From Algoriphagus sp. (GTDB taxonomy: Bacteria; Bacteroidota; Bacteroidia; Cytophagales; Cyclobacteriaceae): a DNA stretch of 64,000 nucleotides. Where the stretch lies: the NCBI GenBank assembly GCA_030729785.1, contig JANQWS010000023.1:124001-188000 (forward strand). The letters are read 5' to 3'. The notes under the pieces were generated by a model, which was not told the origin of the DNA, ran no database searches, and saw only the letters and a program-made list of their open reading frames with translations. Below are positions 1 through 64,000 of this stretch, one piece after another; positions within the stretch are counted from its first letter, which is position 1, and each line of letters begins with the position of its first letter. The position numbers were made by a program, and so were the translations under genes.

Positions 1-1091
1 GTAGTGCTGAACAAGAAATTGAATTCAAGCAGGCAGCTTTTGAGAGTTCAAAGGAAAGAATAGAAAAGTCACAACAGGAGCTCCAGCAGCTAGATTTAGA
101 GATTAAATCCTTACTAGATACGAATGAAGTAAAGGATGAAGAATTATTGGATCTATATGCAGAAAAGGAAGGAATAGAACTTGGAGTCCTAGAAGCTGAA
201 AAATCATATTACGATGGAAGAGGATCGATTGACACCTATGATTCTCAAATCCGAAGTTTACAAAAAACCAAAGAAGGGTACGATGAATTAATTTTGGCAC
301 TACAGTCCCAAGTCAGTGAATTGCGCCTAAAGATGGCAGGAATGAAGGAAAGGTTGAATGTCGAATTTGATTTGGATTTAGAAACCTTGATCGAAGAAAA
401 TCCTAGCCTAGACGAAGAGTTTTTGGAATTTACAGAGGAAGACTTAAAAGAACTTGTTAAAAAACAAAAAGAACGATTAGATAAAATTGGACCTATCAAT
501 CCCATGGCCATGGAAGCTTACGATGAAATCAAGATTCGTTATGACTTCATTTCCTCTCAAAAAGAAGACTTAATCAAAGCCAAGGAATCCCTCTTATCTA
601 CCATATCTGAGATTGACCTAGTTGCAAGGGAGACGTTCTTGGATGCATTTGGGAAGATAAAAGAAAACTTTATCCGCGTGTTCAGATCCTTGTTCACAGA
701 ACAAGACGATTGTGATTTGACCTTGGTTGACCCTGATAATCCATTAGAGTCTGCCATCGAGATTATGGCCAAACCAAAGGGAAAGCGTCCATTGACTATC
801 AATCAGTTAAGTGGTGGTGAAAAGACATTGACTGCCACTTCCCTATTATTTTCAATTTACCTCCTGAAGCCTGCTCCATTTTGTATTTTTGATGAAGTAG
901 ATGCCCCATTGGACGATGCCAATATTGATAAATTCAATCAGATCATCCAAAAATTCAGCTCAGAAAGCCAGTTTATTATTGTTACGCACAATAAACGAAC
1001 CATGGCAAGTACAGATATTATCTACGGAATTACCATGATTGAAGCAGGTGTTTCTCGCGTGGTTCCTGTAGACTTGCGAGAGCTAGATTAA
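1..1091 (+). CDS. smc: Chromosome segregation protein SMC, C-terminal part (5' truncated by window edge)
   Basis: Frame 3 is open from base 3; coiled coil followed by NQLSGGEKTLTATSLLFSIYLLKPAPFCIFDEVDAPLDDANIDKF (ABC signature and Walker B/D-loop of SMC). Confidence 0.95.
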   Translation, partial: SAEQEIEFKQAAFESSKERIEKSQQELQQLDLEIKSLLDTNEVKDEELLDLYAEKEGIELGVLEAEKSYYDGRGSIDTYDSQIRSLQKTKEGYDELILALQSQVSELRLKMAGMKERLNVEFDLDLETLIEENPSLDEEFLEFTEEDLKELVKKQKERLDKIGPINPMAMEAYDEIKIRYDFISSQKEDLIKAKESLLSTISEIDLVARETFLDAFGKIKENFIRVFRSLFTEQDDCDLTLVDPDNPLESAIEIMAKPKGKRPLTINQLSGGEKTLTATSLLFSIYLLKPAPFCIFDEVDAPLDDANIDKFNQIIQKFSSESQFIIVTHNKRTMASTDIIYGITMIEAGVSRVVPVDLRELD

Positions 1092-1192
1092 ATGAAGTCT
1101 TTTTTGAAGATTCAAATCTGAGCCTCAAAACCTTAATAATACCCTAACCTCTACTTAAAGTTAAGTATCACCTAGGATCTTAATTTTAGTGA

Positions 1193-1855
1193 GTGAAAAT
1201 AAAAACAAATAGGTACTCAGTTTTAGGAAATTACTTCTTAAGCCTAGTTATTATAGGGCTGGTTTTTATTCCTTTTTATTCAAAAGGAGAACTAGAATTA
1301 ACTATAAATCAATTTCACCATCCATTTTTCGATAGTTTCTTTTCCTTGGTGACTCACTTAGGGGATGGGGTTATTTTAGTTATCCCTTTGGTAGTTTTTA
1401 TATTTCACAAATCCTGTCACCTCGTATTACTTACCCTTGCTTCTGCTTTCCATCTCGGATTGGTTCATGTAGGGAAAAAATGGCTTTTTCAAGGAATGCC
1501 AAGACCAGCAGAATTTTTTAAAGACATTCCGTTTCATGAAGTTCCAGGCGTCACACTTCACCATTGGGGTAGCTTTCCGTCCGGCCATACAGCAACTGCA
1601 TTTATGCTTGCCTCATTATTCTATTTGGTTTTGCCCAAAAAACACAAACTACATTATCTAGTGATGGGAATTGCCTTTATTGTCGGGTTGAGCAGAGTGT
1701 ATTTAATGCAACATTTCCTGATGGATATCTGGGCTGGAGCATTGCTAGGAATTTTCTCTAGTTTGGTAAGCTACATTCTTGTTTTAAAGTTTTTCTCAAA
1801 AAAAACGTACCAAAAAAGTATTATTGAGAACCTCAAACTTAAACCTTCCTTTTGA
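1193..1855 (+). CDS. PAP2-family phosphatase (undecaprenyl-diphosphatase/lipid phosphatase-like)
   Basis: Multi-TM protein with GSFPSGHTATAF and SRVYLMQHFLMDIWAG motifs; GTG start. Confidence 0.85.
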   Translation: MKIKTNRYSVLGNYFLSLVIIGLVFIPFYSKGELELTINQFHHPFFDSFFSLVTHLGDGVILVIPLVVFIFHKSCHLVLLTLASAFHLGLVHVGKKWLFQGMPRPAEFFKDIPFHEVPGVTLHHWGSFPSGHTATAFMLASLFYLVLPKKHKLHYLVMGIAFIVGLSRVYLMQHFLMDIWAGALLGIFSSLVSYILVLKFFSKKTYQKSIIENLKLKPSF

Positions 1856-1915
1856 AATCAAGTCAAAAGAAGAGTAAAAAATTGAATTATTTCGATTTCC
1901 CTCAAGTTCAACCCT

Positions 1916-2582
1916 ATGAAAAATACTAGTTCATCCTGCACCCTCGCAGTCTTCTTTTTTATTTTCCTTTTCTCCAATTCTTTAAAAGCTCAAGCACCAA
2001 ATCCGCCTACTCCGATTGAATTCCAATTTGGACACGAACGACTTGATTTCCAATTGGTATTTAAAAAGAATTTTACCCCCCAAAAGCAAGTTTAGCATAT
2101 TGGCAATTGCTGTATTCTCTGAAAATTACGCGACAAAGAAAAAATTAGGGGATTCGATAGTGATCCCTTTTCAAGTAAACTATGCCTTGGGGAACTCCGG
2201 TCTTTCGTTGGCAGCAGGCGCTGAAGCCAATTCAAGTGCTGGCTTTGGAACAACCCTTGGGCTTACGCACAGCAAAGCTACCAAGGAAATTCTAGCGATC
2301 AGTGTACTTTCCTACCAATTGAGTAGTGATCAGAATCTAAAGTTTTTTGGGCTCTACGAGTACAAACCTGCTCTGACGGAGAAATGGTCTCTTTACAGTC
2401 GTCTGCAACTCACCTACAACCAGGGTATGGCGCAGGGATTTCATAACAGAAGCTTTCTCTACCTGCGCGCTGGGCTGAAAAAAGGACCCTTGGGATTCGG
2501 TTTAGGGGCAAATTTTGATGCTTATGGACCTAATAAAACCGCTCGGGATAATTAGGGACTATTTACGCGCTGGGAGTTTTAA
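1916..2582 (+). pseudogene. Decayed outer-membrane beta-barrel protein gene (frameshift plus nonsense)
   Basis: ATG at 1916 gives signal peptide MKNTSSSCTLAVFFFIFLFSNSLKAQAPNPPTP in frame 2. The barrel-like body (NSNLDTNDLISNWYLKRILPPKSKFSI...) is in frame 0 and has only a TTG 'start' at 2016. TAG at 2553-2555 is followed in frame by GLFTRWEF-stop (2556-2582), a typical barrel C-terminal strand. Confidence 0.7.
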
Positions 2583-2752
2583 TAGAAAACACACAATTTG
2601 TTCCTTAAAATTCTTTTCAAAAGTGAACAAGAAGGATGGAAACCGTTCGCATACGAACAATTTATCATTCCAATTACTCGCTAACTTGCTGTAAATGGGA
2701 GTTTTATTTTGGTCCAATTATTGAATCCAATTTTTACAAATCCATCTGAACT

Positions 2753-3472
2753 ATGAATAATCCAGTTAAACTTCTTTCGATTTTTATTTTTGCACTTACA
2801 TTTTCATGCACAGAACGAAATAGCTACCGAACAGGGAATTTTGTACAAGATCAAAAAAATATCACTGGGGTAACGCGGCTTCATTTGGATGGAGTATTTA
2901 ACCTCACCTTGATACAATCGGATCAAGAATCAATCGAAGTTAAGGGAGATCAAGCCTTATTAGACAAATTAATTATTGACCAACAAGGAGATTTGTTAAC
3001 CCTTGAAATGGAGGAAGGAATAGATTTTAACCTATTTAATGACGATGAGCTACGCATAACACTCCACCTGAAAGAACTTACTGAGTTAAATTACGAAGGC
3101 GTAGGGAATGTAAAAACTAACCAAACATTTCGAGTGAAGGAGCTGAAACTTCTAGGAAATGGAGTTGGGAATTTAGTGCTAGACCTTGAGGCTGATTTAC
3201 TTCATGCGGATTTTGATATGGTAGGTAATATCGAATTGAGAGGTAGTGCCACAAAAGTATTTTTTACAAACGATGGGATTGGAAAATTAGACGCCTCACA
3301 ACTAATTGTCCAAGACATGGAGATTAAGAGTTCTGGGATTGGGAAAGTAGCCCTTCATTGCGAAGGCAACCTTTCCCTAACAGTTGATGGAATTGGAAAA
3401 GTAAGTTACACCGGCAACCCAAACCTAGTACGAAAGGAAGTGAGCGGAATTGGAAAAGTAGAAGAGAATTAA
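2753..3472 (+). CDS. Head-GIN (DUF2807) domain lipoprotein / putative auto-transporter adhesin
   Basis: Lipobox-like FALTFSCTER; repeated GVGNV/GIGKV beta-helix motifs typical of DUF2807. Confidence 0.8.
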   Translation: MNNPVKLLSIFIFALTFSCTERNSYRTGNFVQDQKNITGVTRLHLDGVFNLTLIQSDQESIEVKGDQALLDKLIIDQQGDLLTLEMEEGIDFNLFNDDELRITLHLKELTELNYEGVGNVKTNQTFRVKELKLLGNGVGNLVLDLEADLLHADFDMVGNIELRGSATKVFFTNDGIGKLDASQLIVQDMEIKSSGIGKVALHCEGNLSLTVDGIGKVSYTGNPNLVRKEVSGIGKVEEN

Positions 3473-3594
3473 TTTGTATGATTATTGGGAACTGAACGGA
3501 TCGTAAGAACAACAAAATACCTAATTCGTTGAGCAAAAAAGTCCATTCCAATTAACTATTTTGAATTTTCCGATAATAGCTTGATTTTAGGGCA

Positions 3595-4497
3595 ATGGCT
3601 ACTCCCAATGCACTAGATTCTGTTCAACTCAATTTTTCTCCAGACAAACTCCTAGGGCTAAATATTGCACTTGCAATCATTATGTATGGAGTAGCCTTGG
3701 AATTAAAATGGGGAGATTTTAAATACCTAATCCAAAATCCGAAGGGTTTCCTTGTTGGAATATTTTCCCAGTTTATCGTTCTCCCTTTACTCACCTATAC
3801 CTTGATTACTGTGAGTAATCCCCCACCTAGTATTGCCCTTGGGATGTTTTTGGTAGCCTCCTGCCCTGGAGGAAATGTTTCCAATTTCTTAACCAACCTA
3901 GCCAAAGGAAATGTTGCACTCTCCGTTAGTTTAACTGCTGTATCCAGTGTTACAGCCATTTTTTTGACCCCATTTAACTTTTCCTTTTGGGCAAGTACTT
4001 ATGAACCTACAGCGCTACTCCTGCAAGAAGTTAGACTTGACGCGGTAGCGGTCTTCATGACCATTGGACTCATCTTAGGCATTCCCTTAGTACTTGGGAT
4101 AGCGACAACTTCCAAGTTTCCTGGAATAGCCAAGAAACTAGCAAAAGCTATTAAACCACTCAGTCTGGTCATTTTTGGTGCTTTAGTATTACTAGCTCTT
4201 TTGGGAAACTACGACTATTTTAAGACCTATATCGGCGCCATATTCCTTTGGGTGTTGGCACACAATGCGGTGGCTTTGAGTAGTGGATTCATCACCGCCA
4301 AACTAGCGGGATTGCCTCCAAAAGATGTGAAGAGCATTACCATCGAAACAGGTATCCAAAATTCAGGACTCGGGTTAGTGCTAATCTTTAGTTTCTTTGC
4401 CGGACTAGGGGGAATGGCATTAATTACAGCTTGGTGGGGAATTTGGCATCTCATCTCTGGAATAACCATTTCTAGTATTTGGAAAAAGTACGTATGA
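3595..4497 (+). CDS. Bile acid:sodium symporter family protein
   Basis: Multi-TM; CPGGNVSNFLTNLAKGNVALSVSLTAVSS and ETGIQNSGLG motifs of the BASS family. Confidence 0.9.
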   Translation: MATPNALDSVQLNFSPDKLLGLNIALAIIMYGVALELKWGDFKYLIQNPKGFLVGIFSQFIVLPLLTYTLITVSNPPPSIALGMFLVASCPGGNVSNFLTNLAKGNVALSVSLTAVSSVTAIFLTPFNFSFWASTYEPTALLLQEVRLDAVAVFMTIGLILGIPLVLGIATTSKFPGIAKKLAKAIKPLSLVIFGALVLLALLGNYDYFKTYIGAIFLWVLAHNAVALSSGFITAKLAGLPPKDVKSITIETGIQNSGLGLVLIFSFFAGLGGMALITAWWGIWHLISGITISSIWKKYV

Positions 4498-5498
4498 GAA
4501 TTTTACTTTATACCTCCCTTCGCTTCTTAATAAAATTAGCCTTGAACGTTTATTACAAACGAATCCTGGTGGAAGGACTTGAAAATGTTCCCAAAAACCA
4601 ACCCCTAATTTTAGTAGCAAACCATCAAAATGCCTTATTAGATCCATTATTAATTGGGACCCAACTGCCAATCCGACCGTACTTTCTTACTAGGGCTGCT
4701 GTATTTTTGAATCCTGTGATTACTTATTTTTTGAATCTAATTCAAATGCTGCCGGTCTATCGGGTATGCGATGGGTTTTCTACGATTCCTAAAAACCAAA
4801 AGACCTTTCAAAAAACAGAAGAAGTTTTAAGAAGTAAGGGCTCAGTACTGATTTTTGCCGAGGGCAACCATAGTTTAGTTCGAAATATTAGGCCCCTAAG
4901 TAAAGGATTTACCCGTATGGCCTATGGAGCAATTGCGCACTCTCCAGAAATCCAACTCCATATTTTACCCGTTGGAATTCAATACAGCGCTCATAAAAAA
5001 TCCGCTGGAATAGCACGGATCACCATCGGAAAAGGCATTTTGGTAAACCCAGATCAGGCCCAGGCACTCAAACTGACTAAGGAGGTAGAAAAGGCATTGA
5101 AGTCCTTGGTAGTTGATATTCCTGACGAAAACTATCCAGAAACCTTGTCAAGGTTACTTGAAAATCAAGTGGATGTCAGCAATAAGCAGGAGGTTGACCA
5201 CTTTCTTGCTGGCAGGCCTGTCCAAAACAAAGTGAAATCCGTCGCTTCTCTTGGTAATAAATTGATGAAAATTTTCCATCTTCCTTTGTACTGGATTTGG
5301 CTATATGGTATTGCACCAAAAATGGAGGATGAAGTATTTACGGGAACTTGGAAGTTTTTAATTGGAGCGGTACTAGCGCCACTCTACTATTTACTGATTT
5401 TCCTTTGCTGCTTTCATCCAGAGTATGGAACCTGGGCGATTTCTTTTTTGCTAATGGCCTGGATAAGCTTATGGACAAATGAAAATTCTCAAGAATAG
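4494..5498 (+). CDS. Lysophospholipid/glycerol acyltransferase (PlsC-like)
   Basis: VANHQNALLDPLL (HX4D variant) and FAEGNHS motifs; ATG at 4494 overlaps the upstream TGA (ATGA). Confidence 0.85.
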   Translation: MRILLYTSLRFLIKLALNVYYKRILVEGLENVPKNQPLILVANHQNALLDPLLIGTQLPIRPYFLTRAAVFLNPVITYFLNLIQMLPVYRVCDGFSTIPKNQKTFQKTEEVLRSKGSVLIFAEGNHSLVRNIRPLSKGFTRMAYGAIAHSPEIQLHILPVGIQYSAHKKSAGIARITIGKGILVNPDQAQALKLTKEVEKALKSLVVDIPDENYPETLSRLLENQVDVSNKQEVDHFLAGRPVQNKVKSVASLGNKLMKIFHLPLYWIWLYGIAPKMEDEVFTGTWKFLIGAVLAPLYYLLIFLCCFHPEYGTWAISFLLMAWISLWTNENSQE

Positions 5499-5681
5499 TT
5501 GCTTTAACCTAATTGAAACAGCTCCTAAGAAAAAAATAAAAGCTTATTCGAAACTAGGGATCGTTTGCAAAAGCATAGCCGTAATTTCGAACACCTAAAT
5601 CCGACTGGAAAGCGCCTCTGGATCATGGCAAGTCATGACATTTTTCCTAACTTGTCTTACTAAACCTTTTTTTAAAAAAAC

Positions 5682-7418
5682 ATGAGCACGATTGAATCTT
5701 CAATTTTAAACAAAGCTACAAACTGGTTAAAAAGTTCAATTGATGAGGAAAGCAAGGATAAAATCCGAAATTTAATTGAGAACAATCCCTCTGAATTGAT
5801 AGATTCGTTTTACCAAGATCTAGAATTCGGTACGGGTGGATTGCGTGGACTGATGGGAGTAGGTACCAACCGAATGAATGTCTACACGGTAGCTATGGCC
5901 ACACAAGGATTGGCAAATTATTTAGTTGCGTGCTTTCCAGGAGAAAAAATCAAAGTAGCAATTACCCACGATAGTAGAATCAACAATACCCTATTTGCAA
6001 AAACTACAGCAGATGTATTTACAGCAAATGGAATAGAGGTAATGTATTTTAGAGACATGCGTCCTACCCCCATGCTGTCCTTTGCGGTGCGGCACTTTGG
6101 ATGTAAATCTGGAGTTATGATCACCGCATCACATAATCCAAAGGAGTACAATGGCTACAAGGCTTATTGGGAGGATGGTGCACAAGTAGTAGCCCCACAT
6201 GACACAAACATCATCAAAGAGGTTCAAAAAATCACTTCTTTTGAGCAGGTCAACTGGAACAAACAAGATCAACTCCTTCATTACATTGAAGAGGATTTTG
6301 ATGCGATTTACTTAGCAAAGGTGAAAGAATTGAGCCTTTCAAAAGAGGCAATTCAGGCACAAAAATCCATGCCAATTGTATTTTCGCCCATTCACGGGGC
6401 CTCAGGAAAGATGGTTCCAGCAGCGCTTAAAGCATTTGGATTTGAAACTATCCAAATAGTACAAGAACAAGCAGAGCCAGATGGAAATTTCCCTACGGTC
6501 ATCTATCCCAATCCAGAAGAGCCTGAAGCACTTACCCTCGCCATCACATTGGGAAAAAAAGTAGGGGCAGCCTTGGTACTCGCCTGTGATCCAGACGGGG
6601 ATCGCTATGCAGCAGTCGTACCCAACGAGCAAGGGGAGTACGAATTGCTCAATGGAAATCAAACAGGTACCCTCCTAGTCTACTACCTCCTTTCACGTAA
6701 AAAAGAATTGGGACTGTTGACAGCCAATGACTTTATGGTAAATACCATCGTCACTACCGAACTGATCAATAAAATAGCTGAAGGATTTGGAGTGTCTTGT
6801 TACAATGTACTCACAGGGTTTAAAAATATTGCCTCAGTCATTCTACAGAAGGAAGGTAAGGAAACCTTCCTTGCAGGTGGAGAAGAATCATTTGGATTCT
6901 TGGTAGGTGACTTTGTTCGGGACAAAGATGGAGTAAGCGCCTGTGCACTCGTGGCTGAAGCAGTCGCCTATTACAAAAATCAGGGAAAGAATGTGTTCGA
7001 GGTTTTGGCTGAAATTTACCAACAGTTTGGATTTTATAAAGAAGCCTTAATTTCCATCACTAAAAAAGGAAAAGATGGTGCTGAACAGATTCAACAATTG
7101 ATGAATCAATACCGAACCAATCCACCATTAGAGATGAATGGATCTGCTGTAGAGAAAATTTACGATGTGAAAAACGCAAGTATCCACTATCCCAAAACTC
7201 AAACAGTAGAATCACTGAACCTCGACAAAGCCAATGTAATGCAATTTTACCTCGCCGATGGCAGCAAAATTTCAGCACGACCTTCTGGTACGGAGCCAAA
7301 AATAAAATACTATTTTTCAGTCAATACGCGTATTTCAAATACAAGTGATTACAGAAACGTAGAACAACTACTTCTTGAAAAACTAGCGGGTTTGAAGACC
7401 TACTTTAGTGAAGTATAA
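5682..7418 (+). CDS. Phospho-sugar mutase (phosphoglucomutase/phosphomannomutase)
   Basis: FGTGGLRGLMGVGTNRMN, TASHNPKEYNGYK, DPDGDRYA, GGEESFGF, RPSGTEPKIKYY motifs. Confidence 0.95.
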   Translation: MSTIESSILNKATNWLKSSIDEESKDKIRNLIENNPSELIDSFYQDLEFGTGGLRGLMGVGTNRMNVYTVAMATQGLANYLVACFPGEKIKVAITHDSRINNTLFAKTTADVFTANGIEVMYFRDMRPTPMLSFAVRHFGCKSGVMITASHNPKEYNGYKAYWEDGAQVVAPHDTNIIKEVQKITSFEQVNWNKQDQLLHYIEEDFDAIYLAKVKELSLSKEAIQAQKSMPIVFSPIHGASGKMVPAALKAFGFETIQIVQEQAEPDGNFPTVIYPNPEEPEALTLAITLGKKVGAALVLACDPDGDRYAAVVPNEQGEYELLNGNQTGTLLVYYLLSRKKELGLLTANDFMVNTIVTTELINKIAEGFGVSCYNVLTGFKNIASVILQKEGKETFLAGGEESFGFLVGDFVRDKDGVSACALVAEAVAYYKNQGKNVFEVLAEIYQQFGFYKEALISITKKGKDGAEQIQQLMNQYRTNPPLEMNGSAVEKIYDVKNASIHYPKTQTVESLNLDKANVMQFYLADGSKISARPSGTEPKIKYYFSVNTRISNTSDYRNVEQLLLEKLAGLKTYFSEV

Positions 7419-7461
7419 ATAGTTCAAGTACTACCTTCACATGCGTGTACTTGTCAATCGG

Positions 7462-8406
7462 TTACTCTTCGCCAACATGAAGAAGTGCGTCTCCTACATT
7501 GACCACAGGATTGTTATTTATACCGATCAAATGGCCAGAAATAGAGGCCTTGATAGGGACAACTACTTGCCCATAAGGATCTGAAATATGGGCAAGAACT
7601 TCTCCTTTCTGAACAAAACCCCCTAGTTGAACGGCACAAGAAAATATCCCAGAGGCTTTGGCACGAATCCAAGTACTATTCTTTAAAACCAAGGTGTTTT
7701 GAGTTACCTGTGGTGAATGGATCATTTCGAGGTGATGCAAAAGGCGCTTTGTCCCCGTAATTCCTTCTTCAATAGCATAGGTATCCAACCGCATAGATTC
7801 CCCTCCCTCATAGACCATGACGTGTTTTTTACTTTTATAAGCAGTCTTACGAAAGGATTTGTCGATATGCTTGGAATGTACCACATAGTGAGTTCCAAAG
7901 GCCTTTGCAAGTTCTACCCCTATCTTATCTTTGAAATCCACACGAATTTGAGGATGGTTTGAAATCATCCTTCCACCCGTATGAAAATCAATTCCAAAAT
8001 CTACAAGTGGCATGATTTCTTCACTAAGAATATAGGCAATACGAGAAGCCAATGATCCTTTTTTACTTCCAGGAAAACTTCGATTTAAGTCACGGCCATC
8101 AGGAAAAGTACGGCTATTGGAAAGGAAACCATAAATATTGACCAAGGGAATAACGATGACTGCTCCCCGAATTAGATCTAGTTCCTCATCAAAGGCTTCC
8201 AAAAGTTTCTTTGCCGTTGCAATGCCATTTATCTCATCCCCATGCACTCCCCCACTTATTAATACAACAGGCCCCTCGTGGAGGGAAGAACGGATAAAAA
8301 CAGGCAAATCAATCAAGGTATGCGTGGGGAGCTTGGCAATTGGAATTTCAATATTGGCTTTTTCCCCTGCTTTGATTTTTATCCCTTGAATAGTTAATTC
8401 TTTCAT
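7462..8406 (-). CDS. Succinylglutamate desuccinylase/aspartoacylase family protein (M14-like)
   Basis: GGVHGDEINGI zinc-binding motif, DLNRSFPG, DFHTGG; likely start ATG 8406 (MKELTIQG). Confidence 0.85.
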   Translation of the reverse strand: MKELTIQGIKIKAGEKANIEIPIAKLPTHTLIDLPVFIRSSLHEGPVVLISGGVHGDEINGIATAKKLLEAFDEELDLIRGAVIVIPLVNIYGFLSNSRTFPDGRDLNRSFPGSKKGSLASRIAYILSEEIMPLVDFGIDFHTGGRMISNHPQIRVDFKDKIGVELAKAFGTHYVVHSKHIDKSFRKTAYKSKKHVMVYEGGESMRLDTYAIEEGITGTKRLLHHLEMIHSPQVTQNTLVLKNSTWIRAKASGIFSCAVQLGGFVQKGEVLAHISDPYGQVVVPIKASISGHLIGINNNPVVNVGDALLHVGEE

Positions 8407-8482
8407 ACTTGAATCTTTCCTTCTGCAAATCCATTTCACAATGGCGTAAAAACTTCTTTACTTCGCAGAATACCTTTGCCCC

Positions 8483-9496
8483 ATGAAGATACAAGAAAAC
8501 ATTTCTTTGAAACCTTTTACCACCTTCGGAATTGATCAAAAGGCCGAATTTTTGTGTGTTGTTTCTTCGTTGGACGAACTTAAAGAAGCTTTATCGCTTT
8601 CAAAGCAAAAACAATGGGCTGTATTTATCCTTGGTGGAGGGAGTAACATTTTATTAACTAGAGATATAAAGGGGCTAGTAATAAAGCTTGAAATCAAGGG
8701 GATTACTCTGGTCGAGGAAGAAGAAGACCAACTTCTGATAAACGTGGGTGCGGGTGAGCTATGGCATGATTTGGTTCAATTCAGTATCACTCAAGAGTGG
8801 GCTGGGCTGGAAAACCTATCCTTAATTCCAGGAACCGTTGGTGCTTCCCCCATGCAGAATATCGGAGCCTATGGAGTAGAAGTCAAAGACGTGTTTGACA
8901 GTTTACAAGCCCTGCACCGGGAAACCTTAAAAATGCATTCCTTTGACTCCGAGGCCTGCAAGTTTGGATACCGAGAAAGCGTGTTCAAACAAACCCTCAA
9001 AGACCAATACGTCATTACCTCAGTCACATTTCGCCTTTCCAAGACTCCAAATTATCACCTAGAATATGGGGCTATTCGAGAGGTATTAGCCGCCAATGGA
9101 ATAAATCAGCCCAGCCTTCGTGCTATCAGTGATGCGGTTATTCAGATTCGACAATCCAAACTCCCAGACCCAAAGGAAATTGGAAATGCAGGTTCATTTT
9201 TCAAAAATCCAACCATCCCCACAACTCAGTTTGAAACACTAAAATCTGCCTATCCAAGCATTCCAGGCTATCCCAGTACGGCGGGAATTAAGGTGGCTGC
9301 AGGCTGGCTAATCGAACATGCAGGCTGGAAAGGCAAACGTATAGGAAACGTCGGTGTGCATGCCAAGCAGGCTTTGGTGCTGGTCAACTATGGCGATGGC
9401 ACTGGGGAGGAAATTGAAGCCTTGTCCCAACAAATTCAGGCTGATGTAGCAGAAAAGTTTGGAATTGACTTACAACCAGAGGTCAATTTTATTTAA
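8483..9496 (+). CDS. murB: UDP-N-acetylmuramate dehydrogenase
   Basis: FTTFGIDQKAEF, GGGSNILLT, GTVGASPMQNIGAYG, GNAGSFFKNP motifs. Confidence 0.95.
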   Translation: MKIQENISLKPFTTFGIDQKAEFLCVVSSLDELKEALSLSKQKQWAVFILGGGSNILLTRDIKGLVIKLEIKGITLVEEEEDQLLINVGAGELWHDLVQFSITQEWAGLENLSLIPGTVGASPMQNIGAYGVEVKDVFDSLQALHRETLKMHSFDSEACKFGYRESVFKQTLKDQYVITSVTFRLSKTPNYHLEYGAIREVLAANGINQPSLRAISDAVIQIRQSKLPDPKEIGNAGSFFKNPTIPTTQFETLKSAYPSIPGYPSTAGIKVAAGWLIEHAGWKGKRIGNVGVHAKQALVLVNYGDGTGEEIEALSQQIQADVAEKFGIDLQPEVNFI

Positions 9497-9975
9497 ATCA
9501 GGCGATCGCTTACTTCCAAAGATTTGCTGTACTGCTGCACATTTACGCCAAATTTCACCAAAAAGTCTACGCCCTCATCCGAGCCAATCCCCTTGTATTC
9601 AGCATAAGAATAAAGGTAAACCACCTTGGCAATGCCCATAGAAAAAATAATCCGAGCACAAGCTAAGCAAGGGGATAGCGTAACATACAAAGTTGATCCT
9701 TCGACTGAGGTGTTATTTTTTACCGCATAAAGAATGGCATTTTGCTCCGCATGTAATGCCAATGAACAACTGCCTTTTGAATCACGAGCACAACCGGTAC
9801 CTGGAAATTCAACGTCACAATTGTGCGTTCCTGCTGGAGGTCCGTTGTACCCAATTGAAATAATTCGGGTATCCTTGGTCAATACAGCGCCGACATGCTT
9901 TTTTATACAATGAGAGCGTTTGGCAAGATTTACCGCCAGCTCCATATAAATATCGTCAAAATCAGGTCTACTCAT
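9493..9975 (-). CDS. dCMP deaminase family protein
   Basis: HAEQNAILYA and PCLACARIIFSMGI zinc motifs, GYNGPPAG. Confidence 0.9.
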   Translation of the reverse strand: MSRPDFDDIYMELAVNLAKRSHCIKKHVGAVLTKDTRIISIGYNGPPAGTHNCDVEFPGTGCARDSKGSCSLALHAEQNAILYAVKNNTSVEGSTLYVTLSPCLACARIIFSMGIAKVVYLYSYAEYKGIGSDEGVDFLVKFGVNVQQYSKSLEVSDRLI

Positions 9976-10108
9976 CGATACAGTTTTTCAAAATTAACAT
10001 TCTTACTGGTTGTCGGAAACTCCACACTAAAATTACCCCTGTTTTTTTTCAAGAAAAGATGAATTAACTTGGCACAAGGCCGTTAAAGGAATGAAAACTT
10101 CTTCTTAA

Positions 10109-10687
10109 ATGAATAAAAAATTTAATCTGCCCTATTTTTTGCTTTTTGTAGGATTGCTCGTTTCATGCAATTCAGTGGAGATATTTGTAGAAAACAAAGA
10201 GGTACCCTTTCAAAAAACGTACACGCGTTTTGTATTAGTCAATAAAGAATTGGGTATTCTTGGTTTTAAAGACCAGCTATTGGACCAAAAAGTGCAACTA
10301 GCACTAGAAGCTCAATTAGTAGATGCTGGCCTAGTGTACGATGCCAAACAACCAGATTTAGTCATTCGCTATTATTCCAATGAGGATTTGAGGCAGCGGG
10401 AACGTGTAAATACCATGAATCCTTATTCTTTTTGGGGCATGCGAATGTACGATCCTTGGTCATTCAACCCCATGATGGGAAACTTACGTTCACCAGTGAC
10501 ACGGACAAACTATGAATTATTGCAAGTAATTTTGGATGTGATCGATCCCGCTCAAGATAAGTACCTGATGACGATTACAGGTGTTACCGAAGTAACCTCC
10601 TCTAAAAGTAAATCAAGAATTGCCTTAAAAGCATTGGAAAAGACAACCGACACATTTATACAAGTTAATTTAACCCAAAAGAATTGA
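10109..10687 (+). CDS. DUF4136-type lipoprotein
   Basis: Lipobox LLVSCNS; DUF4136-like fold pattern (KTYTRFVL..., PDLVIRYYSNED...). Confidence 0.65.
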   Translation: MNKKFNLPYFLLFVGLLVSCNSVEIFVENKEVPFQKTYTRFVLVNKELGILGFKDQLLDQKVQLALEAQLVDAGLVYDAKQPDLVIRYYSNEDLRQRERVNTMNPYSFWGMRMYDPWSFNPMMGNLRSPVTRTNYELLQVILDVIDPAQDKYLMTITGVTEVTSSKSKSRIALKALEKTTDTFIQVNLTQKN

Positions 10688-10689
10688 CC

Positions 10690-10998
10690 ATGGAAAAGAA
10701 GTATACCTCTCTAAAAGAATTCTATCCCTATTATTTGACCGAACACCAAAACCCAACCTCTAGAATTCTTCATTTTATAGGAACAGGAATGGTCTTAGTC
10801 GTACTTGCAGCAGCACTTCTATGGGCAAAATATGCTTGGCTCGCTGCCATTCCAGTAATTGGATACGGGTTTGCATGGGTTGGGCATTTCTTTTTTGAAA
10901 AAAATAAGCCAGCAACCTTCACCTACCCATTCTACAGTTTAGCGTCAGATTTCATCTTGTTTTTTGATTTATTGCGTGGAAAAGAAAAATTTTCTTAA
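10690..10998 (+). CDS. Mpo1-like / DUF962 membrane protein
   Basis: FYPYYLTEHQNPTSRILHFIGT... and WVGHFFFEKNKPATFTYPFYSLASDF are diagnostic of DUF962/Mpo1. Confidence 0.85.
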   Translation: MEKKYTSLKEFYPYYLTEHQNPTSRILHFIGTGMVLVVLAAALLWAKYAWLAAIPVIGYGFAWVGHFFFEKNKPATFTYPFYSLASDFILFFDLLRGKEKFS

Positions 10999-11257
10999 CG
11001 AATCAAAAACTCTAAAAATAAGTCATTTTGATTATCAACTTTGTAATCAATAAGCAAAAAAATAAGGTTTGAAGTTTTAGGGAAGCTGTTGATTTCAAAT
11101 AGGCGTCCTAGGATACCAATACACAAGAATTCAATTAGATTTTATGCTTCAAGTGTGATTTCATATAATCAGAACAATTTTAATTTATAATGCTGGTTCA
11201 AAATTGAAAAAAATATAAACCATCACGTAAAAACCGGGTTAAACCAAAAAACAACAA

Positions 11258-11743
11258 ATGGCACAAGCAAATCCAGAATTAATAGCAGCATTAGAACGAA
11301 CTGCATCAAAATTACAGCAAGGTGCGAACTACCAATGGGGGCATATGGGGGCTTGTAATTGTGGCAACTTAGCCCAAGAACTTACTCCATTTTCAAAAGC
11401 TGAAATCCATAGCTATGCCATGCAGCGCCATGGAGATTGGAACGAGCAGCTCATTGATTATTGCCCTACAAGTGGTTATCCAATTGATCTCATAGTAACA
11501 AAAATGCTAGAGAAGGGTCTTTCAGTAGCAGATTTGGCGCACCTAGAGCGGCTTTCTGATCCAGAAATTCTTTTGAGAATGGAAAAAGACCGAAGAGAAG
11601 TGTTGAATAAAAATTCAAGGGAAGACGTGATTTTTTACTTGCAGGTTTGGGCTAACTTATTGAGAGAAAAGTGGATTGATAGCCAACCGACCTTGGATGC
11701 ATCAAAAATTGAAAAAAAATTAAACTCCCTTGCATTGGTGTAA
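11258..11743 (+). CDS. Conserved hypothetical protein with WGHMGACNCGNLAQ motif
   Basis: 161-codon ORF with codon-like composition and ATG start; looks like a conserved uncharacterised Bacteroidota protein. Confidence 0.7.
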   Translation: MAQANPELIAALERTASKLQQGANYQWGHMGACNCGNLAQELTPFSKAEIHSYAMQRHGDWNEQLIDYCPTSGYPIDLIVTKMLEKGLSVADLAHLERLSDPEILLRMEKDRREVLNKNSREDVIFYLQVWANLLREKWIDSQPTLDASKIEKKLNSLALV

Positions 11744-11800
11744 TTAATTTTTTGGTTTATTTCGTAACATTGAACCATAAAAACCCTTTTAAACTAAGCT

Positions 11801-12004
11801 ATGGAGGATTTTGAAGAAGATTTCGAAGAAATGGACTCTTTCGAAGAAGAGGATGAATTTGAAGATGATTTCGAGGATGGCTACGACCTTGAAGATGATA
11901 GTGAGTTTTTAGATGACTCCATCCTTGATTTCGACGACAACGAAGAAGAGGATAATTTCGATGACTTTGATGAGGAAGAAGAGTTCGAAGACGATCTCGA
12001 CTAA
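11801..12004 (+). CDS. Hyperacidic small protein (67 aa)
   Basis: ATG start, tandem stops TAA TGA; hand count of 43/67 D+E and no K/R/H. Confidence 0.65.
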   Translation: MEDFEEDFEEMDSFEEEDEFEDDFEDGYDLEDDSEFLDDSILDFDDNEEEDNFDDFDEEEEFEDDLD

Positions 12005-12027
12005 TGATTCTGGGTTGCTACTATTTT

Positions 12028-12059
12028 CTTGTAAATAAGCTGCCTCTGTCCTATCTTTA
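12028..12059 (+). promoter_or_regulatory. Putative Bacteroidota promoter (-33 TTG / -7 TATCTTTA)
   Basis: TTG at 12029-12031, then about 20 bp, then TATCTTTA at 12052-12059, close to the TTTG-N19-21-TAnnTTTG consensus. Confidence 0.5.
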
Positions 12060-12086
12060 CGCCACATTCACAAAGAAAAAATCAAA

Positions 12087-12236
12087 ATGATTTTACTAGA
12101 CATCTTTAGTTCTCCAATCATGCCTGGGGCTCAATTGTTTTTGTTCATTGTTTGCATCCTTATTGGACTTGGTGCAGGGATATCCGCAGTAGATGCACGA
12201 AGTACTTTTGCGAAGAAAAAGAAAAATGAACATTAA
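12087..12236 (+). CDS. Small membrane protein (49 aa)
   Basis: Not in ORF track: MILLDIFSSPIMPGAQLFLFIVCILIGLGAGISAVDARSTFAKKKKNEH; one TM helix plus basic tail; bracketed by putative promoter and terminator. Confidence 0.6.
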   Translation: MILLDIFSSPIMPGAQLFLFIVCILIGLGAGISAVDARSTFAKKKKNEH

Positions 12237-12251
12237 TAAATTCATATAAAG

Positions 12252-12275
12252 GAGGCTTCAAGCCTCTTTTTTTTA
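12252..12275 (+). terminator. Rho-independent terminator
   Basis: GAGGCTTCAAGCCTC hairpin followed by a T run. Confidence 0.75.
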
Positions 12276-12284
12276 TCTATACCC

Positions 12285-12722
12285 ATGAAAAACCAACGCT
12301 ACGAAAACCACACCCGTTATTTTGCTTTCCACCATTTTGTAATCACTCCGCTAACCTTGCTATTTCTTGGATGGACTGTAGGAAAAATGGATTTTTCTTC
12401 TCGAGAAGTGGCCCTGGAAGGAGCTTATCTTTTTATCGGAGCATTTGTTTTGTTTTTATTGCCCTTACTTGCTCGCTTGTACGCACTCAAACTTCAAAAT
12501 CGAATTATTCTCAATGAGATGAGAAATCGTTACTACCACCTCACTGGAAAAAGTTTTGATGAAAAAGAACGACAATTGAAGTTAGGACAAATTATAGGAT
12601 TACGATTTGCAAGCGACGAAGAGCTCCTAAATTTGATGGACCGGGCGATTGCAGACAAATTAACATCCAAAGAAATAAAGCGACAAATAAAGAACTGGAG
12701 AGGCGATTATATTCGTGTGTAA
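12285..12722 (+). CDS. DUF6526 family membrane protein
   Basis: MKNQRYENHTRYFAFHHFVITPLTL..., two TM helices, typical family N-terminus. Confidence 0.75.
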   Translation: MKNQRYENHTRYFAFHHFVITPLTLLFLGWTVGKMDFSSREVALEGAYLFIGAFVLFLLPLLARLYALKLQNRIILNEMRNRYYHLTGKSFDEKERQLKLGQIIGLRFASDEELLNLMDRAIADKLTSKEIKRQIKNWRGDYIRV

Positions 12723-13835
12723 TCAGTCAAACACTCCTTTTAAAATAGCCTCCTTTAAAAGCCCTTGAAATTGATCTTGGGCTTTATTTTTGTAAGCAGG
12801 GTCTGAAAAATTTAAGGGAGGCAATTCCAAGAATACATCAAATTCAGAAGTTAATTCTCCCTGACTAGAGGCAATCAAAGCTATTTTTTTGCCCAGCTTT
12901 TGTGCGATATTTTTTAATTCAAAACAGGCTTTCCCCTCCTCACTCTGCTGATCGTATTGTCCCTCTCCAGTAATAATCCAATCTGCCCATCCTACTTTAT
13001 CGTGGAGATTTACCCGCTCAAAAAAATAGGAAGAACCAAATTCAATTTGACTAGGAAAAAAAAAGTTCAATCCCAATGCGATACCACCTGCAGCACCAAA
13101 TCCAGGCAAATCCACCCATTTCTCAGAAAGAGTTTTTTTCACCAAAAGATTGAAAAAATCGAAAGTGATTTTTTCAGTTTGTTCAATATCCTCTGGTTGG
13201 AGCCCTTTTTGAGGACCAAAAATTCGAACAGCACCATTGGAACCAAAAAATGGGTTTTTCACATCACAAAGTAAGGTGAATGAAAGTTGAGGCTGTTTCA
13301 AGGGCCGTTGAATATGTTTACATGTTGCAATCAGATCAGGACAAAATGCAGGAAGTTCCCTCCCGTGAGCATCCAAAAACAAAAAACCCAGAGCCTGAAG
13401 AATACCTACTCCCAAATCAATGGTGGAGGATCCGCCCAACCCTAAAACTACTTGATTGGCTCCCCGTTTTAGGGCTTCTTGAATCAAGATGCCAGTGCCA
13501 TAGGTAGAAGTCACACTCGTATTTCTCTCTTCAACCCCTAAATTGGCTAATCCTGAACATGTGGAAACATCCAAGAAGGCAACCTTATTGGACTCATCCC
13601 AGCCAAAATGTCCTTCTATTGGCTTCCCAATTGCATTCAACGATAGGCACTTAATTCTTTGGATTCCCAAGGAAGTACACAATAAATCACAGGTTCCATC
13701 GCCTCCATCGGCAAGTGGTTGAACTCTTATTTCAGCTTTTGGATAGAATGCAGCCAATTGCTCCTGAATATACCTCGAAGCTTCAAGAGCAGTTAGTGTT
13801 CCTTTGTAAGCATTTGGGGCAATCAAGAATTTCAT
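12723..13835 (-). CDS. Glycerate kinase (GarK/GlxK family)
   Basis: MKFLIAPNAYKGTLTALEAS, QPLADGGDGT, GLGGSSTIDLGVG, GEGQYDQQS; overlaps upstream stop (ATGA-type). Confidence 0.93.
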   Translation of the reverse strand: MKFLIAPNAYKGTLTALEASRYIQEQLAAFYPKAEIRVQPLADGGDGTCDLLCTSLGIQRIKCLSLNAIGKPIEGHFGWDESNKVAFLDVSTCSGLANLGVEERNTSVTSTYGTGILIQEALKRGANQVVLGLGGSSTIDLGVGILQALGFLFLDAHGRELPAFCPDLIATCKHIQRPLKQPQLSFTLLCDVKNPFFGSNGAVRIFGPQKGLQPEDIEQTEKITFDFFNLLVKKTLSEKWVDLPGFGAAGGIALGLNFFFPSQIEFGSSYFFERVNLHDKVGWADWIITGEGQYDQQSEEGKACFELKNIAQKLGKKIALIASSQGELTSEFDVFLELPPLNFSDPAYKNKAQDQFQGLLKEAILKGVFD

Positions 13836-16795
13836 AATTCCTTCATCCTTGCAAAATAATCTTTCGCTGCTGCTTTTACTTTTGGAGCAAGATATAAGGC
13901 TGCAATCATATTTGGGAAGGCCATCACAGCATACATTCCATCTACCAAACTCACTACGACATCCAAAGATGCTACTGCACCAACTACTATGGTAATCAAG
14001 TAAAAGTAATTGTAATAGTTAGCCTTATCGGCTCCAAATATGTAATTCGCACATTTGTGCCCATAATACGAATAAGTAAACATGGTAGAAAGTGCAAATA
14101 CTAAGACAGATAGCATCAATAAATATTTCCCTACGCCAGGGATTCCAAGTTCAAAAGCAGCCAATGTGAGTTTTACCCCATCATTTTCAGTGGTTTCCCA
14201 AACGCCTGTAAGTAAAATAGCCAAAGCAGTAAGCGTACAGACGACTATGGTATCAATAAATGGACCTAGCATCGCAATTAGTCCTTCTCGAATGGGCTCT
14301 TTGGTTTTAGATTGTCCATGGACCATTGGGGCCGTACCAATTCCTGCTTCATTTGAAAATGCCGCTCTCCGTGCGCCAATAATAATTACTGATCCAACTG
14401 CACCACCCAAAACTGAATTGCCTGTAAAAGCATCCACTACAATTAGCTGCAGCATGGCGGGAATATTTTCTACATACTGAAAAACAATGAGAAGGATGGT
14501 TACAAAGTAAATAGCAACCATGACTGGGACCATTTTTGAAGCCACAGCGGCAATCCGCTGGATTCCCCCCAATATGACCACTGCCGTTAATACCATCATC
14601 ACCAATCCAATAATCCAGCTATTTCTTGTAGCTGCTTCTACCGTACCCGGCTCCAATACCACAGCTTGAATGACAGCAGTCAATTGATTGGCTTGGAAAA
14701 TAGCCAACAATCCAATCACTCCTGCAATAGAAAAAATATAAGAAAGAAACTTCCATTTTTTTCCCATTCCCTGATCAATGACGTACATAGGCCCGCCTTG
14801 AAGTACCCCAGCAGAATCTTTTCCTCGGTACATAATAGCCAAACTGCACGTATAATATTTGGTAGCCATTCCCATAAATGCAGCCACCCACATCCAAAAA
14901 ATTGCCCCAGGACCTCCCATATTTAGCGCTATTGCTACCCCTGAGATATTCCCTAATCCAACAGTTGAGGCAATCGCCGACATCAACGCCTGTTTAGAGG
15001 ATATTTGCCCAGGAGCCAAATCATCTTGGTATTTTCCTCGAAGTAAAGCAATGGCATGCCCCATTTTGGTAAAAGGAACAAAACCTGAGTGAATAAAAAA
15101 GAAAGCACCACCCCCCAATAACAAAATCAGGATAGGAGGACCCCAAATCCAATTGCTAAACGAAATAATTAACGTTTCAAGGCCAGATTTTTTTTTTTGC
15201 TCCCAATCAATCGTTGGGGTTTTATAAAAGTTCACACCTTGAATGCTCCATCGAGCTCCTTGAAAAGGAATTCTAGAGGCAAAGCTCTCCCAATTTCGAT
15301 TTTCTTTGGTGCTCCAAGCTACTTCAGCCAATGCTGCTAACCTTGGGAAGGCTAGGTAATTTATATCCTCTCGATTGGTAACCGTCTCAGACCAAAGTGG
15401 TGCTTCGACACCCAAAATATCTTCCTTCGAAAGCCCGGATACATACGTACTGGGATCCCATAAATAGGCAGAATCTAAGTCAATGTAAGCCGCCCAATGC
15501 AATCCAATTCTAGAGAGGCTATCGTACTGCATATCCAAATAGGTTTTTTTAGCAGGTGACAACAATACCTTATTGCCCTGTGTATGGGCAAGCATAGCAT
15601 TCTCTTCCTTTGCCCAAAATTGAGCTACATTCCCTGGCAATAGCTTTGCAGTGGCAATTTCATCCCATCCAATGCTAGTTTTGCCATACTTTGAAACAAT
15701 ATCCTGAACTCGTTCTACAAAATAAATGTAATCCTCCTTTTCAGTAACGTGCGACTCATCACCGCCAATATGAAAATAGGGACCTGGAGAAAGCAAAGAA
15801 AGTTCCCTTACCACACTATCCACAAATGCATAGGTGAGTTCCAATTGAGGCGCAAACGTACTCCATCCCACTTCAATACCGGTATACAATTGAGAGGCCT
15901 GCGGAGCCCTTAATGGCAATTGGTAATCCAATGGGCTTGTATTTAGTGCATCCAATCCTTGCCCAATTGGTAAGTTCACCCCAGGATTTAATTCAGCATA
16001 AGCAGCTAAGGCCGAATTGGTATGGCCCGGCATATCTATCTCAGGAACAATCGTAATAAACCGATCTGCAGCATAAGCTACTATTTCCTGGTAATCTTCT
16101 TGCGTATAAAAGCCCCCTTGGCCTCCTCCAACTTCTGTACTTCCGCCTATTTCGGTTAGCTGAGGCCAAGATTTTATTTCTATTCGCCAACCCTGATCGT
16201 CTGTAAGATGAAGATGAAGGTAATTCATCTTTAAACTTGCCATTTGATCAAGATAGAAAAGGACATCTTCCTTTGGAAGAAAATGCCGAGCGACATCCAG
16301 CATGGAACCTCTGTAAGTAAACTCTGGGGAATCGACTATTTCCCCTTGTGGAATAACCCAAGCTACTTTTTGAACAGTACCCTGCTCAATCTCAACAGGA
16401 AATAATTGAATGAGAGATTGAATGCCATAAAAAAGTCCAGCCTCTCCGGCTGATGTTATACGGATTTCTTTATCGGCAATCAGAAGTTCGTAGGCCTCTA
16501 GATTTCCAGATTGACCTAGTTCTAGCACAATATTTCCTTGATCTTTAGATACCGGCAAATCAAATCCTGTAGCCGGACGAAGGCGCGATGCGAGAGATTC
16601 TCCTAGTAAAGTCATTCGCTCACTCGATCCAATCAATTTAATCCCAGATTCTGCATTTAATTCAAAAATTCCTTTCCCATTTTCGATGCTTTTAGGCAAA
16701 GGAATTAGCCCTTTTTCAGAAAGCTGTGCAGGCTTTTGGCAGGATGAAAGAATAAAGAGAACAGAAACAAATGAGGTCCAGAGTAAATTTTTCAT
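13832..16795 (-). CDS. Fusion protein: GH20 beta-N-acetylhexosaminidase lipoprotein (N-term) + AGCS-family Na+:amino-acid symporter (C-term)
   Basis: Likely start ATG 16795 (MKNLLWTSFVSVLFILSSCQK lipobox). GH20 motifs: LHLTDDQGWRIEIKSWP, PEIDMPGHTNSALAAY, HIGGDESH, GWDEI. From about 15196 down: FSNWIWGPPILILLLGGGAFFF..., GNISGVAIALNMGGPGAIFWMW, FSNEAGIGTAPMVHG (AGCS/AlsT). Uninterrupted in one frame. Confidence 0.85.
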   Translation of the reverse strand: MKNLLWTSFVSVLFILSSCQKPAQLSEKGLIPLPKSIENGKGIFELNAESGIKLIGSSERMTLLGESLASRLRPATGFDLPVSKDQGNIVLELGQSGNLEAYELLIADKEIRITSAGEAGLFYGIQSLIQLFPVEIEQGTVQKVAWVIPQGEIVDSPEFTYRGSMLDVARHFLPKEDVLFYLDQMASLKMNYLHLHLTDDQGWRIEIKSWPQLTEIGGSTEVGGGQGGFYTQEDYQEIVAYAADRFITIVPEIDMPGHTNSALAAYAELNPGVNLPIGQGLDALNTSPLDYQLPLRAPQASQLYTGIEVGWSTFAPQLELTYAFVDSVVRELSLLSPGPYFHIGGDESHVTEKEDYIYFVERVQDIVSKYGKTSIGWDEIATAKLLPGNVAQFWAKEENAMLAHTQGNKVLLSPAKKTYLDMQYDSLSRIGLHWAAYIDLDSAYLWDPSTYVSGLSKEDILGVEAPLWSETVTNREDINYLAFPRLAALAEVAWSTKENRNWESFASRIPFQGARWSIQGVNFYKTPTIDWEQKKKSGLETLIISFSNWIWGPPILILLLGGGAFFFIHSGFVPFTKMGHAIALLRGKYQDDLAPGQISSKQALMSAIASTVGLGNISGVAIALNMGGPGAIFWMWVAAFMGMATKYYTCSLAIMYRGKDSAGVLQGGPMYVIDQGMGKKWKFLSYIFSIAGVIGLLAIFQANQLTAVIQAVVLEPGTVEAATRNSWIIGLVMMVLTAVVILGGIQRIAAVASKMVPVMVAIYFVTILLIVFQYVENIPAMLQLIVVDAFTGNSVLGGAVGSVIIIGARRAAFSNEAGIGTAPMVHGQSKTKEPIREGLIAMLGPFIDTIVVCTLTALAILLTGVWETTENDGVKLTLAAFELGIPGVGKYLLMLSVLVFALSTMFTYSYYGHKCANYIFGADKANYYNYFYLITIVVGAVASLDVVVSLVDGMYAVMAFPNMIAALYLAPKVKAAAKDYFARMKEL
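15188..15198 (-). repeat. A11 homopolymer (coding strand) at GH20/AGCS junction
   Basis: + strand T11 at 15188-15198; coding tgg gag cAA AAA AAA AAA tct ggc ctt (W E Q K K K S G L). Confidence 0.95.
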
Positions 16796-16994
16796 GCTAG
16801 GGATTTTGATCAAACTTAGGTTAAAATAGTAAGAATTTGATTTTTGAAGGATAAAAATAATCAATTTTGATCTCCCATTTGGCACTTAAAAAACTCAATT
16901 GGCTGAGTATCCACACAAAAACCTTTGATTCTAGAAGCTTTTTCAAGTATTTAGTAATGCATTCTAAAAACACCTAGTCAACCCTCATCTTCTA

Positions 16995-18455
16995 ATGAAA
17001 AGAAAGAATTTAAAGCCCGAAAAAAACTCAAGAAGAAACTTTATCAAAGGATCTGTACTTGCAGTTGCAGGAATAACCCTTGTACCAAGGCATGTCTTGG
17101 GAGGTCCAGGCTACTTAGCTCCAAGTGATCGACTACGAGTCGCTTCCATTGGAATCGGAGGAATGGGTTACGGGGACCTTTCTGGAGTACATAAAAGCGG
17201 AAAAGTAGACATTATTGCCCTCTGTGATGTGGATGATACCCGAGCTGCAAAGGGAAGAAAAGATCATTCAAAAGCTTCCTACTATAAGGATTACAGAGTG
17301 ATGCTTGAAAAGGAGGAGAAAAATATTGATGCAATTACGGTTTCTACACCTGATCACATGCATGCAGTCCAAGCTATGATGGCCATGAGAATGGGTAAGC
17401 ACGTTTATGTTCAAAAACCCCTGTCCCACGACATTTATGAGGCTAGAATGCTCACTGAAGCAGCTGAGAAATACAAAGTAGTGACGCAGATGGGCAACCA
17501 GGGTTCATCTGGTGATGGGGTACGGAAGATGGTAGAATGGTACGAAGCTGGACTCATTGGGGAGGCTATTAAGGTTTGGTCCTGGACCAACCGACCTGTT
17601 TGGCCCCAAGGGATTCCATGGCCAAGTACCCCTATTACCCCTCCTGCTGATTTAGATTGGGACCTTTGGCTTGGAACTGCTCCCTATAGAGACTATGTTG
17701 GTAATTTAGTTCCTTTTAATTGGAGAGGATGGTGGGATTATGGGACAGGAGCTCTTGGAGATATGGCTTGTCATATCATGGAACCACCCTTCCGCGTGCT
17801 GGGATTGGGATACCCCAAATCTGCTGAATGTTCTGTTGGCTCCGTCTATGTGGGTGAATTCAAGCAAGGTCATTTTCCAGAAAGTTGTCCTCCTTCCTCA
17901 CACATCACCTTAAGATTTGATCGTCCTGGAAAGGATGATCTGGAGTTCCATTGGATGGATGGTGGCATACAGCCAACCCGCCCTGAAGAGTTGGGAGCAA
18001 ATGAGCAAATGGGCGATGGTGGAAATGGCGTGATTATCGAAGGAACAAAAGGAAAAATGATGTGCTCCACCTATGGTGCTAATCCCCTCCTATTACCTAC
18101 CTCAAAAACTAAAGACATCCAAGTAAAAGAATCGCTCTATCGAGTTCCTGGAGGCGATCGAGGGCACTATGACAATTGGGTAAATGCTTGTATTGCAGGT
18201 TTTGGTTCCACTGAATTTAAGCAACTCAGCTCACCTTTCTCCATCGCTGGACCACTGACAGAATCGGTATTGATGGGTAATCTTGCCATCCGGAGCTACG
18301 ATTTACAAGTGCCTAGAAAGGGAAATGCAAATCAGGTGGATTACCCCGGTCGTGGAATCAAATTGCTTTGGGATGGACCAAATATGAAAATCACAAATTT
18401 CGAGCCTGCAAATCAGTTTGTAACCAGAACCTACAGATCCGGTCATGCGCTGTAA
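16995..18455 (+). CDS. Gfo/Idh/MocA family oxidoreductase with Tat-like signal
   Basis: RRNFIKGSVLAVAG signal; ASIGIGGMGYGD, DVDDTRA, VQKPLSHDIYEARML. Confidence 0.9.
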   Translation: MKRKNLKPEKNSRRNFIKGSVLAVAGITLVPRHVLGGPGYLAPSDRLRVASIGIGGMGYGDLSGVHKSGKVDIIALCDVDDTRAAKGRKDHSKASYYKDYRVMLEKEEKNIDAITVSTPDHMHAVQAMMAMRMGKHVYVQKPLSHDIYEARMLTEAAEKYKVVTQMGNQGSSGDGVRKMVEWYEAGLIGEAIKVWSWTNRPVWPQGIPWPSTPITPPADLDWDLWLGTAPYRDYVGNLVPFNWRGWWDYGTGALGDMACHIMEPPFRVLGLGYPKSAECSVGSVYVGEFKQGHFPESCPPSSHITLRFDRPGKDDLEFHWMDGGIQPTRPEELGANEQMGDGGNGVIIEGTKGKMMCSTYGANPLLLPTSKTKDIQVKESLYRVPGGDRGHYDNWVNACIAGFGSTEFKQLSSPFSIAGPLTESVLMGNLAIRSYDLQVPRKGNANQVDYPGRGIKLLWDGPNMKITNFEPANQFVTRTYRSGHAL

Positions 18456-18510
18456 CATACTTAAAACCAATAGTTAAAGATTAAAAGTAGTTGGTTAGAT
18501 TAAGTAAAAA

Positions 18511-18540
18511 AAAAGCAAGCATTTCTCAATGCTTGCTTTT
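18511..18540. terminator. Bidirectional hairpin terminator between convergent genes
   Basis: AAAAGCAAGCATT-TCTC-AATGCTTGCTTTT perfect stem with A/T flanks. Confidence 0.85.
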
Positions 18541-18559
18541 TTGATTTATTAAGATCTGC

Positions 18560-19531
18560 TTACTGATCTAAAACAATTGCAAAAATCAACGGAGCTACTA
18601 TGGTAGCATCTGATTCTACAATGAACTTGGGAGTCTTCATTCCTAACTTGCCCCAAGTAATTTTTTCGTTGGGTACAGCCCCAGAATAAGAGCCATAGGA
18701 AGTCGTAGAATCAGAGATCTGGCAGAAATAGCCCCAAAGCGGCACATTAGTTCGCTGCAAATCTTGGTGAAGCATGGGAACCACACAGATTGGGAAGTCC
18801 CCAGCAATACCTCCTCCGATTTGGAAAAAGCCAATGGTACTTTCTTCAGAAGCATTATGGGTATACCATTCCGCCAAGAACATCATGTATTCGATACCAG
18901 TTCTTACCGTATGTACGTTTTTCACATCCCCTGAAATGACATGACCTGCAAACATATTACCTAGAGTGGAATCTTCCCATCCAGGGACAATAATTGGGAG
19001 GTTTTTCTTAGCTGCTTCCAACAGCCAGCTATTTTTTGGATCAATCTGAAACGAAGCGTCCAGCTTGCCCGACAGCAATATTTTGTAGAAAAATTCGTGT
19101 GGAAAATAGGCTTCACCACTTTGATCGGCCTTCACCCATTCCTCAAGAATCACATTTTCGATTCTTCGCATTGCTTCCATTTCTGGAATACACGTATCTG
19201 TCACCCGATTCATGTGACGCTCCAATAAACCTTGCTCCTGCTCTGGAGTGAGTTCCCTGTAATTAGGCACGCGCTCGTAGTAATCATGAGCCACAAGATT
19301 AAACACATCCTCTTCCAAATTGGCTCCTGTACAGGAAATAATTTGAATTTTATCTTGCCGAATCATTTCCGCCAATGAAATCCCCATTTCGGCAGTTGAC
19401 ATCGCACCGGCAAGGGTTACCATCATTTTCCCACCTTCATTCAGGTGCGTTTTATAACCTTCTGCTGCATCAATTAATGCCGCTGCATTAAAGTGACGGT
19501 AATTGTGTTTTAAAAACTCAGTAATTTTCAT
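18560..19531 (-). CDS. Deoxyhypusine synthase family protein (bacterial DHS-like)
   Basis: VTLAGAMSTAEMGISLAEMIR, SCTGANLEEDVF, ITWGKL with conserved Lys, ESDATIVAPLIFA; start ATG 19531. Confidence 0.88.
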   Translation of the reverse strand: MKITEFLKHNYRHFNAAALIDAAEGYKTHLNEGGKMMVTLAGAMSTAEMGISLAEMIRQDKIQIISCTGANLEEDVFNLVAHDYYERVPNYRELTPEQEQGLLERHMNRVTDTCIPEMEAMRRIENVILEEWVKADQSGEAYFPHEFFYKILLSGKLDASFQIDPKNSWLLEAAKKNLPIIVPGWEDSTLGNMFAGHVISGDVKNVHTVRTGIEYMMFLAEWYTHNASEESTIGFFQIGGGIAGDFPICVVPMLHQDLQRTNVPLWGYFCQISDSTTSYGSYSGAVPNEKITWGKLGMKTPKFIVESDATIVAPLIFAIVLDQ

Positions 19532-19581
19532 GTAAATCAATTTTTCTAAAGCATTGCAAAATTACCCTTTTTTACCCACAA

Positions 19582-19608
19582 AAAAACCCGGAAAATGTCC
19601 GGGTTTTT
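19582..19608 (-). terminator. Hairpin terminator downstream of OmpH gene
   Basis: AAAAACCCGGAAAATGTCCGGGTTTTT stem-loop. Confidence 0.75.
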
Positions 19609-19629
19609 AAAAATAAGTTGATTTACCTC

Positions 19630-20262
19630 CTATTTTTTTGCGGTGGAGTCGGCAGCTGCTGCTTTCGTGTCTGCTGCTCCTGGATTTGCATTGTATTTCT
19701 TGTTTAATCCTGTTACTACCGAGTTAGTTACATCAATAGCATCAGTTCCATACCAAATAGCTCCCCCACGCGTGTGACTGAGTATGAGATCAATGCCATT
19801 TTCCTTTGCATATTCTTTCATATACTCTTGGACTTGCTCATAAACCTCATTCAATAGATTGGATTCATCTCCTGACAATTCTTGCATCAAATTATTTCTG
19901 TAGCTGAGCAAGTTTTGTTCTTTTTGCATCAATTCATCTTGCTTGGCACGAATTTGATTTTGGGTCATACTTCCACCAGTTTGTTGAAACAACGCTACTT
20001 CTTGTTCAAAACCCTTGGCTCTAGATTGCAAATCCAAATCCAACTTTTTTCCTTTTTCAGTAATTTCTTCAGACTTCTTTTTGAAAAAATCGTATTTGTT
20101 GATGACCGAATCAGTGTGCACATAGGCAATTTTAAGATCTCCAGCAGCAGCCCCTTCCATTGAAGAAGAATCAGTGCTCGTCGATTCTGACTTATTTCCA
20201 CAGGAATAAGCCACTACTGCTACAAGAGCAAGAACTACGAAACGTGTAAAAGTTTTTTTCAC
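19630..20262 (-). CDS. OmpH/Skp family periplasmic chaperone-like lipoprotein
   Basis: VVAYSCGN lipobox; KIAYVHTDSVINKYDFFKKKSEE... coiled coil ... ENGIDLILSHTRGGAIWYGTDAIDVTN; probable GTG start at 20262. Confidence 0.85.
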   Translation of the reverse strand: MKKTFTRFVVLALVAVVAYSCGNKSESTSTDSSSMEGAAAGDLKIAYVHTDSVINKYDFFKKKSEEITEKGKKLDLDLQSRAKGFEQEVALFQQTGGSMTQNQIRAKQDELMQKEQNLLSYRNNLMQELSGDESNLLNEVYEQVQEYMKEYAKENGIDLILSHTRGGAIWYGTDAIDVTNSVVTGLNKKYNANPGAADTKAAAADSTAKK

Positions 20263-20358
20263 TTGAATAAAATTAGGGTTGATAGGTCGCAAATATAGAT
20301 AAAGTATTTATTTTCTAAGAATCAGAGAAAATTTCATTCGTTAAATTCAGTTAATGGC

Positions 20359-21261
20359 CTAAAAAAATAAAGATTGGGCTAGACGAAATACTTGCGCATG
20401 TCCTTCTATGATGTCTTTTATTCTTTTTGAATAGCCACCACCCATGCAGCACATGATGGGGATGCCCAAAGATTTGGCGGTACCAAGTACCAGTTGATCT
20501 CGCTCTTGAATCCCATTTAATGTTAAGGAGAGGCGGCCCAATTGGTCCGAAGCTAATACATCCACCCCACTTTGATACAGGATAAAATCTGGTTGTCCCT
20601 CATCAATAAGCCTTTTCAAATTTCGATCAAGACTTGTAAGGTAAGTTCGGTCATCTGTACCATCTGCTAAACCAATATCCAAATCTGATTTTTCCTTTCG
20701 GTGAGGATAGTTCTTTTCTCCATGCATGCTGAACGTAATCACAGATGGATTCTCTTGAAAAAGTGCTGCAGTTCCGTTCCCTTGATGCACATCAAGGTCA
20801 ACAATTAGAATTTTTTTCGCAAGGTTCTTCAGTAACAAATAATTTGCTGTAATCGCCAAGTCATTGAGAATGCAAAATCCTTCCCCACGATTAAAAAAAG
20901 CATGATGGGTGCCACCTGCTATATTCATTCCAATGCCAAACTCTTTGGCATAACAAGCAGCTTGAACAGAACCTGCAGCTATGCATAGCTCTCGCTCAAT
21001 GAGGGCCTTACTCAATGGGAAGCCGATAGCACGAATTTCTGATTTGGACAATTCTAAGTTTTTTAGCCTCTCCAAATACAAAGCCTCATGAGTCGTTAAA
21101 ACCCACTCCTCTACCAAGTCCTGAGGTAAAAAAAAGTTGTCATCTACTACCGTTCCCTCAAAAAGCAGTTGCTCAGGTAGCAAACTATACTTTTCCATAG
21201 GAAATCGATGTCCTTCAGGTAAGGGGTGTGCAAAACTAGGGGCTAGTGCAATCTTGAGCAT
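20359..21261 (-). CDS. Histone deacetylase/AcuC family protein
   Basis: GGTHHAFFNRGEGFCILNDLAI, ILIVDLDVHQGNGTA, YQSGVDVLASDQLGRL motifs. Confidence 0.92.
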   Translation of the reverse strand: MLKIALAPSFAHPLPEGHRFPMEKYSLLPEQLLFEGTVVDDNFFLPQDLVEEWVLTTHEALYLERLKNLELSKSEIRAIGFPLSKALIERELCIAAGSVQAACYAKEFGIGMNIAGGTHHAFFNRGEGFCILNDLAITANYLLLKNLAKKILIVDLDVHQGNGTAALFQENPSVITFSMHGEKNYPHRKEKSDLDIGLADGTDDRTYLTSLDRNLKRLIDEGQPDFILYQSGVDVLASDQLGRLSLTLNGIQERDQLVLGTAKSLGIPIMCCMGGGYSKRIKDIIEGHAQVFRLAQSLFF

Positions 21262-21268
21262 AAAAAAA

Positions 21269-21289
21269 GCGTTGGTAAACTACCAACGC
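21269..21289 (-). terminator. Hairpin terminator after the 189-aa acidic protein gene
   Basis: GCGTTGGTA-AAC-TACCAACGC, T7 on minus strand. Confidence 0.7.
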
Positions 21290-21312
21290 CTACCAATAGT
21301 TAAACCTATAAT

Positions 21313-21882
21313 TTAATCTTCGTCATCAAATTCCTCATCTTCAGTCATAAATGAGTATAAGGTATCATCCAAAACCAAGGTGTCGTCGTTGAATTCTTGG
21401 ATAAATTTGATAATTACTTCTTCATCTATTTGTTCTACGTTCAAGGAAACATCCAATCCAACGCCATAATCATGATTCGTATCTAGGTCTATAAATTCCT
21501 GAACCTTTACACTTTCCTCCTCTTCCATTTCCATGATCAGTTCAGTAATAAACCAACCAATTTCTTCCTCCTCAGGAGTCAATGGCTTCATATTTCCATT
21601 CTCATCTTCTTCGTAATTGATGGCTTTAAAGTTTGGAAATTTCTTTGCGGCTTCGTGTTCGGCTATTTCATACACCTCACTCGCATGGTGCAACCTGAGT
21701 GTGTATAATGCAGTATCGTAGACAACCTCTTTTCCTTCATACTTCCCAAGGAAATAAAAATTTACAAATTCTTCTGAATTCTCTTCATCATGGATTACTT
21801 TGAAAGGTAATTTGGATTTCTGCAATTCAGCCTTAAGCTGCGAGATAGTTTCTGGGTCAAATCCTGAGTTAGCAAAGTTCAT
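21313..21882 (-). CDS. Conserved hypothetical acidic protein
   Basis: 189-codon ORF, ATG start, codon-like composition; followed by terminator. Confidence 0.75.
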   Translation of the reverse strand: MNFANSGFDPETISQLKAELQKSKLPFKVIHDEENSEEFVNFYFLGKYEGKEVVYDTALYTLRLHHASEVYEIAEHEAAKKFPNFKAINYEEDENGNMKPLTPEEEEIGWFITELIMEMEEEESVKVQEFIDLDTNHDYGVGLDVSLNVEQIDEEVIIKFIQEFNDDTLVLDDTLYSFMTEDEEFDDED

Positions 21883-21971
21883 CAGCTATAAATTTAAAAT
21901 ATACGATTTTTAGTAAAGTCTTTAAACGAATATGGATGAATTCCACTTGTTAAAGAACAATTAAGGTGAAA

Positions 21972-22427
21972 ATGTTTCCAAAAAAATTAGATCAAGGATT
22001 TGTGAATCTATTGCTGCTAAAAGAGGAAGGTGAGCAACTTGAATTTAAGCAACAAATTAGTTCTCAAGAAAAAATTGCAAAAACCCTATCTGCCTTCGCC
22101 AATTCTAAAGGAGGAACTGTAGTAATCGGGGTTTCTGACCAACGAAAAATTATTGGTATTGATCCAGAAGAGGAGCGCTATATGGTGGCTGCTGCGAACG
22201 ATAATTTTTGTATTCCCAAGGTTTCTTTGGAATATCATGTCATCAAAATCAATTCAGAAAAGGATCAAGGGGAAGAAAAAATGGTGTTATTGATTGAAGT
22301 TCACACCACTTTGGGGCCTCAAATTTTTGTAAGACAAAAAAATGGAAGTTCAATAGCGTTTACAAGAATCGGGAACCAAAGTTTGGTAGTGAATTCAACC
22401 TCGACTTCCTTAGACAAACTAGAATAG
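21972..22427 (+). CDS. AlbA_2 (Schlafen-type) DNA-binding/ATP-binding domain protein
   Basis: EGEQLEFKQQ...KTLSAFANSKGGTVVIGVSDQRKIIGID is a diagnostic AlbA_2 pattern. Confidence 0.8.
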   Translation: MFPKKLDQGFVNLLLLKEEGEQLEFKQQISSQEKIAKTLSAFANSKGGTVVIGVSDQRKIIGIDPEEERYMVAAANDNFCIPKVSLEYHVIKINSEKDQGEEKMVLLIEVHTTLGPQIFVRQKNGSSIAFTRIGNQSLVVNSTSTSLDKLE

Positions 22428-22561
22428 GTCTAGATTTCAAGAATCACTGAAAAAAATTATGTCTTGGGACAAATTAGTTAGTGAGCGGATTGAGGGGGTA
22501 TGAAAACCCAATAAAAATCTAGCTTACTAGCAAAAACCATTGGTGGAAATTTTCTAAATAA

Positions 22562-23356
22562 TTGGTCCCTTACCCTATCTTTGTTTATCATTTAACGACT
22601 CGCCTAGTGATCATAATTATCTTCTTCCTATTGCATTGGTATTTCTCACTCTTTTGCCAGAGTTTCTTTCTCCACCGGTATGCAGCCCACCAAATGTTTG
22701 TGATGAACAAATACTGGGAAAAGTTTTTTTACTTCTTTACTTGGATGTGGCAAGGAAGTTCTTACCTCTCTCCTCGTGCTTATGCGATTTTGCACCGCAT
22801 GCACCATGCCTATTCCGATACTCCACAAGATCCGCATAGCCCACATCACACTGAAAATCTGTTTTCAATGATGTGGAAAACAAAAAATATTTACAACGAT
22901 TATTTCAGTTTTAAACTTAAACCTGAAGACCGTTTTTCGAAAGATATTCCTGATTGGAATTCTTTCGATCGTTTTGCCGACAACATGACTGTTCGAATAG
23001 CTTGGGGACTTTTTTACGTTATCATTTATGTGGCTTGTATTTCTTATTTTGATTTAGCCGGAACACATTGGTGGATGTATTTTCTACTCCCCATTCATTT
23101 TTTGATGGGCCCTGTTCATGGAGCCATCGTCAATTGGAGTGGACACAAGTATGGCTATGCCAACTTTGACAACAACGACCAATCCAAAAATTCCTTGTTA
23201 TTAGATGTATTGATGCTGGGGGAATTGTTTCAAAACAATCACCATAAGCTTCCAAATCGAGCAAATTTTGCTGTAAAATGGTATGAGTTTGACCCAACCT
23301 ATCCCATTGTCAAACTCTTGCATGCTACAGGAATCATTAAGTTAAGAGCGGCTTAA
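22562..23356 (+). CDS. Acyl-CoA/fatty acid desaturase
   Basis: His boxes HRYAAH, HRMHH, QNNHH; no ATG before first His box. True start may be GTG 22607 (MIIIIFFLLHWYFSLF). Confidence 0.88.
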   Translation: MVPYPIFVYHLTTRLVIIIIFFLLHWYFSLFCQSFFLHRYAAHQMFVMNKYWEKFFYFFTWMWQGSSYLSPRAYAILHRMHHAYSDTPQDPHSPHHTENLFSMMWKTKNIYNDYFSFKLKPEDRFSKDIPDWNSFDRFADNMTVRIAWGLFYVIIYVACISYFDLAGTHWWMYFLLPIHFLMGPVHGAIVNWSGHKYGYANFDNNDQSKNSLLLDVLMLGELFQNNHHKLPNRANFAVKWYEFDPTYPIVKLLHATGIIKLRAA

Positions 23357-23370
23357 CTAGGTTGGCTACA

Positions 23371-23405
23371 AAAAAAGGTGTTTCTGAAAAGAAGCACCTT
23401 TTTTG
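23371..23405 (+). terminator. Hairpin terminator after desaturase
   Basis: AAAAAAGGTGTTTC-TGAAAA-GAAGCACCTTTTTT. Confidence 0.7.
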
Positions 23406-23547
23406 TTTTACAGCCCAAAACCAATTCTATTGCAGCATACTTCAATTTAACCGATTCACCAAGAGAGCTTCAGCAGATTTAAAATTAAAAGCCCATTTCT
23501 TCTCGACTGGAATTGTTCCAATAATTTCCTTCCTACTTCCAAGCCTT

Positions 23548-23555
23548 TATATTTG
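23548..23555 (+). promoter_or_regulatory. TATATTTG -7 element upstream of tyrS
   Basis: Matches TAnnTTTG about 25 nt before ATG 23580; no clear -33 TTG. Confidence 0.4.
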
Positions 23556-23579
23556 TAGTCCCATACCCAACCCCCTATT

Positions 23580-24875
23580 ATGAATTCATTTATTCAAGAA
23601 CTGAGATGGAGAGGAATGCTCCAAGACATGACTCCAGATTTAGAAGAGCACCTTTCTAAAGGAATGGCAGCTGCCTACTTGGGTTTTGATCCCACCGCGG
23701 ACTCTTTACATATCGGTCACTTGGTTGGGGTAATGACCCTCCTGCATTTTCAACGCGCTGGTCATCAGCCAGTAGCCCTAGTCGGGGGTGCTACTGGGAT
23801 GATTGGAGACCCTTCTTTTAAGTCAGCCGAACGAAACTTATTGGATAAATCCACCTTAGACCACAATGTGGCGTGCATTCAAAAACAACTTGCTAAATTC
23901 CTTGATTTTTCTGGCCAGCAACCCAATAAAGCAGCTTTAGTCAATAATTACGATTGGATGTCCCAATTTACTTTTTTGGATTTTATTCGTGAGGTAGGAA
24001 AGCACATTACAGTCAATTACATGATGTCCAAGGATTCAGTAAAAAGACGTTTAGAGGATGGAAACGGCCTATCTTTCACTGAGTTTAGTTACCAATTGAT
24101 CCAAGGCTATGATTTTTACCACCTTTGGAAAAATCAAAACTGCAGTATCCAGCTAGGCGGTTCTGACCAGTGGGGCAATATCGTCACAGGTACCGAATTG
24201 ATTCGTCGAATGGGTGGAGGGAGTGCTTTTGCGCTCACGGTACCTTTGATCACCAAAGCTGATGGAACTAAGTTTGGAAAAACAGAAGGAGGCTCCGTTT
24301 GGCTTGATCCCGAAAAAACCTCCCCTTATGCCTTTTACCAATTTTGGTTAAATGTATCCGATGAAGATGCGAGTAAGTACATCCGTATTTTCACTGTACT
24401 AGATCAAGGGACTGTTGAAAGGTTGGAAAAAGAACATGCCCTAGCCCCTCACCAACGCATCCTTCAAAAAGAGATTGCGAAGGAGGTAACTACCATGGTG
24501 CACAGCAAGGAGGAATACGAAATGGCACTCAAGGCCTCTGAGATCCTCTTTGGAAAATCTTCAACGGAAGATTTAGCTTCCTTAGACGAACGTACTTTTT
24601 TAGCGGTATTCGATGGGGTTCCTCAGGTGCAATTGTCCCAAGAAATTTATTCCAGCATCGAGAATGTATTGGATTTGGTGAGTGAAAAAACGAATTATAC
24701 GCTTTTTCCATCCAAAGGTGAGGCTAGAAAAATGATCCTTGGTGGTGGAGTAAGTATCAACAAAGAGAAGGTGGAAGATCCACAAAATAAAATCACCTAT
24801 AACTTGCTACAAGGAAAATATTTGCTCGTACAGAAAGGAAAGAAAAATTATGCAATTGTAGCGGTCGTCGCTTAA
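23580..24875 (+). CDS. tyrS: Tyrosyl-tRNA synthetase
   Basis: [17 protein letters not shown] (HIGH), [17 protein letters not shown] (KMSKS equivalent), C-terminal S4-like domain. Confidence 0.96.
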
Positions 24876-24998
24876 CTGAAAAAATACAAAGACCTTTAAA
24901 AATTTGATTATTTAATAACATTTGACTTGGAGTCAAATGTTATTTTTTTTGACTAAGATTTAATACATTTGATTTAAATTGATTTTTTAATTCTTAAA

Positions 24999-25694
24999 AT
25001 GGCAGGAGAAAAAAACAAAGAAAAACTTATCCTAGATGCAGCTATAGGCTTATTTACCGCACAAGGATTTGCGGCTACAAGAATGGAGGATGTGGCCAAG
25101 AAAGCTGGAATCAGCAAAGGACTTACCTATTTTTATTACAAAAATAAGGAAGACCTTTTCATGGCCCTTACAAAAAAAGCATTTGAACAACTCAAGGAAG
25201 AATTTAGGGAGTCCCTACGTGCCAAAGGAAAAAACGGTCTTGAAATGCTCACCGACTTAGTTCAACGGATCTGGAAGTTTTCTAAGGAGCAACCAGTTTA
25301 TTATCAATCCATCCTACATTTTTTGGATTTGATGAAAAAGTACACTTCGCCTGAATTAAAAAAACAAATCAACCCTTTAATCCTTGATTCAATCCATTTT
25401 CACAAATTGTTGGAATTGCAATTAGATCCCATCCGTTTGGGTATTCAAATGGTTTCCCAAGGAATAAAGGATGGCAGCATTCGTCCAGAATTACAAGCAG
25501 AAATAACTTTTTACACGATTTGGAGTATGACCCTGGGATTTGAAAAAATGGAAGGACCCATTTCGTTTGAAGGTAAGGAAACCAAGGTCAGTCCTGAAGC
25601 TTGGCAGCGTGGATTTCTCAAGCTGATGCAAGACATGCTAAAAGGAACAATACAAGCATCAAAGCCTCAACTAATTCAAGCAAGTCTTTTCTAA
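24999..25694 (+). CDS. TetR/AcrR family transcriptional regulator
   Basis: N-terminal HTH AAIGLFTAQGFAATRMEDVAKKAGISKGLTYFYYKNKEDLF. Confidence 0.92.
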   Translation: MAGEKNKEKLILDAAIGLFTAQGFAATRMEDVAKKAGISKGLTYFYYKNKEDLFMALTKKAFEQLKEEFRESLRAKGKNGLEMLTDLVQRIWKFSKEQPVYYQSILHFLDLMKKYTSPELKKQINPLILDSIHFHKLLELQLDPIRLGIQMVSQGIKDGSIRPELQAEITFYTIWSMTLGFEKMEGPISFEGKETKVSPEAWQRGFLKLMQDMLKGTIQASKPQLIQASLF

Positions 25695-25725
25695 AAAAAT
25701 AAGGGGCTTCCGCCCCTTATTTTTT
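25693..25725. terminator. Bidirectional terminator
   Basis: AAAAAATAAGGGGC-TTCC-GCCCCTTATTTTTT. Confidence 0.85.
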
Positions 25726-26146
25726 ACCTACTTTTCCATAACTCTTTCAATTGCCTGCCATTGACTAGCAATACAAATCGAACTGGATTGGGGATTAGTA
25801 CAATTCGCAGATCCACTTTACCCAATTGATCCGACTCTATAGGCACCCCCTGCTCCCCACTTACCTCATACGTAATGCTACCTTTTGCATCGGGAAGCAT
25901 CTCTAGGTAGGTATTGGCCAAATAAGCGGTAGGAAGTAGTACATCCGTATCGGATTTCAACTTGGTGTAAATCTTTTCCAATTCAGGAGCTAATACATCC
26001 TCGTAATTCTCGTTAAAATCATCTTCGAGGTCGTGTAATTGCTCCTCTAAATCGTCGTAATTTTCATCACTATATTCCAATGCACTTAACTGTATTCGTT
26101 GCTGTACAATTTCAGTAAGTTCTTGGTCAATTTTTTCCCAATTCAT
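25724..26146 (-). CDS. Conserved hypothetical protein
   Basis: 140-codon ORF with ATG start, downstream terminator. Confidence 0.7.
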   Translation of the reverse strand: MNWEKIDQELTEIVQQRIQLSALEYSDENYDDLEEQLHDLEDDFNENYEDVLAPELEKIYTKLKSDTDVLLPTAYLANTYLEMLPDAKGSITYEVSGEQGVPIESDQLGKVDLRIVLIPNPVRFVLLVNGRQLKELWKSR

Positions 26147-26215
26147 GGTGATAGTCTTTGTTATTCGGTTGCAAATATGGCGATAATCCTAAAAATAGCC
26201 GTTCAATGCGACCAA

Positions 26216-27187
26216 CTATTCGCTTACAAATAGAATTTTTCCATTTCTACCAGCTTGTTCATAAGCAGTTAATGCTGCTTTAAATTCCGATAGCGGGTAA
26301 GTAGCAGCTACATCCACTTTTGATTCTTCCTGCATCAAAAATCCAAATACCTGTTGAAATGCCTTCATCCGTTGTTCGGTAGGAAGTTCTTCTACCCAAG
26401 TACTCAACCAGAAACCTTCAATACGTAGGTTTTTAAAAATGAGCAATCCACTATTGATGGAAAGATTTTCCAAAGCAAGTGCACCAAATACAAGCATTCG
26501 CCCTTTTTGCTTCAAACAGGATAAAGCCTTCACACCCAAATCCCCTCCCACTGCATCAAAAACCACATCCACGCCTACCTCAGTTTTTTCAAAAATCAAC
26601 TTCGCCAGTTTCTCCGTGCTGGTATTGATAACTAGTTCTGCGCCTAAATCCATCAATAATTGCTTCTGAGATTCATGGCGAACAGTGGCTGCCACACGAA
26701 TACCCTTTGCTTTAGCCATCTGAATAGCAAATTTTCCAAAGGCAGAGGCACCTGCAGTTAACAACAACCATTCACCAGATTCCAAACCTGACTCCTCAAT
26801 CATTCCGTATGCAGTCATCGGATTAACAAAAGCCTGACAAGCAACCTCATCCGACATTTGAGCTGGAATTGGGATAACCCCAGCGGCTGGTATACAAACA
26901 TATTCTTTCCAGGTACCAATCGCCGTAAACATTACCCGTGTACCTACCGCAACTTTTCCAGCCTCATCCCCTTTCTCAACTACCCCACTGGCTTCAAAAC
27001 CTGCACTGCTAGGCAATTTAGGGGTAATCCCATACATTCCACGGATAAACATAATGTCCGAAGGATTGATGTTTCGTGCCTTTACTCGGATCAATACTTC
27101 CTGTGCCTTGGGTTGAGGCATTTCGCTTTCCTTGAGATACAAGACCTCCTGTGGTGTGCCAGTTTGATCAAAAATTAATTCTTTCAT
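26216..27187 (-). CDS. MDR-family zinc-binding dehydrogenase/quinone oxidoreductase
   Basis: NPSDIMFIRG, AGFEASGVV, LLTAGASAFGKFAIQMAKAKGIRV, VFDAVGGDLG. Confidence 0.9.
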   Translation of the reverse strand: MKELIFDQTGTPQEVLYLKESEMPQPKAQEVLIRVKARNINPSDIMFIRGMYGITPKLPSSAGFEASGVVEKGDEAGKVAVGTRVMFTAIGTWKEYVCIPAAGVIPIPAQMSDEVACQAFVNPMTAYGMIEESGLESGEWLLLTAGASAFGKFAIQMAKAKGIRVAATVRHESQKQLLMDLGAELVINTSTEKLAKLIFEKTEVGVDVVFDAVGGDLGVKALSCLKQKGRMLVFGALALENLSINSGLLIFKNLRIEGFWLSTWVEELPTEQRMKAFQQVFGFLMQEESKVDVAATYPLSEFKAALTAYEQAGRNGKILFVSE

Positions 27188-27298
27188 ACGAATAGAAAAA
27201 AGAGATAATGTGGGACAATTAGTGAATTTGCTTGGCCTACAAGTTACAGCATGGCCATATTTTTCCTATCTTTTGGAAGTAAAATAACCCAAAAACAC

Positions 27299-28066
27299 AT
27301 GGATTTATCTTCAGTTTTTTCATTGGATGGAAAAGTAGCACTGATTACAGGAGCTAGCAAAGGCATTGGTTTTGGCATCGCAGAAATCTTTGCTGCAGCA
27401 GGCGCTAAAGTAGTCATCAGCAGTAGAAAGCAGGAAGCATTGGATGAGCAAGCAGAACAACTAAATGCCAAAGGGTATGAAGTGACTGGAATTGCCTGTA
27501 ATGTAGGAAATATGGCTGAATTACCGCTTTTAGTAGATAAAACAGTGGATAAATACGGGACCATTGATATTCTAGTAAATAATGCTGCCAGTAATCCTGT
27601 TTTTGGGCCTGTTCATGAAACCACTCTTGAAGCCTTTGATAAAATCATGAACGTGAATGTGAAGGCGGCATTCGAACTTAGCAGGCTGTGTTATCCCCAC
27701 CTTAGAAAATCGGCAGCTGCATCCGTTATTAATATTTCTAGTATTGGGGGAATATCCCCAGAGCAAGGCTTAGGAATTTATTCGGTTTCCAAAGCTGCCT
27801 TGATTTCACTCACCAAGGTTTTTGCCAAAGAATGGGGAGATTCTAAAATTCGTGTCAATGCCATTTGTCCAGGTCTCATTCAAACTAAGTTCTCCGAAGC
27901 GCTTTGGTCCAATGAAAAAATACTAGCCATGATTCTAAAGCAATTGGCTATAAAAAGAGCAGGAACCTCTGAAGAAATTGGCGCTATGGCCTTATTCCTT
28001 GCCTCTCCTGCATCTTCCTACACCACTGGGGCCATTTTAACAGCAGATGGAGGGTTTACAATCTAA
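27299..28066 (+). CDS. SDR family oxidoreductase
   Basis: ALITGASKGIGFGIAE, NNAA, YSVSKAAL, GGFTI; likely start ATG 27299. Confidence 0.93.
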   Translation: MDLSSVFSLDGKVALITGASKGIGFGIAEIFAAAGAKVVISSRKQEALDEQAEQLNAKGYEVTGIACNVGNMAELPLLVDKTVDKYGTIDILVNNAASNPVFGPVHETTLEAFDKIMNVNVKAAFELSRLCYPHLRKSAAASVINISSIGGISPEQGLGIYSVSKAALISLTKVFAKEWGDSKIRVNAICPGLIQTKFSEALWSNEKILAMILKQLAIKRAGTSEEIGAMALFLASPASSYTTGAILTADGGFTI

Positions 28067-29274
28067 TGAGTAAAAACCAGGAAATCCCAGCAGCACAACT
28101 ACAGAAACTTCTAATCGCCTATCGAGAGTTTGTAGAATTAGAACTATTTCCCATCGATTTGGATGTAGTCAAAGGCCCCTTTAAATCATATTTACCCAAA
28201 CTAAGAGCTTTACGTGAAAAAGCGAAGTCCATGGGTCTATTTGTGCCACATTTGGCCAAGGAGGAAGGTGGCTTGGGATTGGACCTGGTACAATTTGCGC
28301 AGGTATCCGAAATTTTGGGACAAAGCCCGATCGGTCATTATGTTTTCAACTGTGCCGCTCCAGATATTGGCAACATGGAATTACTTCACCAATTCGGTTC
28401 GGAGGAACAGAAAGAAAAGTGGCTTGGTCCCCTGCAGCGTGGAGAAATTCGTTCCTGCTTTGCAATGACCGAACCCCAACTTCCTGGAAGCAATCCAGTC
28501 CATCTGGCTACCACAGCTACTCGTAATGAGGAAGAATATGTTATCCAAGGACATAAATGGTTTACCACCGCCGCCGATGGTGCACAATTTACTATCGTGA
28601 TGGCCGTAACCAATCCAGATGCACCCTCACCCTATCAGAAAGCAAGCATGATCTTGCTCCCCTTAGATACACCCGGTTATACCCTTGTTCGAAACATTTC
28701 CATTATGGGTGAAGCAGGTGAAGATTACCTTTCCCATGCTGAAGTAAAATTTGAGCAGTGCCGGGTACCTCTGGCCAACCGAATAGGTTTGGAGGGTCAG
28801 GGATTTGCCTTGGCACAAGAACGACTTGGACCTGGACGAATCCATCACTGCATGCGTTGGATAGGCATATGCGAACGAGCCTTCGATATGTTGTGCAGAC
28901 GTGCTCTTTCTCGAGAACTTGAAGTAGGCAAATCGTTGGCTGACAAACAAACCATCCAAAATTGGATCGCTGAAAGTAGAGCAGAAATCAAAGCCAGCCG
29001 TCTTATGGTACTCGATACCGCACAACGGATGCAGGAACTTGGGGCAAAAGCTGTCAAAGAAGACATTTCAACCATCAAATTTTTTGTAGCCGATGTGCTC
29101 ATGAAAGTAATTGATCGTGCCATTCAGGTGCATGGCGCCCTTGGGATCACAGATGATACGCTGCTGTCTTTTTGGTACCGACACGAGCGTGGTGCACGTA
29201 TTTACGACGGACCTGATGAAGTACATAAGTCTGCACTTGCCCGTAGTATTCTTAAAAATTACGGCACTAAATGA
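28066..29274 (+). CDS. Acyl-CoA dehydrogenase (ACAD10/11- or LvaC-like)
   Basis: CFAMTEPQLPGSNPVHLATTATR, VHGALGITDDTLLSFWYRHERGARIYDGPDEVHKSALAR; TAATG overlap with SDR. Confidence 0.92.
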   Translation: MSKNQEIPAAQLQKLLIAYREFVELELFPIDLDVVKGPFKSYLPKLRALREKAKSMGLFVPHLAKEEGGLGLDLVQFAQVSEILGQSPIGHYVFNCAAPDIGNMELLHQFGSEEQKEKWLGPLQRGEIRSCFAMTEPQLPGSNPVHLATTATRNEEEYVIQGHKWFTTAADGAQFTIVMAVTNPDAPSPYQKASMILLPLDTPGYTLVRNISIMGEAGEDYLSHAEVKFEQCRVPLANRIGLEGQGFALAQERLGPGRIHHCMRWIGICERAFDMLCRRALSRELEVGKSLADKQTIQNWIAESRAEIKASRLMVLDTAQRMQELGAKAVKEDISTIKFFVADVLMKVIDRAIQVHGALGITDDTLLSFWYRHERGARIYDGPDEVHKSALARSILKNYGTK

Positions 29275-30299
29275 ATACTGTACTAAATTTTGATTTACTC
29301 AAGGATTATTTGGCTCCAATACTCCACTGTGCTGCCGATACAATCCAAGTAAATCAACTTCCAGGTGGCTATTCCAATTTGAGTTTCCTCGTAGAAAGTG
29401 CTACCGAAAAATTCATTTTAAGACGCCCACCCTTCGGTGAAAAAATTGCCAAAGCCCATGACATGTCAAGGGAGTTTAAGGTTCTTGAAGGATTGAAAAA
29501 AGCAGGCTACACCAAAAGTCCCCTACCAATTCACTATTGTGCCGAAGAATCGATTTTTGGAGCCCCCTTCTTTATCATGGAGTTTATAGAAGGTGTTATT
29601 TTAAGAAATCGAGTTCCTCAGGGAATACCCCTTGATAAAGAAGCCTTTACTGACTTATCCCGTTCAGCGATCGACTGCCTACTTGAACTTCATAATTTAG
29701 AACTTGAAAATTCCGGATTGATTCACTTGGGCAAGCCGGAAGGCTATACCCAACGCCAAGTGGAAGGATGGGTAGATCGATATTTTCGAGCTAAAACCAA
29801 TGAACTTCCAGGGTTAGAACAAGCAGCTTCTTGGCTGCTTGAAAATATTCCTTCCACAGCACCCCTCGCCTTCATCCACAACGATTTTAAGTACGACAAC
29901 ATAGTATTGGATCCACAGCAACCTACTCAAATCAAAGGAGTATTGGATTGGGAGATGGCCACGGTAGGTAACCCACTCATGGACCTAGGCACTAGCCTCG
30001 CCTATTGGGCCGAAGAAAAGGATCCTGAAATTTTAAAACTATTCAATTTAAGCCACTTACCAGGAAACCTCAGCCGGCAAGAAATAATGGAATACTATTT
30101 TTCTAATGGAACAGGCTCCAAACAAGAAATGGTCTTCTACTATGTCTTTGGCTTAGTCAAAGTGGCCGTAATCGCTCAACAAATTTTCAAACGTTATTCT
30201 CAAGGCTTTTCTACAGATCCTCGATTTGAACCACTCATCCATGTAGTGGAAGCAGCTGGAAAAAAAGCCTTAAAAACACTTCAAACTGATAAAATCTAA
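29271..30299 (+). CDS. APH-type phosphotransferase (ACAD10/11 kinase- or LvaA-like)
   Basis: FILRRPPFG, FIHNDFKYDNIVLDP, GVLDWEMATVGNPLMDLG; ATGA overlap with ACAD gene. Confidence 0.9.
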   Translation: MNTVLNFDLLKDYLAPILHCAADTIQVNQLPGGYSNLSFLVESATEKFILRRPPFGEKIAKAHDMSREFKVLEGLKKAGYTKSPLPIHYCAEESIFGAPFFIMEFIEGVILRNRVPQGIPLDKEAFTDLSRSAIDCLLELHNLELENSGLIHLGKPEGYTQRQVEGWVDRYFRAKTNELPGLEQAASWLLENIPSTAPLAFIHNDFKYDNIVLDPQQPTQIKGVLDWEMATVGNPLMDLGTSLAYWAEEKDPEILKLFNLSHLPGNLSRQEIMEYYFSNGTGSKQEMVFYYVFGLVKVAVIAQQIFKRYSQGFSTDPRFEPLIHVVEAAGKKALKTLQTDKI

Positions 30300-30302
30300 T
30301 AC

Positions 30303-31181
30303 ATGACCCTTCGTAAAATTTGTATCCTTGGAGCAGGCACCCTTGGCTCTCGAGTAGCCCTACAATCGGCTATATCTGGCTTTACCGTTTCCATTTTTGA
30401 CTTGAAACAGGCATCCTTGGATTCGGCTCTATTCACTATGCAAAAAATCCTACGGCAACTTGTGCGCGGAGGGACGCTAACGGAGTCGCAAGTTCCTGAA
30501 ATCCTCCAACGAATACAGCCTACCTTGGACTTGCCTGAAGCATTGAAAGGAGCAGATTTGGTCAATGAAAGTGTCACGGAAGATGTAGCGATAAAAAAAT
30601 CGCTATGGGCCGAGGTCGGTAAACTCGCAGAATCCCACACTTGGTTGACCACAAATACCTCTTATCTACTCCCCTCCCAGTTTGCGGAGGAAACCGGCAG
30701 CCCATCTCGGTTTTGTGCCTTCCATTTTCATGATGTGTTTTATTCTAGGGTAGTAGACATCATGCCCCATCCAGGAACAGATCCTACCTTAATTGGGGTC
30801 CTGGAAAAATTGGGGAGAAAATTAAATCAAGTGCCTGTCATTGTGAGGAAGGAAAACCCAGGATATCTATTTAATACGATGCTGATGGCCTTATTGGGTG
30901 CTGCAGGGAAATTGATCACACGTGAGGTAGGAAGTATTGAAGATATCGACAAGTCTTGGATGGTGAATTTCCACATGCCAATGGGTCCTTTTGGAATATT
31001 AGACTCCATTGGATTGGATACCGCATGGCATGTGACCCACAAAATGTCGGATTCAGCTTCTCAAGCTTTTGCCGCCCATTTGAAAACCTACATTGATCAA
31101 GGGAAACTAGGTGAAAAAACAGGAGAAGGTTTTTATACCTATCCAAATCCACGCTACCGAGAGCCTGATTTTATTCTATAA
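30303..31181 (+). CDS. 3-hydroxyacyl-CoA dehydrogenase family protein
   Basis: ICILGAGTLGSRVALQSAISGFTVSIFD, NTSYLLPSQFA, HFHDVFY, NPGYLFN, GEKTGEGFYTYP. Confidence 0.9.
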   Translation: MTLRKICILGAGTLGSRVALQSAISGFTVSIFDLKQASLDSALFTMQKILRQLVRGGTLTESQVPEILQRIQPTLDLPEALKGADLVNESVTEDVAIKKSLWAEVGKLAESHTWLTTNTSYLLPSQFAEETGSPSRFCAFHFHDVFYSRVVDIMPHPGTDPTLIGVLEKLGRKLNQVPVIVRKENPGYLFNTMLMALLGAAGKLITREVGSIEDIDKSWMVNFHMPMGPFGILDSIGLDTAWHVTHKMSDSASQAFAAHLKTYIDQGKLGEKTGEGFYTYPNPRYREPDFIL

Positions 31182-31833
31182 AACAGAACTGAATGTATTT
31201 GATTTTTTCCCCTTTATCTGAAAAAATCTTCTCGTACCGAGTCTTTATTCCATGGTGGGCATCTCGCAATTCACTTTCATAGAAATCTGACGTAGAAAAT
31301 AAGACTTTGCAATCCGGGCGAGAAGCCAAAATTTCTTTGGTATAGTCAAATAGGCCTGTATTGTCTGTTTTGAAGTGGATAATCCCTCCTGCTTTCACTA
31401 GCAGCTTGTACATGTCCAAAAATCTGGTTGAGGTCAATCGTCGCTTTTCATCTCCATCTCGAGGAAATGGATCGGGAAAGGTAATCCACAGTTCAGCTAC
31501 TTCACTGGGCGCAAAAAAACTATCTAATTGTTGAATTTGTGTTCGCAAGAAGGCCACGTTGTGGATGTCTTCGGCTGTTGCCATAGAACTCCCCTTCCAG
31601 ATTCTACTTCCTTTGATATCTACACCAATAAAATTTTGATTGGGATTTTGGCGTCCAAGACCCAAGGTAAACTCCCCTCTTCCACAGGCTAGTTCAACCA
31701 CTAGGGGCTGTTCAATTTGAAATTGAAGTTCATTCCACCTCCCTTTAATCTGCTCAAAAATAGGCTTACCTGCCTGTACTACATTGGGATTGGCCTCGTT
31801 TTGTGCAAACCGAACCAGTTTTTTTCTACTCAT
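31171..31833 (-). CDS. trmB: tRNA (guanine-N7-)-methyltransferase
   Basis: LELACGRGEF-like VVELACGRGEFTLGL, FIGVDIKGSRIWKG, ITFPDPFPRD, KTDNTGLFDYTKE. Confidence 0.93.
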   Translation of the reverse strand: MSRKKLVRFAQNEANPNVVQAGKPIFEQIKGRWNELQFQIEQPLVVELACGRGEFTLGLGRQNPNQNFIGVDIKGSRIWKGSSMATAEDIHNVAFLRTQIQQLDSFFAPSEVAELWITFPDPFPRDGDEKRRLTSTRFLDMYKLLVKAGGIIHFKTDNTGLFDYTKEILASRPDCKVLFSTSDFYESELRDAHHGIKTRYEKIFSDKGEKIKYIQFCFIE

Positions 31834-33131
31834 TAGAGGTCTTTTATTTCTGCGACCACAAAAGTACTACCTCCAATAAATATCAGGTCATCTGGAGAGG
31901 CATTTTTTCGTGCAAACTCCAATGCATCTGAAACTTTTGAAATCACTTGTCCCTTCAACCCTTTTTCTAGTGCCTTGTTCGCCAAGACATGAGCATCTAA
32001 GGCGCGAGGAAGCTTTGGTTGACAAAATAGGTAATTAGCCTCACTGGGAAGTAAGTCCAGCACCTTGGAAATATCTTTATCCTGAACCATCCCTACTACC
32101 ATCCAAAGACGGGAATAGGGATATTTTTTAAGTTGATTCACTACCTCCAAGATTCCAGCTTCGTTGTGACCTGTATCGGCGATAAGGAGTGGTCGGGTCT
32201 GCAAAATCTGCCACCTCCCCTTTAGGCCAGTTTGTTCTGAAACACCTGCCAAGCCCAAATGAAGGGCCTCTTTAGTGAGATTCCAGCCTTGTTTCCGCAT
32301 TTGTACCACCGTCTCCAAAATTCCCGGCAGGTTGAATCGCTGGTAATCACCTCCCAAGTCAAATTCCAGTTCAAAATCCTGGTCTCGACCACGTACTTGA
32401 AATCTAGAATTTTGCGATTTATCTAAATTATTCTCTTCGATTTTAGTTACCTGCCATTCTTGATCGGCAAAAATAAGTTTGGATTGCATTGCGGCAGCCT
32501 TCTGGAGAAATACGGACTGTATTTCATTTTGAGTATGGCTAATTACGACGGGAACACCCTCCTTGATAATGCCAGCCTTTTCCCCAGCAATCAGGGGAAG
32601 TGTATCTCCAAGAAACTGGGTGTGATCCAAGCCTATATTGGTAATGAGGCAAAGTTCGGGCGAAATCACATTGGTGCTATCCAATCGCCCTCCCATACCT
32701 ACCTCGATGATCGCAATATCCACTGATTCCTTTGCAAAATACCAAAAGGCCAAGCCCACAGTCATTTCGAAGAAACTGGGCTGCAGCTGATCCAAAAATT
32801 CTTTGTTGTCAGCCACAAATTGAACTACATCATCCTGGTTGATTTCTTTCCCATTGATTCGAATCCGTTCGGTGAAGGACTTCAAATGTGGTGAGGTATA
32901 CAGGCCAGTTTTGTAGCCCGCCGCTTGAAAGACTGCCGCCAAGGAGTGAGAAGTACTTCCTTTGCCGTTAGTTCCTGCTATATGGATGGATTTGAATAGA
33001 TTTTGGGGATTACCCAAATGTGAACAAAGGGCTACTGTATTCGTCAAATCTGCCTTGTAAGCAGCTGCTCCCACCCGTTGAAACATAGGTAGTGCATTAA
33101 AAAGATAATCCAAAGTCTCTTGGTAAGTCAT
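31833..33131 (-). CDS. folC: Folylpolyglutamate synthase/dihydrofolate synthase
   Basis: IHIAGTNGKGSTSHSLAAV, YTSPHLKSFTERIRING, EVGMGGRLDSTNVI, NIGLDHTQFLG. Confidence 0.95.
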   Translation of the reverse strand: MTYQETLDYLFNALPMFQRVGAAAYKADLTNTVALCSHLGNPQNLFKSIHIAGTNGKGSTSHSLAAVFQAAGYKTGLYTSPHLKSFTERIRINGKEINQDDVVQFVADNKEFLDQLQPSFFEMTVGLAFWYFAKESVDIAIIEVGMGGRLDSTNVISPELCLITNIGLDHTQFLGDTLPLIAGEKAGIIKEGVPVVISHTQNEIQSVFLQKAAAMQSKLIFADQEWQVTKIEENNLDKSQNSRFQVRGRDQDFELEFDLGGDYQRFNLPGILETVVQMRKQGWNLTKEALHLGLAGVSEQTGLKGRWQILQTRPLLIADTGHNEAGILEVVNQLKKYPYSRLWMVVGMVQDKDISKVLDLLPSEANYLFCQPKLPRALDAHVLANKALEKGLKGQVISKVSDALEFARKNASPDDLIFIGGSTFVVAEIKDL

Positions 33132-33133
33132 GT

Positions 33134-34012
33134 TTAGTCCACCTGGATCACGAAGGTGATTTTTCCACTGGAAAAATCTGCTGCTGCCCCCCCAGATTTT
33201 TTAAAATCCAATTGATTAACTACCTGGCGGTAATAGGCCAACACTTCATTTGATACATTGTATTCTAGAGGCAAGGATTGAACGACTTTCCCCGAGCCAT
33301 CGACTGTGATCTTAAAAACAATTCGCCCGTTTCGGGTCGATACCCGGTCATTGATGCTAGGCCTTGCCGCAAACTCCCAACCTACTAAGTCAAGACTATA
33401 GCCTGCACCGCTTGCGGCTCCTTTGCCTGAACCGGAGCCTTGCAAAGCCCTACCATCCACCGCTCCCGTCGGTTTTCCCTGATCTCCTGCCGTTGAGGTA
33501 TTTCCTTGTCCCAGTCCGCTACTTGGATCTGTGCCCTTTCCTGATTTACCACCTGATCCAAATATCGCTCGTTGATCTATTTTGGGCTGTTCCACCTCTT
33601 TCTGTGCAGTTGGTTTGTCTTCTTCCTTTGGAAAACTTGGGGTAGCTACTGTTTCCCCTTTGATGGGGGAAGGCTGCGTGCTTACTGCTTTATTCGTACT
33701 TGGTTTTGACTTAGAGACAGTGGAACTAGTAGTTGCAACTGTAGCAGTGGTTGGAGGAGCAATTTCTCCTGGTGCAGGGGATTCAATAACTGGAGATTCT
33801 GTAGCACTTGTAGGTACTTCTGATTGATTTCCCGAGCCAAAGTCTGAAAAACCTAAATTTAATTCCAATCCATAAATCGGTTTGGGTGGATTAGGCTTCT
33901 CCCAGACCACGGTAAAAAAAAGCACCAAAAACAGAAGCAATTGAATGAAAATAGTGACTCCAGCGGATTGGAGGCGACTTTTTCTTTCAAAGGATTTAGA
34001 ATCCACTTCCAT
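33134..34012 (-). CDS. TonB/TolA-like energy transducer
   Basis: N-terminal TM, Pro/Ser/Gly/Lys-rich linker, C-terminal TonB-like domain (NGRIVFKITVDGSGKVVQSLPLEYN). Confidence 0.75.
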   Translation of the reverse strand: MEVDSKSFERKSRLQSAGVTIFIQLLLFLVLFFTVVWEKPNPPKPIYGLELNLGFSDFGSGNQSEVPTSATESPVIESPAPGEIAPPTTATVATTSSTVSKSKPSTNKAVSTQPSPIKGETVATPSFPKEEDKPTAQKEVEQPKIDQRAIFGSGGKSGKGTDPSSGLGQGNTSTAGDQGKPTGAVDGRALQGSGSGKGAASGAGYSLDLVGWEFAARPSINDRVSTRNGRIVFKITVDGSGKVVQSLPLEYNVSNEVLAYYRQVVNQLDFKKSGGAAADFSSGKITFVIQVD

Positions 34013-34407
34013 TACTCTCTATAAGGTTTTGTGGCTATGGACACATTTGCCCCTAGACCTGCCGCTATTCCTCCAACTTCTACTAGGTATTCCACTGGAA
34101 CTTCTTTATCTAGATGTAGGACCACCTGACCATTTTTTCCTTCCAATAAGGGCGTTAGCGTTCCTTTTAAATCTTCTCTCGAAATCAATTGATCATTGAC
34201 CGAAAATTGCAGGTCCTTTGTTACAGAAACAGTCACCTCCTGCATCACAATATCAGAAGTTTCACTAGACGGTAAATTCACTGCAAGTCCAGAAGGAGTA
34301 ATGAAGGAAGAGGTAAGCATAAAGAAAATAAGCAAAAGAAAGATGATGTCCGTCATCGAGGACATGCTAAAAGCGGCATCTACTTTATTTTTTTGCTGTA
34401 GTCCCAT
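34012..34407 (-). CDS. ExbD/TolR biopolymer transport protein
   Basis: AFSMSSMTDIIFLLLIFFMLTSSFI, VNLPSSE... typical ExbD. Confidence 0.93.
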   Translation of the reverse strand: MGLQQKNKVDAAFSMSSMTDIIFLLLIFFMLTSSFITPSGLAVNLPSSETSDIVMQEVTVSVTKDLQFSVNDQLISREDLKGTLTPLLEGKNGQVVLHLDKEVPVEYLVEVGGIAAGLGANVSIATKPYRE

Positions 34408-34409
34408 AC

Positions 34410-35096
34410 TTATTTATCCTGAAGTAGGTCAATAAATTCGATGGAGGTATATTCCATATGATGCACCAATTTGGAAACCAACGTAACTAGGTAATTGTAA
34501 CCTAAATAGGCCACAATGCCAACTACCAGTCCGGCAGCTGTCGTGATCATGGCTTCATATATTCCTGAGGAAAGTAGTTTGGGAGACACCATTCCATCTT
34601 CTTGCGCGATAGAAATAAACGCTTGAATCATTCCAGTGACTGTACCCAAAAATCCTATCATGGGAGCAGCACCTGCCACTGTTGCCAGTATACCTAGATT
34701 TTTCTCCAATTTGTAGATTTCTAGTTTACCAACATTTTCAATGGCAACTTCAATATTCTTCAATGGAGAACCGATTCGATCAATTCCTTTGGTGATCATA
34801 TTGGCAACAGGAGTGCTTTCACCAGCGCAAAGAAGTTTAGCCTTATCTATTTGACCACTCTGAACCAAAACTTTTACTTGATCCAACAATTGATTTGGAG
34901 TCTTAGATGCTTTTCTAATCACCAATAACTTCTGAACAAAAATAAAAATTGCCACCACAAAAAGAAGATACAAAGGAATCATCATGTATCCCCCTTTGAT
35001 CAATAGATCAAGTAAACCAATAGAGGTGCTGCTTGAATCAGTAGCATTGGTCAAAGTTGTTAATGAATCACTGGTAAGTGTTTGTAGTACTACCAT
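34410..35096 (-). CDS. MotA/TolQ/ExbB proton channel family protein
   Basis: ILATVAGAAPMIGFLGTVTGMIQAF, ISSGIYEAMITTAAGL-like LLSSGIYEAMITTAAGLVVGI; probable start 35096. Confidence 0.93.
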   Translation of the reverse strand: MVVLQTLTSDSLTTLTNATDSSSTSIGLLDLLIKGGYMMIPLYLLFVVAIFIFVQKLLVIRKASKTPNQLLDQVKVLVQSGQIDKAKLLCAGESTPVANMITKGIDRIGSPLKNIEVAIENVGKLEIYKLEKNLGILATVAGAAPMIGFLGTVTGMIQAFISIAQEDGMVSPKLLSSGIYEAMITTAAGLVVGIVAYLGYNYLVTLVSKLVHHMEYTSIEFIDLLQDK

Positions 35097-35098
35097 CG

Positions 35099-35863
35099 TT
35101 AATAATTCAATATCCATAAATCATAAGTAAATTGAGATTTGAACTTCTCAAGTTCAACCGACGCTGCAGTCCAATTATCAAACATTCCCACTGCTAGCCT
35201 GTAGTTGGGACTGGTTTCGTAGGGAGAAATCAAATACAAATTTTCAGGCTTCGATGAAAGCTGCTGAATAAATTCTTGTATCATGGATTCCTTTGGAAAG
35301 CTTGCAATTACCAAAAAGAAGCGTTTTTTCTCCCCTTTGGAGGTAATTGGAATAAGATTAAAAGTAGCTGTAGTATTAGGTACAGCTACCGAAGTCTCCT
35401 CAATTAGTGGGATTTGGGGTACCACCTCAGCTAGACTTAGTGTATCTGAAACCGAATCAACACCAGTTTGCGCTTCAAAGGCCGGAACTTCCGCTGCAGT
35501 CACGACAATTTCCTCAGGTACAGCTGTCTCCAAACGGACAGTTGAATCGGACTGTAGCTGCCATACAATCACTGAAATGGCTGCCAAACCTAAAAAAACA
35601 ACTACCCATACCCAAGTGTTAGACTTTTTGGAGGCTACTTTTGGAGGGTCAAGTGGTTGATCTTTTTTAACATCCTTTTTTTGATCTACTTTCTTCATTG
35701 AATCTACCTTCACTTTGGTAGGTGCTGGAGTCTCCAAAGGTGTTGAAATAGTAGTCGCTGCTTTTGGAGTTTTTGCCTTAGACAGCGGACTAATTTCCAC
35801 AAAAGGAAGACCAAAATCCTTTGGATCAGGCCATTGTTTGGAATTGGAGTCGTTTGATGCCAT
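35099..35863 (-). CDS. SPOR-domain membrane protein
   Basis: Cytosolic N-term, one TM (WVWVVVFLGLAAISVIVW), C-terminal SPOR-like KKRFFLVIASFPKE...NYRLAVGMFDNWTAA. Confidence 0.8.
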   Translation of the reverse strand: MASNDSNSKQWPDPKDFGLPFVEISPLSKAKTPKAATTISTPLETPAPTKVKVDSMKKVDQKKDVKKDQPLDPPKVASKKSNTWVWVVVFLGLAAISVIVWQLQSDSTVRLETAVPEEIVVTAAEVPAFEAQTGVDSVSDTLSLAEVVPQIPLIEETSVAVPNTTATFNLIPITSKGEKKRFFLVIASFPKESMIQEFIQQLSSKPENLYLISPYETSPNYRLAVGMFDNWTAASVELEKFKSQFTYDLWILNY

Positions 35864-35930
35864 TGTAGAAGTGAGAAGTTACGAAACTAACTGAAAACTA
35901 GGTAAAGCCCAACCTTAAAACCCAGGATAT

Positions 35931-37637
35931 TTAAAATTTGAAACTTAGTCCACCTAGCCCTTGAGTCCCTCTAACTGGATAGTTCATCCACCTAGAATTA
36001 CTCCTATTGAGCAGATTGTGTCCATTAGCAAAAACTGTAAGCCGAGAAGTAAGTGCATAATCAACATGGAGGTGGAGGTCAAGAAGAACAGGCAATTTGA
36101 TTACTTCCACCTGCACAGGTAAGGTATACAGGCCTCCAATACCTCTTGCTTTCAAACCACCCATTGCCTGAAGATTAGCTTGAAGAATTAATTTTTTAGT
36201 AGGCACCATTCGATGATTCATGCGCACCAACCAGGTAGGTCTATGCCAGGCTTCTTGTTGCGTTTCCAATCCATAATGGATTACCTCGGCATGGGTATTC
36301 ACACTGTACTTCTCAGATAAAATCAGTTCTACACTTGAGTTTACACGGAAAACGGTAGCTTTTTCATCGTAAACCAATTCAAATCGAGAAGTGTCTGCTG
36401 CTGAATTCACATAGAAATGGAGGTTGGATTGGCGCCGCAAGTCAATCCCTGCTCGATAGAATAACTTATCCGATACCACACTTTCTACACCAGCTTCAAA
36501 TGACAGTTTAGTTACAGTATTTAATAACTGTTCACTAGGTCCAAGAAAAGGATTTTCCGCAACAAAGCTTCGGTAAGTAGCACGGTCTACTTTGCCAGAA
36601 ATTGAAGCAAATATGCTTAAATCCTCCTTTACTTGATAGGTAGATTTTAGCACAGGGAATAACCGGAAATCAGATTTTCTTTCTGCAAGTGAATCATTAT
36701 CAGCTACTATAACCGCACCTGCCGTGAACTGATACTTATTCCACTTGTAATTTACTTCCGGCTGAAGTGAAAAATACGTCCTATTCAAGTCGTATTCCCG
36801 ATCTTTGGTATCCGAAGTAACTAATGAAACCCCTATAGTTCCCTGAAGTACTTTAGAAGGCCTTAGGCTCCCAGTTGCATGAAACCCTAACTCCTTTTCA
36901 CGGACCGAATAGCTATCCTGAAAACCAGAAAGTAGCACGCTTGCTTCGTATCCTATAGGACCTACCTTTTCTAAATCACGAATCCCCACTGAAAAATCAC
37001 CTTGTAACTGACGATTTGCGCTAAAAAATGGTCCAACCACATCCACATTGGGTGGGTAGCTAAATCCCAAATCTTCCCCATAGAAGGTATAGGCAGCTCG
37101 TTTCAAACTCAAATTGGAAAATACTTCTGCCTGGTCCATGAAGTAACTCACATCTCCTATAACTTTAGTTTGAGATTCTTTGCTTTCTTGCCCCATCCAG
37201 CTTACTGGTCCTTTCCCATAACTTTGGTGCACTACCTTGGTGGCAAACTGCCAATCTTCAGTTTGGGTGGAAGAATAGCGCCCTTCTACCATAGGAGCTA
37301 GGAAATTGCCATATCCAATTCGAACAAAACCAGGATATTGATCCGACTTTGGGAGTTGGACATCCCATGGACTTGCTTGGGCGGCAACAGCGGGGGCGGG
37401 AATCTTCAGGAAAAAGGGAGCTACAGGAAAATTAGTGATTTGCAATGGCTTTCCTTGTGGCAAAACAGGGGCTTTTTCAAAAGCCCGAAGTCGTTTTGGA
37501 AGACGAATTATTCGATCCTTTTGAATAATAAATTCTTGATCTTTTATCCCTCCCTTCGGAGTGGATTGCGCTTTTACTTGGAGCAAACCAATCCAGCAGC
37601 ATCCCAGAAACACGAAGAGTTGATATAAGCTTCTCAT
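35931..37637 (-). CDS. Outer-membrane beta-barrel protein, TonB-dependent-receptor-like but without recognisable plug
   Basis: Signal peptide, many amphipathic strands, C-terminus RGTQGLGGLSFKF; no N-terminal plug motifs seen. Confidence 0.65.
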   Translation of the reverse strand: MRSLYQLFVFLGCCWIGLLQVKAQSTPKGGIKDQEFIIQKDRIIRLPKRLRAFEKAPVLPQGKPLQITNFPVAPFFLKIPAPAVAAQASPWDVQLPKSDQYPGFVRIGYGNFLAPMVEGRYSSTQTEDWQFATKVVHQSYGKGPVSWMGQESKESQTKVIGDVSYFMDQAEVFSNLSLKRAAYTFYGEDLGFSYPPNVDVVGPFFSANRQLQGDFSVGIRDLEKVGPIGYEASVLLSGFQDSYSVREKELGFHATGSLRPSKVLQGTIGVSLVTSDTKDREYDLNRTYFSLQPEVNYKWNKYQFTAGAVIVADNDSLAERKSDFRLFPVLKSTYQVKEDLSIFASISGKVDRATYRSFVAENPFLGPSEQLLNTVTKLSFEAGVESVVSDKLFYRAGIDLRRQSNLHFYVNSAADTSRFELVYDEKATVFRVNSSVELILSEKYSVNTHAEVIHYGLETQQEAWHRPTWLVRMNHRMVPTKKLILQANLQAMGGLKARGIGGLYTLPVQVEVIKLPVLLDLHLHVDYALTSRLTVFANGHNLLNRSNSRWMNYPVRGTQGLGGLSFKF

Positions 37638-37640
37638 AAT

Positions 37641-40625
37641 CTAGTTTAGGCTATTTAGGATAGATGCGGCATTCTCCTTGACCGTTGCATTGGTGCTTTG
37701 ATCAAGGATAGATTGAAGTGTGGCTTTTGCTTGAAATAATTCTCCAAGCTCAACGTAATTTTCAGCAAGCAGCAAAAATAAGCTACCATACCAGTAATCA
37801 AATGGTGAAAAGCCTTCAGAATAGTCAAAAATCAGCTCATTAGATCCAATAAGATCCCCTTTTTCTTGGTATCCAAGCGCTAGTAAAAGGAGGGCCTCTG
37901 CACCTTGCTCGGTCTTGTATTCTTGAATTAGGAGGCCAAAACTATCTTCAGCATCCGAATATTGCCCCATTAATCGTAGTGCTTTCCCCTTAATTAGAAG
38001 TGCCTTAGGGGTTGCATCTGGAAGGATTCCCGACATAGCAAGCAATTGATTGGCTGAAACAATTGTCTGGGGGTAATTTTGCAACCCAAAATGCGCTTGA
38101 AGTATGCCTTGTAAAACTTCAACTTCCTCTAGGGGCGTTCTTGACTGCTCTAGTATTGGTTCCAAATAGCGAAGTACTTCTTTGTAATTTTTACGCTCTA
38201 GCTCAATTTTTCCTAGTTGTTGGAGTGCTTTTATCCGATAGGTTGATGGAGGTTGCTGCTCCAATAGGGTAAAAAATTCTATAGCTTTCGAAAGCTCTCC
38301 TAATTGTCTGTATGAATCGCCCGAAAAATACAAAACCTCGCTATTTTGAACCGACTGAGGATTATCCCTTATGTAAATATCCAAAGCTTTGGCTGCTTGA
38401 GCATATTTTTGATTCAAGTAAAGGTTCTTTGCAGCTTCATATTCTAAAGCTTTTAGTTCACCTGCTTGTGGGTTTTGTTGCTTAAATGACTGCAGGTATT
38501 GCCCAAACTCCTCAGATCTTTCTTGAACTGCTAAAGTCTCTTGAAGTCCCTTCAAAGCAACTTCTGCGTTTTCAGCCAATGGATATTTCTCAAGGATGAC
38601 TTTGTAATCTGCTAATGTTTGGTCGTACTGTCGAATGGAATAATTGGCTATGGCTCTTCCTTCTAATGCAAACGGAGTATATGGGGAATTAGGCCTTGAA
38701 GCGATTAATTCTGAAAAAGCTGCAATCGCTTCGTTGTAGTTCAATTCCTCTAAAAAGAGTTGCCCCTTCTGGAAATAAGCATCTTCCTGATAGACACTTG
38801 TAGGAAATTTAGAAATCAATAAGTTGAGCTGCTCAATAGCAGCTGAATTTTTTCCTTGGTAATTCTGCACAAGGGCCAATTGCAAATAGGCATAGTCTTG
38901 ACCTGTAATTTTCTCCAAAATCGCTTGTTGAAAGGTAGCTTCTGCTTTGGAAAACTTCTTTTGAACAAAATAACAATCACCCAAACGAAGTAGCCCTTCG
39001 TGGTAGTTGGGATCTACTTTATTTTGAATTGAATTGGTATAGGTTTGAAATTGCACCTCAGCCAGGTCATAGTTTTGATTATTAAAGTAGGCATAGCCAA
39101 GCCCATAGGTCGATTTTAAAAAATATTCTTCCGAGAGCCCCTTTTTTTGATCGATTGCTACTTGATAAGCTGCTATTGCTTGTCCCCAATCTTCTTGAAT
39201 ACTTCGAATTTCTCCCATCCAGAAATACGTCTCACCCAACAAACCCCGGTCAACAGGATAGTTTTGGGATTGACTTAAATAATCTAGTGCCTGATTGTAT
39301 TTTGAATCTCTGTATTCTACTAGAGCTTGGTAGTAAGCCACCTTTTGGAAAGCCTGTTGAAGCCTAGTTGATTTTGTTGTGAGGGCATTTAATTGAGCCA
39401 TGACACGGAGGTAATCTGCTGAATTGAGCAAGGCGTCATTGAGCAAGTTTTGTACTTCCACCACTTTTTCCCCTTGCGGATAAGTGCTCAAATACGCGTC
39501 AAGTTCCTGAATTGCTGCTTGAAAATTTCCTCGTCGAAGATTGACTTTAGCAAGATTTACACTCGCATCCTCCTGGATATCGGAATTCACTGTACTGGAG
39601 GCGGCCACCTGAAAGCTACTCCCTGCAAAAGGAAGATTTCCAAGCTGCACATAAGAATGGCCTAAGAAATAGCTTGCTGTTTGTGCCAATTCTGGATTTC
39701 CCAATGCTGCTATTTTCAGATATTCACTCGCTTTCAGATAGTTTTTCACTTCAAAAAATGAAATTCCAGCTTTGTAATATTCTTCTTTGGTCAGTTCTAT
39801 AGAGTTAAACGAACTATATTTTTCGAAATGAAAAGCGGCATTATCAAAGTCCTTTGCTGCATAATATGCTTCTGCCAAATACAAATGAAGGACTTCTTGC
39901 CTATCCAAGGGGACTTGTGAATTCAGTAAGGGAACTGCATAAGAAATTGCCTCCGAATAGTTGCCTTCTTGGTAATAAAGCGAAGTCAAAAGGTAAGGGA
40001 CTTTTGCCGCATAGTGTGGATGTTGTGCTGCCCGCTTGAGTTCCTGGATAGCCTGGTTGCGATTGCCTTGTTGCATTGCAATAAATCCACTGTAGTACAA
40101 GGCATCCGATGCAACAGGTAAATTTGAATTCTTGACTTGATTCAAATAAATCGCTGCAGAATCGTAGTTGGCTACCTGAAAAAAACTATACCCTAATTTG
40201 AAACTGATCTCTTCTTGCACCCCCTCCTCTCTGAGGCTAATAGGAGCCAATTGAAACCCTTCTATGGCCTCTAAATACCTCTTTCGTTGGAAATAATAGT
40301 CACCTAGAAAGTTGGCTGCATAGACCACGCCTGGCTGTCCTGCATAATCCTGACAAAAGGCTTTCAAAAGTCCAAGTCCATCTTCCCGCTCCAATTGAAT
40401 CGCCGCCAACGCACGATGCAACTCTGCTTGTTTTTGTTGAAAAATGGGCAAATCAGAGGTTAATAACTGGGCATTGTCAAAAAAAGTAGCAGCAAATACC
40501 TCTTGGTCGTACAAACTTCTGGCATGATCTAAAATTGCTTGTGGGCTGGTTTGATAAAGCGAAGATTGTGCAAAGGAATTCATAGTGAATCCTAGTCCTG
40601 CAAACAAAACCAAGTAATATTTCAT
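37641..40625 (-). CDS. Large tetratricopeptide-repeat protein (994 aa)
   Basis: Signal peptide; many TPR units (YLEAIEGFQLAPISL..., SKAEATFQQAILEK..., YSDAEDSFGLLIQEYK). Confidence 0.9.
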   Translation of the reverse strand: MKYYLVLFAGLGFTMNSFAQSSLYQTSPQAILDHARSLYDQEVFAATFFDNAQLLTSDLPIFQQKQAELHRALAAIQLEREDGLGLLKAFCQDYAGQPGVVYAANFLGDYYFQRKRYLEAIEGFQLAPISLREEGVQEEISFKLGYSFFQVANYDSAAIYLNQVKNSNLPVASDALYYSGFIAMQQGNRNQAIQELKRAAQHPHYAAKVPYLLTSLYYQEGNYSEAISYAVPLLNSQVPLDRQEVLHLYLAEAYYAAKDFDNAAFHFEKYSSFNSIELTKEEYYKAGISFFEVKNYLKASEYLKIAALGNPELAQTASYFLGHSYVQLGNLPFAGSSFQVAASSTVNSDIQEDASVNLAKVNLRRGNFQAAIQELDAYLSTYPQGEKVVEVQNLLNDALLNSADYLRVMAQLNALTTKSTRLQQAFQKVAYYQALVEYRDSKYNQALDYLSQSQNYPVDRGLLGETYFWMGEIRSIQEDWGQAIAAYQVAIDQKKGLSEEYFLKSTYGLGYAYFNNQNYDLAEVQFQTYTNSIQNKVDPNYHEGLLRLGDCYFVQKKFSKAEATFQQAILEKITGQDYAYLQLALVQNYQGKNSAAIEQLNLLISKFPTSVYQEDAYFQKGQLFLEELNYNEAIAAFSELIASRPNSPYTPFALEGRAIANYSIRQYDQTLADYKVILEKYPLAENAEVALKGLQETLAVQERSEEFGQYLQSFKQQNPQAGELKALEYEAAKNLYLNQKYAQAAKALDIYIRDNPQSVQNSEVLYFSGDSYRQLGELSKAIEFFTLLEQQPPSTYRIKALQQLGKIELERKNYKEVLRYLEPILEQSRTPLEEVEVLQGILQAHFGLQNYPQTIVSANQLLAMSGILPDATPKALLIKGKALRLMGQYSDAEDSFGLLIQEYKTEQGAEALLLLALGYQEKGDLIGSNELIFDYSEGFSPFDYWYGSLFLLLAENYVELGELFQAKATLQSILDQSTNATVKENAASILNSLN

Positions 40626-40639
40626 GGGAGGTTTAAATT

Positions 40640-41662
40640 TCAGTGCATTACTTTAAAGACCAGTTCTCGGAGAATTTCACCCTCGCTCATATTCCCTGAA
40701 TCCACTCCTTTAAAACGAAGATCTGCTTCTTTTAGGTATCCAAATACATCAATTACCTTGCCTAACTTGTAATTTTTCGCTGCAATCACGTATTCTTTTA
40801 CTCCATAAGGATTGACACCGATGGCTGAAGCAAGTTGACTTTCAGCAATTGACCCTGCTCGATGCACTAAGGCAATCCTTGAAAAGTAGCTATACAACAA
40901 GGAAAAAATAGGAATAACTGGGTGATTTTTTGGGTTTTGAATGAAATAATGCACAATAAGATTGGCTTTATTGACATCTCGATAGCCTATCGCCTTTGTC
41001 AATTCAAAATTGTTGTATTCCTTATGAATCCCTATGTATTTGGAGATATGGTCTACTGTAAAACGAGTAAGCTCATTGAAATTCAGCATCATCTTACCTA
41101 CTTCATTGGTCATCACTTCCAAATTATTTCCAATGGAGTCTGCCAATAGTTGGCTAGCCTTGGGGTCAATCTGGTGACCCAATTCCTTAAAATAACTTTC
41201 AATCCAATCGTTTAACTTCCAGTCCTTGATTTTTTCTGCCTCAACAAAAACAGCTTTTTTTTCTAGTTCTTTCTTCAAACTACTTCTTCCATCCAGCTTT
41301 TTATGTTTGTAAGCAAAAACTAAAATGGTACTTGGAAGCGGGTTACTTAAGTAACTCAACAACAGTTTTTGGGCATCTTCTTTTCCCAAGTCTGGAATAT
41401 TTTGTGCCTCTTTGACAAGAACCAATTGCTTATCCGCCATCATCGGAAATTTGCGCGCATGCGAAAGTATCGTGCTTACTGTTGCCTCTTTGCCATAGAG
41501 TACCAGTTGATTGAATCCACGGTCAACTTCTGGAATAGCATTTTTCTCCAAAAAATCACTAATCAAGTCAATGAAGTAGGGTTCATCTCCTTGCAAAAAG
41601 TAAATTGGAGCAATTTTTTTCGCTTTTAAATCTTTTAATACTGCTTCAGGGAGGAGGGGCAT
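40640..41662 (-). CDS. holA: DNA polymerase III subunit delta
   Basis: APIYFLQGDEPYFIDLISDFLE, ARKFPMMADKQLVLVKEAQ, LILVFAYKHKKLDGRSSLKK-like pattern. Confidence 0.9.
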   Translation of the reverse strand: MPLLPEAVLKDLKAKKIAPIYFLQGDEPYFIDLISDFLEKNAIPEVDRGFNQLVLYGKEATVSTILSHARKFPMMADKQLVLVKEAQNIPDLGKEDAQKLLLSYLSNPLPSTILVFAYKHKKLDGRSSLKKELEKKAVFVEAEKIKDWKLNDWIESYFKELGHQIDPKASQLLADSIGNNLEVMTNEVGKMMLNFNELTRFTVDHISKYIGIHKEYNNFELTKAIGYRDVNKANLIVHYFIQNPKNHPVIPIFSLLYSYFSRIALVHRAGSIAESQLASAIGVNPYGVKEYVIAAKNYKLGKVIDVFGYLKEADLRFKGVDSGNMSEGEILRELVFKVMH

Positions 41663-41780
41663 ACTTTAAATTTCTCTTGTTCTTAAAGATAATAGATGAA
41701 GGCATTCGGAACAGAATTTCAAATCAAATAAACTTAAATCCCATCATCGGGGTTTAATTTGCAAGTCTATTTTTAAAGCC

Positions 41781-42491
41781 ATGAATTTTGAACAAGGAGT
41801 ACTGAAGTACAAAGAAGGTGATTTTGAGGCTGCGTTGGCAATCTTTACCACATTAATCCTGCAAGAACTTGAAAACCCGATGCTTTACCTTTACAGAGGT
41901 CGGACTTTAACTCGACTTGGAAAGGGAATAGAGGCATTGGCTGACTTTGATAGACTGGTAGAGCTAGAGCCCTACAATACCGATTACATCAGTGATCGCG
42001 GGGTAGTGCTCCATCTCTTGGGTAAAAATGATGCCGCTTTGGAAGAACTCGATCGAGCGGCCAACTTAGATCCTAAAAATCCTTACCGCTACAGTAGCCG
42101 AGCCTATTTGAAAGATAGAATGGGTGATCTTTTGGGCGCAATCGCTGATTATGAAAAAGCCATCGAATTAGATCCTGAAGATGCAGTTGCCTACAACAAC
42201 CTAGGTTTAGTGGAGGAGAAACTGGGAAGAAAGGAAAAAGCGAACGCGTATTTTACCAAAGCAGACGACCTATCTGCTTATCCTCCCAAAAAAGAAACTA
42301 TCCTACAGACGAGTCCAACAGAATTCAAACACCCCCCTACTTCGGCTAATCCTGTCAAAAAAGTCTCTAAACCTCAAAAAATGACGGTTGCTTACTTTTT
42401 TTCTACCCTTAAAGCACTGGTTACCAAGCCCGAAATCCGAATGGAGTTTTCAAGTTTCTTGAAAGCCGTTTTTGACAAAAAAAGAATTTAG
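41781..42491 (+). CDS. TPR protein
   Basis: FEAALAIFTTLI..., EALADFDRLVELEPYNTDYISDRG, GAIADYEKAIELDPEDAVAYNNLGLVEEKLGR. Confidence 0.88.
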   Translation: MNFEQGVLKYKEGDFEAALAIFTTLILQELENPMLYLYRGRTLTRLGKGIEALADFDRLVELEPYNTDYISDRGVVLHLLGKNDAALEELDRAANLDPKNPYRYSSRAYLKDRMGDLLGAIADYEKAIELDPEDAVAYNNLGLVEEKLGRKEKANAYFTKADDLSAYPPKKETILQTSPTEFKHPPTSANPVKKVSKPQKMTVAYFFSTLKALVTKPEIRMEFSSFLKAVFDKKRI

Positions 42492-43330
42492 GAGCTTTTA
42501 ATCACCCAAAAGGGCTTGGTAAGGAAATAAGACATTTTTCGAGAAAGATTTTTTGCAAACAATTGATCAAAAAAGTCCTTCTTTTTGCTCAAAGTCACTA
42601 GCATATCTCCTTTTGCAAGCTGTAGGTAATTTTCCAATCCCAATGCCAAATCATCTCGAAAAGATTTAAGAACGTAGTTGACCAATTCGTAATTCACAAA
42701 AGGTTTGATTTCTTCAGTCATGTTTTTATGCAACGCTTTATCAATTACTCGCGATCTAGAAGAAACGTGCACAATGTCAATCTCTGAATCAAAAAAACGA
42801 GCAAACTCGACCACTTTTTGAATGGCTACCTTATCCTCTTCCACGTAATCGGTGGCATAGACTAATTTTCGTGGACGCTTAAAATACACCTTCCTTGGAA
42901 TGACTAAAATATCACGATCAGTTTGCATAACCAGCTTACTAGATCGACTCCCGAATACCTGTTCCTTAAAATCATTCATCCCCTCTGTTCCGACCACCAG
43001 TAAATTCGCATTTACTTTTTGCGAAAACTCGAGGGTTCGTTGTACAATAGGGCCTTCCGAAATTTCGATTACACAATCTTCAAGCCCATTGGGAACACTC
43101 TCTCGGAGGACTGCTTCTTGAAGCTGTTTTAATTTTTGATTTACAAATTCAAGTTGGAAGTGGCCTTCTAAATCCAAAGGTGCAATTTTTTGGTAGTCCT
43201 GCTTATTCAATACATGAAATACAATCAACCGTGCTTGGTACTTTTCACCTATTTTGGAGGCATACTCCAAAGCATTTAGTGAACAATTAGAAAAGTCAAT
43301 CGGACATAAAATAGTGAAGTTAGCTGCCAT
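42488..43330 (-). CDS. Universal stress protein (tandem UspA)
   Basis: ILCPIDFSNCSLNALEYASKIG, LLVVGTEGMNDFKEQVFGSRSSKLVMQTDRDILVIP. Confidence 0.9.
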   Translation of the reverse strand: MAANFTILCPIDFSNCSLNALEYASKIGEKYQARLIVFHVLNKQDYQKIAPLDLEGHFQLEFVNQKLKQLQEAVLRESVPNGLEDCVIEISEGPIVQRTLEFSQKVNANLLVVGTEGMNDFKEQVFGSRSSKLVMQTDRDILVIPRKVYFKRPRKLVYATDYVEEDKVAIQKVVEFARFFDSEIDIVHVSSRSRVIDKALHKNMTEEIKPFVNYELVNYVLKSFRDDLALGLENYLQLAKGDMLVTLSKKKDFFDQLFAKNLSRKMSYFLTKPFWVIKSS

Positions 43331-43339
43331 GGTTGAAAT

Positions 43340-44260
43340 TTAGTAACCTCTCGTGCGATTCACGAGATTTAGTAAAGGGACTCCAGCTTTTAGCCGGTTG
43401 TAATTTTCAATTATCTGAGGTGAGGCAGCTTTAGGATTGGTCACGGAAGCAATATGGGGAGTCACCTGAATTCGTTTTTCCGTCCAAAATGGATGAGACT
43501 TTGGCAAAGGCTCTACTTGATACACATCCAGTAATGCCCCCCTAAGGTACCCTTTATTCAATGCCACAAGCAAGTCTTCTTCAACTAAATGCTTTCCCCT
43601 TGCCACATTGATCAAATACGTGCCTGGATGGCATTTTTCAAAAAGCTGCAAATTTAAAATACCCTCTGTATCAGGAGTTAAGGGAAGCAAACAAACTAAA
43701 ACATTGACTTGGGAAAGAAACTCCTCCAATTGCTCTTTGCAAAAATACAAGTAACGAAAGTCTTCCTTTGGCGAAAGTCCAAAACCTACTACCTCAAATC
43801 CAAGTCCATTTAATTTGTCAAGAACATCGCCCCCTAAAGCCCCAACCCCCATCACACCAATCCGTACCGGAATCTCTGGGTTAGACATATCCCAAATCGT
43901 TTGTTTCTGGTCTTCTTGGTAACGAACAAACTGCCTATGATAGTTCAAAACGCCCATGATCACGTAATTAGTCATTGACCAAGTTAATTTTTCATCCACT
44001 ATTCGGACAATAGGCAAGTCGGTAGGTATGGCCGAATCGGAAAGAATATGGTCCACACCCGCTCCAAGCGAACTGATTAATTTTAAATTAGGAAACGAGG
44101 ACAAATACCCTGGGGGATGCTGCCAAAGCAAGGCCATTTCAACTGATTCAGGATGTTCTATTGCAGGGTAAATTTGTAAATCTATTTCTGGAGAATGTAC
44201 CCGTAATGCATCGATCCAAACTTGTGGATCTCTACCTGGGCTTACAATGGCTATACTCAT
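43340..44260 (-). CDS. Glyoxylate/hydroxypyruvate reductase A-like D-2-hydroxyacid dehydrogenase
   Basis: SLGAGVDHI, IGVMGVGALGGDVLDKLNGLGFEVVGFGLS, LINVARGKHLVEEDLL, GALLDVYQVEPLPKSHPFW. Confidence 0.92.
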   Translation of the reverse strand: MSIAIVSPGRDPQVWIDALRVHSPEIDLQIYPAIEHPESVEMALLWQHPPGYLSSFPNLKLISSLGAGVDHILSDSAIPTDLPIVRIVDEKLTWSMTNYVIMGVLNYHRQFVRYQEDQKQTIWDMSNPEIPVRIGVMGVGALGGDVLDKLNGLGFEVVGFGLSPKEDFRYLYFCKEQLEEFLSQVNVLVCLLPLTPDTEGILNLQLFEKCHPGTYLINVARGKHLVEEDLLVALNKGYLRGALLDVYQVEPLPKSHPFWTEKRIQVTPHIASVTNPKAASPQIIENYNRLKAGVPLLNLVNRTRGY

Positions 44261-44413
44261 ACATAAGGGCTAATTGGATAATAAAAATAGACCATTCCTC
44301 AAGCTGAAAAAATTACTTTATCAAATTCCTTCTACATTCACGGAAAAAAAGAGATTATTCAGTGATCTTGCAAGATAAACCATCTTTCTAACCAAAATCC
44401 AGTTTAACCTATA

Positions 44414-44572
44414 TGATTATCCGCAATTATGCCAATAGGCCCAACGGAGTACTAAAACTTACGGATAATCGTCGATAGGCCTCGGCCCACAGGCAGACGA
44501 TAGGCCACAGCTCATTAAAATGAACTTCAAACCTTATTTTTATTTGGTAACTGGTGACCAAGCGGATAATCA
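44414..44572 (+). repeat. MITE-like dispersed repeat, copy 1
   Basis: TGATTATCCGC...GCGGATAATCA terminal inverted repeat (extends to 13 bp with flanking TA), internal GGATAATCGTCGATA and CCACAGCTC blocks shared with copies 2 and 3. Confidence 0.75.
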
Positions 44573-44615
44573 TACTAATTTATTTTCAATCTCCTTTAAA
44601 CACTTCAATTGAACT

Positions 44616-45464
44616 ATGAACACAAAAATCAAACTTTTATTCCTAGCCCTTTTATGCCTAAGCATGAATGGAATCGCACAACAAATTCAAATGCCACAAG
44701 CTAGTCCTAGTGCAAAACTGATTCAAAAGGTGGGTTTAACCGATGTTACGGTTGATTTTAGTCGGCCGAGCACCAAAGGGAGAAAAATTTTCGGGGAGCT
44801 TGTACCTTTTGGACAAGTTTGGAGAACAGGTGCCAATGGAGCAACCGTGGTAACTTTCTCTACAGAAGTTACCATTGCCGGAAAAAAAGTTCCTGCAGGC
44901 TCTTATGCACTTTATTCCATCCCTGGTAAATCCAGTTGGACTATGATTCTTAGCAAAAACACAAAACTTTGGGGTGCCATAGGCTATGACCCGAAGGATG
45001 ACTTCCTTCGATTTACAGCAACACCAGCCAAAACAAGTCGTCTTTACGATACCTTCGAAATTGGCTTCAGTAAATTGACCGATGCTAGTGCAAACCTTTC
45101 CATTAAGTGGGAACAAACACGTGTGGAATTCACCATTCTGACCGAGGTAGACTCTATTGTCATGGCAGATATCAAAAAACAAGTAATTGATGCCCAATCG
45201 ACTAATCCGGCCTTACTTTACCAAGCAGCAAATTATTACTTCACCACCAATAAAGACCTTGGCCAAGCCTATACCTGGATCAAGCAATCTACGGTTGCTG
45301 ATCCAAAATATTGGACCTTACACCTACAAGCAAAAATTGAAATGAGCCTTGGCAAAAGGACTGAAGCTTTGGAGTCTGCCAAAAATTCTAAGAAATTAGC
45401 CGAAGAAGGCAAAAATATAGATTATGTGGGGTTAAATGACCGCTTGATCAAATCCATCAAGTAA
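44616..45464 (+). CDS. DUF2911 domain protein (secreted)
   Basis: QMPQASPSAKLIQKVGLTDVTVDFSRPSTKGRKIFGELVPFGQVWRTGANGATVVTFS is classic DUF2911. Confidence 0.93.
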   Translation: MNTKIKLLFLALLCLSMNGIAQQIQMPQASPSAKLIQKVGLTDVTVDFSRPSTKGRKIFGELVPFGQVWRTGANGATVVTFSTEVTIAGKKVPAGSYALYSIPGKSSWTMILSKNTKLWGAIGYDPKDDFLRFTATPAKTSRLYDTFEIGFSKLTDASANLSIKWEQTRVEFTILTEVDSIVMADIKKQVIDAQSTNPALLYQAANYYFTTNKDLGQAYTWIKQSTVADPKYWTLHLQAKIEMSLGKRTEALESAKNSKKLAEEGKNIDYVGLNDRLIKSIK

Positions 45465-45470
45465 GCAATG

Positions 45471-45617
45471 GAATTATCCGCAATCATGCCAATAGCACAG
45501 CCCAGCTATTTAAAACTGCGGATAATCGTTGACAGCTAACTGTCCACGGTCCACAGCTCACCTAATTGAACCTCGCACCTACTTTTCTCTAGTTAGTGAT
45601 GAAAAAGCGGAGAATCA
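45471..45617 (+). repeat. MITE-like dispersed repeat, copy 2
   Basis: GAATTATCCGC...GCGGAGAATCA; internal GCGGATAATCGTTGA and GGTCCACAGCTC. Confidence 0.7.
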
Positions 45618-45630
45618 GATAAACAATTAA

Positions 45631-45662
45631 GAAGCCTTCGAAAATTCGAAGGCTTCTTTTTT
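45631..45662. terminator. Strong hairpin terminator
   Basis: GAAGCCTTCGAA-AA-TTCGAAGGCTTC followed by T6. Confidence 0.9.
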
Positions 45663-45689
45663 AAATCCATTCAAATTTTTACGCCAGAA

Positions 45690-47405
45690 TTATTTTTTAC
45701 TACTGCTACTTCCAACAAAGAGCTGAAGAATCAAGCCAAACAAGACCACTGCAAGGCAACCAATGACATTGTACCAAAGAAAACCAATGTTCCAATGGAT
45801 CCCAAAAAGTCCATCTCCATTGAAAAAATGAACGACCAAAATCAAGGCCTGTGAAAATAAAGCCCCTAAGAATACGGCACGCCCCTTGATCCATTTAATA
45901 AAAAAACCAACCACAAATATTCCTAAGATGGTTCCATAAAATAAGGATCCCAATAAGTTTACCGCTTGAATTAAATTTTCAAACAAGGATGCATAGGTGG
46001 CAAAAAGAATTGCACCCAATCCCCAGAAAGCAGTAAATATTTTAGATGAAATTACATAGTGAGATTCGGAACCTTCCTTTTTTACCGACCGCTTGTATAG
46101 GTCCACAGTAGTCGTGTTGCCAAGTGCATTCAACTCAGAGGAAGATGAAGACATGGCCGCAGCAAAAATCACGGCAAACAATAAACCTACTACACCCTTA
46201 GGCAAGTAATCCATCACAAAACGCATAAATACATAATCTGTATCTCGTGTTTCGGCCTCCGGGTTCTGGGTAACTAGCAAAGCCTTTACTTCTTCTCGGA
46301 TTTCCTGTTGCTCATCCTTCAAACTTTTCAACGTACTGGTCAACTTCTCCGTAGATTCCACTTTCTCCTGATCGATTGAAGTCAAGAGTTGTGAATAAAC
46401 CTGCCTGGAAGAATCAAAATTAGCTAAGTAGGATTTTTCCAATAGTGCAAAGTCTGACCCATATTCGCTTTGTCGAAGAGCCTCCGTTTGCACCCGATTG
46501 AAATGCACCGGTGGAGTAACAAATTGGTAAAAAACAAAAACTAAAACACCAATAAAAAGAATCAAAAACTGCATGGGGATTTTTAAAAACCCATTCATTA
46601 ACAATCCTATTCGACTTTGAGTCAAGGTTTGTCCCGAAAGATACCGTTGTACTTGACTTTGATCGGTGCCAAAATAACTCAAAAATAAAAAAACTGCTGC
46701 GGTCATTCCAGACCAAAACGAATAACGATCTGCTACGTCAAATTCAAAGTTGACCACATTCAGCTTGTCCATCTTTCCTGCTACTTGCAACGCCTCCTGC
46801 AATGAAATAGGCAACAGTTGAATCACCATAATTCCTGCCAATAACATCCCTCCCATCATGACCGCCATCTGCTGCTTTTGGGTGATTGATACCGCTTCAG
46901 TTCCTCCTGAAACAGTATAACCGATAACCAACACCCCTATAAATAGGTTGGTCCAAGTGAGATTCCATCCCAATAAGGTGGATAAGATTATTGCCGGAGC
47001 ATAAATCGTAATGCCTGCTGCAAGCCCTCGCTGAATGATAAATAACAAGGCGGTTAGGGTCCTGGTTTTGAGGTCAAAACGATTTTCCAAATACTCGTAG
47101 GCTGTATATACCTTCAACTTGTAATAGATGGGTACAAAGCTCACCGAAATAATGATCATGGCTACCGGCAACCCAAAATAAAATTGGATAAAGCGCATGC
47201 CATCTTCATAGGCCTGTCCAGGTGTACTCAAAAAGGTAATAGCCGAAGCCTGTGTTGCCATGATAGAAAGGCCAATGGTCCACCAATTGGCTGTGTTTCC
47301 CTTGAGGTAGGTTTCTAAGCTTTTTTTTCCACGGGTCTTATAAATGCCATAAACAACAATAGACACTAATGTTAGAAATAATACAAGCCAATCTAAATTA
47401 CTCAT
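45690..47405 (-). CDS. Sodium:solute symporter (SSS) family protein
   Basis: STPGQAYEDGMRFIQFYFGLPVAMII, YTAYEYLENRFDLKTRTL, SSSSSELNALGNTTTVDLYKR; start ATG 47405. Confidence 0.93.
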   Translation of the reverse strand: MSNLDWLVLFLTLVSIVVYGIYKTRGKKSLETYLKGNTANWWTIGLSIMATQASAITFLSTPGQAYEDGMRFIQFYFGLPVAMIIISVSFVPIYYKLKVYTAYEYLENRFDLKTRTLTALLFIIQRGLAAGITIYAPAIILSTLLGWNLTWTNLFIGVLVIGYTVSGGTEAVSITQKQQMAVMMGGMLLAGIMVIQLLPISLQEALQVAGKMDKLNVVNFEFDVADRYSFWSGMTAAVFLFLSYFGTDQSQVQRYLSGQTLTQSRIGLLMNGFLKIPMQFLILFIGVLVFVFYQFVTPPVHFNRVQTEALRQSEYGSDFALLEKSYLANFDSSRQVYSQLLTSIDQEKVESTEKLTSTLKSLKDEQQEIREEVKALLVTQNPEAETRDTDYVFMRFVMDYLPKGVVGLLFAVIFAAAMSSSSSELNALGNTTTVDLYKRSVKKEGSESHYVISSKIFTAFWGLGAILFATYASLFENLIQAVNLLGSLFYGTILGIFVVGFFIKWIKGRAVFLGALFSQALILVVHFFNGDGLFGIHWNIGFLWYNVIGCLAVVLFGLILQLFVGSSSSKK

Positions 47406-47506
47406 GAATAGACACGGGTTAACCAATAAAACAATGCAATCATGACCACGAGACTACCCATCAGCGCAAGGTATATTTTGGACCATTGAATTTGTTTTTC
47501 TTCCAT
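47402..47506 (-). CDS. 34-aa small membrane protein coupled to SSS symporter
   Basis: Not in ORF track: MEEKQIQWSKIYLALMGSLVVMIALFYWLTRVYS; TGA overlaps SSS ATG (ATGA); ATG lies 1 nt after PIG-L stop. Confidence 0.7.
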   Translation of the reverse strand: MEEKQIQWSKIYLALMGSLVVMIALFYWLTRVYS

Positions 47507-47507
47507 T

Positions 47508-49967
47508 TTACTGCTCAATCAAATTGATAAATAGTTTGATAGCTCCAGGAACGCCTGCTGGTAATTGTCTAAAAAATGATAATCCAGTATATACGTAGGT
47601 TCCATCACCATACTTGGCTGTAATCAATCCTCCTTTATTTGACTGCTCGCCAGGATCCTGTAGCATCAAGGGACTTTGGTAACGCGCGTCAATTTGGGTA
47701 GCGAAATAAAGTCCTCGCTCCTGCACCCAACCCTCAAAATCTTTTTGATTGATGACATTTGGATAGGAAAATAAGGAGTGGCTTGCATCAAATTGTACAG
47801 GTGAACCTTCTACTGTCACCCGATCACGGCCAATCAAGAAAGGATAGGGACCAAGTGTTTTGGTAACTAATGGCGTACTAGTAGCATATTGCACAATAAG
47901 ATTTCCTCCTGCACGTACATAATCCATCAAAACGGATTGGTGCAGAGCTAGGTCTTCGTTGGTATTGAACCCACGGATGCCCACCACAATGGCTTTAAAT
48001 TGATTTAAAAAATCAAGACGGAAGTCATCTTTACCTAGAATTCTTAAGTCATAACCTAAGGCGGACAAAACCTCAGGCACTTCATCACCGGCACCAACAA
48101 GGTAGCCAACCTTCTCCCCTGATACCTTCCAGTCCGCTTGAATGAGGGTTAATGTGGCAGGAGTAAAATAGGTTAAACTAGGAATGTGTGGATAAGAAAT
48201 CGTCTGTGTAGTTTGGTCAAATACACGGCCAGATACCGTTGTAAACCGTGCATGTACTACTTTTTGAGTTTCTTTATCCTCCCGAAGGAAAATAACCTTG
48301 TAAATACGTTGTTTTTGACCAGGTAATTCCTCTATACCCGCTATGGTATACTGATCACGAGTTAATCCTTCAAAATCGAGGCTACCTTCAAGCAAGGTAT
48401 TTCTGAAATTGACGGTTACCGAAACTGTTGCATCTGCCCCTTGGACCAAAAAAAGGACTTCTTTGGATAAGGAAAGATCCACTTCAGGCACCACCGTAAA
48501 TGGCTCTTTTATTTCTCCTGTTACAGGATCATTGAACTTGTATTCCAAAGGTACCTTTAGCGAAAAGACTTCACCACCTAGGGTAAAACTAAGAAATCCA
48601 CCCACTTTGGGAAGCTCATAGGGAATTCCAATCTTTTCTTGGCTACCAACCTGAAATAAGGCATTCTCTACCGGTTTTTGAAGCCAATAAGGTTGAGACA
48701 GCTTTTGATCCACCTGTAATTTTAGTGGAATAGGCACCCGAATCGGTTCGTTTGCGGCGGCATCCCCACCTGCGTAGTGCTTATCGTAGATCTTAAGTGA
48801 AATAGCTGAAACGGGTATCTTTGAGGGATTGGTGAGTATTAATTCAGATGGCACCTGCTCACCAGGGTAGCCGAATTCTTTTGAGGCTAGAAACTCCATT
48901 TTTAAGCCCATGAATTGAAAAATAAGTTTATCTAACTTTTCAACCTTTTCATCCACCCAAGGAGTAGAAGGATGTAATGCTAAAATTGATTTCCGAAGGG
49001 CAAGCAACTGAGGAAGGTGCTGATCAGGCTGGCTAAAATTGAAGGTGTTAATTAATTCATCCAATCTACTTTTAACTTCTTTCCCTCCAGAAAGCTGCTC
49101 CCATCGGTTAGAAATATCTTCAAATGGTGAAAGGTTATAAGCTTCACCACCAATCTGTTCGAGATAGTCTTTTGCATTGCCTGTTCCAGCTGTGGAACCA
49201 AAGCCTTGAGATTTGTGCATCGTGCGACTGTCAGCTGCAAGTTGATGGTAGGTTTTTCCCAACAAGGGATTGTAGCCTCCTACTTCTAACACGAAATAAC
49301 GCTTCCCTGACTCAGGTTCAAACTCACCACGGAAATTGTACGCATTAAAAAATAGACGTTTGGCTTGCCAAGGCTTTACATAGGCTAATTGCTCTGGATA
49401 TACGGTGGGATTCCCTGCAAGTGAAAATGCTTCTCCAGCAAGTATAGCAGATGTAGTATGGTGTCCATGGGTGATTCCAGGGCTGGTATTGAATCGGGTG
49501 ATGATAAGGTCAGGCTGGAACCGACGAATCGCCCAAACCACATCAGCTAAAACCTTCTCTTTATCCCAATTTTGAAGGGTTTCGTTCGGCTCTTTACTGT
49601 AACCAAAATCAAGAGCACGAGTGAAATACTGCTTTCCTCCATCTATTTCTCTTGCCTTGATCAATTCCTGGGTACGGATTTGGCCCAATTCAATTCCTAA
49701 TTCCTTACCGATCAAATTTTGACCGCCATCTCCACGGGTAAGGCTTAAGTAAGCGACTGAAGCATGCTCCCCATTAGCTAGGTAGGCAATTAATCGTGTA
49801 TTTTCATCATCTGGGTGCGCAGCCACATAGAGTACCCGCTTGGTCTCTCTCAACTGTAGCAATTGATGGTACAATTGAGAGGAAGGGAGAGACTGTCCAA
49901 AGGAAGACGTGCTAAAAAGGAAAAAGAAAAAACAGGACTGCAGGTACCTGAACCTTAGTGAAAACAT
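47508..49967 (-). CDS. PIG-L family deacetylase (819 aa, extended C-terminal region)
   Basis: VLYVAAHPDDENTRLIAYLANGEHASVAYLSLTRGDGGQNLIG; HGHHTTSA. Confidence 0.9.
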   Translation of the reverse strand: MFSLRFRYLQSCFFFFLFSTSSFGQSLPSSQLYHQLLQLRETKRVLYVAAHPDDENTRLIAYLANGEHASVAYLSLTRGDGGQNLIGKELGIELGQIRTQELIKAREIDGGKQYFTRALDFGYSKEPNETLQNWDKEKVLADVVWAIRRFQPDLIITRFNTSPGITHGHHTTSAILAGEAFSLAGNPTVYPEQLAYVKPWQAKRLFFNAYNFRGEFEPESGKRYFVLEVGGYNPLLGKTYHQLAADSRTMHKSQGFGSTAGTGNAKDYLEQIGGEAYNLSPFEDISNRWEQLSGGKEVKSRLDELINTFNFSQPDQHLPQLLALRKSILALHPSTPWVDEKVEKLDKLIFQFMGLKMEFLASKEFGYPGEQVPSELILTNPSKIPVSAISLKIYDKHYAGGDAAANEPIRVPIPLKLQVDQKLSQPYWLQKPVENALFQVGSQEKIGIPYELPKVGGFLSFTLGGEVFSLKVPLEYKFNDPVTGEIKEPFTVVPEVDLSLSKEVLFLVQGADATVSVTVNFRNTLLEGSLDFEGLTRDQYTIAGIEELPGQKQRIYKVIFLREDKETQKVVHARFTTVSGRVFDQTTQTISYPHIPSLTYFTPATLTLIQADWKVSGEKVGYLVGAGDEVPEVLSALGYDLRILGKDDFRLDFLNQFKAIVVGIRGFNTNEDLALHQSVLMDYVRAGGNLIVQYATSTPLVTKTLGPYPFLIGRDRVTVEGSPVQFDASHSLFSYPNVINQKDFEGWVQERGLYFATQIDARYQSPLMLQDPGEQSNKGGLITAKYGDGTYVYTGLSFFRQLPAGVPGAIKLFINLIEQ

Positions 49968-50094
49968 ATGTGGATAGAACTTTTATTGAAAGCTAAATCA
50001 ATTCATTACCAAATAAAATTGATTTTTGATGAATTCATGGGAAATTGTATGAATTGGTTAAAACCCTTTTGAGAAGCCTTTAAATTAGCAAAAA

Positions 50095-50119
50095 AAAAGG
50101 CCGGATATCCCGGCCTTTT
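50095..50119 (-). terminator. Hairpin terminator downstream of TPR gene
   Basis: AAAAGGCCGG-ATATC-CCGGCCTTTT. Confidence 0.8.
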
Positions 50120-50139
50120 AATGGAGCATATCCACAATT

Positions 50140-51348
50140 TTAATTCTCTTGCCAGTTAGCACCTAGAATAGCAGCAATTTTCTTATCCATAGCGCTTGCT
50201 TCAGCATCATTCTTTAAGCGAGTATGTACTTGGAATAAAATAATCATAATGTCCGTATTGTCTGGCTTAATTTCCAAGGCCTTCGTGAAATAGGGAATCG
50301 CCTGCTTGTACAGATCATCAGCCTGGGTACCCATTTCTTTAGATCTCTTCTCCCACTCTGCATCAGAAAGTGAGTTCAACTCAGCAAGAATACTTCTTGA
50401 CTTTTCGAGCATCAAAGCACCAGTGTAGTAGTTTCCTTCAAAGAAGTTCGGGTCCACTTCTACCGATTTCTTGTAATCTACCAAAGCAGCTTCCAAATCA
50501 CCCCCCTGTTCTTTTAAATAACCTGATCTTAAAAGTAAACCAGGATTGTTTGGATCGTTTGCTAGAGCCTCATTGATTTGAGCCATCGCTTCATCCATTT
50601 TATTCAATTGCAGAAGCAACTGAATTTCATATTCTGCCAAAACTTTATCGTCGGGATATTCTGAACGGGCCTTGGTAACCAATTCAAAGGCAGCTTCTGG
50701 ATTCTTTTCCTCCGTACTCAAAATCTGCACCATGAAGTAGTATGCATTGGTTTTGTTATAGCTAGGCAATTCAAAAAGGTAGCCAAAATGTTTTTTAGCA
50801 TCTTCAAATCTTCCCAAATCGTTCGCAAGAAATCCAGCGTTGTAATGAATCGTTGAATCAGTTTTGTCTATTTCACCAGCGAGATTGAAAAACTCGTAGG
50901 ACATCTCCATATCATCCTCGTTGTATCTTTCCAAAGCTTTGTCGAAAGAAATATTTTTCAGGGTAATAAGGGAATAGGGTCTTAGGTTGTCGGGAATTCC
51001 TGGAAGTTCTTCCGCATATACTTCTTTACCTACAGCAGCAGTGGCATTGCTACCTGCCATTTCAAAAGTGGTATTGAATGTTTCCAATGCTTGATTTCCT
51101 ACTGCTAAAGTTTCCATGGTGTTTGAGGAATCTCTTGCAAAAATTTTTGTATGGATTTGAGCCTTCACTAGAAAAGTAGCCGGGTCGCCACTTGTCTCAG
51201 GATTGGTAATTGCAGCATCGATAGCCGTTAATGCAGCTTCCAAATTGCCCGATTTAAATCCTTTTTCCGCCTCTTTTACTACTTTTTTTTGTCCAAAAGC
51301 AAAGGTGACGGTCGCAACCATTGCTAATGATAAAACGAGCTTTTTCAT
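50140..51348 (-). CDS. Secreted TPR protein
   Basis: Signal peptide plus TPRs (GDLEAALVDYKKSVEVDPNFFEGNYYTGALM, AIPYFTKALEIKPDNTDIMI). Confidence 0.88.
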   Translation of the reverse strand: MKKLVLSLAMVATVTFAFGQKKVVKEAEKGFKSGNLEAALTAIDAAITNPETSGDPATFLVKAQIHTKIFARDSSNTMETLAVGNQALETFNTTFEMAGSNATAAVGKEVYAEELPGIPDNLRPYSLITLKNISFDKALERYNEDDMEMSYEFFNLAGEIDKTDSTIHYNAGFLANDLGRFEDAKKHFGYLFELPSYNKTNAYYFMVQILSTEEKNPEAAFELVTKARSEYPDDKVLAEYEIQLLLQLNKMDEAMAQINEALANDPNNPGLLLRSGYLKEQGGDLEAALVDYKKSVEVDPNFFEGNYYTGALMLEKSRSILAELNSLSDAEWEKRSKEMGTQADDLYKQAIPYFTKALEIKPDNTDIMIILFQVHTRLKNDAEASAMDKKIAAILGANWQEN

Positions 51349-51370
51349 TCGTGTTTTTCGTTAGGTATTG

Positions 51371-53926
51371 TTATTCAGTTGATTCTATGGGTGATTCAGG
51401 TGACTCAGGTGATTCAGGCAATTCCGTTATTTCAGTGGAGTCGGTGACAATATCGGAAGATTCTGAAAGTTCTTCCTCCTCTCTTGAAATTTTTTCTACC
51501 GAAGAAATTTCATCTCCTTCTCCTACTTTGATCAAACGTACACCTTGAGTAGCTCTTCCCATGACGCGTAATTCGTCCATAGAAATTCGGATAGTAATGC
51601 CTGACTTATTAATAATCATCAAATCATCCGTATCCACTACTTCTTTAATCGCAACCAAAACCCCGGTTTTATCCGTGACATTCATGGCTTTTACTCCCTT
51701 GCCTCCTCTATTGGTAATTCGGTATTCTTCTAGGTCCGAACGTTTTCCGTATCCCTTTTCAGAAACTACCAATAGCGTTGCATTTGGCTCAGACGCACAA
51801 ACCATGCCAATTACAAAGTCAGTCTTATCGGTGAGGGTAATTGCCTTCACTCCTGTGGCTGTTCGACCCATCGGACGTACGGCAGACTCATGGAAGTGAA
51901 TGGCTCTTCCAGATTTAGCAGCAATGACAATGTGCTGATTGCCATTGGTTTTAGCCACATGAACCAATTGATCGTCCTCTCTGAAATTTAGGGCAATGAT
52001 CCCATTGGTTCTAGGTCTAGAATATTGCTCCAAAGTGGTCTTTTTTATTACCCCTTGCTTCGTCACCATCACCAGGAAGTGATTGTTGATGTAGTCCTGA
52101 TCTTCCAAGTTTTCAACCTGAATGATGGATCGGATTTTATCGTCCTGCGTAATGTTGATTAAATTTTGAATAGGTCTACCCTTGGAGGTCTTGGATCCTT
52201 CTGGAATAGCATAGGTTTTGAGCCAGAACAACTTGCCTTTATCCGTGAAGATCAACAGGTAGTTGTGTGTAGATGCAGTAAACAAATACTCCGTCCAATC
52301 GTCTTCCTTGGTACTCACCCCTTTGGAGCCGACCCCTCCTCGCCCTTGAGTGCGGTACTCAGTCAAAGCAGTTCGCTTGACATATCCCTGGTGGGAAACA
52401 GTGATCACTACTTCCTCGTTTGGAATCATGTCCTCGTAACTGAAATCTTCAGCATTGTGCTCGATTTCGGTACGACGGTCATCTGCATAGCGATCTCTCA
52501 CTTCTTGGAGCTCAGTTTTGATGATCTCCATTCGCTTTCCTTCATCTGCTAGAATGAATTTCAACTCCTCAATAAGGGCCATGATTTCCTTGTATTCGGC
52601 AATGATTTTTTCACGCTCCATGCCAGTAAGGCGTTGCAGACGCATATCGAGAATTGCTCGTGCTTGAATTTCGCTCAAATCAAAACGCTCCATCAATCCA
52701 TTTCGGGCTGTTTCTGGATCGGCTGAACTTCTAATCAAGGAAATCACTTCGTCCAAATGGTCCAAAGCAATTAGATATCCTTGCAAGATATGGGCACGTT
52801 TCTCGGCTTCCTTCAATTCAAATTCTGTCCTACGTACAACCACCTCGTGGCGGTGATCTACGTAGTGAACAATCAAATTCTTCAGATTTAAGGTTTGTGG
52901 ACGCCCTTTTACCAAGGCCACATTATTCACCGAGAAGGAAGTTTGCAAGGCAGTTTGCTTGTAAAGGTTATTTAAAACCACACTAGAAACTGCATCACGC
53001 TTTAGTTCATAAACCACACGCATTCCAGATCGATCAGACTCGTCACGAATGGCGGATATTCCATCTATTTTTTTCTCATTGATCAATTGGGCAGTCTTTT
53101 CGACCATATTTGCCTTATTGACCATGTAAGGGATTTCGGTGATGACAATCATCTCCTTGCTGCCTCCTTCTTTGGTTTCAATATTAGCCTTGCCACGAAC
53201 GACAATACGGCCTCTACCTGTTTCAAAAGCAGCTTTTACCCCATTGTAACCATAAATGATTCCCCCTGTTGGAAAATCTGGTGCAATGATAAAATTCATC
53301 AATTCTGCAACGGTGATTTCCTTATTGTCAATGTAGGCAATGATTCCGTCGATGACCTCTCCCAAATTGTGAGGAGCCATGTTCGTAGCCATACCCACCG
53401 CTATCCCGGAAGCCCCATTCAAAAGAAGTGCAGGCACCTTTGCAGGCAAGACTGTAGGTTCTTTTAAGGAATCGTCAAAATTGAATTGGAAGTCTACGGT
53501 TTCTTTGTTGATATCTACCAATAGCTCTTCAGCAATACGCTTGAGACGCGCCTCCGTATAACGCATTGCTGCTGCATTATCCCCATCGACCGAACCAAAG
53601 TTACCTTGTCCATCGACAAGCGTGTAGCGTAAAGACCAATCTTGGGCCATACGAACCATCGTTTCGTACACCGCTGAATCACCATGAGGGTGGTACTTTC
53701 CCAATACCTCACCAACGATTCTTGCTGACTTCTTATGTGGTTTGTTGTGTAATACACCCAGTTCCTGCATTCCATAAAGAATACGTCTGTGAACTGGTTT
53801 GAGTCCGTCTCGGACATCTGGAAGTGCTCTGGAAACAATTACCGACATCGAATAATCGATGTAGGCACCACGCATTTCCTCTTCAATGTTAATTGGAATG
53901 ATATGCTCGTTTTCTCCTTGGGCCAT
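51371..53926 (-). CDS. gyrA: DNA gyrase subunit A
   Basis: [72 protein letters not shown], GyrA-box [10 protein letters not shown]. Confidence 0.97.
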
Positions 53927-54021
53927 ATACTACGTACTGTATCGTAAATTGAGGTGGCAAGATAGTAAAAAGCGAGCGGGAATAAAACCTAGTTAGTCAT
54001 CCTTATCCTGCATATTTTTTA

Positions 54022-55041
54022 TCAGTACCACTGGCCTATTTTTCGATTTTGCAAATTAAAAATCGAACTACCCCTGTATTCAATCCCATTGTGTCGGTGC
54101 TTCATGACCACCCCACAGCCATTGATCTTACATCGTTTGGTCCCTGGCACCTTCATGGTTATCCCTGCTTGCAACGAATACATCACTTGATCCATTGGAA
54201 AGGGGGAAAAATCGGAAGAACCATTTACAAAAGAACGCTGCATGTATTTCCCTTTTACAAAAATAGATGCATACTCAGAAAGCTGATATCCAACGCGGAT
54301 CACCCCAGCATAGGTAAATTGATTGGATAAGCTGCTTAATTTAGCTTGGTAAGTAGTGGCCAACTGCTGCTTATTTTGAATCAGGTTCAATCGGCCTACC
54401 TCGCCTTCTACACTGACGGTCCATGGATAGTTTTGACGAATGCGTTGATTATATTCCCGCTGCATCCGCATCTTCAAATCTGGGTTTGCTTGGTTAAATC
54501 TCTTGTATTTTTGTTTAAGTAAAAATCTACGCCGTGTAGCATCGAACAACACTAATCCTAGGGAAGCATAGTAATTTGTGGCTTGAATACTTGTGCCTTG
54601 AAGTGCAAACTGATACCCATTTCCTTCAAAAGGAGCTAAACGAGTGGATTCCCACCCATAGCCTGCACCTAGTGTGAGAAGATTTAGAACATTCATTCGC
54701 ACACCCACCTCAATCGTGGGTAGAATTACTTGTTTCACCTGTAACGACAAGGTATCCGGCAAGGGAAAATACTCATAGTCTGCGTTTTGATAGTGCGTGA
54801 TGGGATACACTTGACCATCTCCTTTGTAAAAACTAGTATTCATCGCGTAGTATGCGCCCCCAGACGCAACCTGAAAAGAAAAAAGTTCTTGAATAGATCG
54901 AAATGCATTCCCTACCTTCGATTCACTTTTTAGTGGTCTAGCTTTACGAGTAATTCCAAAAATATCCTCCTCCTGACAAAAAGACTGGAACACCAGTCCA
55001 AAAAAAACAACCATAAAAAGGATACCTCTTAATTTCAACAT
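54022..55041 (-). CDS. Conserved hypothetical envelope protein
   Basis: Signal peptide, beta-rich body, basic Cys/His-containing C-terminus KRCKINGCGVVMKHRHNGIEYRG. Confidence 0.7.
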   Translation of the reverse strand: MLKLRGILFMVVFFGLVFQSFCQEEDIFGITRKARPLKSESKVGNAFRSIQELFSFQVASGGAYYAMNTSFYKGDGQVYPITHYQNADYEYFPLPDTLSLQVKQVILPTIEVGVRMNVLNLLTLGAGYGWESTRLAPFEGNGYQFALQGTSIQATNYYASLGLVLFDATRRRFLLKQKYKRFNQANPDLKMRMQREYNQRIRQNYPWTVSVEGEVGRLNLIQNKQQLATTYQAKLSSLSNQFTYAGVIRVGYQLSEYASIFVKGKYMQRSFVNGSSDFSPFPMDQVMYSLQAGITMKVPGTKRCKINGCGVVMKHRHNGIEYRGSSIFNLQNRKIGQWY

Positions 55042-55113
55042 GATGAATTAACGCAGAATTTTAAATTTTGGTGCTCTTAATTCGCTGAGTTTACCTGTCA
55101 ATTTAAAATTTAT

Positions 55114-55261
55114 TGATTATCCGCAACCTTACCCGTAGCTAAAAATTTATTTGAATTTCCTTGGAAAATCGTCGATAAACATCAGTTCACAGACCACAGC
55201 TCTTTAAAATCAACTACAAACTTTATTTTTCTTTGGTTACTGTTTACCTAGCGGACAATCA
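55114..55261 (+). repeat. MITE-like dispersed repeat, copy 3
   Basis: TGATTATCCGC...GCGGACAATCA; internal AATCGTCGATAAACATC, CACAGACCACAGCTC. Confidence 0.75.
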
Positions 55262-55325
55262 GAAAATTTAACTAGCTATTAAACACTATAAAGTGGTTTT
55301 GATCACTTTCCAATCCCTTTGAAAT

Positions 55326-55979
55326 TTAAACAGAAATGGACTTCAGCGAAGCGATGGTAGCAAGGGGATCGGATGCACCAAACACAAAACTACCAGCCAC
55401 CAAGATATCTGCTCCCGCTTCCACCAAGCGTCTCGCGTTTTGATCGCTTACTCCACCATCCACTTCAATCAAAGCATTACTTCCTGTTTGGAGCAATAGT
55501 TTTTTCAAATTGGCCACCTTGGAATAGGTATGTTCGATAAATTTCTGTCCACCAAATCCAGGATTCACCGACATCAGACAAACTAAATCGATCTCTTCCA
55601 AAATCTCACTAAGTAATTCAATTGGGCTGTGCGGATTTATAGCAACCCCCGCTTTCACACCTAAGCGCTTAATTTCTTGAAGCGTTCGATGCAAATGGGT
55701 GCATGCCTCCACGTGGACCGTGAGCACTGCTGCTCCTGCATTTACAAAATCCTCTAAATACAATTCGGGATTAACGATCATTAAATGTACATCCAAAGGC
55801 TTGGTAGCATGGCGATGAATGGCTTCTGTCACAGGAAGACCAAAAGAAATATTGGGAACAAAAATCCCATCCATTACATCCACATGGATGTAATCCGCAG
55901 CGGATGCATTGAGCATCTCCACCTCTTTTTGAAGGTTGGCAAAATCTGCTGCTAGTATGGAAGGTGCTATTTGTGGCAT
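55326..55979 (-). CDS. rpe: Ribulose-phosphate 3-epimerase
   Basis: QIAPSILAADFANLQKEVEML, HVDVMDGIFVPNISFG, MSVNPGFGGQKFI, EVDGGVSDQNA; start 55979. Confidence 0.96.
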   Translation of the reverse strand: MPQIAPSILAADFANLQKEVEMLNASAADYIHVDVMDGIFVPNISFGLPVTEAIHRHATKPLDVHLMIVNPELYLEDFVNAGAAVLTVHVEACTHLHRTLQEIKRLGVKAGVAINPHSPIELLSEILEEIDLVCLMSVNPGFGGQKFIEHTYSKVANLKKLLLQTGSNALIEVDGGVSDQNARRLVEAGADILVAGSFVFGASDPLATIASLKSISV

Positions 55980-56088
55980 AACTGGTTCGATGAAAATTGT
56001 AGTTAAAGTAAGGGATTTATCCGATTTTAAACCAAGTATCATTGCAGATTATCCAAGCTAGCAAACTTAATCACTTCAAGGTAACTAC

Positions 56089-57756
56089 TTATCGTTTGAT
56101 CAATTTCTTTGTTACAATTTCATTGCTATCTGAAGCTTGAATGAGGTAGATCCCGGTAGCAAGTACTGGCAAATCAATTTGGTAAGGAACATTGCTAGAT
56201 TGTCTTTCGGCCATTTTTTCAAAAATTAGTCTACCTAATCCATCCCTAAGTTGGAAAAATAATCGAGTATCATTCCCCACTTGAATAAATAAATTAGTAG
56301 AAATAATGGGGTTTGGATAGATCAAAGTACCATTCACTTCTTCTTCCGTTACACCCAAAAGTGCTCCATACAATGCCTCCCTAAAATTTGGAATACCATA
56401 GCCCAAATTTTGGTCAGGAGAAGTATACTGACTTCCACTTTGAAACAGGTTGTTCAACAATTCCTCTTTTGTCCAATCCGGTCGAGCTTCCCATAATCCT
56501 GCTGCAAGCGCAGTGATTTGAGGGGCAGAAAAGGAAGTTCCTGATACCGCAACTACTTGCCCTGAAGGACGAATTACGACTGCATTCTGTCCAAAAGCAG
56601 CTAGCTCCGGTTTGGTACGCCCATCCGCTGTAGGTCCACGGGAACTAAAAGCAGCAACTGCAGCGGTCGAAGTGACAGCCCCTACCGACAAAATACCCGC
56701 GGCATCAGCAGGAGCTACTAAACTACTCCCACCAGCCGACCCATAATTCCCTACACTGGTTACTACTAAAATTCCTTTTTTTCCGGCGATGGTAGCTCCT
56801 CGTGAAATAAAGGTTGTTTTACCATCTAACTGGGAATTGGAATAAGTCAAACTTGGTTCATCAAAATCCAAGTAGCCCAAAGAACTATTGATAATATCTA
56901 CTCCCAAACTATCTGCATATTCAGCAGCCCGAACCCAGTTGAATTCTTCAATGGGATATTCGGAAGTCACATCTTCTGTGGTAGCCAAAATGATTTTTGC
57001 TCCATAAGCTCCCGATACCAGGGAACCCGGTTGGTAGGCCAAAATTAATGAGGCAACTTGCGTTCCGTGTTCATGATCCCGAAAAACCCCTTTAATCCAA
57101 GGTCGAACGACATTTAGCTGTCCAACAAGCTGCTTGTTTTTAAACACAGGCGCAAAAGCTGAAATTGTATCCATCCCTGGAAAGCCAGAATCAAAAATGG
57201 CAATGGTTCTATTTTTGCCAGTAAACCCAGCCTGATGCATTTTCTCAATTCCAAGCAAGTGATTTTGAAAATCATACGCTTCTGCCTGTCGATAGTTTTC
57301 TTCTATCTCCCATTTAGAAAAACTATCTACCTCCCATGGATTTAAGATTTGGCTAAACTGCCTATTCCCCTCCTTTGGAATAAAACCCTTGGCTATCCAG
57401 TTTACTTTTTCAACATATGGCAAGGCTTCCATCCATTTCTTTCCAGTGGTATCTGCCACTACTACCGCTGCATTGAGCCATTTACTTGAATAAAGCAGTT
57501 CCACAATCGCAGGACGAATGCCTTGGAGGTACGAAGCTGCTACAGGCAAGTCCAAACTATCTAGGGCCAGTTTTTCCCGATCCCTTCGTTGAAGTGCTTT
57601 GCTGGTCAAAAATTGGCTTGGATTGGCTAAGGAGAATTCTTGCTGGGGCTTGTATTTGAAAAAAACAGCATAGCGATCTTGAGCCATCCCCACCTGGGAA
57701 CCCAAGAAGGTAAGTACAAACAGTAAAAAATAGCGTAAAAAGGGCCTTCTTAACAT
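56089..57756 (-). CDS. S8 subtilase-family serine protease with T9SS C-terminal sorting domain
   Basis: IAIFDSGFPGMD, DHEHGTQVASLI, SGTSFSAPQITALAAGLWEARP; C-term IYPNPIISTNLFIQV...GIYLIQASDSNEIVTKKLIKR; start MLRRPFLRYFLL at 57756. Confidence 0.92.
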   Translation of the reverse strand: MLRRPFLRYFLLFVLTFLGSQVGMAQDRYAVFFKYKPQQEFSLANPSQFLTSKALQRRDREKLALDSLDLPVAASYLQGIRPAIVELLYSSKWLNAAVVVADTTGKKWMEALPYVEKVNWIAKGFIPKEGNRQFSQILNPWEVDSFSKWEIEENYRQAEAYDFQNHLLGIEKMHQAGFTGKNRTIAIFDSGFPGMDTISAFAPVFKNKQLVGQLNVVRPWIKGVFRDHEHGTQVASLILAYQPGSLVSGAYGAKIILATTEDVTSEYPIEEFNWVRAAEYADSLGVDIINSSLGYLDFDEPSLTYSNSQLDGKTTFISRGATIAGKKGILVVTSVGNYGSAGGSSLVAPADAAGILSVGAVTSTAAVAAFSSRGPTADGRTKPELAAFGQNAVVIRPSGQVVAVSGTSFSAPQITALAAGLWEARPDWTKEELLNNLFQSGSQYTSPDQNLGYGIPNFREALYGALLGVTEEEVNGTLIYPNPIISTNLFIQVGNDTRLFFQLRDGLGRLIFEKMAERQSSNVPYQIDLPVLATGIYLIQASDSNEIVTKKLIKR

Positions 57757-57962
57757 AGGTTTACTACTTGAAAAGCTCAGAAGCGATTCGAAGATACCAA
57801 ATCTAAAATAGTTATGCATGATGATACGAACCAGAAATAAGGCTTGACTATTCCTTAAAGCAGAAAATCGTGTTGTATCACCCATGGAAAATAAAGCTTG
57901 GGAAAAATACTTGGGGAGAATTACAGGCTTCCTTACCTTCGCAGGATCAAACTAGAACCGAC

Positions 57963-58580
57963 ATGGCCCTGAAGACAAAAGTAAAAATCAATCGAATTAC
58001 CAACCTGACAGATGCGCGCTATTGCTCTGGAATGTATGTAGATATCTTGGGATTTTCTTTAGAAGAAGGAGCTCCAAACTATATTTCCCCAATACAATTT
58101 CAAGAAATCACAGGATGGATAGCCGGAATAGACTTTGCAGCAGAGTTTACGGATTCAGATGCCTATACCATCGAAAGGCGGTTAGCAGATTATCCAAGTA
58201 TAAGTTGGATTGAATCAATAGATCTAGACACACTAATTCAACTCAAATCACTTGGCAAGGGATTGATTTATCGCTTAGATTATCAGGCTATTGACTCATT
58301 TTTACCCCGGCTTTCCCTTCTAAACGATCATCAAATTACCTTACACTTAACTTCAACAAATAAGCTACTAACTATTGATAATAAGGATTTTATAGAAAAT
58401 TTAGCAAGTAAAGTAACCCTACTTTTAGGATATGGAATTACCTCTGAAAACGCGTCCTCACTCGCTACAATTCCTGGACTAGTTGGATTTGCCTTAGACG
58501 GTGGAGATGAAATCAAACCGGGACTCCGTGACTTTGATCAACTCGGTAGCATTCTTGAAAAATTGGAAGTAGCCGATTGA
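57963..58580 (+). CDS. Phosphoribosylanthranilate isomerase (TrpF)-like protein lacking catalytic Cys
   Basis: KVKINRITNLTDARYCSGMYVDILGFSLEEGAPNYISPIQFQEI parallels TrpF K(V/I)CGIT...DA...GF...SPR; C-term GFALDGGDEIKPGLRDFDQL. Confidence 0.6.
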   Translation: MALKTKVKINRITNLTDARYCSGMYVDILGFSLEEGAPNYISPIQFQEITGWIAGIDFAAEFTDSDAYTIERRLADYPSISWIESIDLDTLIQLKSLGKGLIYRLDYQAIDSFLPRLSLLNDHQITLHLTSTNKLLTIDNKDFIENLASKVTLLLGYGITSENASSLATIPGLVGFALDGGDEIKPGLRDFDQLGSILEKLEVAD

Positions 58581-58625
58581 AAAAAATTTAAGCAAACAAA
58601 ATTAAATCGCCCACTAGCCTACTCC

Positions 58626-59576
58626 TCAACTATCCCATAAATCTGTCAAACGATACGGGCTTTTGGAACCAGTAAAGAAACTACCATCCACAAATCGATG
58701 CTTCGTCCCAATTGCCTTGAGCTTTTCGAGGTCTTCGCTATCTAAAAGCAAATTGGCAGCAGCAAAATTTTCACGAATTCGCATTTCATTGATTGACTTT
58801 GGGATTACTGCAATTTCTCTAGCAATAGACCACGCAATTAGGACTTGACCTAGCGTCACCCCATGTTTCTCCGCAATCAATTTTACAACCCCATCTTCCA
58901 ATAGCTTGGGATCTTGATCGTGCTTTTCAGACCGAGAATCTGGAGATCCCAAAGGAGAGTAGGCCGTTACTAGGAGCTCATTTTTCGTACAAAAAGAAAC
59001 CAAGTGCTCTTGAGGTAAATAAGGATGCAATTCTATTTGATTCATCTCAGGACGCTGCCCTCCTACTGCAAAAAGTTCGGTTAGCTTTGCTTGATTAAAA
59101 TTTGATACCCCTATATGCTTGGCAAACCCACTTTCCTTTTGATCCTGCATCGCTTCCCAAGTTTGACTTAAAGGCACATCCTGATAGGTGTAGTATTCTT
59201 CCCGCTGGGTAGCAAAACCCACCCCTGCCTTGTATGCAATCGGCCAGTGGACCAAATAAAGGTCTACGTAATCCAAGCGTAAATCATCCAGTGTTTTTTC
59301 TAAGGCCGGCCGAACATCTTCAAATCGATGTGCATTGTTCCAAAGTTTGGAGGTCACAAAAAGTTCACCTCGTCTGACTAGCCCTTCTGCCAATGCGTCT
59401 GCGATGCCCTGACCGACTTCACGTTCGTTCTGATAAATTGCTGCGCAGTCCAAATGACGATATCCAGCTTGAATCGCCCAATAAACTGCTTTTCGAACTT
59501 CCCCTGGTTTGCTTTTCCAAGTACCTAGTCCAAGAATAGGTAGCTGATCTCCATTTTTGAAAGTTAATTTTTTCAT
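58626..59576 (-). CDS. Aldo/keto reductase
   Basis: LGLGTWKSKPGEVRKAVYWAIQAGYRHLDCAAIYQNE, YLVHWPIAYK, IGVSNFNQAKL, IPKSINEMRIREN. Confidence 0.95.
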   Translation of the reverse strand: MKKLTFKNGDQLPILGLGTWKSKPGEVRKAVYWAIQAGYRHLDCAAIYQNEREVGQGIADALAEGLVRRGELFVTSKLWNNAHRFEDVRPALEKTLDDLRLDYVDLYLVHWPIAYKAGVGFATQREEYYTYQDVPLSQTWEAMQDQKESGFAKHIGVSNFNQAKLTELFAVGGQRPEMNQIELHPYLPQEHLVSFCTKNELLVTAYSPLGSPDSRSEKHDQDPKLLEDGVVKLIAEKHGVTLGQVLIAWSIAREIAVIPKSINEMRIRENFAAANLLLDSEDLEKLKAIGTKHRFVDGSFFTGSKSPYRLTDLWDS

Positions 59577-59626
59577 GGTTTTAAAAATTTGTTGGTCTAT
59601 GACGTAGGAATTACTAAAAATCAAGG

Positions 59627-61030
59627 TTAAAGTTCAGCTTTTTTTTCAAGATATTTTTGAAAACGATTCATCACCCAGAGGTGTAATCGTGCTTGGGTAT
59701 TGACATAAATAAACCAAGGCAAGCGCGGGGCAAATTCATGAATCGCAGAAATAATGTACTTACTCTGTAAAACTTCTCTGAATTCAAGCCATCCGTAATC
59801 GAATCGCTTGACTAACCAGCCGCCTGTTATATAAAATAGCTGTCGCTGGCTATCGCTTCGATCGGGTACATGCGTCAATTCCAGCATGGGTTTTTTGCCC
59901 CATAACAAATGAAAACCCAGAACACTATTCCCTTGAAGCCTTCCTCTAATGATATATCGAAAGAAAGATGGAAGCCAAAGTGCATACCGATAAGCAACCC
60001 AAATTGCATCGTGCTTTCCCAAGTTGGGCATCCTTTGTAAAGACCTAACTGTATTTTTCAAGCCTTTCGAATAGTTGAAAACAGGTAATTTTGGTCTTTC
60101 TTGGACATTCAATGCCAATTTGGCTGCATCTTCGTAGGAAAGGTAATCGATTTCCTTTTCGGTAAATGCATAGTTCGGATTGACAACCATCGTATGTTTT
60201 AAACTTTCGACCAAAGGAGATACTAGCTGAGGGGGAGTTTTTCCAAAAAGACCTACCCAAAACTTAGAAAATCCTAATGAAAATACTGGAACAGAAAAAA
60301 TAAGTCTTCTTTTTCCCATCACCTTGGACGTGCGGATGAGCATATCACGGTAACTCATCACCTCAGGACTTCCAATCTCAAAAATTCGTTCATATGCATT
60401 AGCATTGCCAATACAACTATCTAAAATTTCCAAAGTATTGCTCAAAGCGATCGGCTGGGTCAACGAGTTGGTCCATTTTGGACACATCAGCACTGGTAAA
60501 TGCTCAACCAAATTCTTGATCATATCAAAGCTTGATCCCCCAGGCCCAACGATGATAGAAGCGCGGATTGCCGTCAGTCTAGCAGTTCTTGAACCGAGGG
60601 TTTGTTCCACTTCTAGACGGCTTTTTAAGTGCCGCGAAAGATGTTCTTCGGGTTCATCTGGAATTAATCCTCCCAAATAGATGATTTGTTTTATTCCTGC
60701 AATTTCAGCTGCACGACTAAAATTGTCCGCTAGAATCAGATCCGTATCTTCAAAAGTTCCCTGATTGAGTCGCGTAGAGGCACTCATGGAATGTACTAGG
60801 TAAATGGCTACATCTACACCTTGAAGGGCCTCAGCGGTAGAGGTAATTGAATACAACTCTACCTGCCTCCATTCCACATCTGAATAAGGGTTGGAAATTA
60901 CCTTGCCTCGACTCAAGCCAATTACTTGGTACTTTTCCTTGTATTGCTCTATAAACCAACTTCCAATATAGCCTCCAGCCCCTGCTAGGGCAACTGTAAG
61001 CTTTGAGGATGAGGTGGCTGAATTGGTCAT
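59627..61030 (-). CDS. NAD(P)-binding (NmrA/SDR-type) protein with DUF2867-like C-terminus
   Basis: VALAGAGGYIGSWFIEQYKEKYQVIGLSR, YLVHSMSAS; start MTNSATSS. Confidence 0.8.
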   Translation of the reverse strand: MTNSATSSSKLTVALAGAGGYIGSWFIEQYKEKYQVIGLSRGKVISNPYSDVEWRQVELYSITSTAEALQGVDVAIYLVHSMSASTRLNQGTFEDTDLILADNFSRAAEIAGIKQIIYLGGLIPDEPEEHLSRHLKSRLEVEQTLGSRTARLTAIRASIIVGPGGSSFDMIKNLVEHLPVLMCPKWTNSLTQPIALSNTLEILDSCIGNANAYERIFEIGSPEVMSYRDMLIRTSKVMGKRRLIFSVPVFSLGFSKFWVGLFGKTPPQLVSPLVESLKHTMVVNPNYAFTEKEIDYLSYEDAAKLALNVQERPKLPVFNYSKGLKNTVRSLQRMPNLGKHDAIWVAYRYALWLPSFFRYIIRGRLQGNSVLGFHLLWGKKPMLELTHVPDRSDSQRQLFYITGGWLVKRFDYGWLEFREVLQSKYIISAIHEFAPRLPWFIYVNTQARLHLWVMNRFQKYLEKKAEL

Positions 61031-61078
61031 CAAACAGAAGGAGTTTCCAAATGACAACTGCTTTAGACCAACTAAGGT

Positions 61079-62458
61079 TTAATTCCCCTTTCTAGCTAAT
61101 CGGAGCGCTTGAGTAGTCGTGTAATACTTAGTCAACATATTGGGTACTTCCCAACTAGGAAGTGTACCACTTTGCAAATAATCTAAGTAACGCGCTGTAA
61201 CCTGTGCGAAATGAGCTTCATGACCTGTATGGTACTGAGCAGGAATTAGCACTTTGAATTCTCCTGTGGGCAGTAATTGAAGATCAAGGCCAGGATAGCG
61301 GGTAGCTAGTGTTTCTGTAAGTGCTTTTTTCAACTCTTCAGGTGTGGACCCCAGCAGTTGCACGTATAATACAGGTTTAAATCCTTCAGCTTCACCTTGC
61401 CGAATAATCAAATTTGCCTTGGTACCACGCATAAGACTAAAATGAGTATCTCCGGTACCTTCAGGAGCTTGAAAATTCCATATCACACTTACCTTGGCAT
61501 GCTTTCCACGTAAGGAATAACTAAATTCCCCATTGCTCATCACTTCTAGCTTATCTCCTACTTTGTATTTTTTTAATTCTTGGGTCAGTTGTGGCTTTTG
61601 GGTAACACGCTGAAATTCTTCTAAAGAAAGTCCTGTAGCCCAAATTTTTGAGTCGTAAACCTGCACCTCAGTAGTGTCTAAAATTTGCTCTGGAAATGCC
61701 TCCCATTGAATCAAATCAACCAAGTGTGTGGTCACATCCACAATACCCGTTCCTTCCTTCTCAATATCAAAGAACCAATCTGGTCGTACAAGTGGAACTC
61801 CAGAAACTTCTTTGAAGAAATGATGAACCGATTCTTTGGTGATCGCGGGTTGGCTTGGAGATCCATCCTCTAACTCACCAAAAACCGAAGGTATGGTTGA
61901 CAATTCTCGCTGAAGTAAGGTGGTAATCTCAAATCGCTCAGTCATAATATCGTAAAGCAATACCTGCTTATCCTCAGCTATTTGGAAAGCCTTTTTTAAT
62001 TTTTGAAATCCTTCCGCATCAATGACCAAAGGTTTATCTGCATACACATGTATTCCCTGCCCAAGTGCCGATAAAATGTATTCTATCTTTTTATCATTTT
62101 TACCTGCTACCATCATCACATTTCCAGGACGCTCTTCCAACATTTTTTGAAGGTAATCCTCTCCTTCATATACATTGAGTTTCCAGTTAGTAGGTCCTTC
62201 ATTGCGCTCGTTGTAGGAGGTAATTCGAGCCAAGTGATCTTGAAGCTCTTGTCCTTTGGGAGCATAGATATACAGGGAAGAGTCTACAGAAGGATAGCTG
62301 GATTTATGTACCAACCCAGCATGAAAATGACCTGGATCTAAGGTCATGAATGTAAACATACTTGCTTTTTTTGAGGGTAGTTGCTCTATTTTTTGAGGGG
62401 AACAGGCAAGCACACTGAGCAGGCAGCAGAACCCTAATCTACGGAATATTAAATTCAT
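61079..62458 (-). CDS. Gfo/Idh/MocA-like lipoprotein with putative oxidoreductase C-terminal domain
   Basis: Lipobox LLSVLACSPQ; VMMVAGKNDKKIEYILSALGQGIHVYADKPLVIDAEGF. Confidence 0.8.
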   Translation of the reverse strand: MNLIFRRLGFCCLLSVLACSPQKIEQLPSKKASMFTFMTLDPGHFHAGLVHKSSYPSVDSSLYIYAPKGQELQDHLARITSYNERNEGPTNWKLNVYEGEDYLQKMLEERPGNVMMVAGKNDKKIEYILSALGQGIHVYADKPLVIDAEGFQKLKKAFQIAEDKQVLLYDIMTERFEITTLLQRELSTIPSVFGELEDGSPSQPAITKESVHHFFKEVSGVPLVRPDWFFDIEKEGTGIVDVTTHLVDLIQWEAFPEQILDTTEVQVYDSKIWATGLSLEEFQRVTQKPQLTQELKKYKVGDKLEVMSNGEFSYSLRGKHAKVSVIWNFQAPEGTGDTHFSLMRGTKANLIIRQGEAEGFKPVLYVQLLGSTPEELKKALTETLATRYPGLDLQLLPTGEFKVLIPAQYHTGHEAHFAQVTARYLDYLQSGTLPSWEVPNMLTKYYTTTQALRLARKGN

Positions 62459-62462
62459 CTTC

Positions 62463-63860
62463 TTAGGAAATAGAACTCATCAACTTACTGGAAGCAAACA
62501 CCTTATCAGTTCCCCAAGGTCCTCGTTGTGTTCTACTGAGGTACGTATTGGCTTCCGCATCACCCACAAATTCCTCTCGAGTTGGATCCCAATTTAATTT
62601 TCGCCCGAGTTTCATAGCAATGTGGCTAAGGAGACAAACCGAACAAGCACGGTGACCAATTTCAACCGGAGATAGTAATTCGGCATTCCCTTGAATGGCT
62701 TCCAACCAATTGCCATGGTGGGAAGAACTTTTGGTGAACTTGATTTCATTTTCTCCGATGAGCGACAACAACAATTTGGGATCCGAGGCATCTAAGGCCT
62801 TTGCATTATTCCCTTGAGCCACTGGATCGGATGTGGAGGCCACATAACTTCCTCTAGATACCCATATCCACCCTTCTGTCCCTTCATAACGAATGCCATT
62901 GGGGTAATTTCCAGAACAATACATATCGACCCCATTGGCATACGTAGCTTTAACCATGAAGTCCCCATGTACATTCCAAAAACCAGCTCTTGGGAATTCT
63001 GCTACTGCCTCTATGCTTGTTGGACCAGTAAATTCAGTATCCATCCCCCAGGCTGCTGAATCAAAGTGATGTTGTCCCCAACCTGTAATCATTCCCGCAC
63101 CATAATTTTCATGGCGCAACCATCCCGGTCGGCTAAAATCTTGCTGGGGGTGTACCCCAATTTCAGAATAGGGCATTTCTGGAGTGGAGCCCAACCACAT
63201 ATCAAAATTTAAATTGGCAGGAATGGGCATGGCTGGGGCATCTGGTCCTGGAGGGTCTCCAGGTAGACCTACCCGAACCGTGTGCAGAGTTCCAATTCTC
63301 CCATTTCGAACTAGCTCAGCAGCTAACCTAAACTGTTCACTTGAGCGTTGTTGCGTTCCTAATTGCAATTTTACACCCGTTTTTTCAACTACCTGCACCA
63401 ACTGTCTACCTTCCTTAATGGTGAGTGAAGTTGGCTTTTGTAAATAGACGTGCTTTCCTGCCAAGGCTGCCTCCATTGCAGGTTGCGAGTGCCAATGGTC
63501 TGGTGTAGAAATGACTACTGCATCAATTTCCTTATTCTGTAATAAATCCCTGTAATCGGTATAGGTCTTCACATCTAAATAGGGAGATCCCATCTTTTTT
63601 GAATAATGGTCCTCAATAAATTTTTTCCCTAATTCTACACGATTGCTATCCAAATCTGCCGCTGCAATTACTCGAGCTTGCGCATGTCTAAATACTCCAG
63701 GTAAATCGTGATCCCTTGCAATTCGGCCACAGCCTATTTGCCCAACTTGAATTTGGTTGGATGGGGCATTTTTTCCAAATACGGAAGCAGGAACAAGGGT
63801 AGGAATCCCAAATGCTGCCGTTGCTAAAGCTGATTTTTTAATAAAATTTCTTCTTTTCAT
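62463..63860 (-). CDS. Gfo/Idh/MocA family oxidoreductase with Tat-like signal
   Basis: MKRRNFIKKSALATAAFGIPTLV; VGQIGCGRIARDHDL, VISTPDHWHSQPAMEAALAGKHVYLQKPTSLTIKEGR; start 63860. Confidence 0.93.
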   Translation of the reverse strand: MKRRNFIKKSALATAAFGIPTLVPASVFGKNAPSNQIQVGQIGCGRIARDHDLPGVFRHAQARVIAAADLDSNRVELGKKFIEDHYSKKMGSPYLDVKTYTDYRDLLQNKEIDAVVISTPDHWHSQPAMEAALAGKHVYLQKPTSLTIKEGRQLVQVVEKTGVKLQLGTQQRSSEQFRLAAELVRNGRIGTLHTVRVGLPGDPPGPDAPAMPIPANLNFDMWLGSTPEMPYSEIGVHPQQDFSRPGWLRHENYGAGMITGWGQHHFDSAAWGMDTEFTGPTSIEAVAEFPRAGFWNVHGDFMVKATYANGVDMYCSGNYPNGIRYEGTEGWIWVSRGSYVASTSDPVAQGNNAKALDASDPKLLLSLIGENEIKFTKSSSHHGNWLEAIQGNAELLSPVEIGHRACSVCLLSHIAMKLGRKLNWDPTREEFVGDAEANTYLSRTQRGPWGTDKVFASSKLMSSIS

Positions 63861-63867
63861 GGGTTTA

Positions 63868-64000
63868 TTATTTGACAAAAGATTTCCAATAAGATTCTGC
63901 TTCTTGCACGCTTAACTCTCCATCAAAAACAATTAATCGGTAAGTTAGGCTGTACCGCTGATTGGGGAGGATTTCCCAAGACTGGTGCCGAATTGGACAA
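63868..64000 (-). CDS. C-terminal fragment of an upstream CDS (possibly PmoA/DUF6807-like)
   Basis: Open minus frame ends CPIRHQSWEILPNQRYSLTYRLIVFDGELSVQEAESYWKSFVK-stop; 5' part outside window. Confidence 0.45.
   Translation of the reverse strand, partial: CPIRHQSWEILPNQRYSLTYRLIVFDGELSVQEAESYWKSFVK

Follow-up and report, generated by a model that had tools for sequence, protein, structure and literature searches.

A single-origin, in-frame fusion of a GH20 hexosaminidase lipoprotein to an AGCS-type sodium symporter in Algoriphagus

In SLC5/STAC histidine kinases, a solute symporter and another functional domain are present in one chain (PMC9100948). This is the nearest known kind of protein to the one encoded in the window, the whole 64,000-nucleotide stretch of Algoriphagus sp. 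DNA analysed here: both combine a symporter with an extra domain, which in the kinases is a signalling module attached via STAC and in the window is a glycosidase predicted to be exported. Each half of the fusion also has relatives of solved structure. The GH20 beta-N-acetylhexosaminidases of Streptomyces (4c7d and 1hp4) share the two-domain fold, about 41% identity over the domain, the catalytic motifs and the C-terminus with the window protein; unlike its GH20 half, which is joined to a transporter, they are stand-alone enzymes. AgcS from Methanococcus maripaludis (6cse/6csf), also stand-alone, is 37% identical and can be aligned with almost the whole transporter, but carries GTGN where the subfamily in the window has GLGN. 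In other Algoriphagus and some other Cyclobacteriaceae, separate GH20 and AGCS genes of the same families are found in the same order and with the same downstream glycerate kinase; within the genus, their products are 58-73% (GH20) and 73-88% (AGCS) identical to those of the window. These loci differ in having two ORFs, between which lie a terminator, a promoter-like box and an AGCS start codon. No description of a comparable fusion of a glycoside hydrolase and a transporter was found in the open literature, although this does not prove its absence. The domain architecture is a new one built from known families, and it is real and unusual.

The fused frame occupies positions 13832-16795 of the reverse strand, running from an ATG at 16795 to a TGA at 13834-13832, and encodes 987 amino acids (about 108 kDa) without an internal stop. 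The first-pass annotation had read it as a GH20 lipoprotein and an AGCS transporter in one frame, and Pfam and NCBIfam searches find the domains of both. The protein begins with a predicted signal peptide and a lipobox (LFILSSC; 16739-16795, reverse strand), the cysteine of which, Cys19, is found in each of the 16 fused copies whose N-terminus is complete, in the variants LSSC19, LGSC19 and LGAC19. It is followed by the GH20b domain (PF02838; residues 30-155, 16331-16708, reverse strand; E 7e-18, 66.0 bits) and the GH20 catalytic domain with its HIGGDES motif (PF00728; residues 159-496, 15308-16321, reverse strand; E 2.7e-87, 293.8 bits), both of which exceed their gathering cut-offs. The motifs HIGGDE, YLDM and WxET, comprising the catalytic Asp-Glu pair and the substrate pocket, align to 4c7d and 1hp4, and the alignment continues to the final residues of the Streptomyces enzymes (FYRSPQVPW versus FYKTPTIDW). 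Since these C-terminal residues are reached, the GH20 domain is complete, as had been claimed for the barrel. The transporter domain (TIGR00835; residues 551-980, 13856-15145, reverse strand) covers the agcS profile from 1 to 424 of 424 with a score of 408.9 bits (cut-off 272.65), is matched by PF01235 at residues 594-986 and matches 6cse structurally. A glycerate kinase gene (PF02595/TIGR00045; 12723-13835, reverse strand) comes next, and its start overlaps the stop of the fusion by 4 nt (ATGA), in keeping with the downstream coupling noted at the outset.

An AlphaFold2 model was built from 69 window and locus proteins and has a mean pLDDT of 81.5. Structure prediction, which had been proposed for the linker and the topology, gave both folds: the GH20 half matches 4c7d with a target TM of 0.93, and the AGCS half matches 6cse with a target TM of 0.92 and an rmsd of 2.7, corresponding to a LeuT-type fold. 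The linker is predicted with low confidence, the dip at the join being short (residues 533-537), and the pTM of the whole model is 0.57, which makes the modelled orientation of the GH20 and AGCS halves, and the angle between them, tentative. Positive charge is located in the loop that follows TM1, in the one that follows TM3 and in the C-terminal tail. This distribution fits an N-out/C-in protein of 11 helices, the layout of AgcS, and the suggestion that an outside N-terminus of AGCS is compatible with an exported GH20 agrees with it. The Lys-rich linker would also lie outside, contrary to the positive-inside tendency. Only a transporter with its N-terminus outside can be fused productively behind a Sec signal and an exported domain; hence, the join of GH20 to AGCS is an allowed one.

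The layout from which the fusion arose can be read from the 58 genomes with separate genes, in which GH20 ends in KVxW and a stop codon, and the intergenic gap up to the ATG of AGCS measures 89-202 nt (median 150). A hairpin with a T-run and a dG below -6 is found in the gap in 56 of the 58 genomes as against 32% of dinucleotide shuffles; with a dG below -10, the figures are 46 of 58 and 5%. The pattern TTTG-N17-23-TANN(A/T)TNG, which resembles the Bacteroidota promoter, is present in the gap in 38 of 58 genomes and in 2.8% of shuffles. The fused copies lack both the stop codon of GH20 and the whole gap with its terminator and promoter. The simplest reading is that a single deletion of about 130 nt in one ancestor would have removed the GH20 stop, the terminator, the symporter promoter and the start codon, and that the AGCS half would now be translated from the GH20 start. 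What is left between the natural end of GH20 (W531) and the AGCS N-terminus is a linker of about 10 amino acids (EQKKKSGLE, residues 532-540, 15176-15202, reverse strand), and the spacing between the matched domains is 30 nt in 17 of the 18 fused copies and 33 nt in one. At the site of the ancestral AGCS start, where separate relatives have ATG, the window has a CTT codon (L539; 15179-15181, reverse strand); neither ATG nor GTG occurs there in any of the 18 copies, which have Leu, Phe or Ile in place of the methionine. Between the 25th codon ahead of NWIWG and the 24th codon past it, no fused copy contains an in-frame ATG, whereas a GTG near the AGCS N-terminus was seen in one copy only (G013), inside TM1, and TTG codons are scattered. 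Both the missing in-frame ATG by the transporter N-terminus and the reliance of the symporter on the start codon of GH20, first noted in the window, are supported, the former across all fused copies.

Of 76 Algoriphagus genomes searched, 75 gave a match; the fusion is present as 18 copies in 17 of these, and the other 58 have two separate genes. In a tree of the concatenated proteins, all 18 fused copies form one clade (SH-aLRT 99) with one change of state. The clade consists of small-genome Algoriphagus, and at least 17 species carry the fusion. The fused genomes all appear to be MAGs; judging by their titles, they stem from several different projects, and they have the same junction. One MAG (G028) contains two different fused copies (L011 and L040; C9 and C150), which is probably due to a strain mixture or a duplication. 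Neither full-length queries against 298 genomes of the family nor a junction query against 399 Bacteroidota genomes gave a spanning match beyond the fused Algoriphagus clade. Open frames of about 1030 amino acids in five genomes (G034, G035, G025, G009 and G032) were considered as independent fusions and rejected as spurious, as their DNA has a stop and a gap. Two separate genes throughout the close relatives had been named as a finding that would speak against the fusion; that is the state outside the fused clade, whereas all relatives found within the clade carry the fusion. The locus joins two known families in frame; the fusion is conserved, has a single origin and makes topological sense.

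The values of pN/pS in the fused clade and in its separate sisters are 0.158 and 0.171 for GH20 and 0.096 and 0.117 for AGCS, so no visible shift in selection after the fusion was found by this comparison. The linker, with 0.28, is looser than the domains and still coding-like, and HIGGDE is kept in all fused copies. Judged by these patterns, both halves are still under purifying selection, and both look functional. No second AGCS was found in the window genome, the assembly of which is 84% complete. General compaction with fusion of many genes was considered by comparing 373 kb of the window genome with 800 kb of a separate-gene relative (G034), and it was rejected. Median same-strand gaps, 45-93 nt on three contigs of the window genome and 53 nt in the relative, are similar, and among 205 ORFs of the latter with a good match, GH20-AGCS is the only pair mapping to one ORF of the window genome; no pair joined in the relative and split in the window genome was found among the approximately 205 orthologues. 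Hence, in the sample compared, the fusion is a rare event and not one of many.

AGCS is directly followed by glycerate kinase in the Algoriphagus loci reaching that far, often with the ATGA overlap of 4 nt, and the pair was also found in eight other Cyclobacteriaceae genomes in which no GH20 adjoins AGCS. A GH20 gene between a Gfo/Idh gene and AGCS is confined to Algoriphagus and some relatives. As the pairing exists without GH20, glycerate kinase is the older partner of AGCS, its coupling predating the fusion, and this argues against a substrate shared by GH20 and AGCS. The AGCS-glycerate kinase pair extends across many Cyclobacteriaceae genera (12723-13835 on the reverse strand in the window; loci L131, L133, L135, L139 and L141), with varying upstream neighbours such as GH20, Gfo/Idh and apparent ProB/ProA, and its conservation may reveal the true substrate of the transporter. 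AGCS members are known for the transport of small amino acids such as alanine and glycine. One characterised member carries glutamine (PMC12795558). A serine-like substrate feeding glycerate would be a guess for the present subfamily, and an Rfam search gave no riboswitch before AGCS by which the substrate could be named. Residues 611-620 of the fused protein (14936-14965, reverse strand) read TVGLGNISGV as against TIGTGNIAGV in AgcS 6cse, possibly a change near the substrate site. On the other side of the fusion, the window encodes a Gfo/Idh oxidoreductase with a twin-arginine-like N-terminus (16995-18455, forward strand), which is related to the glycoside 3-dehydrogenase BT_2158 with 481.6 bits, below the cut-off of 750; a similar gene adjoins GH20/AGCS in several genera. 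Further on lies a deoxyhypusine/homospermidine synthase-like gene (PF01916; 18560-19540, reverse strand) that scores under all NCBIfam equivalog cut-offs.

We consider it quite probable that the fusion arose once and in frame through the deletion described above, and that it gives a GH20 tethered at the inner membrane to an N-out AGCS, the two halves working separately. The signal peptide would take GH20 across the inner membrane, GH20 would fold in the periplasm, Cys19 would be lipidated, and TM1 of AGCS, crossing the membrane from the outside inwards, would serve as a stop-transfer helix. In the predicted product, the hexosaminidase is held at the inner membrane, bound 1:1 to an N-out Na+/small-amino-acid symporter, and is anchored there twice, by its putative lipid and by the transporter, whereas a free lipoprotein is predicted for the GH20 of relatives with separate genes. 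GH20 enzymes act on terminal GlcNAc and GalNAc, and each half of the fusion would most likely keep its own function, that is, periplasmic trimming of such residues and import of a small amino acid, the carbon of which may enter metabolism via glycerate kinase.

A closer cooperation had been proposed in the first-pass annotation, namely a tethered "cut and import" machine in which the GH20 product is released at the mouth of the symporter and taken up by the AGCS half. The covalent tether lies on the topologically right side and has a linker of only about 10 residues, at least 17 species have retained the fusion under constraint on both domains, and the lack of any other fusion among some 205 comparable orthologues shows that compaction does not routinely give rise to such joins. 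These points are outweighed by the 58 relatives in which GH20 and AGCS each have their own termination and start, AGCS having been transcribed apart from GH20, by the pairing of AGCS with glycerate kinase in loci that lack an adjacent GH20, and by the absence of a visible shift in selection after the fusion. Moreover, the products of GH20 are amino sugars, whereas the AGCS family carries small amino acids; to our knowledge, its members do not carry sugars, and the sugar released by GH20 is no known AGCS substrate. The proposal is therefore judged unlikely, and the same low probability is given to a wider functional tether, in which GH20 would sit over the outer mouth of the symporter as one unit with it and feed an unrecognised amino sugar or glyco-amino acid to an AGCS of changed specificity, or in which the halves would regulate each other through occupancy.

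Two further readings turn on the junction itself, where a run of 11 A residues (A11; 15188-15198, reverse strand) is located. Being a classic error site exactly at the join, it could suggest a sequencing or assembly artefact, either a homopolymer indel or a mis-join of two genes. The run is common to exactly three mutually nearest genomes (G000, the genome of the window, G003 and G021), and it is interrupted in the other 15 copies, which read AAGAAAAAG, AAAAAAGCG, GAAAAA and similar with the frame unchanged. The same junction recurs in 17 genomes of different projects, and linker changes between close fused pairs are mostly synonymous, like those in both domains. As an error of one nucleotide cannot remove the terminator, the promoter and the start codon, a homopolymer frameshift was rejected, and an artefact of any kind is extremely improbable. 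A one-base slip on the run would give a GH20-only product. It has accordingly to be asked whether the fusion is expressed and not always whole, either because slippage on A11 in this subclade yields a GH20-only lipoprotein beside the full fusion or because the Lys-rich linker is cut in the periplasm. With 10 or 12 A residues, a stop is reached within about 4-10 codons in the window and G003 alike, and within the join it is the linker that the model predicts with the least confidence; against this, A11 occurs in 3 of 18 copies only, and in AT-rich DNA a shifted frame is expected to run into a stop early by chance. We regard such partial products as improbable, slightly more so than a functional tether.

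The preferred reading, a deletion-born fusion with separately working halves, offers a clean natural case in which one small deletion would have welded an exported enzyme onto a polytopic transporter, the ancestral and the derived state coexisting in one genus. Because the join can work only with the AGCS N-terminus outside, it gives a testable view of the limits that topology sets on gene fusion in the cell envelope. It also lets one ask what a glycosidase lipoprotein would lose or gain by being moved to the inner membrane, and it shows that a transporter gene can lose its own promoter and start codon and persist under the control of its neighbour.
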